Part shown: positions 1-64,000 of the stretch, in pieces
How positions within the stretch are numbered: position 1 is the first letter of the stretch
Layout: each line of letters starts with the position of its first letter
From: Crossiella sp. CA-258035
GTDB taxonomy: Bacteria; Actinomycetota; Actinomycetes; Mycobacteriales; Pseudonocardiaceae
Reading direction: 5' to 3'
DNA: 64,000 bases
Assembly: GCF_030064675.1 (NCBI RefSeq)
Contig: NZ_CP116413.1
Location: forward strand, 2,202,001-2,266,000
Made by a program: the position numbers and the translations under genes
The notes under the pieces: generated by a model
What the model saw: only the letters and a program-made list of their open reading frames with translations
Told to the model about the DNA's origin: nothing
Databases searched by the model: none

Positions 1-363
1 CGCACCCCGGTGGCCTCGCTCTCCGGCGGCCAGCGGCAGACGGTGGCGATCGCCAAGTCCGTGCTGTGGGACAGCAAGGTGGTGCTGCTCGACGAGCCGA
101 CCGCCGCGCTCGGCGTGGCCCAGACCCGCCAGGTCCTGGACCTGGTGCGCAGGCTCGCCGACAACGGGCTCGGCGTGGTGCTGATCAGCCACAACATGAA
201 CGACGTGTTCGAGGTCTCGGACACCGTGGCCGCGCTCTACCTGGGCCGGCTGGCCGCCCAGGTGCCGACCAAGAGCCTCAGCCACGCTCAGGCCGTGGAG
301 CTGATCACCTCCGGTCGCACCGGTGACCTCGGCATCGCCAAGCCGGAAGCCGCCACGATCTAG
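1..363 (+). CDS. Sugar ABC transporter ATP-binding protein, 3' part
   Basis: The gene runs in from outside the window; only the last 120 codons are present. The ABC signature LSGGQRQTVAIAKS is at the start, followed by Walker B (VVLLDEP) and the H-loop (LISHN), so this is the second nucleotide-binding domain of a duplicated sugar ATPase or a single-domain one. The closest recognisable class is the XylG/RbsA-like importers, because a membrane permease of the XylH/RbsC class follows after 63 bp and a ROK regulator follows that. The GTG at position 10 lies inside the signature motif and cannot be the true start. The sugar cannot be told from this fragment. Confidence 0.93.
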   Translation, partial: RTPVASLSGGQRQTVAIAKSVLWDSKVVLLDEPTAALGVAQTRQVLDLVRRLADNGLGVVLISHNMNDVFEVSDTVAALYLGRLAAQVPTKSLSHAQAVELITSGRTGDLGIAKPEAATI

Positions 364-426
364 CGATCTGGCCAGTCCGCCACCGACTCCTTCCCGCGCA
401 CCTCTTCCACCCGCAAGGAACTCCGG

Positions 427-1848
427 ATGACCGAGACCCAGGCCGAGCCAGGCTCGACCTCGACCGCCGTCGCCGACTTCGGCATCGACAACACCCAGCG
501 CAGCTTCGGCCAGGCCGTCGGCGACTACGGCGCCCGGCTGCGCGGGGGCCAGCTCGGCGTGCTGCCCGCGCTCGGCGGCCTCGCCGTGCTCTTCGTCTTC
601 TTCGCCACCCAGTCCAGTGACTTCCTGACGCTGGGGAACCTTTCCAACCTGCTCGCCCAGGGCGCGGGCACCGTGGTCATCGGCATGGGCCTGGTGTTCG
701 TGCTGCTGCTCGGCGAGATCGACCTCTCCGCGGGCACCGCCTCCGGGGTCACCGCGGCGATCTTCGCGCTGCACCTGTCCACCGGCGGCAACCTGCTCGG
801 CAAGATGGGCCTCGCGGTCTTCCTGATCACCATCGCCGGGCTGCTGCTGGCCGCGGTGATGGCGGTGCTGACCAGGCTGTGGGTGGCCGCGATCCCCGCG
901 GTGGTGGCCGCCGGGATCATGGTCCTCGGCGTGCCGGCCAACCCGTGGGTGGAGATCCTGCTCGCGATCTGCTTCGGCACCGCGATCGGCTGCCTCACCG
1001 GGTTCCTGGTCGCCCGCGTGGGCATCCCGTCCTTCGTGGTGACCCTGGCGCTGTTCCTGGCCTGGCAGGGCGTGGTGCTGCAGTACATCGGCGAGGGCGG
1101 CACCCTCGGCGTCGGCGACGGCGTGCTGTTCGAGGTGGCCAACGGCAACCTGTCCACCGGGCTGAGCTGGCTGCTGCTGGTGCTCGTCGCCGGTGGCTAC
1201 GCCGCGGTCGTGCTGACCAGGCACTTCGGCAGGCTCAAGCGCAAGCTGGTGGCCCAGCCCACCTCGCTGGTGCTGGTCAAGGTCGGCGCGGTGGTCGTCT
1301 TCGGCGCGATCGGCACCTACCTGCTCACCCTCAACCGCAGCCTGAACGACTCGATCACCATCTCCGGCGTGCCCTACGTGGTCCCGATCGTGTTGTTCCT
1401 GCTGGTCCTGGGAACTTTTGTGCTCGACCGCACTCGTTATGGCAGGCACGTCTACGCCGTCGGCGGCAACGCCGAGGCCGCCCGCCGGGCCGGCATCGAC
1501 GTGCGCAAGGTCAGGATGTCGGTCTTCGTGATCGCCTCCACCATCGCGGCGATCGGTGCGATCATCTACTCGTCGAAGGTCGGCTCGGTCGACCCGCAGG
1601 CCGGTGGCGGCAACACCCTGCTGTTCGCGGTCGGCGCCGCGGTCATCGGTGGCACCTCGCTGTTCGGTGGCAAGGGCCGGGTGCGCGACGCGGTCGTGGG
1701 TGGCGCGGTGATCGCGACCATCGAGAACGGTCTGCGGCTGCTCGGTGAGCCCGCCGCGGTGGTCTCGATCGTCACCGGTCTGGTGCTGCTGCTGGCGGCC
1801 AGCGTGGACGCGCTGTCCCGGCGGCGGGCGCCGGCGGGCGTGCGCTGA
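427..1848 (+). CDS. Sugar ABC transporter permease (XylH/RbsC class)
   Basis: This 473-residue, very hydrophobic protein has the features of BPD_transp_2 permeases: about ten or more membrane segments, the GMGLVFVLLLGEIDLSAG segment near residues 80-100, and a C-terminal VGGNAEAARRAGID cytoplasmic loop that contacts the ATPase. At 473 residues it is longer than RbsC (about 320) and in the size range of XylH-type permeases, with an extra central loop around residues 260-290 (RHFGRLKRKLVAQP). It probably forms an importer with the upstream ATPase; the periplasmic binding protein must lie outside the window. The ATG start is preceded by an AAGGAA sequence about 10 nt upstream. Confidence 0.93.
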   Translation: MTETQAEPGSTSTAVADFGIDNTQRSFGQAVGDYGARLRGGQLGVLPALGGLAVLFVFFATQSSDFLTLGNLSNLLAQGAGTVVIGMGLVFVLLLGEIDLSAGTASGVTAAIFALHLSTGGNLLGKMGLAVFLITIAGLLLAAVMAVLTRLWVAAIPAVVAAGIMVLGVPANPWVEILLAICFGTAIGCLTGFLVARVGIPSFVVTLALFLAWQGVVLQYIGEGGTLGVGDGVLFEVANGNLSTGLSWLLLVLVAGGYAAVVLTRHFGRLKRKLVAQPTSLVLVKVGAVVVFGAIGTYLLTLNRSLNDSITISGVPYVVPIVLFLLVLGTFVLDRTRYGRHVYAVGGNAEAARRAGIDVRKVRMSVFVIASTIAAIGAIIYSSKVGSVDPQAGGGNTLLFAVGAAVIGGTSLFGGKGRVRDAVVGGAVIATIENGLRLLGEPAAVVSIVTGLVLLLAASVDALSRRRAPAGVR

Positions 1849-1914
1849 GCCGACGCTGATCGGACCGGGTTCGGCGGGGGCCGATGTCGTCCCCCGCGTG
1901 CGTCGAGCAGGGGA

Positions 1915-3096
1915 GTGACGTTGAGCAGCGCGCCCACCGCGGGCACCAGACCGGACGAGGTCCGCAGGCACAACCGGGCCGCGCTGCTCCGCAGGCTGCA
2001 CGTGGACGGCCCGAGCACCCGCGCCGAACTGGCCACCGAGCTCGGGCTCAACCGCAGCACGATCAAGGCGCTGGTGGACGAGCTGACCGCGCTGGGCCTG
2101 GTCACCGAGCAGGTGCCCACCCAGCGCCAGGGCGCGGGCCGGCCCTCGCTGCTGGTGCTGCCGCAGGCACGGGCGGTGCCGGTGCTCGCGGTGGACGTGG
2201 GTGTGGAGCAGGTCACGGTGGCCGCGGTCGGCATCGGCGGCACCGTGCTCGGCGGCCGGAACTGGGCCCAGGCCAGGGGCAGCGGCGCGCCGGAGAAGGT
2301 GCTGGCCAGGGTGGCCGCGGCCTGCCGGGAGCTGGCCGCCGAGCTGGGCAGGCCACCGGTGCGCATCGGGGTCTCCGTGCCGGGCGTGGTGCGCCGCTCG
2401 GACGGCCTGGTGCACGAGGCGCCCAACCTGCACTGGAGCGCGGTGCCCTTCGGCCGGATGCTCTCCGCTGAGCTGCGGCTGCCGGTCCAGGTGGGCAACG
2501 ACGCCGATCTGGGCGGGCTGGCCGAGCACGTGCGCGGCGCGGCCAGGGGCGCCGCGGACATGGTGTTCCTGTCCGCGGAGGTCGGCGTCGGCGGCGGGGT
2601 GATCGTCGGCGGCGCGCCGCTGCGCGGCACCGGCGGCTACGTCGGCGAGCTGGGGCACATGGTGGTCAACCCGCAGGGCCGGTCCTGCTACTGCGGCTGC
2701 CGGGGCTGCTGGGAGACCGAGATCGGCGAGGACGCGCTGTGCCGCGCGCTGAACCTCTCCGCGGGCGCCGCGCGCGCGGAGATCGTGGCGGAGCTGGCCT
2801 CACTGGCCGAGCGGCCCGAGGACGCCAGGCACCGGCTCGAGGGGTTCGCCGGCTGGCTCACCCTCGGTCTGACCAACGTGGTGAACGTGGTCGCGCCCGA
2901 GCTGGTGGTGCTGGGCGGACTGCTGGCTGTGCTGCCGCCCGTGGTGGTGACCGAGGTGGCCGAGACGGTGTCCCGGCGCAGCCTGGTCGGGCGGGCCTCG
3001 GGACGACTGCGCATGGTGACGTCCACGCTGGGCGCGGACGCCGCACTCGTCGGCGCGGCCGAACTGGCCTTCGAGCAGGTGTTCGCCAACGGCTGA
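1915..3096 (+). CDS. ROK-family transcriptional repressor
   Basis: This 393-residue protein has an N-terminal winged helix-turn-helix (about residues 20-80: STRAELATELGLNRSTIKALVDEL) joined to a ROK sugar-kinase-like domain. The ROK zinc motif is visible near residue 255 as CYCGCRGCWE, and a glycine-rich GVGGGVIVGG segment precedes it. This fusion is typical of XylR/NagC-type repressors. Its place directly after a sugar ABC transporter suggests it controls that transporter and responds to the same sugar. The GTG at 1915 is used here; a TTG two codons later is an alternative. A strong hairpin lies downstream at 3236-3273. Confidence 0.92.
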   Translation: MTLSSAPTAGTRPDEVRRHNRAALLRRLHVDGPSTRAELATELGLNRSTIKALVDELTALGLVTEQVPTQRQGAGRPSLLVLPQARAVPVLAVDVGVEQVTVAAVGIGGTVLGGRNWAQARGSGAPEKVLARVAAACRELAAELGRPPVRIGVSVPGVVRRSDGLVHEAPNLHWSAVPFGRMLSAELRLPVQVGNDADLGGLAEHVRGAARGAADMVFLSAEVGVGGGVIVGGAPLRGTGGYVGELGHMVVNPQGRSCYCGCRGCWETEIGEDALCRALNLSAGAARAEIVAELASLAERPEDARHRLEGFAGWLTLGLTNVVNVVAPELVVLGGLLAVLPPVVVTEVAETVSRRSLVGRASGRLRMVTSTLGADAALVGAAELAFEQVFANG

Positions 3097-3235
3097 ACCA
3101 GCGGCCTCCGCTGATCCGGTGCCAGTCCCGCGCACCGCCGTCCGTCAACACCTGCTCGTTCATCGGCAACCCTGCTGTCGGCCGCCGTTGGCCCGTTGCG
3201 TGTTCGCTGAGAGCTGAAAAAGTTCCGAGATGTGT

Positions 3236-3273
3236 CACGGGCGGAGATCCCGGTCAAAGGATCTCCGCCCGTG
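3236..3273. terminator. Bidirectional hairpin terminator
   Basis: CACGGGCGGAGATCC (3236-3250) and GGATCTCCGCCCGTG (3259-3273) are perfect 15-bp inverted arms with an 8-nt loop. The hairpin sits between two convergent genes, the ROK repressor and the small DUF7455 gene, and could serve both. There is no U-run, as is usual in GC-rich actinobacteria. Confidence 0.8.
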
Positions 3274-3303
3274 GGGCTCGTCGGATCAGGGACTGTGCGC
3301 CGA

Positions 3304-3483
3304 TCACCCTTCCTGGATGTTCGCCGCCAGCTCCTTCAGCTTCGTCTCGTGTTCCCTGGCGTGGTGACCGCAGAACAGGAGCTCGCCCCCGGACTGCAGA
3401 ACGGCACGAACTCGAGCAGCGGCCCCGCAACGGTCGCAACGGTCGGCAGCGGTCAGCTCGGGGCGGGTGAGTGTTCCAGGCAT
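3304..3483 (-). CDS. DUF7455-like small zinc-ribbon protein
   Basis: This 59-residue protein has one CxxC pair (DRCDRCGA) and a C/H pair (LLFCGHHAREHE) that together look like a small zinc site. The pattern TAADRCDRCGAAAxVRAVL...GELLFCGHHA is one I recognise from a widespread actinobacterial family of unknown function (DUF7455). The reading frame could begin eight codons earlier, but the ATG at 3483 is preceded by GGAGGGAG at a good distance, so this start is preferred. It stands alone between the ROK gene and a gene-poor stretch. Confidence 0.82.
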   Translation of the reverse strand: MPGTLTRPELTAADRCDRCGAAARVRAVLQSGGELLFCGHHAREHETKLKELAANIQEG

Positions 3484-3943
3484 GTGAATCTCCCTCCGTC
3501 CCGGCACCGGCTCATCCGGTGCCCGTTGTTGCCAGCGAAACTCCGAGGCGGTGGCTGCTGCCGCGGTGTCGCGCTGGTTCCACTCTATGCAGACGTCCGG
3601 CGGTTCGTCAGTGTTCCCGACCTCGTGGCGATGCCGGTCACGTCCGAACTACCCGGTTGTCGCAGGGTTGAACACTACGAGTGTCCATGGCCCGTTGTGA
3701 AGATCGCCCATCGACATCCAGATGCCTTATCAAGTTGCCGCCGTTCGTCCTCAATAACCGTGACATCGGGACAACTCGAGCCCAGGCTAGGGCTGACCTT
3801 GTGAAACTGCGGTGGTGTGCCCGTCGCTGTGGGTAACGGTGCTGGTCAGCGCTAGGGCAACCAGTGGGCAACGCCTGCCCTGATGCGGTTCGAAGTCCGT
3901 TGTGTGTCTGTTTTGTTGTATTCCTCTCGGGTATGTGCCCGGC
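3484..3943. other. Gene-free stretch
   Basis: About 460 bp carry no convincing gene. It should hold the divergent promoters of the DUF7455 gene (leftward) and the hydrolase gene (rightward). A short hairpin AGGGCA...TGCCCT (about 3853-3883) and a T-loop-like GGTTCGAAGTCC (about 3887) occur, but no tRNA can be folded around them. Confidence 0.6.
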
Positions 3944-4816
3944 ATGTTCGATGGTTTTGAGTTGGAGCGGCTCCAGGTCGGCGGCGTGTCGTTGCGGGTC
4001 CGGCACGGCGGTTCGGGCCCGCCGCTGTTGTTGCTGCACGGCCATCCCCGGACGCACGCCACCTGGTACCGGGTCGCGCCGTTGCTGGCCGAACGGTTCA
4101 CCGTGGTCTGCCCGGACCTGCGCGGCTACGGCGAGTCGGACAAACCGCCCAGCACGCCGGACCACGAGCCGTACAGCAAGCGCGCCCAGGCCCTGGACCA
4201 GCTCGGCCTGATGCGCCTGCTCGGCCACGACCGCTTCGCGGTGGCCGGGCACGACCGGGGCGGGTACGTGGCCACCAGGCTGGCGCTGGACCACCCCGAG
4301 GCGGTCTCCGCGCTGGCGGCGCTGGACGCGGTGCCGATCGGCGCGGCGCTGGCCCGGTGTGACGCCCGGTTCGCCGCCGCCTGGTGGCACTGGTTCTTCC
4401 TGGCCCAGCCGGAGCTGCCGGAGCGGGTGATCAACGCCGACCCGGACGCCTGGTACGGCGGCCGCTACGGCCCGGCGCACCGCCGGGAGCAGCTCGGCGA
4501 GGCCTGGCCGGACTACCAGCGCGCCATCCACGACCCGGCGACCGTGCACGCCATGTGCGAGGACTACCGGGCCGGCCTGGGCATCGACCGCGCGCACGAC
4601 GAGGCCGACCGCGCGGCCGGCCGCCAGATCACCGCGCCGACCCTGGTGCTGTGGGCGGAGCAGGACGACCTGCTCACGCTCTACGACGGCGACGTGCTCG
4701 GCGTCTGGCGCGAGTGGGCGCGGGACGTGCGCGGCCACGGCATCGACTGCGGCCACCACATGAGCGAGGAGGCCCCGGCGGAGCTCGCCGATGCCCTGAC
4801 CCGCTTCCTGGCCTGA
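3944..4816 (+). CDS. Haloacetate-dehalogenase-like alpha/beta hydrolase
   Basis: This 290-residue alpha/beta hydrolase has an aspartate nucleophile (AGHDRGG, Asp104) in place of the usual GxSxG serine. It also has the halide-binding pair His149-Trp150 in WWHWFFLAQP, an acidic residue at Asp128 (ALDAVP) and a C-terminal catalytic histidine (GHHMSEEAP). These match fluoroacetate dehalogenase RPA1163 (Asp110, Asp134, His155, Trp156) with a constant offset of six. The second substrate-carboxylate arginine of that enzyme (Arg114) is a tyrosine here (Tyr108), so the natural substrate may not be a simple haloacetate. The ATG at 3944 fits the family N-terminus; an earlier in-frame start at 3902 would add 14 unlikely residues. 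Confidence 0.85.
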   Translation: MFDGFELERLQVGGVSLRVRHGGSGPPLLLLHGHPRTHATWYRVAPLLAERFTVVCPDLRGYGESDKPPSTPDHEPYSKRAQALDQLGLMRLLGHDRFAVAGHDRGGYVATRLALDHPEAVSALAALDAVPIGAALARCDARFAAAWWHWFFLAQPELPERVINADPDAWYGGRYGPAHRREQLGEAWPDYQRAIHDPATVHAMCEDYRAGLGIDRAHDEADRAAGRQITAPTLVLWAEQDDLLTLYDGDVLGVWREWARDVRGHGIDCGHHMSEEAPAELADALTRFLA

Positions 4817-4834
4817 ACCTCGGCAGGGAGCCGC

Positions 4835-5530
4835 TCAGACCGCGACGGGCTGGCGCGCGATGCCGTTGGGCACCGGCATCATGGCCATCCGCACCGAGGG
4901 CTCCTCGGTCAGCGGCTGGTAGAAGGCGTGCAGGTCGGGCTGGGTGCGGATGGTCGAGTTGTGCGGCCACAGCGCCGAGTTCAGCCGGATGTCCACCCCC
5001 GCCGCGCCCACGGTGAAGCCGAGCCCGCGCAGGTGGGTCAGCCAGGCGTCGTTGCCCATCCGGCACTGCCCGAACACCCACTGGAACCCGGCGTTCCGGT
5101 AGTGCTTGACCATCCCGGTGAGCAGCCGCCCGACCAGCCCGTGCTGCACGGTCTCCGGCAGCACCGCGACCCCGTTCACCACGATGATCGAGCGCACCAG
5201 CAGCCGGTTGGCCTCCGCGGGCAGCCGCAGCCCGCCGATCAACCCGTGCGGCACCCCCGCCGCGGCCATCCCGACCAGCTTCTCCTCGTGCCGCCGGTCG
5301 GCTGCCACCAGCACCAGCCCGTGCGAGCCGTCGGTGCCGTCCGCGCGGTCGGCGTCCACCAAGGCCCGCAGCGCCTTCCCGGTCGCGGGATCCGAGACCA
5401 GAAGCCGCTCGACCTGGCGGCCCTCACCGGGGCGCGCGGGCCGGAGCCACACCGAACTACCGAGGGGGCGGTCACTCCGCCGAGTCTGAGTCTTCCGCTT
5501 CGTCACGCGGAGTACGGTACCGGTCACCAC
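4835..5530 (-). CDS. GNAT-like acetyltransferase, putative
   Basis: This 231-residue soluble protein is convergent with the upstream hydrolase. The segment around residues 115-175 has a beta-strand, then VLPETVQHGLVGRLLTGMV, then a short helix and GFQWVFGQ...GLGFTV, resembling the acetyl-CoA-binding motif A and B region of GNAT N-acetyltransferases. The canonical Q/RxxGxG/A is only loosely kept (QHGLVGRLL), so the assignment is tentative. The start is a GTG with a second in-frame GTG one codon later. Function and substrate are unknown. Confidence 0.6.
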   Translation of the reverse strand: MVTGTVLRVTKRKTQTRRSDRPLGSSVWLRPARPGEGRQVERLLVSDPATGKALRALVDADRADGTDGSHGLVLVAADRRHEEKLVGMAAAGVPHGLIGGLRLPAEANRLLVRSIIVVNGVAVLPETVQHGLVGRLLTGMVKHYRNAGFQWVFGQCRMGNDAWLTHLRGLGFTVGAAGVDIRLNSALWPHNSTIRTQPDLHAFYQPLTEEPSVRMAMMPVPNGIARQPVAV

Positions 5531-5684
5531 TCGTGCACCGCCGAGTGGGGGTACGGCTTGCGCCGTTCGCCCAAGTCATTCCCTAGGGGACAAATCCGGG
5601 ACGCCTCGGGTCCCGCTCCCGAGCCACCCGAGCCCGCCGCTCGGCAGCCTGGAAGCAACAACCCAGCCCCGCCGAGGAGCGCCC

Positions 5685-5882
5685 GTGTCCTGCCGTGACT
5701 GCCGCACCTGCACCGATCCTGGCCTGGTCTGGCTGGTGAAGCGGCTGTTCATCACCGCCGCCTACCTGCTCACCCTCGGCCTGCTCTACCTGCTCAAGCA
5801 CTTCCTGCGCCGCCACTGCCCGCAGTGCGGCCACATCCTGGCCAACCACCGCCGCCGTGCCGACGGCTCGTTCAAGGACTGA
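5685..5882 (+). CDS. Small membrane protein with Cys pairs
   Basis: This 65-residue protein has two N-terminal CxxC-like pairs (CRDCRTC), one membrane segment (about residues 18-40: LFITAAYLLTLGLLYLL) and a C-terminal CPQCGH ribbon half, so a zinc site on the membrane surface is possible. The GTG start is preceded by GAGGAG at a good distance. No family name is recognised. A strong hairpin follows the stop at 5912. Confidence 0.72.
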   Translation: MSCRDCRTCTDPGLVWLVKRLFITAAYLLTLGLLYLLKHFLRRHCPQCGHILANHRRRADGSFKD

Positions 5883-5911
5883 GCAACCGGGAACTGAGAC
5901 CGGCACGGCGA

Positions 5912-5946
5912 AGGCCGCCGATCCCGTGGGGCGGGATCGGCGGCCT
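5912..5946. terminator. Hairpin terminator
   Basis: AGGCCGCCGATCCCG (5912-5926) and CGGGATCGGCGGCCT (5932-5946) are perfect 15-bp arms around a 5-nt loop, 30 bp after the stop of the small membrane protein. Confidence 0.8.
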
Positions 5947-6072
5947 CCTGGCTTGTGCCGGGCAGGCCACGGTTGTGGCTCGGGGAGATGACGGTAGGCC
6001 GAAAGGGCTAACGAGAACCGGTGTTCGTCGTACGCACCTGACACAGAGTCGGGGCAGGCGAAGGAGAGCACC

Positions 6073-6831
6073 GTGAGCCAACCATTCGAGCCCGTGACCC
6101 CACCGGAACCGACTCGGCACCGACGTCGGATGTGGCCCTGGGTAGTCGGCGCCGCGGTGGTGCTGATCATCGGGATGGCCAACCGCGGCACTGACCGCCA
6201 GCAGGCGGAGAGCCCGGCCGCGGCGTCGAGCGCGACTCCGGCCGCCGCGACCGCCACCACCACGACTCCGCCGCCGACCACGGTCGAGCCAACCACTCCG
6301 CCGCCACCGCCGGAGGAGCCCAAGGTGCACCAGGGCAGGGGCGACAGCGTGATCAAGCTCGACCGGCGCAGGGCCATCGGAGTGGTGGCCTTCGAGTGCC
6401 CGAAGTGCACCGGGAACACCGTGGTCAAGTCCGACGGCGCCGAGTCGCTGCTGGTGAACGAGATCGGCGCGTACAGCGGCAAGCGCTGGATCGACATCAG
6501 GGAGAACAGCCGGACCACCACGCTGACGGTCCAGGCGAGGGGCGCCTGGAAGCTCACCGTGGGCGGGATCGGGCTTGGCCGGGTGGTGCCGGCGGGGGAG
6601 GCGGTCAGTGGCCGGGGCGACGACGTGCTGCTCGTCGGTGGGACGTCCGAGGTGGCGAAGGTGACGAACACCGGCGAGGGCAACTTCGCCGTCCACCATG
6701 CCTCGATGATCACCGCGAGGCTGGAGCTGCTGATCAACGAGATCGGTGGCTACGAGGGCACGGTGCCGTTCACCGGTTCGGCGCTGGTGCAGGTGACCTC
6801 GTCCGGGAAGTGGACGATCGCGCCGTCCTGA
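6073..6831 (+). CDS. Membrane-anchored protein with internal repeat
   Basis: This 252-residue protein has a short cytoplasmic N-terminus, one membrane segment (about residues 22-37), a Thr/Pro/Ala-rich linker (about residues 42-90) and an exported region built from two similar units. The units share LLVNEIGAYSG...GAWKLTV (about residues 133-165) and LLINEIGGYEG...SGKWTIA (about residues 220-250). A CxxC pair (FECPKCTG) lies in the first unit. The architecture suggests a cell-surface beta-rich domain of unknown role. The GTG start has an AAGGAGAG ribosome site. Confidence 0.78.
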   Translation: MSQPFEPVTPPEPTRHRRRMWPWVVGAAVVLIIGMANRGTDRQQAESPAAASSATPAAATATTTTPPPTTVEPTTPPPPPEEPKVHQGRGDSVIKLDRRRAIGVVAFECPKCTGNTVVKSDGAESLLVNEIGAYSGKRWIDIRENSRTTTLTVQARGAWKLTVGGIGLGRVVPAGEAVSGRGDDVLLVGGTSEVAKVTNTGEGNFAVHHASMITARLELLINEIGGYEGTVPFTGSALVQVTSSGKWTIAPS

Positions 6832-6891
6832 CCGAAGGCCAGGGGCCCGCCCCGCGGTCGCGGAACGAGCCCCATCGACTCTCGCTCGGAC

Positions 6892-8217
<1,326 letters not shown>

Positions 8218-8335
8218 GTACGCCCTTTCGCGGGGTTCGTTCACTGGCAGACCAAGGGCGCGAACCTAGGCCGCCGGAAGTGTTCGGGGGAGTGCCCACG
8301 GCGCAGAGTGCCGCGGGCGCCCACCATTGTAACGA

Positions 8336-8341
8336 CGACAG
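8336..8341 (-). promoter_or_regulatory. Candidate -10 element for rpoD
   Basis: Read on the minus strand this is TACAAT, a near-ideal -10 hexamer, about 120 nt before the rpoD start. No good -35 hexamer is seen 17-18 nt further upstream, so it is a candidate only. Confidence 0.45.
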
Positions 8342-8373
8342 CGGTCCGGCCGTTGCGGGCCGGGACTGGGAAA

Positions 8374-9132
8374 TCAGCCGTGCAGCCGGGCCGCGGCGCT
8401 GGCCGCGCCGACGATTCCGGCGTCGTTCTTCAGCGTCGCCGCGACCACCTCGGTGCGGGCTTCCAGCAGCGGCAGCCACTTGTGCGCCTTCTTGCTGACC
8501 CCGCCGCCCGCGATCACCAGGTCCGGCCACACCAGGTCCTCCAGCACCCGCAGGTACCGGGTCACCCGGGGCGCCCACTCCTCCCAGGACAGGTCCAGGT
8601 CCTCCTTGACCGAGGCCGCGGCCTGCTTCTCCGCGTCGTGCCCGTCGACCTCGAGGTGGCCGAACTCGGTGTTCGGGACCAGCTTGCCGTCCAGGAACAC
8701 CGCGCTGCCGATACCGGTGCCGAAGGTCAGCAGGACCACCGTGCCGTCCTTGCCCGCGCCCGCGCCGAAGCGCATCTCGGCCAGCCCGGCCGCGTCGGCG
8801 TCGTTGAGCACGACCACCTCGGCGGCGGAGCGGCCCAGCTTCGAGGCGAACAGGGCGGCCGCGTCCGTGCCGATCCAACCGGGGTCGACGTTGGCGGCGC
8901 TGTGCGCGACGCCCCGCTTGACCACACAGGGCAGGGTGACACCGACCGGCCCCTCCCAGCCGAACTTCCCGACGATCTCCGCGACCACCTCGGCGACCGC
9001 TTCCGGCGTCGACGGCTGCGGGGTGGGGATGCGTAGCCGCTCGCCCTCGAGCACACCGGTTTCGAGGTCCACGACACAGCCCTTGATGCCGGAGCCGCCG
9101 ATATCGACTCCGAACCCTCGGGTAGCGCTCAT
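8374..9132 (-). CDS. ppgK: Polyphosphate glucokinase
   Basis: This 252-residue ROK-fold kinase phosphorylates glucose with polyphosphate (and usually ATP). The phosphate-binding motif GVDIGGSGIKGCVVD is at residues 7-21, the catalytic LNDADAAG lies near residue 110, the second phosphate loop is FGTGIGSAV, and TEFGHLEVDG follows. Length and motif order match PpgK of M. tuberculosis (Rv2702). The ATG at 9132 is used; the reading frame continues far upstream without meaning. It lies between rpoD and the divergent suhB, the conserved order in actinobacteria. Confidence 0.95.
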   Translation of the reverse strand: MSATRGFGVDIGGSGIKGCVVDLETGVLEGERLRIPTPQPSTPEAVAEVVAEIVGKFGWEGPVGVTLPCVVKRGVAHSAANVDPGWIGTDAAALFASKLGRSAAEVVVLNDADAAGLAEMRFGAGAGKDGTVVLLTFGTGIGSAVFLDGKLVPNTEFGHLEVDGHDAEKQAAASVKEDLDLSWEEWAPRVTRYLRVLEDLVWPDLVIAGGGVSKKAHKWLPLLEARTEVVAATLKNDAGIVGAASAAARLHG

Positions 9133-9186
9133 CCCCGTGGTCCTTCCTGCTCGATTCAGAAACGTGGTGCGCAGACCATAACGTTG

Positions 9187-10185
9187 ATGTGGTCGTATGG
9201 TCCCGTGGGTCTGGCTGATGAGGTACCGACGTTGGTGGACGCGTCCCGTTTGCGCACTGTCGCGATCGAGGTGGCGAGCGAGGCCGGGGAACTGGTCGCG
9301 GCCATGAGAGGTGGTCAGCGCCGGTTCTCGGGCGCGGTGGACACCAAGAGCACGGCCACCGACGTGGTCACCGCCGCCGACCGCGCCGCCGAGGAACTGA
9401 TCCGTTCCCGCCTGGCAGAACTGCGTCCCGAGGACGGGGTCCTGGGCGAGGAAGCCGGCGACGACGCGGCAGGCGCCAGGGTCCGCTGGGTGGTCGACCC
9501 CATCGACGGCACGGTGAACTACCTCTACGGCCTGCCGCAGTACGCGGTCTCGGTCGCCGCCGAGGTCGACGGCCTGGCCGTGGCCGCCGCCGTGGTCGAA
9601 CCCGCCGCGGGCCGCGTGTGGAGCGCCGCCCGCGGCCAGGGCGCCACCCTGGACGGCGAGCCACTGCGCGCCTCGGCCACGACGGAGCTGTCGCTGACGT
9701 TGCTCGCGACGGGGTTCGCGTACCAGGTGGAGCGGCGGTCCCGGCAGGCCGACCTGGCCGCCCGGCTGGCTCGCGAGGTGCGGGATCTGCGGCGGAGTGG
9801 GTCGGCGGCGATTGATTTGTGTTCGGTGGCGGCGGGGTGGGTGGACGCGTATTTCGAGCATGGGCTTGGGCATTGGGACTGGGCGGGCGGTGGGTTGATC
9901 GCGGAGGAGGCTGGGGCGGTGGTGCGGCGGCCGAGCGGGTATGGGGTGAACTCGGCTGGGGTGAATCGGGCTGGGGCCAATTCGGCTGGGGCGGATCCGG
10001 TTGGGTCGAACCCGGCGGGGTCGGATCCGGCTGGAGCGGACCCACGCTTGTCTGACCCACGTTGGTCAGACCCGCGTGGGGCGAACCCGGACGGCTTGGG
10101 GGCTGACATCACGCTTGCTGTCGCGCCCGGTGTGGCGGCAGAACTGACAGAACTGCTGCGGCGGTCCGGGGCGTCAGAGGTGTGA
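9187..10185 (+). CDS. suhB: Inositol-1-monophosphatase family protein with repeat insert
   Basis: This 332-residue Mg-dependent phosphatase has motif GEEAG (about residue 95), the DPIDGTVNYLYG active-site motif (about residue 108) and the C-terminal HWDWAGGGLIAEEAG. It corresponds to SuhB (Rv2701c), about 290 residues. The extra length is an insert of ten five-residue units (pattern S/A-D/N-P/S-x-G, e.g. SNPAG, SDPAG, ADPVG) between EEAGAVVRRPSG and GLGADITLAVAPG, near the C-terminus. It probably forms a surface loop, since all catalytic motifs are intact. The exact start is uncertain (ATG 9187 or GTG 9205). The first copy of the dispersed palindrome overlaps the stop codon. Confidence 0.93.
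   Translation: MWSYGPVGLADEVPTLVDASRLRTVAIEVASEAGELVAAMRGGQRRFSGAVDTKSTATDVVTAADRAAEELIRSRLAELRPEDGVLGEEAGDDAAGARVRWVVDPIDGTVNYLYGLPQYAVSVAAEVDGLAVAAAVVEPAAGRVWSAARGQGATLDGEPLRASATTELSLTLLATGFAYQVERRSRQADLAARLAREVRDLRRSGSAAIDLCSVAAGWVDAYFEHGLGHWDWAGGGLIAEEAGAVVRRPSGYGVNSAGVNRAGANSAGADPVGSNPAGSDPAGADPRLSDPRWSDPRGANPDGLGADITLAVAPGVAAELTELLRRSGASEV
9946..10095 (+). repeat. 15-bp minisatellite, ten units, inside suhB
   Basis: Ten contiguous 15-bp units fill this stretch exactly, with consensus near GCGGATCCGGCTGGG; examples are 9976-9990, 9991-10005 and 10021-10035. Units 7-9 drift (GACCCACGCTTG, GACCCACGTTGG, GACCCGCGTGGG). The period is a multiple of three, so the frame is kept and the repeat encodes a pentapeptide array. 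Confidence 0.9.
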
Positions 10186-11027
10186 TTGGCCAACCACTCA
10201 CTGTCAGTAGGCTGGCCGACCGGGCCGTTGAATCGTGAGTGGTAGGCCACTCAGTCATCGCAGCCTCTGCGGCGGGCTGCGGAAGAGTGATTGGTCGACC
10301 ACTCACTGATGGTGGCCGGGGCGGGGTGGTGGTCGAGCGCCTGGAAGCGCCTGGTGACCGGAGAGTGTGGGCGGACGCGGAGTTTTGAATCGCGCAGCCC
10401 TGAACTGCTTGCAAGCCCTGGACCGCGCAGTCCTGAACCGCGCGCGGCCGTGAACCGCGCCGTGACCGTGAACCGTGCCCGGTCCTGAACGGCGCGGAGG
10501 CCTGAGCGGCGCGGGGGCTCGAACTGACGAAGCCCGAGGTCCTTTGAGTGAGTGGTCAACCACTCACTCCGGTGCGGGAAGTGGCTGAGTGGCGCACATT
10601 GCGCGGGGTGAATGGGTGGCTGAGCGGGTTGGCGACCGCATAGGCGGGATCAAGTCGGGCGCGGTGAGTTGTGAGTGGTTGACCACTCATTTGTTGCGAG
10701 GTGTGGCGACTGCGGCGTCGGCGATGGCGCTGGTGACTGCGGTGTCAGGCGGTCGCGGTGTCGTTGACTGCGCGTCAGGCTGCTGCGACGCCGGAGGCTG
10801 CGGTGCCAGGTACTGCCGACGGGTGTGACGGCCGCTTCCGGGACCTGCCGCGGCCGCGAACTGCTGCCGCCGAGCACTGGTGCCTCAGGGAACTACCGAC
10901 TCCGAGAACTACCGCCGACGGTGATTGGCACGCCCAGTGACCATGGTGTCCAGCCACTCCCACGGCCGAGCAGATCCGGCACCCCGAGCGCTCCCAGTCA
11001 GCCAAGCATGAGTGGCAGACCACTCAC
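10182..11027. repeat. Six dispersed 20-bp palindromes (island 1)
   Basis: Six copies of a palindrome near GTGAGTGGTNNACCACTCAC lie at 10182-10201, 10235-10254, 10287-10306, 10548-10567, 10671-10690 and 11008-11027. The copy at 10548 has perfect 9-bp arms; the others carry one to three changes. They lie in a 0.9-kb stretch (10186-11103) without a believable gene. Between them are degenerate short repeats such as CCTGAACCGCG/CGTGAACCG (10400-10500). The same palindrome forms the presumed operators of a TetR gene and a carotenoid oxygenase near 50 kb. The right-hand arms are better kept than the left. Confidence 0.85.
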
Positions 11028-11103
11028 ACCCCGACGCCCGCCCGGAGAATTCCCGGACGGGCGTCAGTCGAGTGGCGATGCGCCAGGCGAGTTCTGAACC
11101 GGC

Positions 11104-11781
11104 CTAGCAGTGCACGTTGCGGGCCGCCGCCAGGAGTTCAGCGTCGAGCTGCGGCGGTGGGGGAGCGGCTTGCTGGCCGCCTCGTTCTGGTTGCTGGTCG
11201 GCCCACTCCTTGAGCTTTTCCAGGAGTTGGCGGGTGCTGGAGGAGGGCTTGATGCCGTCGAACTTCTTGCCCAGTACGACGTCCACAGTGGAGTCCTGGC
11301 GTTCGTCCCTGACCAGCTGCACGCACGGGGCCAGCAGGCTCAGGGTGCGGGCCGCGCCGGCGCCGTTGGGGCCGTAGCGGAGTTGGCCGTGGCAGGTGAG
11401 CTTGCTGTCGTAGACCGGGTCGTCGCTGGGTTCGCCCGCTTTGTTGAAGCCGAAGCCCATCAGTTCCTCGTTGACCAGCTTGCCCTGGCCGCGCAGGCCA
11501 CCGCCGTTGAGCACGCGCAGCTTGACGTCCGCGGCCGGCCACGGATCCGTTTTGTCCAGCGCGTCCCTCGGCTGGGCCTGGCCCTCGTACGGCTTCTTGC
11601 CGGCCTCCACCGCGGGCGGTGGGTCGCAGCGGACCGCGGCCTCGGCGTCGCCCACGTTGCCGAAGACCTTGGTCCACACAAAAGTCGCTATCACGCCGAG
11701 CAGGACCAGGATGACCAGCGCCGGCAGCGGGCGTCGCCTCCGATAACGTCCGAGGCCCTGCCTCACGCTCCCCGCAGCCAC
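11104..11781 (-). CDS. LytR_C domain membrane protein (Cei-like)
   Basis: This 225-residue protein has a basic N-terminus, one membrane segment (ALVILVLLGVIATFVWT, about residues 20-37) and an exported LytR C-terminal domain (VKLRVLNGGGLRGQGKLVNEEL, about residues 85-110, to the end). Order and type match Rv2700 of M. tuberculosis, named Cei for its role in cell-envelope integrity. The GTG at 11781 is preferred because GGGAGG precedes it at nine bases; the frame extends to a GTG at 11823. It faces away from the DUF4193 gene. Confidence 0.82.
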   Translation of the reverse strand: MAAGSVRQGLGRYRRRRPLPALVILVLLGVIATFVWTKVFGNVGDAEAAVRCDPPPAVEAGKKPYEGQAQPRDALDKTDPWPAADVKLRVLNGGGLRGQGKLVNEELMGFGFNKAGEPSDDPVYDSKLTCHGQLRYGPNGAGAARTLSLLAPCVQLVRDERQDSTVDVVLGKKFDGIKPSSSTRQLLEKLKEWADQQPERGGQQAAPPPPQLDAELLAAARNVHC

Positions 11782-12141
11782 GTCCTCCGCCCTCCCCGGC
11801 GTTGTCCGCCATCGCCTGTACACAACGTCGTCGATCAGCCTAGGCGGTAACGGCTCAGCATGCGTGACCAGATTCGTCTTCCTTTGTCGGCCGATGGGGT
11901 GCTGCTGACCACATCCACCGCGCTTCTGGGTGACCCAGTGAACGCACCGGACCGCGATGGGCTACCCTCTCGGCGCTCCGGCCCGCCGGTAAGCCGATTT
12001 ACCTGATCGACTTCGCCAGGGGCGCCGGGTTCTCGAGAAGAGACGGCCGTCACTGGGGACGGCGGGCACAAATCGGTGCGCTGGAACGTTAACCAGCGGC
12101 ACGAACCACCATCTTGAGTAAAACGCAGGGGTGACTACACG
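11782..12141. other. Divergent intergenic region
   Basis: About 360 bp separate the Cei-like gene (leftward) and DUF4193 (rightward), so promoters for both should lie here. A possible rightward -10 (TACCCT, about 11962) is present but no matching -35 stands out. No gene is seen. Confidence 0.5.
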
Positions 12142-12441
12142 ATGGCGACCGACTACGACGCACCGCGCCGTGGCGAGACCGACGACCTCGCCGAGGACTC
12201 GCTTGAAGAGCTCAAGGCGCGGCGCAACGAGACGCAGTCCGGGGTGGTCGACGTCGACACCGACGCGCCGGACGAGAACTTCGAGCTGCCCGGGGCCGAC
12301 CTGTCCGGCGAGGAGCTGACCGTCAAGGTGCTCCCGAAGCAGGACGACGAGTTCACCTGCTCCCGCTGCTTCCTGCTGCACCACCGCAGCAGGCTGTCCA
12401 GGGAGAAGGACGGGCAGTACATCTGCCGCGACTGCGACTGA
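12142..12441 (+). CDS. DUF4193 zinc-ribbon protein
   Basis: This 99-residue acidic protein ends in a zinc ribbon: CSRCFLLHHRSRL...YICRDCD (about residues 73-99). Family, size and position (between the Cei-like gene and DUF3093) match Rv2699c, a conserved actinobacterial protein of unknown function. The N-terminal part is rich in Asp/Glu and probably disordered. Confidence 0.93.
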   Translation: MATDYDAPRRGETDDLAEDSLEELKARRNETQSGVVDVDTDAPDENFELPGADLSGEELTVKVLPKQDDEFTCSRCFLLHHRSRLSREKDGQYICRDCD

Positions 12442-12463
12442 GCAGGGCTTCCGCGGCCAACGA

Positions 12464-12501
12464 GGTCAGGCACCAGCCTGGGGACGGCTGGTGTCCTGAC
12501 C
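12464..12501. terminator. Convergent hairpin terminator
   Basis: GGTCAGGCACCAGCC pairs with GGCTGGTGTCCTGACC with a single bulged base. It lies between the convergent DUF4193 and DUF3093 genes. Confidence 0.75.
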
Positions 12502-12526
12502 AAGGGGTCAACTGAACACCAAAGTG

Positions 12527-13027
12527 TTAACCGGCGCGCTTGGCCGCCTCGGCGCGCAGCAGCTCCGCGAGCTGCTCGGCTCGCCGGGTGCTGAACAGCC
12601 AGTACGGCGTGGGGTCCTCCGGGTCGGTCAGCTCGACCAGCACGGCGGGCCCGACCCAGCCCCGGTGCGCCACGAAGGCGGCCGGGTCCAGGTCCCGGCC
12701 CATCGCCGGGCGCTTCTCGTTGACGTCCAGCGCGGTGACCCTGCCGACGAACTCCAGCGGCAGGTGCGCCTCGCCCACCCACAGCTCGCCGCCCCTGACC
12801 TGCACCCGCTGCCTGCCCAGCCACAGCATGGTCACCACGACCAGCGGCACCAGCAGCAGGTAGGGCAGCCACGAGCGCACTCCCGGGTACCCCATGTGGA
12901 TCTCCGCGGCCAGCAGCACCGCACCGGCCAGCGGCAGCGGCCAGCCCCACCACGGGACGTAGAGCCGCTCACTGAAGAGGACATCCCCGGTCGTATCGAC
13001 CGCGCGCGCGTTCCTGCTCACGGGCAC
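12527..13027 (-). CDS. DUF3093 membrane protein
   Basis: This 166-residue protein has two adjacent membrane segments (about residues 27-70: [14 protein letters not shown] and [16 protein letters not shown]) followed by a cytoplasmic beta-rich domain with [31 protein letters not shown]. It matches Rv2698 in family and position. The GTG start lies only 7 bp from the divergent dut start, so both mRNAs may have very short or no leaders; a GTG two codons later is an alternative. Confidence 0.9.
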
Positions 13028-13034
13028 CAGGGTA

Positions 13035-13550
13035 ATGTCGCCCGCCGTGCCCAGCGTTGAGGTGCTCCTGACCCGGCTCGATCCGGATGTGCCCGTACCG
13101 TCCTACGCCCGCCCCGGTGACGCGGGCGCCGATCTGGTGACCACCAGCGACCTGGTGCTGCCACCGGGAGAGCGCGCGGTGGTCGGCACCGGGGTCGCGA
13201 TCGCCCTGCCCATCGGGTTCGCCGCCTTTGTGCACCCGAGGTCGGGGCTGGCGGCCAGAGCGGGGCTCAGCGTGGTGAACACACCTGGCACCATCGACGC
13301 GGGGTACCGCGGCGAGATCAAGATCTGTCTGGTCAACCACGACCTGCGCGAGCCGATCACGCTGCACCGCGGCGACCGGATCGCCCAGCTGGTCGTCCAG
13401 CGGGTGGAACAGGCCGAGTTCCGCGAGGTCGACGAGCTGCCGGAGTCCGTGCGCGGCGCGGGTGGCTACGGGTCGACCGGGGGAGCCGCGGTACTGGCCG
13501 GTCAGCGAGCCGGGCACAACGGCGGCTCGCCTGAAGTGACGGAGGTCTGA
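13035..13550 (+). CDS. dut: dUTP diphosphatase
   Basis: This 171-residue trimeric dUTPase hydrolyses dUTP to dUMP and pyrophosphate. All five motifs are present: GDAGADL, HPRSGLA, the uracil-binding [22 protein letters not shown] and the C-terminal P-loop-like [11 protein letters not shown]. The protein is about 15 residues longer than the M. tuberculosis enzyme, mostly at the C-terminus. The ATG at 13035 or the GTG at 13047 could be used. DUF3710 follows after 4 bp, so the two are probably co-transcribed. Confidence 0.96.
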
Positions 13551-13554
13551 GGGG

Positions 13555-14196
13555 ATGTTCGGGTTCGGGCGTCGCGGCAAGCGGCGCAAGGCGGCAGGCG
13601 AGCAGGGGCACGCCCTCGGCGCGGAGCAGGGCGGCGAGCACGACGGCCTGCCTGCCGAGGACGGCTTCGACGGGCCCTACGACGAGAAGGAGGCGCCTGC
13701 CGACCAGGTGTCCCGGCTCGACCTGGGCTCGGTCCGGCTGCCGGTGCCCGACGGCACCCAGCTCCAGGTCGAGGTGGCGCCGGAGGGCGAGGTGCAGGCC
13801 GTGCACCTGGTGACCCCGGTGGCCAGGCTCACCGTGAGCGCCTTCGCCGCCCCCCGATCGGGTGGGCTGTGGCAGGAGGTCAGCAAGGAGCTGGCCGAGC
13901 AGCTGCGCGGCGACGGTGCCAGGGTGGTGCTGGAGGGCGGCGACTGGGGCACCGAGCTGGTGGCCTCCTCGCCGGAGATGTCGCTGCGCTTCGTCGGAGT
14001 GGACGGGCCGCGCTGGATGCTGCGCGCGGTGGCCGCCTCCTCCACCGAGCAGTCCGCGGCCGCGGGTGCGGCGCTGCGCGAGATCGTGCGCGGCACCGTG
14101 GTGGTCCGGGGCGACCAGCCGATGCCGGTGCGCACCCCGCTGCCAGTGGAGCTGCCGGAGGCGATCGCCAAGCACCTCGCCCAGGAACAGGGCTAG
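13555..14196 (+). CDS. DUF3710 protein
   Basis: This 213-residue soluble protein has a basic N-terminus (FGFGRRGKRRK), an acidic linker (about residues 15-55) and a conserved domain with SRLDLGSVRLPVPDG and WMLRAV. Its position after dut matches Rv2696c. No catalytic motif is evident and the function is unknown. A hairpin terminator lies 28 bp downstream. Confidence 0.9.
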   Translation: MFGFGRRGKRRKAAGEQGHALGAEQGGEHDGLPAEDGFDGPYDEKEAPADQVSRLDLGSVRLPVPDGTQLQVEVAPEGEVQAVHLVTPVARLTVSAFAAPRSGGLWQEVSKELAEQLRGDGARVVLEGGDWGTELVASSPEMSLRFVGVDGPRWMLRAVAASSTEQSAAAGAALREIVRGTVVVRGDQPMPVRTPLPVELPEAIAKHLAQEQG

Positions 14197-14223
14197 CGAA
14201 AGCGCCAGGGCTAGAGAACAGCG

Positions 14224-14251
14224 CACCCGGGTTCGGCTCCGGACCCGGGTG
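14224..14251. terminator. Hairpin terminator after DUF3710
   Basis: CACCCGGGT (14224-14232) and ACCCGGGTG (14243-14251) are perfect 9-bp arms around a 10-nt loop. A second small GC hairpin, GGGGCC...GGCCCC followed by TTT (14403-14425), lies just before the next gene. Confidence 0.65.
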
Positions 14252-14443
14252 TGATCTGGCCTGCTGTGCCCAAGCACACCCCCGCCGAGCAGCGGCGACA
14301 GACCGGGAACTTTGTCCCCTTCTGGGGCGTTCTAAACGGTGAAACCGCCGGTCAAGCCAGCTGGAGTAAAACCACCCCCAGATGGTTACTCTGGCGATAA
14401 ACGGGGCCAATCCGAGGGCCCCTTTCGTATGGGGAGCGCCGGA

Positions 14444-14818
14444 ATGAGTGGCAGCGGGGGCTACTGGCGGCGGATGGTCCGCAGGCTGACGAGTGACGTC
14501 AGCGAGCTGGACGCCGACGACCTGTCCCGAAAAGCCGAGGCACAGGGCGCCGTGAAGGCGTGCGACTGCCGATCCGGCGAGGAGGTCACCGTGCTGGGGC
14601 GGCTGCGCAGCGTCGAGCTGTGCCCGCGCGACGCGGTGGCGACCCTGGAAGCCGAGCTGTACGACGGCACCGAGGGAGTCACCCTGGTGTGGCTCGGCAG
14701 GCGCCGCATCCCCGGCATCGAGCCGGGACGCACGATCAAGGCGCGGGGGCGGATCGCCGTGCGGGACGGGCGTAAAGTGCTCTACAACCCGTACTACGAG
14801 CTGCAGACCACCTCCTGA
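14444..14818 (+). CDS. OB-fold nucleic-acid-binding protein
   Basis: This 124-residue protein has an OB-type beta barrel in its second half (VTVLGRLRSVEL...LEAELYDGTEGVTLVWLGRRRIPGI...KARGRIA), like the tRNA anti-codon-type domain. Size and position match Rv2694c (122 residues). The ATG at 14444 is chosen because GGGGAG precedes it at eight bases; the longer frame from 14339 has no ribosome site. The DUF3159 gene follows after 10 bp. Confidence 0.87.
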   Translation: MSGSGGYWRRMVRRLTSDVSELDADDLSRKAEAQGAVKACDCRSGEEVTVLGRLRSVELCPRDAVATLEAELYDGTEGVTLVWLGRRRIPGIEPGRTIKARGRIAVRDGRKVLYNPYYELQTTS

Positions 14819-14828
14819 TCGTGAGCGT

Positions 14829-15542
14829 ATGAGCGAACCCACCACTCCGCAGGCCGGTCAGTCCGCCGAGCTGGAGAAATCCGAGTCCCCGGCTGTCGAA
14901 CCCGCCGAGGACGCCGTCGAACCCATGCCGACCATGTGGGAGCAGATGGGCGGCCTGGTCGGCTTCATCTCCGCCTCCGTGCCGGTCGCGGTGTTCGTCT
15001 TCGTCAACTGGGCCACCAGCATGTGGCCGGCCATCTGGAGCGCCCTGGGCGTGGCCGTGCTGATCGGCGTGTGGCGGCTGGTCCGCAAGGAGAAGATGAT
15101 GCCCGCGATCTCGGGCGTGATGGGCGTCGGCATCGCCGCGTTCATCGCCTACCGGGTCGGCGAGGCCAAGGGCTTCTTCCTCTACGGCATCTGGGTCAGC
15201 CTGATCTTCGGCGGCCTGTTCCTGATCTCGCTGCTGGTGCGCTGGCCGCTGGTGGGCGTCATCTGGTCCGGGCTCAACGGCCACGGTTTCGGCTGGCGCG
15301 AGCACCCGAAGGCCCGCTTCGGCTACGACCTGGCCACCGTGTTCTGGACGCTGGTGTTCGCGGCCCGGTTCGTGGTGCAGAACTGGCTCTACGAGGGCGA
15401 CCAGACCACGCTGCTGGGCATCACCCGCCTGGCCATGGGCTACCCGCTGACCGCGGTCGCGCTGCTGGTCACCGTCTGGGCGGTGCGCCGCGCCAAGCGC
15501 ATCGAGGACGAGCACGCCTCGGCCCAGCCAGCCCCGGCCTGA
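14829..15542 (+). CDS. DUF3159 membrane protein
   Basis: This 237-residue protein has an acidic N-terminus and about five membrane segments (residues about 50-225). The loop GWREHPKARFGYDLATVFW and the final segments fit DUF3159, and its place beside the ceoB/ceoC genes matches Rv2693c. The role is unknown; linkage to potassium-regulation genes is suggestive only. Its stop codon is part of the large downstream hairpin. Confidence 0.9.
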   Translation: MSEPTTPQAGQSAELEKSESPAVEPAEDAVEPMPTMWEQMGGLVGFISASVPVAVFVFVNWATSMWPAIWSALGVAVLIGVWRLVRKEKMMPAISGVMGVGIAAFIAYRVGEAKGFFLYGIWVSLIFGGLFLISLLVRWPLVGVIWSGLNGHGFGWREHPKARFGYDLATVFWTLVFAARFVVQNWLYEGDQTTLLGITRLAMGYPLTAVALLVTVWAVRRAKRIEDEHASAQPAPA

Positions 15543-15613
15543 CCACAACGGCCAACACCCCGTACGACAACGGCCAACACGCGGTTCGACTTGCGTGTTG
15601 GCCGTTGTGGTCA
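15540..15613. terminator. Convergent terminator with three GGCCAACAC copies
   Basis: TGACCACAACGGCCAACAC (15540-15558) and its exact complement (15595-15613) form 19-bp arms. A third copy, ACAACGGCCAACAC, sits in the loop (15567-15580) and could pair with the right arm instead. The arms include the stop codons of both convergent genes (DUF3159 and ceoC). The same core and layout recur at 34400-34458. Confidence 0.85.
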
Positions 15614-16267
15614 GGTGAGCAGGGCTTGCTGGACCTCGTTCTCGACGTCGCTGGTGGCTACGAACAGGAGCTCGTCGCCGGCTTCCAGGGTGTCGTCGGG
15701 CTGCGGCACGATGACCCGGCCGCCGCGCAGGATGGTCACCAGGGCGGCGTCGCGGGGCAGGCGCAGGGCCTTGACCGCGCGGCCCGACAGCGGGGTGTCC
15801 TCGGGCAGGGTGACCTCGACCAGGTTGGCCTGGCCCTGGCGGAAGGTCAGCAGCCGGACCAGGTCGCCGACGGTGACCGCCTCCTCGACCATGGCGGCCA
15901 GCATGCGCGGGGTGGACACCGCCACGTCCACCCCCCACGCCTCGGTGAACAGCCACTCGTTGCGCGGGTCGTTGACCCTGGCCACCACCCGGCGCACCGC
16001 GAACTCGGTCTTGGCCAGCAGCGCCACCACCAGGTTGACCTTGTCGTCCCCGGTCGCGGCGATCACCACGTCGCACAGCTCCATGCCGGCCTCCTCCAGG
16101 GAGGACAGCTCGCAGGCGTCGGCGTGCACCCACTCGGCCTGCTCGACCGCGTGCGGGTCGAAGTGGTCGCGGTCCCGCTCGATCAGCATCACCTGGTGGT
16201 TGGAGTCCAGCAGCTCGCGGGCGATGGACCGGCCGACGGCCCCGGCCCCGGCGATGGCGACGCGCAT
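15611..16267 (-). CDS. ceoC: TrkA-type potassium uptake regulator (CeoC)
   Basis: This 218-residue protein has an N-terminal NAD-binding RCK_N domain (VAIAGAGAVGRSIARELL) and a C-terminal RCK_C domain (about residues 135-215). It is the second of two TrkA paralogues that overlap by one base (TGATG), so the two are translated together, matching Rv2692. Such proteins gate potassium channels or transporters in response to NAD(H) or nucleotides. The likely partner is the divergently encoded permease. Confidence 0.92.
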   Translation of the reverse strand: MRVAIAGAGAVGRSIARELLDSNHQVMLIERDRDHFDPHAVEQAEWVHADACELSSLEEAGMELCDVVIAATGDDKVNLVVALLAKTEFAVRRVVARVNDPRNEWLFTEAWGVDVAVSTPRMLAAMVEEAVTVGDLVRLLTFRQGQANLVEVTLPEDTPLSGRAVKALRLPRDAALVTILRGGRVIVPQPDDTLEAGDELLFVATSDVENEVQQALLT

Positions 16268-16932
16268 CAGTTGTTCTCCTCGGGAGCCTGCGCCGCCGCG
16301 GCGCTCACGTCGGTGACGGTGCCGGACAGCGCGGCCACGTAGATCTGGTCACCGGACTGCACCACGGTGTCCCGGTCCGGCAGCACGCCGGTGCCGAAGC
16401 GCATCACGAAGGCCACCCTGGCGCCGACCGCCGCCTCGACCTCGCGCACGCCCCGGCCCACCCAGCCCTCGTGCAGCGGCAGCTGGAAGACCGCCACCGT
16501 GCCGGAGGGGTCGCGCCAGGCGGTGGCCACCCCGTCGGGCAGCAGCATCCGCAGGAACCGGTCGGTGGTCCAGGGCACGGTGGCCACGGTGGGGATGCCC
16601 AGCCGCTCGTACACCGCGGCCCGCTTGGGGTCGTAGATCCGGGCGACCACGTGCTCGACGCCGAAGGTCTCGCTGGCCACCCTGGCGGAGATGATGTTGG
16701 AGTTGTCGCCGTTGGAGACCGCGGCGAAGGCCCCGGCCCGCTCGATGCCGGCCTCGATCAGCACCTGCCGGTCGAAGCCGATGCCGACCACCTGCTGACC
16801 GTGGAAGTCCCCGCCCAGCCTGCGGAAGGACTGCACGTTCTTGTCCACGACCGCGACCGTGTGACCCAGCCGTTCCAGGCCCTTGGCCAGCGATGATCCG
16901 ACTCGGCCGCAGCCCATGATGACCACGTGCAC
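16267..16932 (-). CDS. ceoB: TrkA-type potassium uptake regulator (CeoB)
   Basis: This 221-residue RCK protein has the NAD motif VIMGCGRVGSSLAKGLE at its N-terminus and an RCK_C domain near residues 140-215. It corresponds to Rv2691. It is upstream of and translationally coupled to ceoC. The divergent gene (140 bp away) encodes an APC permease, an arrangement kept in mycobacteria. Confidence 0.92.
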   Translation of the reverse strand: MHVVIMGCGRVGSSLAKGLERLGHTVAVVDKNVQSFRRLGGDFHGQQVVGIGFDRQVLIEAGIERAGAFAAVSNGDNSNIISARVASETFGVEHVVARIYDPKRAAVYERLGIPTVATVPWTTDRFLRMLLPDGVATAWRDPSGTVAVFQLPLHEGWVGRGVREVEAAVGARVAFVMRFGTGVLPDRDTVVQSGDQIYVAALSGTVTDVSAAAAQAPEENN

Positions 16933-17071
16933 TAAGTTCCTCCTCCAAGCACGAACCGTGCACCCTCAACCTTCCCCCGTTCGGGGGATGGCCGCGACCT
17001 GTGTCCAGACATTTCCAACATACCGACGGCTGGCCAGCCCCGGTTCACGCGGTCCCTCTACGCTGCCCTCC

Positions 17072-19132
17072 GTGTCCAAGTTCGCCACCGCGGCCAAACG
17101 CCTCCTGGTGGGGCGGCCGTTCCGCAGTGACCGGCTCTCCCACACGCTGCTGCCCAAGCGCATCGCGCTGCCGGTGTTCGCCTCCGACGCGCTGTCCTCG
17201 GTGGCCTACGCGCCGGAGGAGATCTTCCTGGTGCTGTCCGTGGCCGGGATCTCGGGCTATGTGTTCGCGCCGTGGATCGGGGTCGCGGTCGCGGTGGTCA
17301 TGATGACCGTCGTCTTCAGCTACCGGCAGAACGTGCACGCCTACCCCTCCGGCGGCGGCGACTACGAGATCGCCAACGCGAACCTGGGCCGCTACGGCGG
17401 TCTGACCGTGGGCAGCGCGCTGCTGGTGGACTACATCCTCACCGTGGCGGTGTCGATCTCCTCGGCGATGGCCAACATCGGCTCGCTGATCCCCTACGTG
17501 GCCGAGCACAAGGTGATCTTCGCGGTGGTGGCCATCGTGCTGCTCACCGCGGTCAACCTGCGCGGCATCCGGGAGTCCGGCAGCGCCTTCGCCATCCCGA
17601 CCTACGCGTTCATGATCGGCATGATCCTGATGATCCTGTTCGGTCTGGTGCGCGGGTTCGTGCTGGACGAGCCGATGCGCGCGGAGAGCGCCGGGTTCAC
17701 CCTGAACGCCGAGCACGACGAGCTGATGGGCCTGGCGCTGGCCATGATCGTGCTGCGCTCCTTCACCCAGGGCTGCGCCGCGCTGACCGGCGTGGAGGCG
17801 ATCAGCAACGGGGTGCCCGCCTTCCGCAAGCCGAAGTCGCGCAACGCGGCCACCACGCTGCTGATGATGGGCCTGATCGCGGTGATCATGCTGATGGGCC
17901 TGGTCACGCTGGCCCAGCTGACCGGGGTCAAGATCGCCGAGCACCCGGCGACGCAGCTGGTCGGCGCGCCGGAGGGCTACCACCAGAAGACCATGGTGGT
18001 GCAGATCGCCAACGCGGTCTTCGACGGCTTCCCGGTGGGCGCGGTGTTCATCGCCGCGGTCACCGCGCTGATCCTGGTGCTGGCCGCGAACACCGCGTTC
18101 AACGGCTTCCCGGTGCTCGGCTCGATCCTGGCCCAGGACCGCTACCTGCCGCGCCAGCTGCACACCCGCGGCGACCGGCTGGCCTTCTCCAACGGCATCG
18201 TCTTCCTCGCCGGGTTCGCCATCCTGCTGGTCATCCTGTACGAGGCCGAGGTGGGCAGGCTGATCCCGCTCTACACGGTGGGCGTGTTCGTCTCCTTCAC
18301 CCTCAGCCAGGCCGGCATGGTCCGGCACTGGAACCGGCTGCTGCGCGGCGAGCAGGACACCGCGATCGTCTCCCGGCTCAAGCGGTCCCGGCTGATCAGC
18401 GGTTTCGGCATGGTGATGACCGGCGTGGTGCTCATCGTGGTGCTGATCACCAAGTTCACCCTGGGCGCCTGGGTGGCGATCGCGGCGATGGGCGCGGTGT
18501 TCGCGCTGATGACCGGTATCCGCAGGCACTACGACCACGTGGCGCAGGAGCTGGAGGCGGCCGAGAGCGACCGCTCGCACACCCTGCCCGCGCGCAACCA
18601 CGCGGTGGTGCTGGTCTCCAAGCTGCACATGCCGACCATGCGCGCGATCAGCTTCGCCAGGGCCACCCGGCCGGACGTGCTGGAGGCGGTCACGGTGAAC
18701 GTGGACGACACCGACACCCGGCGGCTGGTCACCGAGTGGGAGCGGCAGGACCTGCCGGTGCCGCTGAAGGTGGTCGAGTCGCCCTACCGCGAGATCACCA
18801 AGCCGGTGCTGGACTACGTGAAGCGGATCCGCAGCACGAACCCGCGCGACGTGGTGACCGTGTTCATCCCGGAGTACGTGGTGGGCCGCTGGTGGGAGCA
18901 CCTGCTGCACAACCAGAGCGCGCTGCGCCTGAAGGGCAGGCTGCTGTTCCAGCCGGGCGTCATGGTGGTCTCGGTGCCCTGGCAGCTGGTCTCCTCCCAG
19001 CGCAGGGTCAAGGAGGCGCCGGTGGTCACCCCCGGTGCGATCCGCCGTGGCTTCGACCCGGTGCACGCCGCACGCAAGGCCGCCGAAGAGCGGCGCAAGA
19101 AGGCCGAGAAGAAGGCGGAAACCAAGAAGTGA
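17072..19132 (+). CDS. APC-superfamily permease
   Basis: This 686-residue transporter has about 12 membrane segments over residues 40-500 and a cytoplasmic C-terminal region of about 170 residues (RNHAVVLVSKLHMPT...), which has the look of a nucleotide- or ligand-sensing domain. It ends in a Lys-rich tail. It matches Rv2690c in position beside ceoB/ceoC, and a role in potassium or amino-acid transport is inferred. The GTG at 17072 is chosen; earlier codons (from 16883) would overlap the ceoB gene and read as random sequence. It overlaps the next gene by GTGA. Confidence 0.87.
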   Translation: MSKFATAAKRLLVGRPFRSDRLSHTLLPKRIALPVFASDALSSVAYAPEEIFLVLSVAGISGYVFAPWIGVAVAVVMMTVVFSYRQNVHAYPSGGGDYEIANANLGRYGGLTVGSALLVDYILTVAVSISSAMANIGSLIPYVAEHKVIFAVVAIVLLTAVNLRGIRESGSAFAIPTYAFMIGMILMILFGLVRGFVLDEPMRAESAGFTLNAEHDELMGLALAMIVLRSFTQGCAALTGVEAISNGVPAFRKPKSRNAATTLLMMGLIAVIMLMGLVTLAQLTGVKIAEHPATQLVGAPEGYHQKTMVVQIANAVFDGFPVGAVFIAAVTALILVLAANTAFNGFPVLGSILAQDRYLPRQLHTRGDRLAFSNGIVFLAGFAILLVILYEAEVGRLIPLYTVGVFVSFTLSQAGMVRHWNRLLRGEQDTAIVSRLKRSRLISGFGMVMTGVVLIVVLITKFTLGAWVAIAAMGAVFALMTGIRRHYDHVAQELEAAESDRSHTLPARNHAVVLVSKLHMPTMRAISFARATRPDVLEAVTVNVDDTDTRRLVTEWERQDLPVPLKVVESPYREITKPVLDYVKRIRSTNPRDVVTVFIPEYVVGRWWEHLLHNQSALRLKGRLLFQPGVMVVSVPWQLVSSQRRVKEAPVVTPGAIRRGFDPVHAARKAAEERRKKAEKKAETKK

Positions 19133-20334
19133 GTCAGGACCGCCTGGACTGGACCGGTCGCACGCTGGAAGTCGAGATCGGCCCGGTGGCGCACGGCGGC
19201 CACTGCGTCGCCCGGCACGAGGGCAGGGTGCTCTTCGTCCGGCACGCGCTGCCGGGGGAGAAGGCCCTGGTCCAGGTGACCGAGGACAACGGCGGCTCGT
19301 TCTGCCGGGCGGACGCGGTCACCGTGCACACCCCGTCGCCGGACCGGCTCACCCCGCCCTGCCCACTGGCCGCGCCCGGCGAGTGCGGCGGCTGCGACTG
19401 GCAACACGCCAGCCCCGCCGCCCAGCGCGCGCTCAAGGCCGCCGTGGTGATGGAGCAGCTCAAGCGGATCGCGGGCCTGGACCGGCAGGTCACGGTCGAG
19501 GAGCTGCCCGGCGGTCAGCTGGACTGGCGCACCCGGGTCCGCCTCGCGGTGGGCAGCGGCGGCCGGGCCGGCCTGCGCGCGCACCGCAGCCACCGGGTGA
19601 TCCCGCTGCGGGACTGCCCGATCGCGGCACCCGGCGCGCTGGAGGGCGTGCTCAGCCGCAGCTGGAAGCCGGGTACCGAGCTGGAGGTGGCCAAGGACGG
19701 CGCGGGCCAGGTGCACGTGGCCGAGATCCGCAAGGACCGCCCGCCGCGGATCATGGCCGGCGACGGCCTGGCCCACGAACACGCCGCGGGCCGCGACTGG
19801 CGACTGGCCGCAGGCGGCTTCTGGCAGGTGCACCCCGCGGCCGCGGACACCTTCGCCGGGGTCGTCGAGGAGTGGGCCCAGGCGCCGGTGGGTGGCACGG
19901 CCTGGGACCTCTACGGCGGGGTCGGGCTGTTCGCCTCGGTGCTGGCCAGGCAGGTCGGGCCGACCGGCTCGGTGCTGGCGATCGAGTCCTCGAAGCGGGC
20001 CGTGGTGGACGGCACGGCGAACCTGGTGGACCTGCCGCAGGTGCGGTTGCGGGTCGGCCGGGTGGAGCGGCTGCTGGGGTCGGCGGAGCTGCGGGACGAG
20101 CGGCCGGACGTGGTGGTGCTGGACCCGCCGCGCAAGGGCGCGGGCAAGGACGTGGTGGCCGCGGTGGCGGCGGCCGGGCCGTCGCGGGTGGTGCACGTGG
20201 CGTGTGATCCGGCGGCGCTGGCGCGGGATGTCGGGTTGTTCCGGGGGCAGGGGTACGAGCTCCGGGAGCTGCGGGCGTTCGACGCGTTCCCGATGACTCA
20301 TCACATGGAGTGCATCGCCTTGCTCACGCGGTGA
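19129..20334 (+). CDS. TRAM-domain 23S rRNA/tRNA (uracil-5)-methyltransferase
   Basis: This 401-residue enzyme belongs to the TrmA/RlmC/RlmD class. An N-terminal TRAM domain (residues about 8-65) is followed by four cysteines suited to a 4Fe-4S cluster (Cys78, Cys86, Cys89, Cys163). A Rossmann methyltransferase follows with WDLYGGVGLFA (SAM site), the DPPRKG motif and HVACDPAALARD, which holds the catalytic cysteine. It matches Rv2689c in place. The GTG at 19129 overlaps the permease stop as GTGA, indicating coupling. Confidence 0.92.
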   Translation: MSQDRLDWTGRTLEVEIGPVAHGGHCVARHEGRVLFVRHALPGEKALVQVTEDNGGSFCRADAVTVHTPSPDRLTPPCPLAAPGECGGCDWQHASPAAQRALKAAVVMEQLKRIAGLDRQVTVEELPGGQLDWRTRVRLAVGSGGRAGLRAHRSHRVIPLRDCPIAAPGALEGVLSRSWKPGTELEVAKDGAGQVHVAEIRKDRPPRIMAGDGLAHEHAAGRDWRLAAGGFWQVHPAAADTFAGVVEEWAQAPVGGTAWDLYGGVGLFASVLARQVGPTGSVLAIESSKRAVVDGTANLVDLPQVRLRVGRVERLLGSAELRDERPDVVVLDPPRKGAGKDVVAAVAAAGPSRVVHVACDPAALARDVGLFRGQGYELRELRAFDAFPMTHHMECIALLTR

Positions 20335-20584
20335 ACGCCGAGGCGGTCGGCGCACCGCCCTTGCCGTGCGGTCGTGGAGAGGGCATAGCTCTGCTCGCGC
20401 GTTGAAACCGTTGCCACGAAAGGGATCGATGTCGATCAGTGTCGTTCCCACACCTGGCCCGGATCTTGGCGCAAGATGGGGAGACCTCGCCGCCACGCGC
20501 CGATCTTGTGCTTGATAGGTTGCTCAACCGGCGCGCTACGCGGGGGCCGCCCGTGCGGGTATGCGATCCTGGGAGGTTTGGCCG

Positions 20585-23500
20585 GTGTCTGGCGACTCAT
20601 TCGTCCACCTGCATGTGCACACCGAGTACTCCATGCTCGACGGGGCGGCCAAGATCGCTCCGTTGTTCGCGGAGGCGGCGCGGTTGGAGATGCCCGCGGT
20701 GGGCATGACCGACCACGGCAACATGTACGGCGGCGACGAGTTCTACCAGCAGGCCCGCAAGCACGGCATCAAGCCGATCATCGGCATCGAGGCCTACATC
20801 GCGCCGACCAGCCGGTTCCACAAGAAGCCGGTGTTCTGGGGCGACCCGGGCCAGCGTGGCGACGACATCTCCGGCGCCGGCGCCTACACGCACATGACCA
20901 TGGTGGCCAAGAACTCCACCGGGGTGCGCAACCTGTTCCGGCTGTCCAGCCAGGCGTCCATGGAGGGCTACTACTACAAGCCCCGGATGGACCGGGAGAT
21001 CATCGCGGAGAACGCCGAGGGGATCATCGCCACCACCGGCTGCCCCTCCGGCGAGGTGCAGACCCGGCTGCGGCTGGGGCACGAGGCCGAGGCGATCCAG
21101 GCCGCGGCGGACTACCGCGACATCTTCGGGGCGGAGAACTTCTTCCTCGAACTGATGGACCACGGGCTGTCCATCGAGCGGCGGGTGCGCGAGGGGCTGC
21201 TGGCGATCGGCAAGAAGCTCAACATCCCGCCGCTGGCCACCAACGACAGCCACTACGTCACCAAGGACCAGGCCGACGCGCACTCCGCGTTGCTGTGCGT
21301 GCAGTCCGGCAAGATGCTCTCCGACCCGAACCGGTTCAAGTTCGACGGCGACGGCTACTACCTGAAGTCGGCCGCGGAGATGCGCGAGCTGTGGGACGGC
21401 CAGGTCGAGGGCGCCTGCGACAACACGCTGCTGATCGCGGAGATGGTCGAGTCCTACGACGACGTGTGGGCGCACCGGGACCGGATGCCGGTCTTCCCGG
21501 TGCCCGAGGGCGAGACGCAGGAGTCCTTCCTCTTCAAGCAGGTCATGGAGGGGCTGCACCGCCGCTTCCCGGACGGCATTCCGGACGGCTACGTGGAGCG
21601 GGCCGAGTTCGAGCTGAACGTGATCGCGGGCAAGGGGTTCCCGGCCTACTTCCTGGTGGTCGGCGACCTGGTCTCCTACGCCAAGTCCGTGGGCATCCGG
21701 GTCGGGCCCGGCCGTGGCTCGGCCGCGGGCGCGCTGGTGGCCTACGCGCTGGGCATCACCAACATCGACCCGATCCCGCACGGCCTGCTGTTCGAGCGGT
21801 TCCTCAACCCCGAGCGCACCGCCATGCCCGACATCGACATCGACTTCGACGACCGCAGGCGCGGCGAGATGGTGCGCTACGCCACCGAGAAGTGGGGCAG
21901 CGACCGGGTCGCCCAGGTGATCACCTTCGGCACCATCAAGACCAAGGCCGCGATCAAGGACTCGGCGCGCGTGCACTACGGGCAGCCCGGGTTCGCCATC
22001 GCGGACAAGATCTCCAAGGCGCTGCCGCCGCCGATCATGGCCAAGGACATCCCGCTCTCCGGCATCGTCAACCCCAAGCACGAGCGCTACGGCGAGGCCG
22101 CCGAGGTCCGCACCCTGATCGAGAACGACCAGGACGTGGCCAAGATCTTCGAGACCGCGCGCGGCCTGGAGGGCCTGATCCGCAACGCCGGTGTGCACGC
22201 CTGCGCGGTGATCATGTCCTCCGAGCCGCTGATCGAGTCCATCCCGCTGTGGCGGCGCGACGACGGCTCGATCATCACCGGCTGGGACTACCCGTCGTGT
22301 GAGAACCTCGGCCTGCTGAAGATGGACTTCCTCGGCCTGCGCAACCTCACCGTCATGGGTGATGCCATCGACAACGTCAAGGCCAACCGCGGCCAGGACA
22401 TCGACCTGGACACCCTCGCCCTCGACGACAAGACCACCTACGAGCTGCTCAGCCGCGGCGACACCCTCGGGGTGTTCCAGCTCGACGGCGGCCCCATGCG
22501 CGACCTGCTGCGCCGCATGCAGCCCAACGCCTTCGAGGACATCGTCGCGGTCGGCGCGCTGTACCGCCCCGGCCCGATGGGGATGAACGCGCACAACGAC
22601 TACGCCGACCGCAAGAACAAGCGGCAAGAGGTCAAGCCGATCCACCCGGAGCTGGAGGAACCGCTGCGGGAGATCCTCTCCGAGACCTACGGCCTGATCG
22701 TCTACCAAGAGCAGATCATGTTCATCGCGCAGAAGGTCGCGGGCTATTCGATGGGCCGCGCGGATGTGCTGCGCAAGGCGATGGGCAAGAAGAAGCAGGA
22801 GGTCCTGGAAAAGGAGTTCGAGGGCTTCCACGCCGGAATGCAGGCCAACGGCTTCTCCGACGAGGCGGTCAAAGCGCTCTGGGACACGATTCTCCCGTTC
22901 GCCGGCTACGCGTTCAACAAGTCGCACGCGGCCGCCTACGGCCTGGTCTCCTACTGGACCGCCTACCTCAAGGCGAACTACCGCGCCGAGTACATGGCCG
23001 CGCTGCTCACCTCGGTCGGTGACAACAAGGACAAGTCCGCGGTCTACCTCTCCGAGTGCCGCCGACTGGGCATCAAGGTGCTGCCGCCGGATGTCAACGA
23101 GTCCGCGCTGCGCTTCTCCGCGGTCGGCACCGACATCCGCTTCGGCCTCGGCGCGATCCGCAACGTCGGCGCCAACGTGGTCGAGTCGATCATCGTCACC
23201 AGGGAGAAGAAGGGGAAGTACGCCTCCTTCACCGACTTCCTGGACAAGTCCGAGCTGGTCTGCTGCAACAAGCGGGTCATCGAGTCGCTGATCAAGGCGG
23301 GCGCGTTCGACTCCTTCGACAACACCCGGCTGGCCCTCATGCAGGTGCACGAGGAAGCCGTGGACGCCGTGGTCGGCCTCAAGCGCCAGGAGGCGATGGG
23401 CCAGTTCGACCTCTTCGGCGGCGGTGACGACAGCGAGGCGGGCGAGGACTCCTCCCCGCTGGCGCACCTGAAGTTCGGCGCCGAGGAGTGGCCGCGCAAG

Positions 23501-24130
23501 CAGATGCTCAGCTTCGAGCGGGAGATGCTCGGCCTCTACGTCTCCGCGCACCCACTGGACGGCGCCGAGCGGATCCTGCGCAAGAACGCGCAGAAGACCA
23601 TCGCCGAGCTGCTCAACGACCCGCCCCGGGAGGGCGAGGTGGTCATCGCCGGGATGATCTCCGGCCTGGAGCGGCGGGTGAACAAGAACGGCGAGCCGTG
23701 GGCCATCGCCACGGTGGAGGACCTGGACGCCTCCATCGAGGTGCTGTTCTTCCCGAAGAGCTACAGCGTGCTGTCGGCCGACCTGGTCGAGGACGCCGCG
23801 GTGGCGATCAAGGGCAGGGTGAACTGGCGCGAGGACAAGATGTCCATCTTCGGCGGCGGGGTGATCCCGCTGGACATCGCCGACGCGGAGAACAACCCCG
23901 GCATGGACCCGCCGTTCGTGCTGGCCTGCAACCCGGAGAAGCTGAACGAGGAAGTCCTGCTGGAGCTCAAGCGGACGCTGTCCATGCACAAGGGCGACAC
24001 CCCGGTGCACCTCAAGCTGATGTTCCGGCGCGAGGCCGTGATGATGGCGGTGGACGACTACCCGATCAAGCTCACCCCGGCGTTCATGGGCGAGATCAAG
24101 GCCCTGCCGGGTATCGCGGTCAGCGCTTAG
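20585..24130 (+). CDS. dnaE: DNA polymerase III alpha subunit
   Basis: This 1181-residue replicative polymerase has an N-terminal PHP domain ([13 protein letters not shown]) with its metal-binding His/Asp set; in actinobacteria this domain is the proofreading exonuclease. The palm carries the catalytic PDIDIDFDD near residue 415. A helix-hairpin-helix and a C-terminal OB fold ([13 protein letters not shown]..., about residues 1020-1090) follow. Length is as expected for DnaE1. The GTG at 20585 is chosen for the GGGAGG eight bases upstream. It lies between the RNA methyltransferase and dxs, a position I do not recall for it in M. tuberculosis. Confidence 0.97.
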
Positions 24131-24166
24131 CCGGAAGTTGCCCAGACAAGACCAGTAGCCTGGACG

Positions 24167-24197
24167 ACGTCCACCCGTTCGAGTGGCGGGTGGACGT
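24167..24197. terminator. Hairpin terminator after dnaE
   Basis: ACGTCCACCCG (24167-24177) and CGGGTGGACGT (24187-24197) are perfect 11-bp arms, 36 bp after the dnaE stop. Confidence 0.75.
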
Positions 24198-24379
24198 TCG
24201 GCATGGGCCTGAAGTGGGGGCCGGAAGTTTTAGGACCCGGCAGGAGTGCGCCCGGCGGTCTTTCCGACCGTGACCACTCCGCCGGTCTCCGTAGACTGGC
24301 CGACAGCCGCCGACCCCGGCGGCGTTTCCCGTTGTGGAGCGGGATGACAGGCGAGCTACAGCGTAACGAGGGGTGTTAG

Positions 24380-26353
24380 GTGCAACTACTCGAATCCGTG
24401 CGTAGCCCGGCGGATCTGAAACGCATGAGCCAGGAGGAGCTGGCGCTGCTGGCGGCGGAGATCCGTGCGTTCCTGGTGGACAAGGTATCCCGCACCGGCG
24501 GGCACCTCGGTCCCAACCTGGGCGTGGTCGAGATCACCCTCGCGATCCACCGGGTCTTCGACTCCCCGCACGACGCCGTGCTGTTCGACACCGGCCACCA
24601 GTCCTACGTGCACAAGATGGTCACCGGCCGCCTCGACGGCTTCGACAAGCTGCGTCAGCGCGGCGGGCTCTCCGGCTACCCGAGCCGGAGCGAGAGCGAG
24701 CACGACCTCGTCGAGTCCAGCCACGCCTCGACCGCGCTGTCCTACGCCGACGGCCTGGCCACCGCGTTCAAGCTCTCCGGCAAGCGGCGGCACGTGGTCG
24801 CCGTGGTCGGTGACGGCGCGCTCACCGGCGGTATGTGCTGGGAGGCGCTCAACAACATCGCCGGCGACAAGACCCGGCCACTGGTCATCGTGGTCAACGA
24901 CAACGGCCGGTCCTACTCGCCGACCATCGGCGGCCTGGCCGACCACCTCGCCTCCCTGCGGCTGCGGCCCGGGTACGAGCGCGCGCTGGAAAGCGGCAAG
25001 CGGACCCTGCAGAACACCCCGGTCGTCGGCAAGCCGCTCTACGCGGCCCTGCACGCGGCCAAGCGCGGCATCAAGGACGCGCTGAGCCCGCAGGTGATGT
25101 TCGAGGACCTGGGCCTGAAGTACTTCGGGCCGGTGGACGGGCACGACCAGCATGCCTTCGAGGCCGCGCTGGAGCGGGCCAAGGACTTCGGCGGCCCGGT
25201 CATCGTGCACGCGGTCACCCAGAAGGGCCGCGGCTACGCCCCCGCGGAGAACCACGTGGCCGACGTCATGCACGCCATCGGCGTGATCGACCCGGTCACC
25301 GGCAAGTCCACCAAGAAGAAGGCCGCCGACTGGACCGGCGTCTTCGCCGACGAGATCGTCAAGATCGGCGCGGAGCGCGAGGACGTGGTGACCATCACCG
25401 CCGCGATGCTCGGCCCGACCGGCCTGGCCAAGTTCTCCGAGGCATACCCCGGCCGCTGCCTGGACGTGGGCATCGCCGAGCAGCACGCGATGACCGCCGC
25501 GGCCGGCCTGGCCATGGGCGGCATGAAGCCGGTGTTCGCGGTCTACTCGACCTTCCTCAACCGGGCCTTCGACCAGTTGCTGATGGAGGTCGCGCTGCAC
25601 AAGCAGCCGGTGTCCATCGTGCTGGACCGCTCCGGCGTCACCGGCGACGACGGCGCCAGCCACAACGGCATGTGGGACCTGTCCCTCCTCGGCATCGTGC
25701 CGGGCATGCGGGTCGCGGTGCCGCGCGATGCCAACACCCTGCGCGAGGAGCTGCGCGAGTCGGTGGCCATCGACGACGGCCCGTCCGCGATCCGCTACGG
25801 CAAGGGCGCGGTGATCGAGGAGATCCCCGCGCTGGAGCGGATCGGCGTGGTCGACGTGCTGCGCCGCCCGGCCGAGGGCGAGGGCAAGGACGTGCTGCTG
25901 GTCGCGGTCGGCTGCTTCGCGCAGCTGGCCCTGGAGGCGGCGCAGCGGCTGTCCGACCAGGGTGTCGGCGTGACCGTGGTGGACCCGCGGTGGGTTGTTC
26001 CCGTTCCCACCGAGCTGGTCGGCATGGCCGCCGAGCACCGCCTCGTGGTCACCGTCGAGGACGCAGGCCGCCACGGCGGCTTCGGCTGGGCGATGTCGGC
26101 CGCGCTGCGCGATGCCAACCTGGACGTCCCGCTGCGCGACCTGGCCATCCCGCAGCGCTTCCTGGACCACGCCTCGCGCGCCGAGGTGCTGGCCGAACTG
26201 GGACTCACCGCCCAGGACGTGGCCCGCCGGGTGACCGAGTGGACCGCGGAGTACCTCGGCGAGGACGCCGAGGAGACCGAGGCGCCTGCCGCCAAGGAGT
26301 CCACTGTGGACAAGACTCCGGCCAGCCGGTCGCGCAAGCGCCCGCAGAGCTGA
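24380..26353 (+). CDS. dxs: 1-deoxy-D-xylulose-5-phosphate synthase
   Basis: This 657-residue thiamine-diphosphate enzyme joins pyruvate and glyceraldehyde-3-phosphate in the first step of the MEP isoprenoid pathway. The cofactor motif [18 protein letters not shown] (about residues 140-158), the [10 protein letters not shown] substrate loop, [16 protein letters not shown] and the transketolase C-terminal domain are all present. A Thr/Glu/Lys-rich tail of about 35 residues extends the usual end. The GTG start has GAGGGG upstream. It is a single-gene unit with hairpins on both sides. Confidence 0.97.
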
Positions 26354-26369
26354 GAGTCGCCGCACCGCG

Positions 26370-26411
26370 GCCACCGGCCCGCCCCTCCCACGATGGGGGC
26401 GGGCCGGTGGC
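26370..26411. terminator. Strong hairpin terminator after dxs
   Basis: GCCACCGGCCCGCCCC (26370-26385) and its exact complement (26396-26411) form 16-bp arms around a 10-nt loop, 17 bp after the dxs stop. Confidence 0.85.
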
Positions 26412-26496
26412 GTGCTCAGCGAACGCTCAGCTCATCGACAGGGTGTCGACAGCCCCGCGCGTCCACGGCCTCCGCGCGGCGTGGCATCGTGGTGGC

Positions 26497-27183
26497 GTGC
26501 GGATCCTGATTGTGGAGGACGAACAGCCCCTGGCCGACGCGATCGCCAGGGGGCTGCGACGGGAAGGTATGGCCGTCGACGTGGCCTACGACGGCGAGTC
26601 GGGGCACGAGAAGTCCTCGGTGACCCGGTACGACGTGGTGGTGCTGGACCGGGACCTGCCCGGCATGTCCGGCGACGAGCTGTGCCGGCAGATCGTGGAC
26701 TCCGGCGCGCTCACCCGGGTGATCATGCTGACCGCCAGCGGCACCGTGCAGGACCGGGTCTCCGGGCTGTCGCTGGGCGCCGATGACTACCTGGCCAAGC
26801 CGTTCGCCTTCCCCGAGCTGGTGGCCAGGGTGCGGGCGCTGGGCAGGCGGGCCACCCCGGCCATGCCGCCGGTGCTCACCGTGGCCGACGTGGTGCTCAA
26901 CCCGGCCCGGCGCAGCGTGCTGCGGGCCGGCCAGCCGGTGGAGCTGACCCGCAAGGAGTTCGGCGTGCTGGAGGTGCTGCTGGCCGCAGGCGGCGCCGTG
27001 GTCAGCAGCGAGGAGCTGCTGGAACGGGTGTGGGACGAGAACGCCGACCCGTTCACCACCACCGTGCGGGTCACCGTGATGACCCTGCGCAAGAAGCTCG
27101 GCGAGCCGGGCATCATCGAGACCGTGGTCGGCTCCGGCTACCGGGTGCCGGTCAACGCCGGAGTGGAGTCCGCTGATTCCTGA
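26497..27183 (+). CDS. OmpR-family response regulator
   Basis: This 228-residue protein has a receiver domain (RILIVEDEQPL; phospho-acceptor in VVVLDRDLPG; MLTAS; the conserved lysine in YLAKPF) and a winged-helix DNA-binding domain (ELTRKEFGVLEVLL...VRVTVMTLRKKLG...GSGYRV). The partner histidine kinase follows directly. The target genes are not evident from the sequence. The GTG at 26497 is chosen because RILIVED is the usual family N-terminus. Confidence 0.95.
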   Translation: MRILIVEDEQPLADAIARGLRREGMAVDVAYDGESGHEKSSVTRYDVVVLDRDLPGMSGDELCRQIVDSGALTRVIMLTASGTVQDRVSGLSLGADDYLAKPFAFPELVARVRALGRRATPAMPPVLTVADVVLNPARRSVLRAGQPVELTRKEFGVLEVLLAAGGAVVSSEELLERVWDENADPFTTTVRVTVMTLRKKLGEPGIIETVVGSGYRVPVNAGVESADS

Positions 27184-27271
27184 GCACCCGCTGACCGCCG
27201 ACCCCGGGGCCCTGCGGCGTCGCCGCGGCCCCGGTCTGCGGGTACGGCTGACCCTGCTGGCGACCGGCCTG

Positions 27272-28339
27272 GTGGCCGCGGTCAGCCTGCTGCTGCTCTG
27301 GCTCGGCTGGATGCTGGTCGGCGGCGTGGTCGACCAGTACCCGGTGTTCCCGCCGGAGACCAGGATCAAGGTGCTCGGCCAGGAGCTGCCGCCCTCCCAG
27401 GTGCACCAGATCCTCAAGGAGAACGCGCGCGAGGTGGTGCTCAACTCCGGCGCGATCGCCTTCGTGTGCATGGTGCTGGCCACCGCGATCCTGGCCTGGA
27501 CGTTGACCGGCCGGGTGTTGCGGCCGCTGCACGAGGTCACGCACACCGCGCACCGGCTGTCCGTGGAGTCCCTCGACGAGCGGATCGCGCTGCGCGGGCC
27601 GCGGGACGAGGTGGCCGAGCTGGCCGACACCTTCGACGCCATGCTGGACCGGCTGCAGGCCGCCTTCGAGTCCCAGCGCCGGTTCGTGGCCAACGCCAGC
27701 CACGAGCTGCGCACCCCGCTGGCCGTGGTCCGCACCGAGCTCGACGTCACCCTGGCCGACCCGGACGCCGACGTCGCCGAGCTGCGCCGGATGGCGGGCG
27801 TGGTGCGCACCGCGACCCAGCGCGCCGAGCACCTGGTCGAGGCCCTGCTGCTGCTCGCCCGCACCGACGCGGTTGGCCTGTCCGCCCGCGAGTCCGTCGA
27901 CCTGTCCGCCCTGGTCCGCAGCGCCTGGTCCTCGGCCCGCTCCGCGGCGGAGGAACGCGGTCTGCGCACCGAGTTCCACACCCCGGCCGTGCAAGCCGTC
28001 GGCGACCCGGTGCTGCTGGAACGCCTGGCCGGGAACCTCCTGGAGAACGCGGTGCGGCACAACGTGGACGGCGGCTGGATCACCGTGCGCACCGAGGCCG
28101 ACGCCAAGCGCGCCACCCTGCGCGTGGTCTCCTCCGGCGGCCAGATCTCGGTGGAACGGGTGGCCGAGCTGTTCGAGCCGTTCCGCCGCGGCGGCACCGA
28201 CCGCACCGCCCACCGCGGGGCCGGGCTGGGGCTGTCCATCGTGCGCTCGGTGGTGGGCGCGCACGGGGGAGAGGTCAGCGCGGAACCGGTGCCCGGCGGC
28301 GGCCTGGACGTCACGGTGACCCTGCCGATCGCCCCCTAG
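27272..28339 (+). CDS. Sensor histidine kinase
   Basis: This 355-residue kinase (as drawn) has two membrane segments around a short external loop (about residues 1-75), a HAMP domain (LTGRVLRPLHEVTHTAHRL), the phospho-acceptor H-box (NASHELRTPLAVV), the N-box (NLLENAVRHN) and the G-box (GAGLGLSIV). It pairs with the response regulator just upstream. The first ATG/GTG/TTG (GTG 27272) falls inside the first membrane segment. The frame is open upstream and encodes GLRVRLTLLATGL, typical of kinase N-termini, so translation probably begins near 27173 at a CTG with a GGAGTGGAG ribosome site. Its stop codon overlaps that of the convergent TetR gene as CTAG. Confidence 0.92.
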   Translation: MAAVSLLLLWLGWMLVGGVVDQYPVFPPETRIKVLGQELPPSQVHQILKENAREVVLNSGAIAFVCMVLATAILAWTLTGRVLRPLHEVTHTAHRLSVESLDERIALRGPRDEVAELADTFDAMLDRLQAAFESQRRFVANASHELRTPLAVVRTELDVTLADPDADVAELRRMAGVVRTATQRAEHLVEALLLLARTDAVGLSARESVDLSALVRSAWSSARSAAEERGLRTEFHTPAVQAVGDPVLLERLAGNLLENAVRHNVDGGWITVRTEADAKRATLRVVSSGGQISVERVAELFEPFRRGGTDRTAHRGAGLGLSIVRSVVGAHGGEVSAEPVPGGGLDVTVTLPIAP

Positions 28340-28938
28340 CCCCGGAGACCCAGAGATCGGCTGAGGTGGGTGGTCCACCAGCGGAGCTGCGGGTCGGGGG
28401 CGCTCGCCGCCCGGCCGGTGAGCCCGGCGCTGCGGCGGAACGCCGGCCCGTACAGGGGCTCGGTGGCCAGGGCCTGGTGCAGCGCGGCGACCGCGAGCCG
28501 GGTGTCCTCGACCGGGACCTCGGCGGCGTCGGGGCGCAGGGCGTGCAGCGCGTCGACGAGCGGGTCGAGCATCCCCGCTCCCTCGTCCCGCCAGCCCGCG
28601 GCGTGCAGCGCCACGGCCAGCTCGCCGTAGCCCCGGCGGTAGAGCACCGCCAGGGCGTCGACCAGCTCACCAAGATCAGCGCCCTGGCCGAGCCAGGAGT
28701 CCAGCACCTCCGCCACCCCGGCCCGGATCTTCCGGCCGCCGTGCCGCAGCAACGCCGACAGCAGGCGGTCCCGGGTGCCGAAGTGGTGGCTGACCCCCGC
28801 GTCGGTCATGCCGACGGCGGCGGCGATGGCCCTGACCTGCACCGCGGCCACCCCGCCCTCGGCCAGCAGCTTCTCGGCCGCGTCCAGGATCAGCCGCCGC
28901 GCCTCCTCGGGAGAACGGCGCACACGCGAACTCGTCAC
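28336..28938 (-). CDS. TetR-family repressor
   Basis: This 200-residue regulator has an N-terminal helix-turn-helix (AAVQVRAIAAAVGMTDAGVSHHFGTRDRLLSALL) and a variable ligand-binding C-terminal part. It is divergent from an alpha/beta hydrolase gene, and the region between them holds two inverted repeats with CCTTGA/TCAAGG-like arms, so it probably represses itself and the hydrolase operon. The GTG at 28938 is preferred; a frame extension to 28992 would overlap the hydrolase promoter and the operators. Confidence 0.9.
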   Translation of the reverse strand: MTSSRVRRSPEEARRLILDAAEKLLAEGGVAAVQVRAIAAAVGMTDAGVSHHFGTRDRLLSALLRHGGRKIRAGVAEVLDSWLGQGADLGELVDALAVLYRRGYGELAVALHAAGWRDEGAGMLDPLVDALHALRPDAAEVPVEDTRLAVAALHQALATEPLYGPAFRRSAGLTGRAASAPDPQLRWWTTHLSRSLGLRG

Positions 28939-28951
28939 AGCGCCGACCTTA

Positions 28952-28997
28952 CCTTGACACCTCAAGGCAGCGCTCCTACCTTGAGCGCACAAGGTAA
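28952..28997 (+). promoter_or_regulatory. Hydrolase promoter and TetR operators
   Basis: TTGACA (28954-28959) and TACCTT (28977-28982) are separated by exactly 17 bp, a good housekeeping promoter facing the hydrolase gene. Two inverted repeats overlap it: CCTTGA-CACC-TCAAGG (28952-28967) and TACCTTG-AGCG-CACAAGGTA (28977-28996). Both cover promoter elements, as expected for repressor operators. Confidence 0.7.
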
Positions 28998-29006
28998 GGA
29001 GCCGCC

Positions 29007-29726
29007 ATGATCTCCCTAACTCGTCCCGACGTGGTCCTGCGCGGGGAGGAGGCCGGTGCCGGGCCGACCGTCCTGCTGCTGCACGCCGGTGGTGAACGTC
29101 GCCGCGTGTGGCGTCCGGTGATCGAGGTCCTGGTTGGTGCCGGTTTCCGGTGCGTGGCCTTCGACCAGCGGGGTCACGGCGACAGCGGCGGCTCGCTGCG
29201 GACGCTGGCCCACTGCGCGGCGGACGTCGCCGCCATGCTGCGCGCCGAGCCGCCCGGATGTGTGGTTGTCGGCGCTTCGCTCGGTGGGCTCGCGGCCATC
29301 GCGGCCCTGGCCGATCCGGAGGTGCGGGCGCGGGTGACCGGGCTCGTGCTGGTGGACGTCGTGCCCGATCCCGAGCCCGGCGGGGTCCGCACCTTCCTCG
29401 CCGCGGCCGGCCTGCCCGAAACCCACGCCGAGATCATCGAAGACGTCCTCGCCCAGGGTCCCCGGTTGCGGCAGGTCACCGCGGCGCTCGACCTGCCCGT
29501 CCTGCTCGTGCGCGGTGACCGGGGCTCGCCCGTGACCGACGCCGACGCCGACCGGTTGCGGCGCCTGGTCCCGCACGCCGCGGTGACCCGCGTGCGCGGT
29601 GCCGGACACCTCGTGGCCAGGGACCAACCGGTGGCGCTGGCCGCCGCCATCACCGAATGGAGAGCCGATGAGCGCGACGAACCCGGAGACCGACGAGCGG
29701 TTCCTGGCCCGGCTGCTGGCCGGTGA
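29007..29726 (+). CDS. Alpha/beta hydrolase
   Basis: This 239-residue hydrolase has the oxyanion-side motif LLLHAGGERR, the nucleophile elbow VGASLGG (GxSxG, about residue 90), an acidic residue in the LLVRGDRGSPVTDAD stretch and a catalytic histidine in GAGHLVA. It is controlled by a good promoter with TetR operators. Its 3' end overlaps the next gene by 59 nt, an unusually long overlap, so the last 20 residues are probably not conserved. The substrate is unknown. Confidence 0.88.
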   Translation: MISLTRPDVVLRGEEAGAGPTVLLLHAGGERRRVWRPVIEVLVGAGFRCVAFDQRGHGDSGGSLRTLAHCAADVAAMLRAEPPGCVVVGASLGGLAAIAALADPEVRARVTGLVLVDVVPDPEPGGVRTFLAAAGLPETHAEIIEDVLAQGPRLRQVTAALDLPVLLVRGDRGSPVTDADADRLRRLVPHAAVTRVRGAGHLVARDQPVALAAAITEWRADERDEPGDRRAVPGPAAGR

Positions 29727-30891
29727 CTTCCTGCTGTGGTCCCCCAACATCCAGGCCGAGGGCTTCGCGAACTGGGACCGGATCTTCGCGACCCGGACGA
29801 TCGAGAAGGCCCCAACGGCCTCGCCGCTCCCGACCGGCGAACCGATCACCGATGTCACCTTCGAGGCTTACGGGGAGCGCGGCGACGTCGAGTCGCTGAT
29901 GCGGGACGAGCACCTCAGCGGCCTGCTCGTGGTCCAGGACGGTGCCATCAGGCTGGAGCGGTATGCGAAGGGACTGACACCCTCGGGTCGCTGGCAGTCC
30001 TCGTCGATGGTGAAGTCGCTGGCCTCGATCCTCATCGCGGCCGCGGAGCACGATGGGCTGCTCTCCCGCGCCGACCTGGTCACCGACCACCTGGCGGACT
30101 TCGCGGGCACGGCCTACGAGCAGGTGACCATCGAGCACCTGCTGACCATGTCCTCGGGGATCGAGTGGACGGAGAACACCGACGACCTCCACTCCGATGT
30201 CGCCGAGCACTACATCAAGGTGATCGGCGCGCGCAGGGTCGGCGCCATCCAGGAGTACCTCAAGACGCGGCAGCGCGCGGCCGAGCCCGGCACCTCCTTC
30301 TACTACAACACCGGCGACACCTTCCTGCTCGGCCTGATCCTGGCCAAGGTCACCGGGAGGACGGTGGCGGAGTACTGCTCGGCGAAGGTGTGGCGGCCGA
30401 TGGGCATGGAGCAGCCCGGCTTCTTCATGCTGGACGGCGACGACGGCCAGGAGGTGGTCGGCAGCTGTTGCGGCGCAAGCCTGCGCGACTACGCGCGCTG
30501 GGGCCTGCTGATGCTCAACGACGGCGTCGCCGCCGACGGCACCCGGGTCGTCCCGGCAGGCTGGGTCGCGCAGGCCACCAGCCCCCGGGCGCCCGCCTTC
30601 GCCTTCGACTTCAGCGGCGTGCGCGGCACGTCGAGCCCGCCGATGGCGGAGTACGCGGGCTACGGCTACCTGTGGTGGATCAAGACCGGTGGCGCGTACG
30701 AGGCACTGGGCAGCTACGGGCAGTGGCTGCACGTAGACCCGGCGCGCGGGCTGGTCGTGGTGCTGCTCGGCGCGGTGCCGCGCATCCCGTACCTGGACCC
30801 GGACTCGCCCGAAGTCAGGGCGGGCACCTCGCACATGGGCTCGGCCCGCCGTGCCCGGTTCATCGACGCCGTGGCCGCGCGCTTCGACTGA
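29668..30891 (+). CDS. Class C beta-lactamase-like serine hydrolase
   Basis: This 407-residue protein has the Ser-x-x-Lys pair at Ser113-Lys116 (SMVK), a Tyr-Asn motif (FYYNTGDTF) equivalent to YxN, and GYGYLWWIKTGG near the C-terminus. This is the penicillin-binding/beta-lactamase fold used by many esterases and peptidases, and no signal peptide is visible. It probably acts with the overlapping hydrolase in one transcription unit. The ATG at 29668 has GGAGAG upstream. Real beta-lactamase activity is not implied. Confidence 0.88.
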   Translation: MSATNPETDERFLARLLAGDFLLWSPNIQAEGFANWDRIFATRTIEKAPTASPLPTGEPITDVTFEAYGERGDVESLMRDEHLSGLLVVQDGAIRLERYAKGLTPSGRWQSSSMVKSLASILIAAAEHDGLLSRADLVTDHLADFAGTAYEQVTIEHLLTMSSGIEWTENTDDLHSDVAEHYIKVIGARRVGAIQEYLKTRQRAAEPGTSFYYNTGDTFLLGLILAKVTGRTVAEYCSAKVWRPMGMEQPGFFMLDGDDGQEVVGSCCGASLRDYARWGLLMLNDGVAADGTRVVPAGWVAQATSPRAPAFAFDFSGVRGTSSPPMAEYAGYGYLWWIKTGGAYEALGSYGQWLHVDPARGLVVVLLGAVPRIPYLDPDSPEVRAGTSHMGSARRARFIDAVAARFD

Positions 30892-30903
30892 GGCGAGGTG
30901 GCT

Positions 30904-32472
30904 TCAGCGCACGTCCACGAACACCGGGTTCGCGTAGCACCACAGGTCCTGCCACGGGTTGGCCTCGCCGCGGATGTCCGCGATCGGCTCGATCCCGCCC
31001 GGCACGTGCCGCCGTCCGTCCGTGCCGCGCACCCGCACGTAGAACGACTCCCGCACGTTCCGGAACGTGTGCCGGAACCCGACCGTCCGCCCGGCCCGGA
31101 ACCTCGGCTCGTACGAGCGGGCCACCGCGACCTCGGCTGCCCGGAAGCCCTGCCGGTCCGCCGCGGGACCGGTGACCGCGCCGCGCACCAGGTCCAGCCG
31201 GGCCAGCCGGGGCAGCTCGCCGCCGGAGTGCGGCCGCGCGGCCAACTGCGCCAGCACCACCACCGTGACGTCCGTGCCCCGCCGCACCCGCAGTCGCCCG
31301 CCCAGGCCCACCGGCCAGGACAGCCGGTCCTCGGCGAAGACGTGCGTCTCCAGCCGCTGCACCAGCCCGCCGTGGCTGACGAAGCTGCGCCCGGCGCGCA
31401 GGCCGTCCATCACGCCCCGGTAGCTGCGGTCGGTGGTGCCGACCACGGTCCGGCTGAACTCGCCGGGGTAGAAGTCGCAGTACGGCGGCTGGGTCTGCAC
31501 CGGGCCGCCGGGCAGCGGGTCCAGGTGCTTGCCCGCCCGGTCGTACAGGTCGGGTGCCTCGGGCTGACGGACGATGGTGTCGCGGAAGTTGAAGTGGCTG
31601 TCGGAGTTGCTGGTCACCCACCAGTTCCGGCCCTCGGCCAGCAGCGCGTCCCACATGCCGCCCAGGGTCGCGGTCATCCAGTCGAAGCCGCCGAAGGTCC
31701 GGTATGCCTCGGCCGGGAAACCGGGCCAGGAGTCGCCGCCGGGGGAGTTGCCGTAGCCGCCGCGGTGGCCGCCGCTGCCGTCGGGCTTGGGGTAGCCGTC
31801 GCCCTGCGCGCCGGGCGCGCCCTCCATCCCGATCACCACACCGGGTGCGGCGTCGTGCCAGTTGCGCAGCTCCGCGGGCGCGATCCGGCCGTTGCGGGAG
31901 GGGTGGTTGACCACTACCAGCCCGCCCCGCCGGGCCAGCCAGCGCAGCGCCTCCAGCGCCTTGGCCTCGTTCGCCGGGGTGCTCGCACCGGTACCGGTCA
32001 GCCGGGAGTCGAAGGTGCGCTCGAACTCGCGCAGCAGCGCGGCCTCGTCCCGGCTCGGCGGCAGGAACACCGTGGCGTGCTCGGCCGCGGGCATGTTCCA
32101 CTCCAGGCCCTGCCACAGCAGCAGGTGCGGATGCCTGCGCCGGGCGGCCACGATGTCGGCGTGCGCCGGTTCCACCGAGTGCGCCTCGTGCGCGACGTGC
32201 CCGTGGTCGGAGAACACCAGCCACTCCGCGCCGTGCCGCTGCGCGCCCGCCACCACCTGGTCGATGGTGTACATCGCGTCGTTGGAGTACTGCGTGTGCA
32301 CGTGGTGGTCGCCCACCAGCCAGCGCGGCAGGCCCGGCAGCCTCGGCAGCCCGAGATCCAGCTCCACATCGACGTCGATGCCCGCCTCCGCCGTGCCCGC
32401 GCCGACCAGCGGCGCCGCCACCGCGGCCGCGCCCACCCCGCGCAGGAACCCGCGCCGGCCCACCTGACCCAT
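30904..32472 (-). CDS. Tat-exported PHP-domain phosphoesterase (CehA/McbA-like)
   Basis: This 522-residue protein begins with a twin-arginine signal (GRRGFLRGVGAAAVAAPL, residues 5-22). The PHP metal site follows: GDHHVHTQYSNDA, FSDHGHV, VVNHPSRNG and SNSDSHF. The family includes CehA and McbA carbamate hydrolases, but a phosphodiesterase role is equally possible. The C-terminal 150 residues look beta-rich. The ATG at 32472 has GGGAGG six bases upstream. It converges on the serine hydrolase gene with 12 bp between stops. Confidence 0.87.
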   Translation of the reverse strand: MGQVGRRGFLRGVGAAAVAAPLVGAGTAEAGIDVDVELDLGLPRLPGLPRWLVGDHHVHTQYSNDAMYTIDQVVAGAQRHGAEWLVFSDHGHVAHEAHSVEPAHADIVAARRRHPHLLLWQGLEWNMPAAEHATVFLPPSRDEAALLREFERTFDSRLTGTGASTPANEAKALEALRWLARRGGLVVVNHPSRNGRIAPAELRNWHDAAPGVVIGMEGAPGAQGDGYPKPDGSGGHRGGYGNSPGGDSWPGFPAEAYRTFGGFDWMTATLGGMWDALLAEGRNWWVTSNSDSHFNFRDTIVRQPEAPDLYDRAGKHLDPLPGGPVQTQPPYCDFYPGEFSRTVVGTTDRSYRGVMDGLRAGRSFVSHGGLVQRLETHVFAEDRLSWPVGLGGRLRVRRGTDVTVVVLAQLAARPHSGGELPRLARLDLVRGAVTGPAADRQGFRAAEVAVARSYEPRFRAGRTVGFRHTFRNVRESFYVRVRGTDGRRHVPGGIEPIADIRGEANPWQDLWCYANPVFVDVR

Positions 32473-32543
32473 CACTGACCTCCCGGTTGGTCCGGCGACC
32501 CTAGATCGCCGAGATGACCGGTGGGTGGACTCTGTGGAAACGA

Positions 32544-33476
32544 TTACCCGGCGACCCGGTGCACGGACGGGCTGACCCCTCGGGTGCGCTTGAACGCCGA
32601 GCTGAAGGCGAACCCGTCCGCGTAGCCGACCCGCTTGGCCACCCTGGCCACCGTCTCGTCTGGATCGCGCAGCAGGTCCGCGGCCAGCGCCATCCGCCAG
32701 CCGGTCAGGTAGGTCAGCGGCGGCTCGCCCACCAGGTCGGTGAACCGGCGGGCCAGCGTCGCCCTGGACACCCCGACCTCGGCGGCCAGCGTCGCCACCG
32801 TCCAGGAGCGGGCGGGCTCGGCGTGCAGGGCGCGCAGCGCGGTCCCGGCCACCGGATCGCTCAGCGCCCGGTACCAGGCGGGCGGGGCGCCCTCGGGCAT
32901 GGCGAACCAGCAGCGCAGGGTCAGCACCAGCAGCAGGTCGAGCAGCCGGTCCAGCACCAGCTGCTGGCCGGGCTCCTCGCCGTCGATCTCCACCTCCAGC
33001 CGCCGCAGCAGGTCGCACGGCCCCTGGTCATCCGGCACCACCAGCACCGGCGGCAGCGCGCTGAGCAGCCGCTCGCTGATGTCCCCGTGCACCTGGTAGG
33101 CGCCGCTGATCAGCACCGCCGAGCCGTCCGCGGTCTCGCCGAAGGTGCGCGCGCCCAGGCACAGCTCCTCGCACAGGTCGGTGCCGTCCGGGTGCTCGCA
33201 CCGGTCCTCGCTCAGCACGATCACCCCCGGCGGGGTGTCCGGGTGGTCGGCGACCCGGTACACCTGCGGGCCGCGCACCAGCGCCACGTCCCCCGCGCGC
33301 AGCCTGCGCGGCTCGCCGTCCCCGGCCACGATCCAGGCCTCGCCGCTGAGCAGCGTGCACAGGGTCAGCCGGGCCGGGTTGCGGAACTCCAGCCCCCAGG
33401 GCGGGGTCATGATCGACCGGCTGAACAGCGCACCCCGCGCGCGCACTCCCTGCAACAGGTCAGCCAAGGCGTCCAT
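32544..33476 (-). CDS. AraC-family regulator with cupin-like sensor
   Basis: This 310-residue regulator has an N-terminal cupin domain (about residues 25-190, AraC_binding_2 type) and a C-terminal double helix-turn-helix (SWTVATLAAEVGVSRATLARRF...ADLLRDPDETVARVAKRVGYADGFAFSSAFKR). It is divergent from an NmrA-type gene 82 bp away and probably regulates it, a very common AraC/oxidoreductase pairing. The inducer is unknown. Confidence 0.92.
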   Translation of the reverse strand: MDALADLLQGVRARGALFSRSIMTPPWGLEFRNPARLTLCTLLSGEAWIVAGDGEPRRLRAGDVALVRGPQVYRVADHPDTPPGVIVLSEDRCEHPDGTDLCEELCLGARTFGETADGSAVLISGAYQVHGDISERLLSALPPVLVVPDDQGPCDLLRRLEVEIDGEEPGQQLVLDRLLDLLLVLTLRCWFAMPEGAPPAWYRALSDPVAGTALRALHAEPARSWTVATLAAEVGVSRATLARRFTDLVGEPPLTYLTGWRMALAADLLRDPDETVARVAKRVGYADGFAFSSAFKRTRGVSPSVHRVAG

Positions 33477-33557
33477 GCGATCACCTTAGACGAATGGACA
33501 TGCGATCGAGCTTCCCGGCCATAGATCGTCTCAAGTTCCGCTGTTTGACTGGGCGAC

Positions 33558-34388
33558 ATGAGCGAACAGACGATCTTGGTGCAGGCGGGCAGGGGCAAGA
33601 CCGGCAAGCGGGTGGCCCGGCGGTTGCGGGAGCGTGGCATCACCGTGCGGGCCGCCTCCCGCTCGGGCGAGACCCGCTTCGACTGGATGGACGAGTCCAC
33701 CTGGGGACCGGCGCTGGCCGGCGTGGACGCGGTGTACCTGGTGCCGCTGGAGGCCACCGGCGACCGGCACGAGGAGGTGGCCCGGTTCGTGCGCCAGGCC
33801 GTGGCCGCCGGGGTGCGCAAGCTGGTGATGCTCTCCGCCCGGGACGTGGACACCTTCGAGGTGGAGGACACCCTCAACGCCGAGCGCGCGGTGCGGGAGA
33901 GCGGGGTGGCCTGGACCATCCTGCGGCCGGGCTGGTTCCACCAGAACTTCGACGAGGACTACTTCGAGCCGAGCGTGCGGGCCGGTGAGGTGCTGCTGGC
34001 CACCGGGGACGGCCTGGAGCCGTTCATCGACGCCGAGGACATCGCCGAGGTCGCGGTCGCCGCGTTCACCCAGGACGGCCACGACGGGCAGATCTACGAC
34101 CTCTCCGGCGCGGAACCGCTGACCTTCCCGCAGGCGCTGGAGATCATCGCCGCGGAGTTGGGCCGGGAGATCCGGGTGGTCGACGTGGAGCCTGCCCAGT
34201 ACATCGAGAAGCAGGTCGGGCTGGGCATGCCGCGGGAGTTCGCGGAGCTGATCGCCCGGCTGTACGAGCGGATCCGGGCCGGCAAGGAGGCCCACCTCTC
34301 CGACGGCGTGCAGCGGGTGCTGGGCCGCGAACCCCGCTCCTTCGCCGCCTACGTCAAGAACGCGGTCGCCGCAGGCTCCTGGCGCTGA
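33558..34388 (+). CDS. NmrA-type NAD(P)-binding protein
   Basis: This 276-residue protein has a Rossmann N-terminus (ILVQAGRGKTGKRVARRLRERG), a long flat substrate cleft region and the HQNFDEDYF motif of NmrA-like/atypical short-chain dehydrogenases. It could be a quinone reductase or a redox sensor. It is paired with a divergent AraC regulator. A large hairpin follows its stop at 34400. Confidence 0.88.
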   Translation: MSEQTILVQAGRGKTGKRVARRLRERGITVRAASRSGETRFDWMDESTWGPALAGVDAVYLVPLEATGDRHEEVARFVRQAVAAGVRKLVMLSARDVDTFEVEDTLNAERAVRESGVAWTILRPGWFHQNFDEDYFEPSVRAGEVLLATGDGLEPFIDAEDIAEVAVAAFTQDGHDGQIYDLSGAEPLTFPQALEIIAAELGREIRVVDVEPAQYIEKQVGLGMPREFAELIARLYERIRAGKEAHLSDGVQRVLGREPRSFAAYVKNAVAAGSWR

Positions 34389-34399
34389 CCACCGCCCGA

Positions 34400-34458
34400 G
34401 TGTTGGCCGAACTGGTACAGCGTGTTGGCCAAACTGGGCGTACCAGTTCGGCCAACAC
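34400..34458. terminator. Convergent terminator with three GTGTTGGCC copies
   Basis: GTGTTGGCCGAACTGGTAC (34400-34418) and its exact complement (34440-34458) form 19-bp arms. A third copy, CGTGTTGGCCAAACTGG (34421-34437), sits between them in the same direction as the left arm. The site lies between convergent genes, exactly as at 15540-15613. Confidence 0.85.
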
Positions 34459-34469
34459 GCCGGTCCGGG

Positions 34470-36584
34470 TCAGGCGGTCGGCACGCTGGCCACGCCCGGC
34501 GCCAGGAACCTCTTGCCGGTGACCTTCTCCGAGATGCCGGTGCGGTCCAGGTACGGCGTGATGCCGCCCAGCCAGAACGGCCAGCCCGCGCCCAGGATCA
34601 TGCACAGGTCGATGTCCTGCGCCTCCGCGACCACGCCCTCGTCGAGCATGATCCGGATCTCCTCGGCCAGCGCCTCCAGCGCCCTGGCCTTGACCTCCTC
34701 GCCGGTGAGCGGCTTGTCGCCGAACTCCCACAGCGCGGTGACCTCGGGGTCGACGGTCTGGTTGCCCTGCGCGTCCCACTGCCACACCGCGGCCTTGCCG
34801 GCGGCCACGAACTTCTTCATGTTCGAGCTGACCGAGAACCGGTCCGGGAAGGCGTGGTGCATGGTCTCCGAGACGTGCAGCGCGACCGCGGAACCCACCA
34901 GCTGCAACAGGATCATCGGCGACATCGGCAGGCCGAGCGGCTCGGTGGCCTTGTCCGCGACCTCGAAGGAGGTGCCCTCGTCCACGGACTTGATCACCTC
35001 GCCCATGAACCGGGTGAGCAGCCGGTTGACCACGAACGCCGGCGCGTCCTTGACCAGCACGCTGGACTTCTTCAGCTCCTTGCCGACCGCGAAGGCGGTG
35101 GCCAGGGTGGCGTCGTCGGTCTGCTCGGCGCGCACGATCTCCAGCAGCGGCATGACCGCGACCGGGTTGAAGAAGTGGAAGCCGACCACGCGCTCCGGGT
35201 GGGCCAGCTTGCTCGCCATCTCGGTGATGGACAGCGAGGAGGTGTTGGTGGCCAGCACGCACTCGGCGGAGACGTGCTCCTCCACCTCGGCGAAGACCTG
35301 CTGCTTGACCGACAGCTCCTCGAACACGGCCTCGATCACGAAGTCCGCGTCGGCGAAGGCGGCCTTGTCCAGCGAGCCGGAGACCAGCGCCTTGAGCCGG
35401 TTCGCCTCGTCGGGGGAGACCCGCTTCTTGCCGAGCAGCTTGTCGACCTCGCCGTGCACGTAGCCGACGCCCTTGTCCACCCGCGCCTGGTCGATGTCGG
35501 TGAGCACCACCGGCACCTTCAGCCGCCGCGCGAACAGCAGCGCCATCTGGCTGGCCATCAGGCCCGCGCCGACGATACCGACCTTGGTCACCGCGCGGGC
35601 CAGCGAGCGGTCCGGCGCGCCTGCCGGGCGCTTGGCCCGCTTCTGCACCAGGTTGAACGAGTACAGGCCCGCGCGCAGCTCATCGCTCATCACGACGTCG
35701 GCGAGCGCCTGGGTCTCGGCCGCGTAGCCCTTGGTCAGGTCGTTCTCGCGGGCCAGCTCCAGCAGCTCCAGCGCCTTGAGCGCACCGGGCGCGGCGCCCT
35801 TGGTCTTGCCGTGCACGATCGCCTTGGCCCGCGCCACGGCCTGGTCCCAGCCCTCGCCGCGGTCGATCTCCCTGCGCGGCGGGGTGATCTCGCCGTTGAC
35901 CACCTTGGTCAGCCAGATCAGCGACTGCTCCAGGTAGTCCGCGGACTCCAGCACCACGTCCACCACGCCCAGCCCGGCGGCCTGCGCGGGCTTGAGCATC
36001 TTGTTCTGGTTCAACGCGTTCTCGAAGATCACGGTGACCGCGTCGTTGGCGCCGATCAGGTTCGGCAGCAGCTGGGTGCCGCCCCAGCCGGGGAACAGGC
36101 CGAGGAAGACCTCGGGCAGCGCGAGCGCCGCCGCGTTGGCCGCCAGGGTCCGGTAGTGGCAGGACAGCGCCAGCTCCAGGCCGCCGCCCATGGCCGCGCC
36201 GTTGACGAAGGCGAAGGTCGGCACGGTGGAGTCGGTGAAGCGGCGGAACACGTCGTGGCCGAGCTGCCCGATGGCCACCGCCTGCTCGCGGGAGGTGGCC
36301 TTCTCCACCGCGGTCAGGTCCGCGCCCACGGCGAAGATGAACGGCTTGCCGGTGACCGCGATCGCGGCCACGTCGGCGGCCGAGGCCTCGTCGAAGGCGG
36401 CGTTGAGGCTGAGCAGGCTCTGCGGCCCGAAGGTGGACGGCCGGGTGTGGTCGTGCCCGTTGTCCAGGGTGATCAGCGCGACCGGCTTGGCCAGTCCGGG
36501 CACCCGGAGGAGACGGGTGACCGCGCGGGTCACGACCTCGTCAGGGAAGAGGGTCTTGGCTTCCTCAACGGTGAAGGTGCTCAC
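34470..36584 (-). CDS. fadB: Fatty-acid oxidation multifunctional protein (FadB)
   Basis: This 704-residue fusion has an enoyl-CoA hydratase half (NGAAMGGGLELALSCHYR; LALPEVFLGLFPGWGGTQLLP) and a 3-hydroxyacyl-CoA dehydrogenase half (VGIVGAGLMASQMA for NAD; NTSSLSITEMA; HFFNPVAVMPL). It carries out the middle two steps of beta-oxidation. The GTG at 36584 overlaps the fadA stop as GTGA, and GGGGAG precedes it, so fadA and fadB are translated together to make the trifunctional complex. Confidence 0.95.
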   Translation of the reverse strand: MSTFTVEEAKTLFPDEVVTRAVTRLLRVPGLAKPVALITLDNGHDHTRPSTFGPQSLLSLNAAFDEASAADVAAIAVTGKPFIFAVGADLTAVEKATSREQAVAIGQLGHDVFRRFTDSTVPTFAFVNGAAMGGGLELALSCHYRTLAANAAALALPEVFLGLFPGWGGTQLLPNLIGANDAVTVIFENALNQNKMLKPAQAAGLGVVDVVLESADYLEQSLIWLTKVVNGEITPPRREIDRGEGWDQAVARAKAIVHGKTKGAAPGALKALELLELARENDLTKGYAAETQALADVVMSDELRAGLYSFNLVQKRAKRPAGAPDRSLARAVTKVGIVGAGLMASQMALLFARRLKVPVVLTDIDQARVDKGVGYVHGEVDKLLGKKRVSPDEANRLKALVSGSLDKAAFADADFVIEAVFEELSVKQQVFAEVEEHVSAECVLATNTSSLSITEMASKLAHPERVVGFHFFNPVAVMPLLEIVRAEQTDDATLATAFAVGKELKKSSVLVKDAPAFVVNRLLTRFMGEVIKSVDEGTSFEVADKATEPLGLPMSPMILLQLVGSAVALHVSETMHHAFPDRFSVSSNMKKFVAAGKAAVWQWDAQGNQTVDPEVTALWEFGDKPLTGEEVKARALEALAEEIRIMLDEGVVAEAQDIDLCMILGAGWPFWLGGITPYLDRTGISEKVTGKRFLAPGVASVPTA

Positions 36585-37822
36585 TTGCTCTCCCCGGTCC
36601 AGTTGGGGTTCTCCCAGATCACGGTGCCGCCCATGCCGATGCCGATGCACATGGTGGTGATGCCGTAGCGCACGTCGGGGCGCTCGGCGAACTGGCGGGA
36701 CAGCTGGGTCATCAGCCGCACGCCGGAGGAGGCCAGCGGGTGGCCGGTGGCGATCGCGCCGCCCCACTGGTTCACCCTGGGGTCGTCGTCGGCGATGCCG
36801 AAGTGGTCCAGGAAGGCCAGCACCTGCACCGCGAACGCCTCGTTCACCTCGAACAGGCCGATGTCCTCAATGGACAGTCCGGCGATCTTGAGCGCCTTCT
36901 CGGTGGCCGGCACCGGGCCGACCCCCATGACCTCGGGCTCCACACCGGCGAAGGAGTAGGCGACCAGGCGCATGCCGATCGGCAGGCCCAGCTCGCGCGC
37001 GGTCTCCTCCTCGGCCAGGATGCAGCCGGTCGCGCCGTCGTTGAGACCGGCCGCGTTGCCCGCGGTGATCCGGCCGTGCGGGCGGAACGGGGTCTTCAGC
37101 TTGGCCAGGTCCTCGACCGTGGTGCCGGGGCGCGGCGGCTCGTCCGCGGCGGCCAGGCCCCAGCCCTGCTCGGCGGAGCGGGTGGCCACGGTGACGAACT
37201 CGGGGCCGATCTTGCCGGCCTTGACCGCCGCGTCGTAGCGGGCCTGCGAGGTCGCGGCGAAGGCGTCGGTGCGCTCCTTGGTCAGGTGCGGGAACCGGTC
37301 GTGCAGGTTCTCCGCGGTCTGGCCCATGACCAGCGCGGAGGTGTCCACCAGCTTGTCAGCCAGGAACCGCGGGTTCGGGTCGACGCCCTCGCCCATGGGG
37401 TGGCGGCCCATGTGCTCGACGCCGCCGGCGATGGCGATGTCGTAGGCGCCGAAGGCGATGCCACCGGCCACCGTGGTCACCGCGGTCATCGCGCCCGCGC
37501 ACATCCGGTCCACAGCGTAGCCCGGGACGGACTTCGGCAGCCCGGCCAGCAGCGCGGCGGTCCGCCCGATGGTCAGCCCCTGATCGCCGATCTGGGTGGT
37601 CGCGGCGATGGCGACCTCGTCGACGCGCTCCGGCGGCAGTTCGGGATGCCGCCGCAGAAGTTCGCGGATGACCTTGACGACGAGATCGTCGGCGCGGGTC
37701 TCCGCGTAGATGCCCTTGGCACCGGCCTTGCCGAACGGCGTGCGAACGCCGTCGACGAAGACCACGTCCCGAACGGCGCGCGCGCTGGCGCTGCCGGGTT
37801 TCGCCGGCGCAGGTGCGGCCAC
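36581..37822 (-). CDS. fadA: Acetyl-CoA acyltransferase (thiolase, FadA)
   Basis: This 413-residue thiolase has the acyl-carrying cysteine in DRMCAGAM (about residue 106), NEAFAVQVLAF, the GGAIATGHPLASSG histidine motif and the final TMCIGIGMG cysteine. It makes the last step of the beta-oxidation cycle. The GTG start has GAGGAG upstream and a short Ala/Pro-rich N-terminus. It heads the fadAB operon; the 218 bp to the divergent MFS gene should hold its promoter. Confidence 0.95.
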   Translation of the reverse strand: MAAPAPAKPGSASARAVRDVVFVDGVRTPFGKAGAKGIYAETRADDLVVKVIRELLRRHPELPPERVDEVAIAATTQIGDQGLTIGRTAALLAGLPKSVPGYAVDRMCAGAMTAVTTVAGGIAFGAYDIAIAGGVEHMGRHPMGEGVDPNPRFLADKLVDTSALVMGQTAENLHDRFPHLTKERTDAFAATSQARYDAAVKAGKIGPEFVTVATRSAEQGWGLAAADEPPRPGTTVEDLAKLKTPFRPHGRITAGNAAGLNDGATGCILAEEETARELGLPIGMRLVAYSFAGVEPEVMGVGPVPATEKALKIAGLSIEDIGLFEVNEAFAVQVLAFLDHFGIADDDPRVNQWGGAIATGHPLASSGVRLMTQLSRQFAERPDVRYGITTMCIGIGMGGTVIWENPNWTGESK

Positions 37823-38040
37823 GGCGTGCTCCTCACTCAGTGCTGAACCCCTGACATCGGCCCGTGGCGGCTTCCGCTGCGCTGCTACCGGCCGGTAACA
37901 CCACTCTAGCCCCTATTACTCACTGGTAACTACGGGGATCGCGCTGTCGAGTGGGTCACATCAGGCTTTCGGTGCACCAACGACCGCACCCAGGACTAAA
38001 TCCGTTGCCGCCGAGGGGCGGCGGCCAGGACGGTGACCGC

Positions 38041-39234
38041 ATGAGTCGACGCCTGGTCCTGCTGCTCGCGCTGGCCTGTGGCGTGGCCGTGGGCAACCTG
38101 TACTTCCCGCAGGCCGTCAGCCCACTGGTGGCCACCGGACTCGGCGTGTCCCCGGAGTCCGCCGCCCTGGTGGTCACCGCGGCCCAGCTCGGCTACGCGG
38201 CCGGGATCTTCTTCCTGGTCCCGCTCGGCGACCGCCTGCCGCACCGCCCGCTGCTGGTCACCCTGCTCGTGCTGACCGGCCTCGGCCTGCTCGCCGCGGG
38301 CTGCGCCCAAGGCCTGTCCCCGCTGTTCGGGGCGAGCGCGCTGGTCGGGCTGACCACGGTGGTCGCGCCGATCGTGGCGCCCCTGGCGGCCGGGCTGGTT
38401 CCGGCGGAGCAACGCGGCGCGGTCACCGGCGCCATGCTCAGCGGCTCCATCGGCGGCATGCTGCTCTCCCGCGCCCTGGGCGGCGGCCTGGCCGAATGGC
38501 TGGGCTGGCGCGCCCCGTACCTGCTCTCCGCGGCCCTGGCCCTGCTGCTCGCGCTGGTGCTGTGCCTCGCCCTGCCCACCACCACCCCGGCCACCCGCGA
38601 GCGCTACCCGGCCCTGCTCGCGCACACCCTCCGCCTGCTCCGCACCGAACCCGCCCTGCGCCGATCCTGCCTCTACCAGGCCACCATGTTCGGCGCCTTC
38701 ACCGCGGTCTGGACCAGCGTCGCCCTACTCCTGACCGGCCCCGCCTACTCCCTCGGCGCCCAAGCGGTCGGCGCCCTGGCCCTGGTCAACGCCGCCACCA
38801 TGGCCGCCACCCCCCTGGCAGGCCGCCGCACCGACCGCCACGGCCCCGACCGCGTCAACCTGGTGTGCTTCCTGGCCGCCCTCGCCGCCGCCGCGATCCT
38901 CGCCATGGGCACCCTCGGCGGCATCGCGGGCCTGGCGGGCCTGGTGCTGGGCACGCTGGTGCTGGACGTGGCCATGCAGTCCGGCATGGTCGCCAACCAG
39001 GTCCGCATCTTCGCCCTGCGACCGGACGCCCGCAGCCGGTTGAACACCGCCTACATGACCTGCGCGTTCCTCGGGGGCACGCTGGGGTCGTGGGCGGGGG
39101 CGACGGTGTACCCGGGGCTCGGGTGGGGCGGGGTGTGCGCGCTGGTCGCGGTGCTGGTGGGGATCGGGCTGGTCCGGCACCTGGTGTTCGCCAGCCGAAC
39201 GAGGCGAAGGGCTGCCGTTACGGTCGAACGGTGA
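38041..39234 (+). CDS. MFS transporter
   Basis: This 397-residue protein has 12 predicted membrane segments. The first is LVLLLALACGVAVGNLYFPQA and a central cytoplasmic loop lies near residues 180-200. GRRTDRHGPDRVN between segments 8 and 9 resembles the MFS A-type loop. The substrate is unknown; a drug or metabolite exporter is likely. The ATG at 38041 follows AGGACGG. Its stop overlaps the NYN gene start as GTGA. Confidence 0.9.
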   Translation: MSRRLVLLLALACGVAVGNLYFPQAVSPLVATGLGVSPESAALVVTAAQLGYAAGIFFLVPLGDRLPHRPLLVTLLVLTGLGLLAAGCAQGLSPLFGASALVGLTTVVAPIVAPLAAGLVPAEQRGAVTGAMLSGSIGGMLLSRALGGGLAEWLGWRAPYLLSAALALLLALVLCLALPTTTPATRERYPALLAHTLRLLRTEPALRRSCLYQATMFGAFTAVWTSVALLLTGPAYSLGAQAVGALALVNAATMAATPLAGRRTDRHGPDRVNLVCFLAALAAAAILAMGTLGGIAGLAGLVLGTLVLDVAMQSGMVANQVRIFALRPDARSRLNTAYMTCAFLGGTLGSWAGATVYPGLGWGGVCALVAVLVGIGLVRHLVFASRTRRRAAVTVER

Positions 39235-39998
39235 TCGATCAGACACGGAGTGCGGTCAGGGTAGGGGTCTATGTCGACGCGTTCAACGTCTACTACGGCG
39301 GTCGCGAGATGCTCGGCTCGACGACACCCGGCTGGAAGTGGCTGGACATCGCCACTCTCGCCGCCGGCCTGATCAACCCGTGGGTGTGGCCGGGAGCGCG
39401 GATCGACCGGGTCGTCTACTGCACGGCCATGCGCGAGCGGGAAGGAGACCCCAGCTCACTGGCCGACCAGCACACCTACCTCGCGGCGTTGCGGCACGCC
39501 AACCCCTCGCTGACGGTGGCGCTGGGCAAGTACGTGCCGCGGACCAAGTCCGGGGTGCTGGTCGAGCAGGGCACGGGCTACCCGCCACGACGGGTCCGGT
39601 CTCCCGGAACCGGGTGCCTGCCGACCTGGCTTCCGGTTCGCGAGGTCCCCGGCCCCAGCGGAGCCACCGACCTGCTCGCCCGGATCTCGACCTTCGAGGA
39701 GAAGGGCTCGGACGTGAACGTGGCCAGCCATGTGCTGATGGACGTGCTGACCGGGCAGGTCGACGCGGTCATGGTCCTGTCCAACGACAGCGACCTGAGC
39801 TTCCCCCTGCGTCAGACCCGGCTGCGGGTCCCGGTCGCGACCGTCAACCCCAGCGTCAAGCCGACCACCGCGGCCCTGCGCGGCGACCGGAACGAGGGCG
39901 TCGGACAGCACTGGTGGCGCAGGCTCCGGTGCCAAGACTTCATGGCGAACCAACTGGCCGACCCGACCGGCCCATTCCGGAAGCCACAGGGCTGGTGA
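39231..39998 (+). CDS. NYN-domain (PIN-like) protein
   Basis: This 255-residue protein has the NYN/LabA-type motif VGVYVDAFNVYYGG at the N-terminus, a second acidic cluster in EKGSDVNVA and a third in VLSNDSDLSFPL. These metal-binding aspartates define the PIN-like nuclease fold, so an RNase role is likely. The GTG start overlaps the upstream MFS stop (GTGA). Its target RNA is unknown. A terminator follows. Confidence 0.85.
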   Translation: MIDQTRSAVRVGVYVDAFNVYYGGREMLGSTTPGWKWLDIATLAAGLINPWVWPGARIDRVVYCTAMREREGDPSSLADQHTYLAALRHANPSLTVALGKYVPRTKSGVLVEQGTGYPPRRVRSPGTGCLPTWLPVREVPGPSGATDLLARISTFEEKGSDVNVASHVLMDVLTGQVDAVMVLSNDSDLSFPLRQTRLRVPVATVNPSVKPTTAALRGDRNEGVGQHWWRRLRCQDFMANQLADPTGPFRKPQGW

Positions 39999-40082
39999 GC
40001 TGCCGTGTGCCACGCCCAACTCAGGCCCAGCTCAGGCCCAACTTGCGCCTAAAATAGGTCCTCGCTAGCATTGCCCTATACC

Positions 40083-40124
40083 ACCCGGTTCTCGTGCTTC
40101 ACAGCACGGGGCCGGGTCTTTTTT
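40083..40124 (+). terminator. Intrinsic terminator with U-run
   Basis: ACCCGG...CCGGGT enclose an inner CGTGCT/AGCACG stem (40083-40117) and are followed by CTTTTTT. This is a classical rho-independent terminator for the NYN gene, rare in such GC-rich DNA. Confidence 0.88.
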
Positions 40125-40141
40125 CGTCTGCGCTCAGGCTT

Positions 40142-40172
40142 GTGGTGGGGACGGGCGACCCGCCCCCACCAC
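40142..40172 (-). terminator. GC hairpin after ribonuclease D
   Basis: GTGGTGGGG (40142-40150) and CCCCACCAC (40164-40172) form the outer stem with an inner GC stem. It lies 5 bp past the stop of the leftward ribonuclease D gene. Confidence 0.65.
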
Positions 40173-40176
40173 CGCC

Positions 40177-41559
40177 TCAGTCCTTCTCCGCCGGCTTCTC
40201 CGTCGCCTTCGGCTGCGCCTTCAGCGCCGTGGTCAGCAGCTCGGCCACCTGCTCGATCTGCCAGTTCCGCGCCCCACCCGCGGCCAGCGCCGCGCGCACC
40301 GAAGCCGCGTCGATCTCCGCGGGCGGCTGCCAGCACAGGCGGCGCACCAGGTCCGGCTGGGCCAGGTTCTCCACCGGCAGGCGCAGTCGCTCGGCCAGCG
40401 CGGTCAGCGCGCCGCGGGCGGCGCTCAGGCGGGCCGCGGCGGCCGGGTCGCGCTCGGCCCAGCGGTTGGGCGGCGGGGGGCCGTCGTGTTGCGGGGAGGG
40501 GTCCGGCAGGTCGGACTTGGGGAGTTCGCGGGCCTCGCGCAGGGCGCCGGACCAGACGTCGGCCATCCGGCGCTGGGCGCGGCCGCGGAAGACCGGCAGG
40601 GAGAGCAGCTCGGCGTGGCCGGTGGGGTCGTGCAGGGCGGCCTCGACGATGGCGGAGTCCGGCAGCACCCGGCCCGGCGCGATGTCGCGCTGCTGGGCGA
40701 TGGTGTTGCGGGCCTGCCAGAGTGAGCGGACCGCGGCGTACTGGCGCGGGCTGCGCAGGCGGTGGATGCCGGAGGTGCGGCGCCAGGGTTCGGCGCGCGG
40801 GGCCGGTGGCGGGGCGGTGCGGACCGCCTCGAACTCCTCCAGCGCCCAGGCCAGCTTGTCCTGGACGATGAGCTCGGCCTCCAGGGAGGCGCGCAGCTCC
40901 AGCAGAAGCTCCACGTCCAGTGCGGCGTAGGCCAGCCAGTCGGCGGGCAACGGCCTGCGGGACCAGTCGGCGGCGCCGTGGCCCTTCTCCAGCCGGAAGC
41001 CCAGCTGGCGTTCCACCAGGGCGCCCAGCGCGACCCGCTCGAAGCCGACCAGCCGGCCGGCCAGTTCGGTGTCGAACAGGACCTCCGGGCGCAGGCCCAG
41101 CTCGTGCAGGCACGGCAGGTCCTGGCTGGCGGCGTGCAGCACCCACTCAGCGGGGTTGAGCACCTCGGCCAGCGCTTCCACCCGGCCGTTGACCGCGACC
41201 GGGTCGATCAGCACCGTGCCGGCGCCCTCGCGGCGGATCTGCACCAGGTAGGCCCGCTGCGAGTACCGGTATCCGGAAGCGCGTTCGGTGTCCACCGCGA
41301 AGGGCCCCGTGCCGGCGGCGAGCATCGCGGCGGCCCGCCGTACGCCATCGACGGTGTCGATGACGAGCGGCACGCCACCGGAGGGGGTGGTGAGCAACGT
41401 CAGTTCTGGTTGCTCACCGGAGTCGTTGACAGCGGTTCGGCCTACATCCACGGCCGTGACCCTATGCGTCAACGGTGCGCTCAGACAGTCGAGATCCACT
41501 GAAGTAGGCTGACCGGCACGGCGCGCCGATCGGAAACCGCTGGTCAGAGGCTGATCCAA
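40177..41559 (-). CDS. Ribonuclease D-like 3'-5' exonuclease with HRDC domain
   Basis: This 460-residue (at most) protein has a DEDD exonuclease domain: the first acidic motif in FAVDTERASG, the second in HAASQDLPCL, and the third in WLAYAALDVELLLEL. An HRDC domain lies at about residues 255-330. It matches Rv2681. The N-terminus is uncertain: the longest frame begins with TTG at 41559, while a GTG at 41451 gives a more usual length. The final Lys/Ala-rich tail is poorly conserved. It likely trims RNA 3' ends. Confidence 0.9.
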   Translation of the reverse strand: MDQPLTSGFRSARRAGQPTSVDLDCLSAPLTHRVTAVDVGRTAVNDSGEQPELTLLTTPSGGVPLVIDTVDGVRRAAAMLAAGTGPFAVDTERASGYRYSQRAYLVQIRREGAGTVLIDPVAVNGRVEALAEVLNPAEWVLHAASQDLPCLHELGLRPEVLFDTELAGRLVGFERVALGALVERQLGFRLEKGHGAADWSRRPLPADWLAYAALDVELLLELRASLEAELIVQDKLAWALEEFEAVRTAPPPAPRAEPWRRTSGIHRLRSPRQYAAVRSLWQARNTIAQQRDIAPGRVLPDSAIVEAALHDPTGHAELLSLPVFRGRAQRRMADVWSGALREARELPKSDLPDPSPQHDGPPPPNRWAERDPAAAARLSAARGALTALAERLRLPVENLAQPDLVRRLCWQPPAEIDAASVRAALAAGGARNWQIEQVAELLTTALKAQPKATEKPAEKD

Positions 41560-41687
41560 CGCTTCCCGATCTTTCCGTACCGGCCAACCACACCCCGGTC
41601 GTCACGGGGTCCGAACTTCGTGTGCCGGGCGTGTCCGCGCTCTGCAACGCACCCGACCGCGACATTCGGACCCCCTCGGCTGAGGAG

Positions 41688-42404
41688 TCAGCGGATAACG
41701 CCGGCACGCATGGCCAGCGCCACCATCTGAGCCCGGTCCCCGGTTCCCAGCTTGCGCCCTATCCGCGACAGGTGAGACTTCACCGTGAGCGCGGACAGGT
41801 TCAGTGCTTCGCCGATCTCCTTGTTCGAGCGGCCGTCGGCTACCAGCTGCAGCACTTCGACCTCTCGCGCGGAGAGTTCCCTCGGCGTGTTGTCCGTTCC
41901 GGGCACCCTGGTTCCGGCAGCCAGCACCGGAGCCACGGACGGATCGGCGTAGACCCCGCCCTCGAGGACCCTGCGCACCCCGTCGGTGACCACCATCGGC
42001 GATGCGGACTTCAGCAGGTAGGCCTGAGCGCCTGCCTGGAAGGCCGCACGCACCGCGTACGGGTCATCGGAGGATGCCAGGACCACGATGCGCGGCCAGC
42101 CCTGCGCACGGAGTTCCGTGACCAGGTCAATGCCGCTTCCATCCGGAAGCCCGAGATCCAGTATCGCGAGGTCGCACGGCCCCGTGGCCAGGGCACGCGC
42201 CCTCGCCTCGGCCACCGATGCGGCCTCGTGCACCGTGCCGGCTCCCATCTGCATCAGTCGCGCCGCAATGGCCTCCCTCAGCAATGGGTGGTCATCGACC
42301 ACCAGCACCGAAAACAGCTCTTCCCGCGGGTGCGGGACCATGTTCGCCGGCAAAGTGCCGGCTGGCGTGGTTCGAACGGCCTGTCCTAAGCCGACGGCAG
42401 CCAC
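41688..42404 (-). CDS. NarL/LuxR-family response regulator (WhiI position)
   Basis: This 238-residue regulator has a receiver domain (VLVVDDHPLLREA; LAILDLGLPDG; VVLASSDD; AYLLKSAS) and a C-terminal LuxR helix-turn-helix (ELSAREVEVLQLVADGRSNKEIGEALNLSALTVKSHLSRI). No kinase gene is next to it, so it is an orphan. Its position between ribonuclease D and DUF3000/hemE is where I recall whiI in Streptomyces, a sporulation regulator. Here the phosphorylation-pocket residues look intact. The GTG at 42404 has an AGGGAGGT ribosome site. Confidence 0.88.
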   Translation of the reverse strand: MAAVGLGQAVRTTPAGTLPANMVPHPREELFSVLVVDDHPLLREAIAARLMQMGAGTVHEAASVAEARARALATGPCDLAILDLGLPDGSGIDLVTELRAQGWPRIVVLASSDDPYAVRAAFQAGAQAYLLKSASPMVVTDGVRRVLEGGVYADPSVAPVLAAGTRVPGTDNTPRELSAREVEVLQLVADGRSNKEIGEALNLSALTVKSHLSRIGRKLGTGDRAQMVALAMRAGVIR

Positions 42405-42450
42405 GTCACTACCTCCCTGGAGTCGGTCGTGCCCCCCGACCGGCACCGGG

Positions 42451-42490
42451 ACTTTCGACCGATCGGCCGCGCCACCGATCGACCGAAAGT
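42451..42490. promoter_or_regulatory. Imperfect inverted repeat, possible operator
   Basis: ACTTTCGACCGATCGG (42451-42466) and CCGATCGACCGAAAGT (42475-42490) are complementary except at two positions. The site is about 47 bp upstream of the response-regulator start, in the region shared with the divergent dipeptidase gene. Confidence 0.45.
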
Positions 42491-42658
42491 GGTGTCGTCG
42501 GGAGGAGCGTAGCCGCCCAAGCGGGTCAGTGGGACGATCAATTGGGTATCTGTCCCGATCGGGTTGTCACTTTGACGTGGTCTGATCACACGATCGGGCG
42601 GTCCCTCGGATGGTGGTTAACGCCGAGCCGTACACAAACGACATGAAGGATTTGCACT

Positions 42659-43702
42659 ATGCCGACCGAGGGGTCGTTAGGCCGTTCGCACGAGCTTCTC
42701 CGGCGGGTTCCGCTCGTCGACGGGCACAACGATCTGCCGTGGGCGATCCGGGACAAAACGGGCGGGGAGGTGGCCGAGATCGAGCTGACCATCGAGCAAC
42801 CCGGTCTGCACACCGACCTCGTCCGGCTGCGCCACGGTGGGGTGGGCGCTCAGTTCTGGTCGGTCTACGTGCCGTGCCACTTACTCGAGCATCGCGCGGT
42901 GACGGCGGTGCTGGAACAGGTCGAGCTGGTTCACGAGCTGGTTGAACGGTACCCCGAACAGCTCCGGCTCGCTCGATCGGCGGCCGAGGTGGAGTCCGCC
43001 TTCGCCGACGGCCGGATCGCCTCCCTGCTGGGCGCCGAGGGCGGCCACTGCATCGGGGAGTCCCTCGGTGCGCTGCGCGCGCTGTTCCGCCTCGGGGTCC
43101 GCTACCTGACCCTCACCCACAACGACAACACCCCGTGGGCGGACTCGGCCACCGACCAGCCCGCCGCGGGCGGGCTGACCGACTTCGGCCGCGAGGTGGT
43201 GCGGGAGATGAACCGGCTCGGCATGCTGGTCGACCTCTCCCACGTCGCGCCGAGCACCATGTGGCACGCGCTGGAGACCAGCGCCGCCCCGGTGATCTTC
43301 AGCCACTCCTCCTGCCGGGCGGTCACCGACCACGTCCGCAACGTGCCGGACGACGTGCTGCGCGAGATGGCCGCCAAGGGTGGCGTGTGCATGATCACCT
43401 TCGTGCCCGCCTTCGTCTCGGCCGACCCGGTGCGCCGGGCCACCAGGGCGGACGTGGTCGCACACCTGGAACACGCGCGCGAGGTGGCCGGCATCGACCA
43501 CATCGGCATCGGTGGCGACTACGACGGCACCCCGGAGCTCCCGGACGGACTGGAGGACGTCTCCAGGTACCCGGAGCTGTTCGCCGACCTGATGGACCGC
43601 GGCTGGTCCGAGCAGGACCTGGCCAAGCTGGCCGGCGGCAACGTCCTGCGGGTGCTGGACGCCGCCGAGAAGGTCGCCGCGGAGCTCCGGCAGAGCCGCT
43701 GA
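42659..43702 (+). CDS. Membrane dipeptidase (renal dipeptidase family)
   Basis: This 347-residue zinc dipeptidase has the first metal site VDGHNDLPW, the bridging glutamate in [11 protein letters not shown], two histidines ([12 protein letters not shown] and [13 protein letters not shown]) and the terminal [10 protein letters not shown] motif. No signal peptide is visible, so it probably acts in the cytoplasm despite its family name. It is divergent from the orphan response regulator. The natural dipeptide substrate is unknown. Confidence 0.93.
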
Positions 43703-43728
43703 GCCGTCCGAGGGGTCGCGGTGGTCAG

Positions 43729-44292
43729 TCAGTCGCCCTTGCGCTGACTGATCATCGCGATGCCCACCGGTGGCAGCCCGGCCGCGCTGGAGAGCAGCTC
43801 GCAGAATGCCTCCGCGTGCGCGGCCAGCTCGGTGTCCCGAGCCGTCCAGGACGCGCGCAGCTCCAGGTCGTGCGTGCTGCTCGGGCCGGAGATGTCGCCG
43901 AAACGGGCGGAGGAGGTCTGGGTGACCGTGCCGCCGAGCGCGGTGAAGGCGGCGCCGGAGAGCTCCAGCGCCTCGGTCAGCCACGACCAGCCGACCGCGG
44001 GTAGCAGTGGGTCGGCGGCAAGCTCGGTGTCGAGTTCGGCCCGGACGTAGGCCACTAGTCGCAGCACCCCGTCCCAGGCTTCGGCCCCGTCCGGATCGTG
44101 CAGCAGCACCAACCGGCCCGTGGCCAGCTCCCCGGCCGGCCCGTTGGCCTCGGCGCTGAGGGCGAAGCTCCACGGGGCGAGACGCTGCGGGGCACGGACC
44201 TCGCCCAGCTCGACCTCAGGTCGTGGATGCATCGACCGCAACGCGGCAACAGCCTGCCGGAACACCTCGGGTTCACCCGATATCCCGGTCAC
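43729..44292 (-). CDS. DUF3000 protein
   Basis: This 187-residue soluble protein matches the DUF3000 family by content (EVFRQAVAALRSMHPRPEVELGEVRAPQRLAPWSFALSAE) and by its place divergent from hemE, as in Rv2680. No enzyme motif is visible. The GTG at 44292 is chosen; the frame stays open far upstream through hemE on the other strand and has no meaning there. Confidence 0.85.
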   Translation of the reverse strand: MTGISGEPEVFRQAVAALRSMHPRPEVELGEVRAPQRLAPWSFALSAEANGPAGELATGRLVLLHDPDGAEAWDGVLRLVAYVRAELDTELAADPLLPAVGWSWLTEALELSGAAFTALGGTVTQTSSARFGDISGPSSTHDLELRASWTARDTELAAHAEAFCELLSSAAGLPPVGIAMISQRKGD

Positions 44293-44388
44293 GTTGGCGA
44301 ACTCTAGGCCGCGCCGGGCGGGTGCGGCGGGAGGCACGCCGGAGCCGCGCGAACGCCTTGCGCGACCCGTGGCAACATGGGAGCCGAG

Positions 44389-45465
44389 ATGACTACCGCT
44401 GCCCAGGTCCCGGCGCGCCGGGACCTTCCCCAAGCCCCACTGCTGGTCGCCGCGCGTGGCGGCACGCCGAGCCGGACCCCGGTGTGGTTCATGCGCCAGG
44501 CCGGCCGCTCGCTGCCGGAGTACCGCAAGGTCCGCGAGGGCATTCCGATGCTGCGCTCCTGCTTCCTGCCGGAGCTGGTCTGCGAGATCACCATGCAGCC
44601 GGTCCGGCGGCACGGGGTCGACGCGGCCATCCTGTTCAGCGACATCGTGGTGCCGCTGGCCGCGGCCGGGGTGGACCTGGACATCGTGCCCGGCACCGGC
44701 CCCGTGGTCGCCAACCCGGTGCGCTCGATCCACGACGTGGAGAAGCTGCCCAGCCTGGCCGCCGAGCAGGTCCAGCCGGTCGCCGAGGCGATCGGGCTGC
44801 TGACCGGGGAGCTGGGCGAGACGCCGCTGATCGGGTTCGCCGGCGCGCCGTTCACGCTGGCCTCCTACCTGATCGAGGGCGGCCCCAGCCGCAACCACGA
44901 GCGCACCAAGGCGCTCATGCACTCCGAGCCGGCCACCTGGCACGCGCTGCTCGGCCACCTCGCCGACATGGCGCTGGACTTCCTCACCGTGCAGGTCAAC
45001 GCGGGCGTGGATGCGGTGCAGCTGTTCGACTCCTGGGCAGGCGCGCTCTCCGAGCGGGACTACCGCGAGTTCGTGCTGCCGCACTCGGCCAAGGTCTTCG
45101 CCGGGCTGGCCGACGCCGGCATCCCGCGGATCCACTTCGGCGTGGGCACCGGCGAGCTGCTGGTGGCCATGCGCGAGGCGGGCAACGACGTGGTCGGCGT
45201 GGACTGGCGGGTGCCACTCGACGAGGCGGTCCGCCGCCTGACCAGCGCCCGGCCCGACCTGCCTGCCCCGGTGGTGCAGGGCAACCTGGACCCGGCCGTG
45301 CTGTTCAGCGGCGAGGACGTGCTCGCGCGCGAGATCAGCCGGATCGGTGCCGAGGGCAGGACCGCGGCCGGGCACATCTTCAACCTCGGCCACGGCGTGC
45401 TGCCGGACACCGACCCCGGGAAGATCACCCGCGCGGTCGAGCTGGTGCACGAGCTGCGGCCATGA
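44389..45465 (+). CDS. hemE: Uroporphyrinogen decarboxylase
   Basis: This 358-residue enzyme removes four acetate carboxyls from uroporphyrinogen III to give coproporphyrinogen III. The [14 protein letters not shown] motif (about residues 28-42), the LFSDIVVP loop and [19 protein letters not shown] are present. The ATG at 44389 has GGGAG upstream; a second ATG at 44377 is possible. It is the first gene of a coupled haem operon: its stop overlaps hemG as ATGA. Confidence 0.97.
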
Positions 45466-46925
45466 CCACCGCGCCGCAGCGGGTCGCGGTGGTGGGCGGC
45501 GGCATCGCCGGGCTCACCGTGGCGCACCGGCTGCGCGGCCTGCTCGGCGAGCAGGTCAGGGTGACCGTGCTGGAGCAGACCGACCGGCTCGGCGGCAAGC
45601 TGCGCACCGAGGAGCTGGCCGGCGCGCCGGTGGACGTGGGCGCGGAGGCATTCGTCACCCGCCGCACCGAGGGCGTGGAGCTGGTCGCCGAGCTGGGGCT
45701 GGGTGAGCAGTTGCGGCACCCGCTGCGCGCCGCGCCGACCATCCACGCGGGCGGGGTGACCAGGGGGCTGCCGCCGCGCACCTTCCTCGGTGTCCCGGCC
45801 GAACCCGCCATCCTGCGCGAGGTGCTCAGCCCGGATGGCTTCGCCAAGGCGATGGCCGAGCCGGAGCTGCCGCCGCTGCGCCCGGACGGCCCCGACTGGG
45901 ACGTGCCGGTCGCCGATCTGCTCGGCGCCCGCTTCGGCGCTGAGGTGGTGGACCGGCTGGCCGAACCGCTGCTCGGCGGGGTTTACGCGGGCCGCGCGGC
46001 CGGGCTCGGCGTGCGCGCCACCATGCCGCCGCTGGTCGACGCCCTCGAGCAGGGTGCGGGCTCGCTGACCGCCGCGGCCGCCAAGGTGCTCGGGCCGGGA
46101 CTGAAGCCGGGGGAGACCCGGCCGCCGGTGTTCGGCGCGCTGGCAGGCGGCATGGCCGAGCTGGTGACGCGGCTGGCCGAGAGCTCCGGCGCGGAGCTGC
46201 GGCTCGGCGTCACCGTCCGCGGGCTGCGCCGCACGCCCGAGGGCTGGCGGCTGGAGCTGGGCTCGGCGGCCAGCCCGGAGTTCCTGGACGCCGACGCCGT
46301 GGTGCTGGCCGTGCCGGCCCCGGCCGCGCGCAAGCTGCTCGCCGAGGAGGTGCCCGCGGCGGCCGCGGCCTACGCGCGGATCGAGGTGTCCTCGATGGCC
46401 GTGGTGGCCCTCGCGCTGCCCGAGGGGGCCGAGCTGCCCGCGGCCTCCGGGGTGCTGCTGGCCGTGGGCGAGCGGCACGCCGACGGCACGCCGTTCACCG
46501 CCAAGGCGTTCACCTTCTCCAGCCGCAAGTGGGGCCACTTCGCCGAGCGCGGCACCCTGCTGCGCGCCTCGGTCGGCCGCTACGGCGAAACCGAGACCCT
46601 GCAACGAGACGACACCGAGCTGATCGCCGCGGTGCGCGCCGACCTGGCCGAGCTGACCGGGGTGCGGGCCGAGCCGGTGGAGGCGATCGTGCGGCGCTGG
46701 GGCGGCGGACTGCCGCAGTACGCGGTCGGGCACACCGCCACGGTGGCCGCGATCGAGGCCGCCGTCGGCGAGGTGCCGGGGCTGGCGGTGGCGGGCGCGA
46801 GCCTGCACGGGGTGGGGATTCCGGCGTGCATCGCGACCGGGCAGGCCGCGGCGACCCGTGTCGCCACTCACCTGGCCGTCGCCCGTCGCCCGACTGGTGC
46901 GAGTATGGGGACATGGCGCGGCTGA
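45462..46925 (+). CDS. hemG: Coproporphyrinogen III oxidase (HemG/HemY type, CgoX)
   Basis: This 487-residue FAD enzyme has the dinucleotide-binding motif [17 protein letters not shown] at its N-terminus and the FAD-binding C-terminal motif [26 protein letters not shown]. In actinobacteria this protein oxidises coproporphyrinogen III, the substrate of the coproporphyrin-dependent branch, rather than protoporphyrinogen. It overlaps hemE by ATGA and hemQ by 13 nt, so all three are co-translated. Confidence 0.95.
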
Positions 46926-47608
46926 ACTACAACGAACTCAACGACACCATCCGGTACACCATGTGGTCGGTCTTCCGGATCCAGCAGGGCGTGCTGCCCG
47001 AGGACCGCGCGCAGGCGGCCCAGGCCACCTCCGAGTACCTGGAGTCGTTGGCGGACAAGGGCGTTGTCGTCCGCGGCGTGTACGACGTCGCCGGGCTGCG
47101 CGCCGACGCGGACTTCATGATCTGGTGGCACGCCGAGGAGATCGAGCAGGTGCAGGCGGCCTACAACGGCTTCCGCCGCAGCACCCCGCTCGGCCGCGCC
47201 TCGACCCCGGTGTGGAGCAACGTGGCGCTGCACCGGCCCGCGGAGTTCAACCGCAGCCACATCCCGGCGTTCCTGGCCGGCGAGGACCCGCGCAAGTACA
47301 TCTGCGTGTACCCGTTCGTGCGGTCCTACGAGTGGTACCTGCTGCCCGATGAGGAACGCCGCAAGATGCTGGCCGACCACGGCAAGGAGGCCCGCGACTA
47401 CCCGGACGTGCGGGCCAACACGGTGGCCTCCTTCGCCCTCGGCGACTACGAGTGGGTGCTGGCCTTCGAGGCCGACGAGCTGCACCGGATCGTCGACCTG
47501 ATGCGGCACCTGCGCGGCACCGAGGCGCGGCTGCACGTGCGGGAGGAGATCCCGTTCTACACCGGCACCCGGATGCCGGTCGCCGACCTGATCGCCAACC
47601 TGCCGTAG
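46913..47608 (+). CDS. hemQ: Coproheme decarboxylase (HemQ/ChdC)
   Basis: This 231-residue chlorite-dismutase-fold enzyme turns coproheme into heme b. Residues expected from the Corynebacterium enzyme are present with an offset of two: the catalytic Tyr133 (CVYPFVRSY), the distal His116 (NRSHIPAF) and the axial His156 (LADHG). This places it in the actinobacterial ChdC class and supports the coproporphyrin-dependent route. It overlaps hemG. Confidence 0.95.
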
Positions 47609-47623
47609 TCCTGGAAAGTGCTC

Positions 47624-48256
47624 ATGCGCAAGGCAGTTCGCGTCGCCGCCGCCGCGGGAGCCTGGACGGCCCTCGCCGGCGCGACCTGGTTCGCCCTGGC
47701 CAGGCTGGCCACCGCGGTCAGCCTGCGGCGCGGCGCCGAACTGCAACGCTGGCGCTGGCTGCACGAGCTGCTGCCGCTGCACCTGCGCCGCTTCCTGCTG
47801 GTCACCGCGGGGGTCGACGAGTCGGTCCCCGCGCTGCGCAGCGTCTTGGCCCCGGCCCGCGGCCTGGTGGTGGACGTGATCGCGCACCGGCGGGCCGTGG
47901 TCAGCCTGCTCCGCCCGGAGACGGTGCGGGTGGTCCCGGCCCGCCCGGAGTCGCTGCCCGGCAGGCCCGGTTCGGTGGACGTGGTGCTGGCCGTCTTCGC
48001 CGCCCACGAGCTCCGCGAACCCCGGGAACGCGAGGCCCTCTTCGCCGAGGTGCGGCGGCTGCTCAGCGCGGACGGCCGGATGGTGCTCATCGAACAGCAC
48101 CGCGAGGCCAGGACCCTGGCGGTCTTCGGACCGGGCGCCTGGCAGTTCTACCCGAGCGAGGAGTGGCGGCGGGCGGCGGCCCTGGCCGGCCTGAAGGTGA
48201 TCGCCACCCGCCGGGTCAGCCCGTTCGTCACCGGCTGGGCCCTGGCCGCCGCCTGA
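47624..48256 (+). CDS. Methyltransferase-fold protein, possibly inactive
   Basis: This 210-residue protein starts with a membrane-type helix (VAAAAGAWTALAGATWFALARL) and continues as a class I methyltransferase-like fold (VDVVLAVFAAHELREPREREALFAEVRRLLSADGRMVLIEQH). It matches Rv2675c at the end of the haem operon. The usual glycine-rich SAM motif I is missing: the equivalent stretch reads GLVVDVIAHRRAVV. It may be a degenerate or non-catalytic member. The ATG at 47624 has GGAAAG upstream. Confidence 0.8.
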   Translation: MRKAVRVAAAAGAWTALAGATWFALARLATAVSLRRGAELQRWRWLHELLPLHLRRFLLVTAGVDESVPALRSVLAPARGLVVDVIAHRRAVVSLLRPETVRVVPARPESLPGRPGSVDVVLAVFAAHELREPREREALFAEVRRLLSADGRMVLIEQHREARTLAVFGPGAWQFYPSEEWRRAAALAGLKVIATRRVSPFVTGWALAAA

Positions 48257-48260
48257 GCGG

Positions 48261-49604
48261 TCAGTCCCGATCCGGGATCCAGGACCCGTGGATGCCCGAG
48301 GGCACCCGGTGCGGCAGCTCGACCACCGCCACCGGCGCGGCGCCCAGATCACGGGCGTCCAGCACCAGCAACTCGGAGTTGTCCCGCCGCAGGTCACTGA
48401 CCACGGTCAGCAGATACCCGTCATCCTCCGCACCGCCACCCGCGGCCGGCACGAACACGGCCTCACCGGGCATCCGCTCCGGCCCCAGCGGCAGCACCTG
48501 ACGCCCACCGGTGGCATCGTCGTACTTGACCACCGCGTACTGCTCCAGCCCCGCGCCCGGCATCGCCACCGCGTACCCGAACCGCGCCGGCGCCCCCGCG
48601 AAGTCCTCGTTGATGGTGGGGAACTCGGTCACCAGATCATCCACCCGCTCCTCCTTCGCCACCCCGGTCACCGGATCCAAGATCCACCGATGCCGGACCG
48701 AACCGACCAACGGCACCGAGGGATGTCCAGGCGCGCCGACCCACCACTTCCACGAGGACTCCCACGCGGCCCGGTCGTAACGCGGCCCGTCCAGCACGAT
48801 GCGTCCGTCGGCGTCCTCGTAGGCGTTGGCCACGTGCAGCAGCGCCGAGGGCGCCACCTCGAACCAGGTGACCACGGGCTCGCCCACCCGCGGCATGACC
48901 CCGATGCGCGGCCGGTAGTCATCACTCCAGCGGTAGGGAATGCTGGACCGCTCGGCCGGATCGAACACCACGGGCAGGTCCAGCCAGAGCACATGCCCCC
49001 GGGTCAGCCCGAAGTCGTGCATCAGCGAAGGCCCCGCCCCGTCCACCACCACCGCCCGCGTGATGTGCCCGGCGGCGCTGGCGACGTAGTACGTCAGATG
49101 CGGCGGAACGGCCGAGTACCCGAAGAAGTGCAACTCCCCACTGACCGGATCCTCCTTGGGATGCGCGGTCATCGCCGTCCGCAACCGCCCCCCGAAGTCG
49201 AACGCCCCCAAGGTCTCCAGCTCCCCCGACAACTCGAACGGCACATTGGCTTCTTGGAGCGCGAGGATGCGCCCGGCGTGCTCGATGACGTGGGTGCCCG
49301 CGACGCTCGCGGTGAGATCGACCGATCCGTCGGCTCGTTGGTAGGGCGCGCCGTCGAGGGCCGGGGTGCGGACCCAGCGGTTGCGGTACCACTCGGCTCG
49401 TCCGGCCCGGAGCCGGAGACCGTGCACCATGCCCGCGCCTTTGAACCAGTGGGTGGGGGTGTCGCCGGGTTTCGGGTTGTGGCCGTTGCGGAAGTAGCGG
49501 CCGGTGAGTTCGGGCGGGAGGGTGCCGCGGATGGTGAGCTGGGTGACGGTGTGCTCGGCGGCGACCGGGGTGTAGTGGCCGGTCAGGTAGGGCGGGGTGG
49601 ACAT
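48261..49604 (-). CDS. Carotenoid oxygenase
   Basis: This 447-residue non-heme iron dioxygenase of the RPE65/carotenoid-cleavage family has its four iron-binding histidines in AHPKEDP, MHDFGLTRGHVLW, LHVANAYED and the C-terminal IHGSWIPD. It cleaves carotenoids, apocarotenoids or stilbenoids at a double bond. A perfect TetR-type palindrome (49623-49642) lies 18 bp before the start codon, so expression is probably controlled by the TetR protein encoded upstream. The product is soluble. Confidence 0.93.
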   Translation of the reverse strand: MSTPPYLTGHYTPVAAEHTVTQLTIRGTLPPELTGRYFRNGHNPKPGDTPTHWFKGAGMVHGLRLRAGRAEWYRNRWVRTPALDGAPYQRADGSVDLTASVAGTHVIEHAGRILALQEANVPFELSGELETLGAFDFGGRLRTAMTAHPKEDPVSGELHFFGYSAVPPHLTYYVASAAGHITRAVVVDGAGPSLMHDFGLTRGHVLWLDLPVVFDPAERSSIPYRWSDDYRPRIGVMPRVGEPVVTWFEVAPSALLHVANAYEDADGRIVLDGPRYDRAAWESSWKWWVGAPGHPSVPLVGSVRHRWILDPVTGVAKEERVDDLVTEFPTINEDFAGAPARFGYAVAMPGAGLEQYAVVKYDDATGGRQVLPLGPERMPGEAVFVPAAGGGAEDDGYLLTVVSDLRRDNSELLVLDARDLGAAPVAVVELPHRVPSGIHGSWIPDRD

Positions 49605-49622
49605 GGTCGGCTCTCCTTTGGT

Positions 49623-49642
49623 GTGAGTGATTGATCACTCAC
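49623..49642. promoter_or_regulatory. Palindromic operator upstream of carotenoid oxygenase
   Basis: GTGAGTGATTGATCACTCAC has perfect 9-bp arms around TG and lies 18 bp upstream of the oxygenase start. It shares its arms with the palindrome at the TetR gene start. Confidence 0.8.
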
Positions 49643-49754
49643 TCTTGTGGCGAAATGAAGGCCGACTGTCGGAGTCGGCCTGGTGGACGCTGACGTGGGC
49701 TTGGTCGGTGATGCGGTTCAGCTGCTGAGCAGGTTCGGTCGATGGCGGCGATCG

Positions 49755-50148
49755 TTGAGTGGTCGATCACTCATTGCGTCGGTCTGTGAGGCTCGGGTGT
49801 CCCCCGTCCCCGTCCCCGTCCCTGCCCCTGCCCCTGCTGGTGCTGGTGCCGTGCTGTGCTGTGCCGTGCGAATGCCATGCCATGCCATGCCATGCCATGC
49901 CATGCCATGCCATGCGCCGCGCCGCGTGCCGTGCCGTGCCGTGCGACGTGCCGTGCCGTGCGACGTGTACGGGCTGGACTGGGCCGGGCCGGGCCGTGTT
50001 GTGTCGTGCAGTGCGGGTGCCATGTCAGTGCCAGTACCCGTGCCGGTGTTGGCGGCGTGGGTCAGTGAGTGGTCGATCACTCACTGCCTGGGCGTGCTGA
50101 GTGGTTGATCGCTCACTGGGGTAGGGCATTTAGTGGTCGACCACTCAC
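49755..50148. repeat. Four dispersed 20-bp palindromes (island 2)
   Basis: Copies lie at 49755-49774, 50065-50084, 50097-50116 and 50129-50148. The copy at 50065 extends to a 24-bp near-palindrome starting CAGTGAGTGG. The whole stretch 49605-50299 (695 bp) has no believable gene; the long reading frames in it are products of the repeats. The arms match those of the two operators on either side. Confidence 0.85.
49801..49970 (+). repeat. Pentamer-based low-complexity tract
   Basis: The tract runs from CCCGT and CCCTG units through GTGCT and then eight full ATGCC units (49872-49911) to GTGCC units, including a doubled GTGCCGTGCCGTGCGAC (about 49936-49965). Neighbouring blocks share the five-base period. 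It lies between palindrome copies and has no coding sense. Confidence 0.85.
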
Positions 50149-50299
50149 TGGTTTGGAGTGGTCGGGTGCGGATCGTTCGGTGGGGCGGTGGGGCGGTGAG
50201 CGGGCGGTCTGCGGTGTTCGGCGATCGGGAGGGTCGATCGGTCAAGGAGTATCGGCTGGCCAAATGGGGTGCTTGGGTGGCGGGGCTGGAGCTGGTTGG

Positions 50300-50863
50300 T
50301 CAGTAGTGGCGGATGCCTTCGGACAGCGTGTTCGCCCACGGCGCGTCCACGCCCTCAGCGCCCATCGCCACCACCAGGTGACAGAGCGCGCCCCGGGAGA
50401 AGAAATGCTGGACCTGGTGATCCGTTCCGTTGGACACGCTGCGCACGTACTCCACCAGCTGCGCGTACCCCGCTTGCACCGCTGCGCGCACGGTCTCGTC
50501 CGAAGCTGCTGCGGCCTGGGCGTGCAGTTGCACCAGCAACAGGTCGCGGTCGGTGACCAGGCGGGCGTAGGCGGCGCCCAGGGCGCTCAGTACTACCTCT
50601 GGGGCGCTGGCCTGGGTTGCGGTGGCGCCCCGGGTCAGTGCTTCCCTGATCTGGTTGAAGCACCGCTCGACGACTGCCACGAACAGTGCTTCCTTGTTCG
50701 GGAACAGGCGGTAGATGTAGGCCTGGGAGATGCCGGCGAGTTTGGCGACCTCGGTGGTCGTGGTGCCGTAGTAGCCCTTGGCGGCGAATGCTCCTACCGC
50801 TGTGCGCAGCACGGTTTCTCGTCGTTCGTCCGCTGTTGACAGCACTCGGCCCGTTCCGCCCAT
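50300..50863 (-). CDS. TetR-family regulator
   Basis: This 187-residue protein has an N-terminal helix-turn-helix (TTTTEVAKLAGISQAYIYRLFPNKEALFVAVV) and an all-helical ligand domain. The ATG at 50863 directly touches a 20-bp palindrome, so it most likely represses itself; no ribosome site can fit, which implies a leaderless message or the GTG six codons in. The same palindrome precedes the carotenoid oxygenase, so an apocarotenoid-like ligand is a reasonable guess. Confidence 0.9.
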   Translation of the reverse strand: MGGTGRVLSTADERRETVLRTAVGAFAAKGYYGTTTTEVAKLAGISQAYIYRLFPNKEALFVAVVERCFNQIREALTRGATATQASAPEVVLSALGAAYARLVTDRDLLLVQLHAQAAAASDETVRAAVQAGYAQLVEYVRSVSNGTDHQVQHFFSRGALCHLVVAMGAEGVDAPWANTLSEGIRHY

Positions 50864-50883
50864 GTGAGTAATAAACCACTCAC
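50864..50883. promoter_or_regulatory. Palindromic operator at the TetR start codon
   Basis: GTGAGTAATAAACCACTCAC; the right half is identical to that of the island palindromes. It abuts the start codon with no gap. Confidence 0.78.
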
Positions 50884-50942
50884 ACTTTTTGGGGTCAAGC
50901 GGGGGGCGGGGGCGACAGGTGTGCGGGTTGTGGTGTTCGGGG

Positions 50943-51284
50943 TCAGCGGCGGGGGCGGGGCCACCAGCGGCGGCGGGGTTTGGGGAGGTGGCCTTGGGTG
51001 ACCAGCCAGTCGGCGAAGGTGTTGGCGTCTGTGCGGGCGCCGACGCCTTCCCGGCGGGGGTGCGTGGTGGCGTACGCGTCGAACAGTTCGCGGAACCGTT
51101 CGCCCAGTCGCTCGGGGAGATCGGGGCGCAGGGCGGCGGTGACGCGGCGGCGTTTGGCGCGCAGGGCCTGGGACTGGGCTTGGAGGCGGGTGGGGTTGAA
51201 GCCGGTGGGGAGCGGGCCGTTGGCCAGCAGGGCGTGCAGGAGGGTGGACTGGGCTGCGGCCAGGCGGGTGCGGGGGTCGGTCAT
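50943..51284 (-). CDS. Small partner of DUF692 enzyme (SCO6045-like)
   Basis: This 113-residue basic protein is last in a five-gene operon and overlaps the DUF692 gene as ATGA. The middle has [31 protein letters not shown], and the end is very basic and Trp-rich ([10 protein letters not shown]). DUF692 enzymes often need a small partner (MbnC for MbnB, DUF2063 proteins for BufB) that binds the substrate peptide. This protein resembles, from memory, the SCO6045-like family and is proposed to play that role. No catalytic motif is seen. Confidence 0.75.
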
Positions 51285-52096
51285 CGGGGGGCCTCGACCA
51301 CTGCGCGAATGGCAGCTAGTTCGGTGGCGAGTTCGGCGTCTGGGGGGTAGGCGTCGTCGCGTTCCAGGAGGACGCCGGGTGGGGTGACTCGGGCGCACAG
51401 GTCGGCGAGCAGGTCCAGGACCTGCTGGGGGACGGCGTGGGCGTGGGTGTCGTGGTAGAGGCCGTGTTCGGTGGTGCCACCGGCGACGTGCACGTAGGCC
51501 AGGCGTTCCAGGGGCAGGGTGGTGAGGAACTCTTCCGGGTCGGTGCCCAGGTTGAGGTTGTTGGCGTGCAGGTTGGCCACGTCCACCAGCAGAAGACAGT
51601 CAGTGCGTTCGGCCAGTTCGGTGAGGAACTGGGCCTCGGTGAGCTCGTTGCCGGGCCAGTCGATCAGGGCGGCCACGTTCTCCAGCGCCAGCGGGACCGG
51701 GAGGTCGCGTTGGGCGTCTTTGACGTTGGCGCACAGCACATCCAGCGCGTCTCGGGTGCGCGGGACGGGCATCAGGTGGCCCGCTTCGATGCCGCCTGCC
51801 CTGACGAAGGCCACGTGGTCGCTCACCAGCGGGGCGCCCAGGCGTTCGGCGATGGTGGCGAGGTGGTGGACTCGTTGGGGCACAACGGGGTCCGCGCCGC
51901 CCAGGGACAGGGTCACCGCGTGCGGGAGGACCGGGACTCCTCTGGCGCGCAGGATCTCCAGGGACTCCGGGAGGGTGGGGCCGGACAGGTTCTCGGCCAC
52001 CACCTCCACGAAGTCGACCTCGGGCAGGCGTTCCACGGTCAGGTCGATCTCCGGGCGCCAGCCGATGCCGACGCCCAGGTGCGGGATCCGGGTCAT
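51281..52096 (-). CDS. DUF692 multinuclear iron oxygenase (MNIO, MbnB-like)
   Basis: This 271-residue TIM-barrel protein has the DUF692 landmarks: GVGIGWR (8-14), [19 protein letters not shown] with His59, SDH (92-94), ALEN (Glu139), [10 protein letters not shown] (Asp172, Asn175), YVHVAG (His203), DTHAHAVP (Asp216, His218) and LLERDD (Glu245). These supply the metal ligands of the multi-iron site. Known members (MbnB, TglH, BufB) modify cysteine or neighbouring residues in ribosomal peptides. The ATG at 52096 overlaps the upstream membrane-protein stop as ATGA, and its own stop overlaps the small partner, so all three are coupled. Confidence 0.92.
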
Positions 52097-52974
52097 CCGC
52101 CGCACCCACCGCCGCCTCCGCCGCTGCTGCCACCGCAGCCGCCGCCTCCGCCGCCGGAGCCGCAGCTGCTGCCGCCGCCCGCGCCGCCGGTGTCGGGGGC
52201 CAGGCCCGCGGCGATGGCGGAGTCGGGGTGCGAGCTCATTCCGTGGAACGCCACCAGGAACAGCACTTCGGCGCTCACCACTGAGGCGGCCGTGTTGAGC
52301 AGGGTGTTGTCCGAGCGCCTGCGCGCGGCCTCGGTTCGGGCGCGTTCCAGCGCGCGGCGGCCGAGGGTGGTGGCCTTGGGGCCGGGGACCAGGGCGGCGG
52401 CCAGGGTCAGGATGGCGGTCAGGGTCAGCAGGAAGACCAGGAAGCCGACGGGTTTGCCGTTGCTGACGCCGTCGGCGAGGCGGAGCGCGCCGACCAGCGC
52501 GACCGGTGCGAAGCAGGCGGCGGCGGAGAACCGGGCCGTGCGGGCGCGCTCCGGGTGCACCAGCAGGTTCGCCTGGATCAGGCGCTGGCGCAGCTCACCC
52601 AGCTCGGGGGAGCGGTTCAGCTGTTTGGTCGCGGCTTCCACGCCGTCGGCCGGTTTGCGGTCCCGCACGGCCGTCAGCACCCGGCTGTCGACCATGGACT
52701 CCGCCTGCTTGCCGGTGGCCGCCGGGCGCGTGCCCCGGCTGACCCGCAGCGCGTCGGTGGCGACCAGCCGGGCCACGGCCGCCTCCACCAGGCGGCGGGT
52801 GCCGCCGGAGAGGTAGGCCGCCTCGTCCACGGTCAGCTCAGGGGTGCGCGGGTGCGCGCCGGTGAGCTTGCGCGCGGACAGGCGGCGGCGGATGGCCACC
52901 GCGACGGTGACGATCAGCGCCAGTGCGTACAGGCCGAGGAACTCCGGGCCCGTCAGGCCCCACGTGTCGTGCAT
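52093..52974 (-). CDS. TIGR04222-type membrane protein with Gly/Cys tail (3 Cys)
   Basis: This 293-residue protein starts with the TIGR04222-like [12 protein letters not shown] and has one membrane segment at residues 12-28, a cytoplasmic domain, then two membrane segments near residues 148-200. The last 31 residues are Gly/Ser-rich with three cysteines in [14 protein letters not shown] and GGCGG at the very end. A soluble modifying enzyme could reach this tail if it is cytoplasmic, as the positive-inside pattern suggests. It directly precedes the DUF692 gene (ATGA overlap) and is the best candidate substrate. Confidence 0.85.
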
Positions 52975-53010
52975 GTCGCCACCCCCAGGTGCCGTTGTGG
53001 TGTAACGGGA

Positions 53011-53913
53011 TCAACCCCCGCAGCCGCCGCCCCCGCCCCCGCCGCAGCTGCTGCCACCGCTGCTGGAGGAGGAACAGGACGAGGAGGAGGAACTGCTGCC
53101 CGAGCAGGAAGAACCGCCTGCCGAGCCGCCGCCCGAGCCCGGCAGCGCCAGCACCTTGCTGACCTCGTCGTCCGGGAAGGCCGCGAGGCCGCCGATCGCG
53201 ACCAGCATCGCCGCGCCGCCGAGCAGGGCCAGCTGGTCGTTGTTGTCCGCCCTCGGTTCGTGGCGAACGGTGGTCTGGAACTGGGTGAGCGTGCGCACAC
53301 CCGCCTGGGTGAGCCGGTTGACCTTGGCCAGCAACGCGATCAGGGCCAGCACCGCGGTCAGCGCCAGCAGCCAGACCAGGTAGCCGACCGGCCTGCCGTT
53401 GCCGGTGCCGTCGGCCACCCGGACCACGCCGATCAGCAGCAGCACCGCGAAGGCCGCCGCCCCGCGCAGCCTGGCCTGCCACTGCTGCCTGCGCGAGACC
53501 ACCAGGCCCAGCGTCTCCAGCCGGTTGCGCACCTGTCCCACCAGCGGGTGATCCTCGAACTTCGCCCGCAGGCTGCCCAGCGTGGCCGCCGGGTTCGCCC
53601 TGGAGTTCAGCTCGGCCAGGATCGCCTGGTCCAGTGGGTGCCGCGCGGTCAGGCCGGTGACGCTGAGCCAGCTGCCCCTGGCGGCGCGCAGGCTGCCCGC
53701 CTCCAGCATCCTGGCCACCGCGGTGAAGACCACCTGGGCCCCGCCGCCGGCGAGGTAGGCCACGTCGTCCGCGCTGAGCCGCCCCGCACCGGGGGCCATC
53801 TCGGCGCGCCGGACCGACCGGCGCGCCCAGACCGCCACCACGATCGAGACAACCAGCCCCAGGCAGTACAGGAGCAGGAACTGCGGCCCGGTCAGGCCCC
53901 ACGTCTCGGTCAT
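53011..53913 (-). CDS. TIGR04222-type membrane protein with Ser/Gly/Cys tail (4 Cys)
   Basis: This 300-residue paralogue has the same layout (WGLTGPQFLLLY start; membrane segments near residues 10-28 and 145-190). Its tail is Ser-rich and then Gly-rich with four cysteines ([31 protein letters not shown]), and it also ends in CGG. The ribosome site is GAGGTGGG. It lies 36 bp before the next paralogue in the same operon. Confidence 0.85.
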   Translation of the reverse strand: MTETWGLTGPQFLLLYCLGLVVSIVVAVWARRSVRRAEMAPGAGRLSADDVAYLAGGGAQVVFTAVARMLEAGSLRAARGSWLSVTGLTARHPLDQAILAELNSRANPAATLGSLRAKFEDHPLVGQVRNRLETLGLVVSRRQQWQARLRGAAAFAVLLLIGVVRVADGTGNGRPVGYLVWLLALTAVLALIALLAKVNRLTQAGVRTLTQFQTTVRHEPRADNNDQLALLGGAAMLVAIGGLAAFPDDEVSKVLALPGSGGGSAGGSSCSGSSSSSSSCSSSSSGGSSCGGGGGGGCGG

Positions 53914-53955
53914 CGCCCACCTCGTGTCGCTCTTGGTTGGGGCGACGGTAGCGCG

Positions 53956-54897
53956 TCAGCCGCCGCCACCGCCGCCGCAACCACCCCCTCCGCCACCACA
54001 GCTCGCGCCGCCCCCGCCGCCCCCGCCACCACCGTCGCCGATGGTGCCCCCGGCGGCGAACCCGCCGGCGTACCCGGCGTAGGAGCCGCTGCTGTCGTAA
54101 CGGGACCCCCAACGGCCGCCGCGGGCCGCCTTCAGGTCGCGCTGGGTCTGCGGCTGGGCCGAATGGCTCAGCAGCGCGGCGCGCACCCGGGCGTCCGGGT
54201 AGGCCGAAACGCCTTGCCGCGCAACGAGACTGGCCGCACTGTCCGAAGTGGACCTCATGGCCTGCTCGACCGCGGCGTCACCGGCCTGGGTGCGCCAGGC
54301 CACCGGCAGCCAGGCGGCGAAACCCGCCAGCAACCCGGTCAGCAGCAGGAACAGCATCAGGTACCCGACCGGGTAGCCCTGGCTGCCACCGTCGATCGCC
54401 CGCCACAGGCCGATCACGCCGAGCCCGATCAGCGGCAGCGCGGAGCGCAAACCCATGCCGGGCAACCGCTCCGGCGGCACCAGCAGCCCCCGGTCGGCCA
54501 GCCTGGCCCCCACATCGGCCGCGGCCTGGCTGTCCGCGACCCGGTTCACCAGCAGTTGCAGCGTGCGCCGGCCGGTGTCCCCTGTGTAGTCGCACACCGC
54601 GCGGGCCAGCGGATCCGTGGTCCGGAGTGGGCCGGTGCCGCTCACGTAGCCCCCACGCGAGGCCCGCAGCACATCCCGTTCCAGCAGCGCCGCGACCGCG
54701 GTCTCCACCGCCCGTGGCGCGCCCCCGACCAGGAAGGCGAGCTCGACGTCGGTCAGCTCACCCGGCCTGCTGGCCGCGGTGGGATCCGGCCGCCGTCCGG
54801 CGATCCGGATCCACCCCGCCAGCACCAGCGCCACCACCAGGCCGATGGCGTACAACTGCAAGAACTCCGGGCCGGTCAGTCCCCATGGATTTTCCAT
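53956..54897 (-). CDS. TIGR04222-type membrane protein with Gly/Cys tail (2 Cys)
   Basis: This 313-residue protein is the first gene of the operon. It begins [12 protein letters not shown] and carries the same membrane pattern. The tail is longer, with an SGSYAGYAGG linker, then a run of glycines around two cysteines ([16 protein letters not shown]). The ribosome site is GAGGGGG. The 156 bp between it and the upstream msrB gene should hold the operon promoter. Confidence 0.85.
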   Translation of the reverse strand: MENPWGLTGPEFLQLYAIGLVVALVLAGWIRIAGRRPDPTAASRPGELTDVELAFLVGGAPRAVETAVAALLERDVLRASRGGYVSGTGPLRTTDPLARAVCDYTGDTGRRTLQLLVNRVADSQAAADVGARLADRGLLVPPERLPGMGLRSALPLIGLGVIGLWRAIDGGSQGYPVGYLMLFLLLTGLLAGFAAWLPVAWRTQAGDAAVEQAMRSTSDSAASLVARQGVSAYPDARVRAALLSHSAQPQTQRDLKAARGGRWGSRYDSSGSYAGYAGGFAAGGTIGDGGGGGGGGGASCGGGGGGCGGGGGG

Positions 54898-55053
54898 CGT
54901 GACCCCCTCTCACCAGCAAGGAAGCCTCATGGTGCGGTCTGGGTCACACCGGTACAAGGGTATTTGATGGAGGATTGGGCAGAACTTAGGGAAAGCTTGA
55001 GCTTGGCCGGTTTTCGGCTCAACCACAACGAAATCCGGCCGTTATGAAGCTAC

Positions 55054-55479
55054 TCAGCCTTCTTGCTCGGTCGGGTCCGCCACCAGGCGCAGGCTGACGC
55101 TGTTGATGCAGAAGCGCTGATCGGTCGGCGTCGGGAAGCCCTCGCCCTCGAAGACGTGCCCGAGGTGGCTGTGGCAGGTCGCGCAGAGCACCTCGGTGCG
55201 CACCGCGCCCATGCTGCGGTCCTCGCGCAGCACCACCGCGTCCCCGGCCAGCGGGGTGTAGAAGGACGGCCAGCCGCAGTGCGACTCGAACTTGGTGTCG
55301 CTGCGGAACAGCTCGGCGCCACAGGCCCGGCACTCGTAGATGCCCTCGGTCTTGGTGTCGGTGTACTCGCCGGTCCACGCCCGCTCGGTGCCCGCCTGGC
55401 GCAGCACCCGGTACTCCTCGGGAGTCAGCTGCTCCCGCCACTCCTGCTCGGTCTTGACGACCTTCGGACCCTGTTCCAT
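55054..55479 (-). CDS. msrB: Peptide methionine sulfoxide reductase MsrB
   Basis: This 141-residue enzyme reduces the R-epimer of methionine sulfoxide in proteins. Two CxxC pairs (Cys50/Cys53 and Cys99/Cys102) bind zinc, the catalytic cysteine is Cys124 in RFCINS, and ESHCGWPSFY and HLGHVFEGEG are family signatures. It matches Rv2674 and ends the conserved block. It reads toward the DUF692 operon but is separated from it by 156 bp. Confidence 0.96.
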   Translation of the reverse strand: MEQGPKVVKTEQEWREQLTPEEYRVLRQAGTERAWTGEYTDTKTEGIYECRACGAELFRSDTKFESHCGWPSFYTPLAGDAVVLREDRSMGAVRTEVLCATCHSHLGHVFEGEGFPTPTDQRFCINSVSLRLVADPTEQEG

Positions 55480-55496
55480 GCCACCACGCTAATACT

Positions 55497-55805
55497 TCAG
55501 AACAGGAACAGCAGAATGGTGTTGAGCGCGCCGGAGAAGGTGAGCACCAGGCCGATCAGGATCAGGCCGGTGACCACCACCGCGGCCAGCCGCCAGCCGC
55601 CGCCGACCCGGTTGGCCGAGTCGGCGAACTCGCTCACCCCGGCCAGGTAGCCCTCCACGGTGTAGGGCTTGGGGGCGTGCTCGATCCGGTCGAGGTGCTT
55701 GGCGAAGGCCTGCGCCTCGGGATCGTGCGGGTCCAGCCCGACCAGGTCCTCACCGAACCGCCCTGGCGGGCCCTGCGGCTCGTCATCCGGTTCCGTGCGT
55801 CGCAT
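55497..55805 (-). CDS. Small tail-anchored membrane protein
   Basis: This 102-residue protein has an acidic, Pro-rich N-terminal half and one membrane stretch at about residues 64-100 (WRLAAVVVTGLILIGLVLTF and LNTILLFLF, perhaps two close segments). The ATG at 55805 is used; an extension to 55847 would overlap the divergent NUDIX gene. The family is not recognised, though its context near msrB is typical of actinobacterial DUF-type proteins. Confidence 0.7.
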   Translation of the reverse strand: MRRTEPDDEPQGPPGRFGEDLVGLDPHDPEAQAFAKHLDRIEHAPKPYTVEGYLAGVSEFADSANRVGGGWRLAAVVVTGLILIGLVLTFSGALNTILLFLF

Positions 55806-55830
55806 ACCCGCAACGGTAGCGTGCGGAGCT

Positions 55831-56475
55831 GTGAACAGGGCAGACACCGATACCGCGCCGCAATACGACCCCGCCCTCGGCCTGGCCGGGCTGCCGGGCG
55901 CGCCCCGCTGGGAACCCGCAGGTCAGCGCGGTCTGTACCGGAGCGAGTGGGTGAACGTGGACCTGGTGGCGGTGCGCCCGCCGACCGCGCCGCCGTACGA
56001 GCACCACGTGGTCCGGATGGCCGACGCGGTGGCCGTGGTGCTGGAACACCCCGAGCGCGGGGTGCTGATGCTGCACCGGCACCGGTTCATCACCGACACC
56101 ACCGGCCTGGAGCTACCGGCGGGTGCCATCGATCCTGGTGAGGACCCGGTGACCGCTGCGGTCCGGGAGACCGCGGAGGAGACCGGCTGGGCCGCTGAGG
56201 AGCCCCGGCTGTACCTGTCCCGGTGCGTCTCCAACGGCCGCAGCGACCAGCTCTTCCACTTCGTGCACGCGCGGGTGGGGCAGTGGCTGGGCGGGCCGGA
56301 GAACCACGACGAGGGCCACGCGGTGTGGGTCGGGCACGAGCACCTGCGCGAGGTGCTCGGCGGCGACCTGGTCAGCTGCGCGCCCTCGCACCTGGGCCTG
56401 CTGCACGCGATGACCTTCGGTTTGCTGCGGAACGGGCCGGTGGGCGGTAGCGTCCACGCCCGTGAGCAGGGGTGA
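55831..56475 (+). CDS. NUDIX hydrolase
   Basis: This 214-residue protein has a complete Nudix box (GAIDPGEDPVTAAVRETAEETGW, GX5EX7REUXEEXGU pattern) preceded by TTGLELPAG. This resembles ADP-ribose or nucleoside-diphosphate-sugar pyrophosphatases. The GTG at 55831 gives a normal length. Its 3' end overlaps the polymerase gene by 14 nt, so the two are co-translated; a link to nucleotide clean-up and repair is possible. Confidence 0.9.
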   Translation: MNRADTDTAPQYDPALGLAGLPGAPRWEPAGQRGLYRSEWVNVDLVAVRPPTAPPYEHHVVRMADAVAVVLEHPERGVLMLHRHRFITDTTGLELPAGAIDPGEDPVTAAVRETAEETGWAAEEPRLYLSRCVSNGRSDQLFHFVHARVGQWLGGPENHDEGHAVWVGHEHLREVLGGDLVSCAPSHLGLLHAMTFGLLRNGPVGGSVHAREQG

Positions 56476-57493
56476 AGCACTCGAACTGACCGTGGACGGG
56501 CCCGAGGGGCCGCGTGCCGTGCGGGTGTCCAGTCCGGACAAGCTGTACTTCCCGGAGCGGGGCATCACCAAGCGCCAGGTGGTGGAGTACTACCTGGCCG
56601 TCGCCGAGCCCCTGATGCGCGTGCTGGGGGAGCGCCCGACCACGCTCAAGCGCTTCCCGGACGGGGTCGCCGGCGAGCCCTTCTACGCCAAACGCGTGCC
56701 CAAGGGCGCGCCGGAGTGGGTGCAGCCGGTGCGGATCACCTTCCCGTCCGGCCGCACCGCCGAACAGGTCTGCCCGACCGAACCGGCGGTGCTGGTCTGG
56801 GCGGCCAACCTGGGCACCCTGGACTTCCACCCCTGGCCGGTCCGGCGGCCGGACGTGGACCACCCCGACGAGCTGCGCATCGACCTGGACCCGCAGCCCG
56901 GCACCGACTTCCAGGACGCGGTGCGGGTGGCCGGGGTGCTGCGCGAGGTGCTGGCCGAGGCCGGGCTGACCGGCTACCCGAAGACCTCCGGCGGCCGCGG
57001 CATCCACGTGCTGGTGCGCATCCGCCCGGAGTGGGACTTCATCGACGTCCGGCACGCGGTGATCGCGCTGGGCCGCGAGGTGGAACGCCGCCTCCCGGAG
57101 CAGGCCACGGTCGCCTGGTGGAAGGAACAGCGCGGCGAACGGGTGTTCCTGGACTACAACCAGGCCGCCAGGGACCGCACGGTGGCCTCCACGTGGTCGG
57201 TGCGCGGCACGCCGAGGGCGACCGTGTCCTTCCCGCTGGACTGGGCCGATCTGTCCACTGTGGACCCTGATGACTTCGACGTGCTGACCGTGCCGGGGCT
57301 GCTGGCCGAGCGGGGGGACGCGCACGCGAGTATGGACGAGCGGGCCTTCGGGATCGAGACCGCGTTGGAGTGGTACGCCAGGGATGAGCGGGACCACGGG
57401 CTCGGCGAGATGCCGTACCCGCCCGATTATCCGAAGATGCCAGGGGAACCGCCCAGGGTGCAGCCGTCCAAGGCGCGCAAGGCGGAGAGCTAG
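56462..57493 (+). CDS. LigD-type polymerase/primase domain, stand-alone
   Basis: This 343-residue protein belongs to the archaeo-eukaryotic primase fold of non-homologous end-joining. The catalytic DLDPQPG (two aspartates), the SGGRGIHVLV histidine motif and the third acidic residue in FLDYNQAARDRTVAS are visible. Unlike full LigD there is no ligase or nuclease domain. It may fill gaps during end-joining or repair. The GTG start overlaps the NUDIX gene. A hairpin follows at 57557. Confidence 0.9.
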   Translation: MSRGEALELTVDGPEGPRAVRVSSPDKLYFPERGITKRQVVEYYLAVAEPLMRVLGERPTTLKRFPDGVAGEPFYAKRVPKGAPEWVQPVRITFPSGRTAEQVCPTEPAVLVWAANLGTLDFHPWPVRRPDVDHPDELRIDLDPQPGTDFQDAVRVAGVLREVLAEAGLTGYPKTSGGRGIHVLVRIRPEWDFIDVRHAVIALGREVERRLPEQATVAWWKEQRGERVFLDYNQAARDRTVASTWSVRGTPRATVSFPLDWADLSTVDPDDFDVLTVPGLLAERGDAHASMDERAFGIETALEWYARDERDHGLGEMPYPPDYPKMPGEPPRVQPSKARKAES

Positions 57494-57556
57494 CCCGCTG
57501 GGCCAACTGGCCGGATTCCCTAGAGCGATAAGGGTTTTCCAGCCGGATGGGGCAGA

Positions 57557-57584
57557 CCAAGGGGCGGTGCGCGGCGCCCCTTGG
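57557..57584. terminator. Hairpin terminator after polymerase gene
   Basis: CCAAGGGGC (57557-57565) and GCCCCTTGG (57576-57584) form perfect 9-bp arms. Confidence 0.6.
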
Positions 57585-57666
57585 GGACGAATCGCCTTGC
57601 CGTGCGGGAATTCCTGGCAGCGTCGTCGGTGGTCACCACGAGACGTTGCTGGGAAGGGATGTACCG

Positions 57667-58617
57667 ATGTTGCGCATTACCGCTGACATATTCTCCGGCC
57701 GGTCGAACCCGGTGTGGGAGGTGCGGGACGGGGCCGAGGCGCGGGCCGCGGTCCGCTCGCTGACCGCGAGCCGGAACCTGCTCACCGACTCGGCGCCCGC
57801 ACAGGGCGGGCTGGGGTTCCGGGGCTTCCAGGTGGAGGTGCTGGGCGATGACCACGCGGCGGACCTGGGGGTCGCGAGCGTGTACCTGCCGGTGGGCGCG
57901 CTGGCCGGTGGGCCGGGTGCGGCGGAGCTGGGGGAGCGGCTGATCGGCCTGATCGGGCACAGTGAGAGCGCGGGCTACGGAGCTGAGGACGCGCTGCCGC
58001 TGGATGAGTCGCTGGCCTCCTTCCTGGGCGCTCAGCTGGAGTCGGTCAGCTCGGCGGGGACGGCCTCGCAGTCGGTGCGGGACACCCGCGGCGGCAGCGC
58101 CTCGGCCGCGGAGCAGGCCCCGGAGGACGCCGAGTCGGCGGCCGCGGTGACCTGTTACATCGAGCGGACCGCGTTCAACCCCGGGTTCTGGAACAACGAC
58201 GCCACCACGCTGCGCGACAACAACTGCTACAACTACGCCTCCAACTGGCGGACCAACACCTTCGCCCAGCCGGGCCGCGGCGCGGGCGCCGTGTACTCCG
58301 CGGTCACCTGTGCCGAGGTGACCAGGGGCGCGCTGGCCGACGGCATGCACCGCCGCTACGACTGCTTCCCGGACACCGAGAAGCCGCGCCCGCTGGTGGC
58401 ACTGGTGGTCGCGCCGGGGCCCGGTTTCATCGACTACCACTGGTACCGCTTGCAGTCCGAGCCGTATTGGGGCCACAAGCCGGGCCGCACCGCGGCCCGC
58501 AACACCGACAACAGCGGTGTGGTGATCGGCAACCCGGAGACCGCCAACCGCGGCCCGTACACCCAGTTCTGCGGCTACTTCTACGGCTGCAACAGCCAGC
58601 GCCAGCGCATTCGTTGA
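57667..58617 (+). CDS. Unknown protein: SGRxNP domain plus Cys/His domain
   Basis: This 316-residue protein has an N-terminal domain (residues 1-100: ADIFSGRSNP...LGFRGFQVEVLG), an Ala/Ser/Glu-rich linker (about residues 120-160) and a C-terminal domain with DNNCYNYASNWRTNTFAQPGRG and FIDYHWYRLQ. The order Cys, then His-Trp-Tyr, then Asn/Asp could be a papain-like catalytic set, but this is inference. Seven cysteines lie in the C-terminal domain. No secretion signal is visible. The next gene repeats the N-terminal domain alone. Confidence 0.75.
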   Translation: MLRITADIFSGRSNPVWEVRDGAEARAAVRSLTASRNLLTDSAPAQGGLGFRGFQVEVLGDDHAADLGVASVYLPVGALAGGPGAAELGERLIGLIGHSESAGYGAEDALPLDESLASFLGAQLESVSSAGTASQSVRDTRGGSASAAEQAPEDAESAAAVTCYIERTAFNPGFWNNDATTLRDNNCYNYASNWRTNTFAQPGRGAGAVYSAVTCAEVTRGALADGMHRRYDCFPDTEKPRPLVALVVAPGPGFIDYHWYRLQSEPYWGHKPGRTAARNTDNSGVVIGNPETANRGPYTQFCGYFYGCNSQRQRIR

Positions 58618-58656
58618 TACCGTTGGCCTTTGTCAGCACCGGCGGGGGGCGGCGGT

Positions 58657-59007
58657 ATGGACGTCGAGGTCGATCTCTACAGCGGGCGGCCGAACCCGCG
58701 CTTCCGGCTGGACCCGGCCACCGGGACCGAGCTGTTGCGCAGGCTCGCCGGACTCGACCCGGCGCCCGCGCCGGACACGCGACCGGAACCGTTGGGGTAC
58801 CGGGGTTTGCGGGTCGAGCCAGGTTCGGCCGGTGCGCCGATCGCGGAGGTCGTCATCACCGGTGGAGCGGTGCTGGTGCGCGAGCGCGGCGGGCGTGAGC
58901 TGTGGCTGGTGGACCGGGGCCGGGAGCTGGAGCGGTGGCTGGTCGGGCAGGCGGGCGCAGGGCTCGACGCCGGGGTGCTGGGTGTGCTGCGTGAGGAGCT
59001 CTCCTAA
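58657..59007 (+). CDS. Stand-alone SGRPNP-domain protein
   Basis: This 116-residue protein aligns with the N-terminal domain of the upstream gene: VDLYSGRPNP versus ADIFSGRSNP and LGYRGLRVEPG versus LGFRGFQVEVLG. The pair is 39 bp apart on the same strand, as expected for a toxin/immunity or substrate/adaptor couple, though neither is shown. The ATG at 58657 follows a G-rich ribosome site. Its stop overlaps the convergent amidohydrolase stop as CTAA. Confidence 0.72.
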   Translation: MDVEVDLYSGRPNPRFRLDPATGTELLRRLAGLDPAPAPDTRPEPLGYRGLRVEPGSAGAPIAEVVITGGAVLVRERGGRELWLVDRGRELERWLVGQAGAGLDAGVLGVLREELS

Positions 59008-60212
59008 GTCCTGGTGTCCTTGACGATCCGGCCGCCGCGCACCACCAGCACCACCCGGTCCGGGTCGGCGAACAGCCCCGGTTCGGCCAGCGGGTCGCCG
59101 GCGACCGCGACCAGGTCGGCGCACTTGCCGACCTCGACCGAGCCGATCTCGTGGTCCAGCCGCAGGATCCGGGCGTTGGTCAGGGTGGCCGAGACGATCG
59201 CGGCCATCGCACCGAGCACCTTGGCCTTGACCGTGATCTCCAGCCCGCGCCGGTGCTGGCCGGGGCCGAGGTGGTCGCTGCCGGAGCCGACCAGCACCCC
59301 GGCCTCGGTGGCCACCAGCACCGCGTTGTACGTGGCCGCGCGCACCTGCTCGATCCGGCCCGCCAGCTCGGGCCGGTCAAGTACGTCCATAATGGACAGT
59401 GTGGGAACCAGGGCCGCGCCGTGCAGGGCCATCCGCGCCGCGGTCTCCTCGTCCAGGAAGCTGCCGTGCTCGAAACAGGCCACCCCGGCGTCGAGTCCAT
59501 TGTGGATCGCTTGCAGCGCATGGGCGTGCGCGGTCACGTAGCTGCCCCGGCTGGCCGCCTCCTCGACCGCGGCCCGCAGCTCGGCCACGGTGAACTGGGT
59601 GTCGGCGATGCCGGCCGTACGCGACAGCACACCACCGGAGGCGGCCACCTTCAGCTGGGTGGCGCCGCGCCGGAAGGCGTGCCGGGCGGCCCGCCGCACC
59701 TCCTCCGGCCCGTCGCAGGTCTGCGTGGCGTGAGACAGGCCGGGCAGGCCCGCGTAGTGCTGCTGGCGGTCCAGGAAGCTCGGTGTGTGGTCGCCGTGCC
59801 CGCCGGACTGCGCCAGCATCGGCCCGGAGGGCAGTAACCGAGGCCCCGGCACCAGTCCCGCCTCGATCACCTCGGTGAGCGCACCGTCCGCGCCACCGAG
59901 GTCGCGCGCGGTGGTGTGCCCGGAGAGCAGGCACAGCTCGGCGTTGCGGAACATCTCCGCCGCGGTCCTGGCCGGGGACAGCGGGTCCCGCTCGCCCAGG
60001 TCGATCAGGCCGAGGTGCGAGTGCGCGTCGATCAGCCCCGGCAGCAGCGTGCACCCGGACAGGTCCAGCACCCGAGCGGACGGCGACGGCGGCGAGTCCA
60101 CCGAGGTGATCCGGTCGCCGAGGGTGTGCACGGTGGCTGACAGGACCGGATCGGCTCCGGTGCCGTCGATGAGGGTCGCCCCGGTCAGTACCAGCCCCGC
60201 CTCGCCGCCCAT
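59004..60212 (-). CDS. Metal-dependent amidohydrolase
   Basis: This 402-residue protein has the HxH metal pair in LIDAHSHLGLI, a carboxylated-lysine candidate in QLKVAASGG, two histidines (YVTAHAHALQ) and a late aspartate in VGSGSDHLGPG. This is the imidazolonepropionase/prolidase-like branch of the amidohydrolase superfamily. No signal peptide is visible. The substrate is unknown. Confidence 0.9.
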   Translation of the reverse strand: MGGEAGLVLTGATLIDGTGADPVLSATVHTLGDRITSVDSPPSPSARVLDLSGCTLLPGLIDAHSHLGLIDLGERDPLSPARTAAEMFRNAELCLLSGHTTARDLGGADGALTEVIEAGLVPGPRLLPSGPMLAQSGGHGDHTPSFLDRQQHYAGLPGLSHATQTCDGPEEVRRAARHAFRRGATQLKVAASGGVLSRTAGIADTQFTVAELRAAVEEAASRGSYVTAHAHALQAIHNGLDAGVACFEHGSFLDEETAARMALHGAALVPTLSIMDVLDRPELAGRIEQVRAATYNAVLVATEAGVLVGSGSDHLGPGQHRRGLEITVKAKVLGAMAAIVSATLTNARILRLDHEIGSVEVGKCADLVAVAGDPLAEPGLFADPDRVVLVVRGGRIVKDTRT

Positions 60213-60367
60213 AGCGGGTCAGCGTAGGCAGCCAGCAAGCTCCTGTCTCGCCACAACCCGAAAACCCCACCGCGACAAGAGACCCAGCGACACGCCGGGC
60301 CTTTTGACTCCGCGACGGGTTTGATTTTTTCGCGAGCGAGAAAATCCCGCGCCAATGTCACAGCTGG

Positions 60368-61966
60368 CTAGTTCTTGTCCGTCTGTCCCGGGTCCGTGGA
60401 GCAGATCTGGTCCAGCGAGTCCGGCGGTGCGATGTTCGGCGAGGTGCCGGTGCCGTTGCCCGCGCTGCTGGGCGGCTGGGTGCCGGTGGTGCGGTTGGGC
60501 GTGGTCTTGCCGCCGGGCTTGCCGGTGGTGGTGGTCGGCGGGGCGGCGCTGGTGGTCGTGGTGGGCTTGGCCGTGGTGCTGGTGGTGGTCAGCGCCTGGG
60601 CGTTGCGCACGACCTCGCGCATGTAGTTGAAGTCCGGCACCGCGGTGGAGAACTTGCCGCCGTTGCGGGTGGACAGGTTGGGGTCGAAGGAGATGCTCTG
60701 GATCGGCTTGGTGCGGGCCTTGTTGGCCAGCGACAGCAGCGCGGGCAGCACGTCCTGCGGGATGTTGGTGGCCACGTTGTCCTGGGTGGCCGCGGCGATG
60801 CCCTGGAAGTTGGTCAGCAGGTCCATCGGGCTCTTCTGCTCGATCACGTACTTGATCAGGCAGCGCTGGCGGCTCATCCGCATGTAGTCGCTGCCGTCGC
60901 TGCGCGCGCGGCCGTACCAGAGCGCCTGCTCGCCGTTGAGGTGCTGCTGACCGGCCGGGATCCAGCCCTTGGGGCGGATCTGCTCGCCGTGCGGGCCGAG
61001 GCCGTTGATCGGGATCGGCTTGGGGCCCACGTTGACGTCCACGCCGCCGAGGGCGTCGATGATGGAGGCGAAGCCGGCCATGTTGACCTGGATGAAGTAG
61101 TCCAGGTCCACGCCCAGCATGGCCGCCACCGAGGAGTGCAGCAGGTTCAGCCCCGGCACCGTGCTCGGGCCGCTGGGCGCCAGCTGCGGGTGCTCGTTGC
61201 CGTACTTGTACAGCGCGTTGAGCAGGTACTCGCCCGAGTTGGGGTCCCTGCCGTCGTGGAAGCCGTTGGGGAACTGCTTGGCCATCGGCGAACCGGCCGG
61301 GAACTGGGCGCGCTGCAGGTTGCGCGGCAGGCCGAAGAGCACGGTCTGGCCGCTGCTGGTGTCCAGGCTGGCCACCATCATGGTGTCGGTGCGGGTGCCG
61401 GTGCGGTCGGGGCCGGCGTCGCTGCCCACCAGCAGGATGTTGATCCGCGGCTTCTTGATCGCCTCGGCGTCGCCGGTCTGCGCGGTGCCGCCCTGGCCGC
61501 TGCTGGCGGTGGTGCCGCCGGAGGGGAACAGGTTCTGCACCAGCGAGCGCTGCGCGTGGACGTTGTAGGCGGCGAAGCCCAGCGGCGCGGCGATCACCGC
61601 GCACAGGGTGGCCACCACCAGGGTGGCGGTGATCCGGCCGCCCAGCCGCATGCCGCGCGGGCGGGCCAGCGCGAAGGTGCGCAGCACCACGGCGATCCAG
61701 ACCAGCGCGAGCAGGATGCAGGCGATGATCGCGCCGAGCAGCACCCTCGGTGACACCGCGTACTGGAACAGCTGCTCCTGGGTGATGGTCAGCCCGAGGT
61801 AGACCCCGGCGCCGATCAGCAGCAGGAACCCGGCCAGCAGGAACCAGCCCGCGCGCTTGCGCAGGGCCAGGTGTCCGGAACCGGGCACGACCACCGAGCT
61901 CAGGGTGAGCAGCAAAGCCTTACCCAGCGTGCGCGATTGCTCACTCTCTCGCGACCGTCGGCCCAT
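60368..61966 (-). CDS. LytR-CpsA-Psr (LCP) family cell-wall ligase
   Basis: This 532-residue protein has an N-terminal group of about four membrane segments (SSVVVPGSGHLALRKRAGWF and on, residues 20-145), an exported LCP domain (NILLVGSDAG, RTGTRTDTMMVASL, GLPRNLQR) and a Thr/Pro-rich tail (residues about 455-530). LCP enzymes attach polymers such as arabinogalactan or teichoic acid to peptidoglycan. The multi-segment N-terminus is longer than the usual single anchor. The ATG at 61966 has GAGGAG upstream. Confidence 0.92.
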   Translation of the reverse strand: MGRRSRESEQSRTLGKALLLTLSSVVVPGSGHLALRKRAGWFLLAGFLLLIGAGVYLGLTITQEQLFQYAVSPRVLLGAIIACILLALVWIAVVLRTFALARPRGMRLGGRITATLVVATLCAVIAAPLGFAAYNVHAQRSLVQNLFPSGGTTASSGQGGTAQTGDAEAIKKPRINILLVGSDAGPDRTGTRTDTMMVASLDTSSGQTVLFGLPRNLQRAQFPAGSPMAKQFPNGFHDGRDPNSGEYLLNALYKYGNEHPQLAPSGPSTVPGLNLLHSSVAAMLGVDLDYFIQVNMAGFASIIDALGGVDVNVGPKPIPINGLGPHGEQIRPKGWIPAGQQHLNGEQALWYGRARSDGSDYMRMSRQRCLIKYVIEQKSPMDLLTNFQGIAAATQDNVATNIPQDVLPALLSLANKARTKPIQSISFDPNLSTRNGGKFSTAVPDFNYMREVVRNAQALTTTSTTAKPTTTTSAAPPTTTTGKPGGKTTPNRTTGTQPPSSAGNGTGTSPNIAPPDSLDQICSTDPGQTDKN

Positions 61967-62240
61967 GTGTCCCGCTCCTCGGTTCTGTCCTGCGCTGTTC
62001 ATACGCCGCAGTCCCGAGCCGGGTTGCACCGTTGACCAGTGGTTCCGCTGGGCCGGCGCAGGTGGCACCGGCCCTCGGCCGTTAAACGTACCGATAGTCG
62101 ATTTGGTTGCCGCACGTGACCGGAATCGCCTCGATCCCCTCTCCCGGGGGAGTGCGCTGGTTCTTGTGGGGGAGTTGCCGCTGACCGCTTCGCCGCAGGC
62201 TGGGTGCTGTCAACGCGCAGAGTCACGAATGGGGACAGCG

Positions 62241-63605
62241 ATGAGCGGACCGCAACGGATAGTCGTGGTCGGGGGCGGTTATGTCGGCATGTACACCGCG
62301 CTGCGGCTCCAGCGAAAGCTGCGCGCGGGCGAGGCGACGATCACGGTCGTCGACCCGCAGCCGAACATGACCTACCAACCGTTCCTCCCGGAGGCCGCCG
62401 CGGGCTCGATCGAGCCGCGCCACGTGGTAGTACCGCTGCGCAAGGTCCTGCGCAAGTGCACCGTGCTCACCGGGCGGGTGACCGCCGTGGACGCCGAACG
62501 CAAGATCGTCACCGTGCTGCCGGTGGAGGGCGTGCCGGCCGAGCTGGCCTACGACCACCTGGTGGTGGCCCCCGGCGCGGTCGCCAGGACGCTGCCGGTG
62601 CCCGGCCTGGCCGAGTGCGGGATCGGCTTCGGCTCGGTCGGTGAGGCCATCCACCTGCGCAACCACGTGCTGTCCCGGCTGGACGTGGCCTCCACCACCG
62701 AGGACGAGGTGCTGCGGCGGCGGGCGCTCACCTTCGTCGTGGTGGGTGCCGGATATGCCGGGATCGAGGTCTTCGGCGAGCTGGAGGACATGGCCCGCGC
62801 GGCCCTGCGGCACCACCCCCGGCTGTCCGAAAAGGACATGCGGTGGGTGCTGGTGGAAGCAGCCGATCGGGTGTTGCCGGAAGTCTCGCCCAGCATGGCC
62901 GAGTACACCGTGCGGCGGCTGCGCGAACGCGGCACCGAGGTGCGGCTGGGCACCCGGGTGTCCGCAATGGACGGTGGGCAGGTGGTGCTCACCGACGGCG
63001 AGCAGTTCGCCGCGGACACGGTGGTCTGGACCGCGGGGGTGAAGGCCAACCCGCTGGCCGCGCGCTCCGGGCTGCCGGTGGACAGCAGGGGCCGGTTGCT
63101 GTGCACGCCAGCCCTCGAGGTGATCGGCGTGGACGGGGTGTGGTCGGCCGGTGACTGCGCGGCGGTGCCGGACCTGTCGGCCAGCGGGCTGACCGTGTGC
63201 GCGCCCAGTGCCCAGCACGCGGTGCGGCAGGCCAAGGTGCTCGCGGACAACCTGCGCGCCGCGCTCCGGGGCAGGCCGGTCCGGGAGTACCGGCACAAGC
63301 ACGTCGGCTCGGTGGCCAGCCTCGGTCTGCACAAGGGCGTGGCCGAGGTCTACGGCATCCGGCTGCGCGGGTTCCTGGCCTGGCTGCTGCACCGGCTGTA
63401 CCACCTGAGCCGGGTGCCCACCTTCAACCGCAAGGTGCGGGTGCTGGGCGACTGGGTGCTGACCTTCTTCTGCGGCCGCGAGGTGGTGTCACTCGGCCAG
63501 GTGGAGCATCCGCGCCGGGACTGGGCGGCCATCGTGGCCGAGGTGGAGTCGAATCCGCAGATCACAGTCCCGAAACCGTTCTCCGGCGAGGACCGGAAAG
63601 TCTGA
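62241..63605 (+). CDS. NDH-2-like NAD(P)H:quinone oxidoreductase
   Basis: This 454-residue FAD enzyme has two Rossmann motifs, IVVVGGGYVGMYTAL at the N-terminus and FVVVGAGYAGIEVFGEL near residue 165, and the AGD FAD motif in VWSAGDCAAVPD. The AQHAVRQAK stretch and the C-terminal amphipathic region (FLAWLLHRLYHLSRVP) fit a type II NADH dehydrogenase docking on the membrane. A proton-pumping role is excluded by the family. The ATG at 62241 or 62229 may be used. Confidence 0.9.
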   Translation: MSGPQRIVVVGGGYVGMYTALRLQRKLRAGEATITVVDPQPNMTYQPFLPEAAAGSIEPRHVVVPLRKVLRKCTVLTGRVTAVDAERKIVTVLPVEGVPAELAYDHLVVAPGAVARTLPVPGLAECGIGFGSVGEAIHLRNHVLSRLDVASTTEDEVLRRRALTFVVVGAGYAGIEVFGELEDMARAALRHHPRLSEKDMRWVLVEAADRVLPEVSPSMAEYTVRRLRERGTEVRLGTRVSAMDGGQVVLTDGEQFAADTVVWTAGVKANPLAARSGLPVDSRGRLLCTPALEVIGVDGVWSAGDCAAVPDLSASGLTVCAPSAQHAVRQAKVLADNLRAALRGRPVREYRHKHVGSVASLGLHKGVAEVYGIRLRGFLAWLLHRLYHLSRVPTFNRKVRVLGDWVLTFFCGREVVSLGQVEHPRRDWAAIVAEVESNPQITVPKPFSGEDRKV

Positions 63606-63619
63606 TTGACTGTTCAACC

Positions 63620-64000
63620 GTGCGAATTGTGCTGGACACCGATCCGGGGATCGACGACGCGCTCGCGATCCTGTACTTGGCCGCGCAGGCAGACGTCGAG
63701 ATCGTCGCTGTGGGTAGCGTCCACGGGAACGTGCCCGCGCAGGTCGCCGCGGACAACAGCAGGCGGATCCTGGACGTGCTCGGGCTGGACGAGGTGCCGG
63801 TGGCCGTCGGCGCCGCCCGCCCGCTCGCCCAGCCGCTGGCCACCTCCGAGGTGGTGCACGGCCCGCTGGGACTCGGCAGCTGGGAGGGCCCGGAACCGTC
63901 GAAGCCCCCGGTGCGCGAGTCCGCGGCCGAACAGATCGTCCAGCTCGCCCGGCAGCACCCGGGCGAGCTGGACCTCCTCGCGCTGGGCCCGCTGACCAAC
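63620..64000 (+). CDS. Inosine-uridine nucleoside hydrolase, 5' part
   Basis: The first 127 codons of a nucleoside N-ribohydrolase run off the window. The calcium-binding signature IVLDTDPGIDDALAILYL is at the start, VGSVHGN follows the family, and ELDLLALGPLTN is the second metal strand. It splits the ribosyl bond of nucleosides. The GTG at 63620 fits the family N-terminus. Confidence 0.9.
   Translation, partial: MRIVLDTDPGIDDALAILYLAAQADVEIVAVGSVHGNVPAQVAADNSRRILDVLGLDEVPVAVGAARPLAQPLATSEVVHGPLGLGSWEGPEPSKPPVRESAAEQIVQLARQHPGELDLLALGPLTN

Follow-up and report, generated by a model that had tools for sequence, protein, structure and literature searches.

The window, a stretch of 64,000 nucleotides from Crossiella sp. 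CA-258035, carries on its minus strand an operon with the order (5' to 3') T1, T2, T3, MNIO (DUF692) enzyme, and 113-aa protein. T1 (54897-53956, 313 aa), T2 (53913-53011, 300 aa), and T3 (52974-52093, 293 aa) are TIGR04222 membrane proteins, scoring 118.8, 129.1, and 133.7 bits, respectively, against the NCBIfam profile (cut-off, 43 bits), and their genes are separated by 42 nt (T1-T2) and 36 nt (T2-T3). The Gly-rich tail of T1 has two cysteines, with six glycines at its very end, the Ser/Gly tail of T2 has four, and the tail of T3 has three; T2 and T3 both end in CGG. The MNIO gene (52096-51281) encodes 271 aa from the ATG at 52096, which overlaps the T3 stop codon as ATGA and is a likelier start than the GTG at 52105 that opens the mechanical ORF (52105-51281). 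The gene of the 113-aa protein (51284-50943) overlaps the MNIO stop codon, again by ATGA. All three elements of the sequence-only reading of this operon, namely, its five genes, the ATGA junctions joining the last three, and the Gly/Ser tails with two to four cysteines, two of them ending in CGG, agree with the ORFs and profile scores. A promoter scan returned 0 promoter-like sites and 1 terminator-like site, compared to 1.5 in shuffled sequences. The MNIO is 97% identical to that of Crossiella sp. SN42.

The MNIO matched PF05114 with 279 bits (cut-off, 25), its residues 11-270 covering positions 1-262 of the 263 in the profile. Its ligand residues are H62, H97, E142, D175, N178, H206, D219, H221, and E248 (counted, like all MNIO residue numbers here, from the GTG at 52105), and each of the nine is conserved at 95 to 100% among the 82 of 86 MNIOs that were long enough to be aligned. 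Three site-3 residues of HvfB, essential according to the accessible part of PMC13419390, would correspond to N178, D219, and H221, a match made by motif through the 3bww alignment rather than by aligning HvfB itself. The metal ligands, which the sequence-only reading had proposed to check, are therefore intact. Among maturases, the best NCBIfam scores were obtained with MNIO_BufB (NF050167; 197.4 bits, equivalog cut-off 310) and HvfB (162.9, cut-off 360), followed by ApyH (122.8, cut-off 400), ChrH (51.9, cut-off 600), and MbnB (49.2, cut-off 325). Since all of these cut-offs are missed, the family gives no reading of the chemistry.

Sequence comparison supports the expectation that the 113-aa protein is a small partner of the DUF692 enzyme, because in other genomes a homologue of it forms one protein with the MNIO. 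With a partner profile built from 23 downstream ORFs that passed manually set filters, 22 of which were then aligned, the C terminus of fused MNIOs matched the partner at 99.9% in hhalign (E 9e-33). Overall, the partner is a separate gene at 34 of the 82 MNIOs and a C-terminal fusion at 36. Many clusters of this kind are said to appear partnerless in the accessible part of Antoine et al. 2025 (PMC12452194); given the frequency of fusions, apparently missing partners can be fused ones. The protein itself is only weakly DUF2063-like (PF09836, PME-type 1), with 14.8 bits against a gathering score of 27.2, and the profile matched at E 0.1 in 2 of 22 relatives; by comparison, the genes downstream of two partnerless MNIOs reach 72.2 (L150) and 77.3 (L124). 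As it follows the MNIO and has no DUF2063 signature above the cut-off, it corresponds to PME-type 2 as worded by Antoine et al. Its MbnC match was not significant on its own, and a search of the PDB with the partner profile gave only an unrelated best match (E 0.17). In the structural search by profile and fold, the best match was 7dz9_C; NGO1945 (3dee) and TglI were absent from the lists, which leaves room for a likeness to them.

We then compared the presence of cysteine tails with that of the MNIO and its partner. Into the class sample entered 108 TIGR04222 and 85 MNIO places, to which the four such genes of the window were added. TIGR04222 rows at or below 39.2 bits (except one that passes together with an in-frame neighbor) and two fragmentary MNIO rows from genome G177 were left out, and split hits were entered by their first halves only; nine TIGR04222 candidates per genome were fully scored, and weak genes may thus be missed. 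A Cys tail was found in 45 of the 60 TIGR04222 genomes with a partner-bearing MNIO (absent from 15) and in 2 of the 26 without one (absent from 24; Fisher p 5.6e-9). By genus, the furthest step to which these tests take relatedness into account, the split was 22 with and 0 without a Cys tail against 2 and 10 (p 5e-7). When only Gly/Ser/Asp-rich tails (the last 40 residues) were considered, 55 of 56 proteins from genomes with a partner-bearing MNIO had cysteine, compared to 1 of 12 from the others, and the cysteine fraction was 0.096 versus 0.0083 per residue; within their TIGR04222 domain, these proteins had fractions of 0.0058 and 0.0042.

The same association was seen at the level of the loci. 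On the strand of the MNIO, a Cys-tailed ORF lay no more than 4 kb away at 49 of 70 MNIOs with a partner and at 1 of 12 without, while the opposite-strand control gave 2 of 82. In a second (family) set of 60 MNIO loci, hand-chosen from more than 110 listed to span genera, the values were 51 of 53 and 0 of 7. In a named set, which shares assemblies with the family set so that the two are not mutually independent, 75 of 80 loci had a Cys-tailed neighbor (opposite strand, 2 of 80), and four of the five misses were contig ends or due to the position filter. The Cys tail thus co-occurs strongly with the MNIO plus its partner.

This association has exceptions: operons lacking a Cys-tailed neighbor, which if frequent would have refuted the sequence-only reading, occur in one MNIO clade and at scattered MNIOs. 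Sixteen MNIOs of one genus (g23), forming one derived clade, keep the ligands and a fused partner and have no Cys-tailed neighbor: 13 of these loci have only a Cys-less TIGR04222 protein and three have none (L038, L073, and L114, the last at a contig end). Five further MNIOs among the 70 partner-bearing ones of the class sample (L145, L099, L069, L062, and L156), as well as L228 and L323 in the other two sets, also lack such a neighbor. A hidden small Cys precursor was sought in the 16 g23 loci among ORF clusters with at least two cysteines common to at least five loci. None was found among the best 12 clusters: one corresponds to the TIGR04222 protein with the Cys-less tail, and the rest, judged by eye, seem to be shadows of the MNIO or adjacent genes in other frames. 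The g23 enzymes must have another substrate, a tail encoded elsewhere, or none. Conversely, Cys tails occur in genomes G395 and G388, in which the search detected no MNIO.

At 10 of the 82 MNIOs, which fall into three distinct regions of the tree, the Cys-tailed protein is not a TIGR04222 protein but a single-helix (83 to 119 aa) or soluble carrier, suggesting that the tail is the constant part. Carrier start codons were picked by rule or by eye, and the soluble carrier of L141 had no Pfam match at E 0.01. We tentatively extend this to a Gly/Ser/Cys tail acting as a portable tag, which the MNIO and its partner might modify on the cytoplasmic side of any carrier, be it a three-helix TIGR04222 protein, a single-helix anchor, or a soluble protein; instead of secreted peptides, these enzymes would then make cofactor-like patches anchored inside the cell. 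We regard this as plausible but would not yet call it probable.

The sequence-only reading had also envisaged surface-anchored tails, and here the predictions point the other way. In 36 Cys-tailed TIGR04222 proteins, charged residues number +3/-31 before TM1 and +126/-18 after TM3, a bias that puts the segment following TM3 on the inner side. In its AlphaFold model, T2 has helices at 9-35, 141-171, and 177-195 and a low-confidence tail, and residues 225-255 form three short helices rather than one spanning helix; a fold search with this model gave no match at E 0.001. Eight single-helix carriers have two to six basic residues within the 15 that follow the helix, and no membrane segment was seen in the soluble carriers L141 and L164 or in the TIGR04222 carrier L059. 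These features suggest that the tails of most carriers are cytoplasmic. This is less sure for T2 and T3, because a fourth hydrophobic segment precedes their tails, as it does in 10 of the 36 proteins; at the threshold used, the other 26 have none. The tails could instead be modified by the MNIO before translocation and function in the periplasm or at the surface, as bufferins do. This would fit the fourth segments, the Sec signal peptides of bufferins and oxazolins, and the accessible topology statement of Antoine et al. 2025 (PMC12452194), which assigns the tail and large domains to the periplasm. Given the charge bias, the T2 model, and the other carriers, we consider it unlikely, and the disagreement is directly testable.

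Taken together, we propose that the locus is probably a protein-modification operon, in which the MNIO and its partner would modify cysteines in TIGR04222 tails, mostly at the cytoplasmic face. The MNIO, with its small helical partner, would bind iron and oxidatively modify cysteines in disordered Gly/Ser tails, here those of T1, T2, and T3 and in other genomes also those of other carriers. The repeated [S/G]-C-[G/S] unit would be the constant substrate, held by the carrier within reach of the cytosolic enzyme. The putative product would most likely be a heterocycle or thioamide derived from cysteine, of the 5-thiooxazole/oxazolone type, turning the tail into an anchored patch binding soft, copper-like metals. 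The earlier idea of membrane-protein tails as substrates is favored by the intact ligands, the partner, and the co-occurrence; the g23 clade and the five scattered MNIOs count against it.

Alternatively, the tail cysteines might be unmodified metal or redox ligands, merely co-inherited with an MNIO that modifies something else. The 16 g23 enzymes retain their ligands without a Cys-tailed neighbor, and G395 and G388 have the tails with no MNIO detected, both of which would agree with this possibility. However, it does not account well for the near-complete split of the Gly/Ser/Asp-rich tails, and the Cys tail accompanies the MNIO on different carriers, a pairing that co-inheritance of the carrier would leave unexplained. 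We therefore judge it clearly unlikely. A compositional artefact, in which GGC-to-TGC changes place meaningless cysteines in the Gly tails of a high-GC genome, is highly improbable: the tails of T1 and T3 are indeed encoded by low-complexity triplet repeats, but the more than tenfold difference in tail cysteine and the near-empty opposite strands speak against it. Chance or drift as the origin of the tail cysteines is rejected on the same comparisons.

To our knowledge, the substrates of those MNIO enzymes whose chemistry has been worked out are peptides. If some members of the family also modify protein tails that are retained in the cell, Cys-derived heterocycles would be a general protein modification of actinomycetes. 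The partner-MNIO fusion offers a simple test enzyme and the single-helix carrier a small substrate.

The system resembles bufferin (BufA/BufB/BufC) and oxazolin (HvfA/HvfB/HvfC) biosynthesis in its enzyme family, ligand residues, enzyme-partner pair, and Cys-containing substrate. The products of HvfA and bufferin are reported to show a UV band near 302-305 nm. Unlike in those systems, the MNIO falls below the BufB and HvfB equivalog cut-offs, the partner does not reach the DUF2063 cut-off and, from its length, probably has no room for a second (RRE) domain, and the putative substrate is a membrane protein of larger size, not a small precursor exported with the help of a Sec signal peptide. It differs from methanobactin MbnB/MbnC in MbnB score, substrate, and operon. 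The closest likeness is to the TIGR04222-MNIO clusters of Antoine et al. 2025, the only work among the matches listed that treats these proteins. The main idea, that TIGR04222 proteins are modified by an MNIO at their Cys tails, has been published there (PMC12452194): in its accessible part, the tails are proposed as MNIO substrates, the clusters are mostly from Actinomycetota, and a 115-aa PME-type 2 partner from Saccharothrix is given as an example. As in those clusters, the MNIO adjoins Cys-tailed TIGR04222 proteins and has a short PME-type 2 partner. In that part of the paper, we found neither a test of tail cysteines against MNIO presence nor Gly/Cys-tailed carriers other than TIGR04222 proteins. 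The present analysis adds the tracking of the tail with MNIO and partner and the other carriers and, in contrast to that account, partners often fused to the MNIO and a tail predicted to be cytoplasmic for most carriers.

The three TIGR04222 membrane proteins (T1, T2 and T3), the MNIO (DUF692, PF05114) enzyme and the 113-residue protein are encoded, in this order, by a five-gene operon on the minus strand (54897-50943). ATGA overlaps join the T3 stop to the MNIO start and the MNIO stop to the start of the 113-residue gene. The tails of T1, T2 and T3 carry 2, 4 and 3 cysteines, and T2 and T3 end in CGG, so that the layout, overlaps, tails of 2 to 4 cysteines and two CGG ends described in the sequence-only reading were all borne out. 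A genome search found one MNIO copy in this genome and, besides T1 to T3, one TIGR04222 match below the cut-off; four other genomes of the genus (L192-L195) each harbor three Cys-tailed copies. Upstream (55054-55847) lie genes for MsrB and a 116-residue protein, with homologues in 56/80 and 51/80 of the named loci closest to the window MNIO and in 1/131 class loci each; this neighborhood is family-level synteny. The pentamer ATGCC is repeated perfectly in tandem for 8.8 copies at 49872-49915, inside a longer imperfect array (49846-49967).

The window MNIO scored 279 bits against PF05114 and reached none of the NCBIfam equivalog cut-offs of characterized MNIOs. In the PDB, it aligned with 8hci_D (listed as a DUF692 family protein), 3bww and MbnB; we infer that 8hci_D is TglH from its sister entry 8hi7, cited as TglI in PMC12452194. 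The metal ligands, whose comparison had been proposed from the sequence, are present: H62, H97, E142, D175, N178, H206, D219, H221 and E248 (counted from the GTG at 52105) are each kept in 95-100% of 82 aligned MNIOs. N178, D219 and H221 match by motif N175, D242 and H244 of HvfB, which stood outside the alignment and for which PMC13419390 names these residues as essential.

We then related Cys tails (last 40 residues with two or more Cys and a Gly+Ser+Cys share of 60% or more) to the MNIO and its partner, the 113-residue protein or its homologue, whether separate or fused. From 296 class genomes drawn, 84 with TIGR04222 and 76 with an MNIO above cut-off, 131 loci were fetched. A same-strand Cys-tailed ORF lay within 4 kb of 49/70 MNIOs with a partner versus 1/12 without (L162), while the opposite-strand control gave 2/82. 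Among the 12 partnerless MNIOs, at least two (L150 and L124) precede a true DUF2063 gene, and these lack a Cys tail. Among the 86 class genomes with a TIGR04222 protein, 45 had and 15 lacked a Cys tail when a partner-bearing MNIO was present, versus 2 and 24 when it was absent (Fisher p = 5.6e-9), in line with the co-occurrence that the sequence-only reading had proposed to check. Counted by genus, the figures were 22/0 versus 2/10 (p = 5e-7), and counting any MNIO match gave 45/17 versus 2/22. The Cys tails of the two MNIO-less genomes lie near or at contig borders: in G067 the gene stops 144 bases short of a contig end, and in G033 the contig truncates the ORF. Where the genome has a partner-bearing MNIO, 55/56 Gly/Ser/Asp-rich-tailed TIGR04222 proteins had Cys in the last 40 residues, versus 1/12 (that of G067) elsewhere; 11 of these 12 come from genomes without any MNIO match and one from a genome with a partnerless MNIO.

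The association was also seen in 200 genomes of the window's own family (MNIO in 114, TIGR04222 above cut-off in 119). A partner was present in 53 of the 60 MNIO loci fetched, and a Cys tail in 51 of the 53; L214 has a tail Cys-rich by eye yet under threshold, and L228 none on the MNIO strand. None of the seven partnerless loci had one (0/7), nor did five MNIO-less genomes with TIGR04222 above cut-off (G312, G397, G438, G451 and G474). G388 and G395 (L168, L169, L185) have Cys-tailed TIGR04222 genes and no MNIO found in either genome, including some 1.3 kb examined downstream of the G395 gene. The 80 named loci all had a partner (80/80), and 75/80 a Cys tail; among the misses, L263 has tails dropped by the position filter, L293, L318 and L322 start at a contig end no more than 520 bases from the MNIO, and L323 lacks a Cys tail. 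L330, from a record titled Phycisphaerales MAG, keeps the TIGR04222-MNIO-partner order and the Cys tail, with an MNIO 59% identical, and is either a transfer or a misbinned contig.

Operons of this type without Cys-tailed neighbors would speak against tails as substrates. Most partner-bearing loci do have such a neighbor; 16 fused MNIOs of one genus (g23, probably Streptomyces) do not. All ligands are kept in these enzymes; at 13 of the loci the sole TIGR04222 protein is Cys-less and at 3 there is no such protein, and g23 supplies 14 of the 15 class genomes with an MNIO and no Cys-tailed TIGR04222 protein (the other is G160). The 16 form one nested clade (support 95/76, under the starred level), and a single loss explains the pattern but not the persistence of the enzyme. 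In four of these genomes (L057, L064, L078, L083), a distant TIGR04222-like gene encodes a tail with one Cys.

The Cys tail is not confined to TIGR04222 proteins. For 10/82 MNIOs it sits on a carrier not recognized as TIGR04222, eight being single-helix proteins of 83-119 residues and two proteins of about 450 residues without a hydrophobic segment, scattered over three distinct regions of the MNIO tree. The constant element thus looks to be the tail rather than the carrier. The named loci supplied 146 TIGR04222 proteins with a Cys tail. In these, Cys is preceded by Ser/Gly in 726/745 cases and followed by Gly/Ser in 723/745, five residues is the most frequent spacing, and in 145/146 proteins the chain runs on for 2-8 residues beyond the last Cys. 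Directly upstream of one MNIO (L079:6469-6663) lies a possible 65-residue free Cys/Gly/Ser peptide without a carrier, adjoining a Cys-tailed TIGR04222 ORF and a 153-residue Cys-tailed ORF. As for the soluble TIGR04222 domain, T1 residues 81-143 (54469-54657) matched PF05719 (E = 0.071) and the T2 model Vps74 (Foldseek probability 0.44, E = 1.4), neither significantly; these are weak hints of a resemblance to GPP34/Vps74.

The sequence-only reading had envisaged surface-anchored or membrane-bound modified cysteines. In 36 of 49 Cys-tailed TIGR04222 proteins passing a length and segment filter (T1 fails it), with segments taken from one hydropathy scale, basic/acidic residues numbered 3/31 before TM1, 116/40 after TM1, 109/30 before TM2, 18/34 between TM2 and TM3, and 126/18 after TM3, indicating that the N terminus is out and the soluble domain and C-terminal part are in. 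A fourth hydrophobic segment occurs in 10/36, and T2 and T3 also have it; the AlphaFold model of T2 (mean pLDDT 85.3) shows three short helices in this stretch. Each of the eight single-helix carriers has 2-6 basic residues in the 15 positions that follow its helix; L076 has 3 acidic residues there as well. No membrane segment was seen in L059, a TIGR04222 carrier, and a single borderline one in L060. Charge counts, T2 model and single-helix carriers favor the cytoplasmic side over the surface, and a cytoplasmic tail is the most economical reading.

The finding is real and the predicted function plausible. The central idea, an MNIO acting on TIGR04222 Cys tails, is already published, and the window operon belongs to that kind: the main text of PMC12452194 presents TIGR04222 proteins with Cys-rich C termini as likely MNIO substrates, with PME-type 2 partners including a 115-residue Saccharothrix example. 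The passages of it consulted here do not compare tail Cys with MNIO presence, and they mention neither MNIO-partner fusions in TIGR04222 clusters nor Gly/Cys-tailed carriers besides TIGR04222. It also describes "adjamnio-II - MNIO - TIGR04222" clusters, which L050 of g23 fits, except that the peptidyl-tRNA hydrolase relative preceding its MNIO is PF01981 here and the family is named PF01195 there. Carrier swapping, partner fusion and the opposite topology merit specialist attention: in the text of Antoine et al. (PMC12452194), the large domains and tail of TIGR04222 proteins are periplasmic, whereas we predict the tail, for most carriers, on the opposite, cytoplasmic side.
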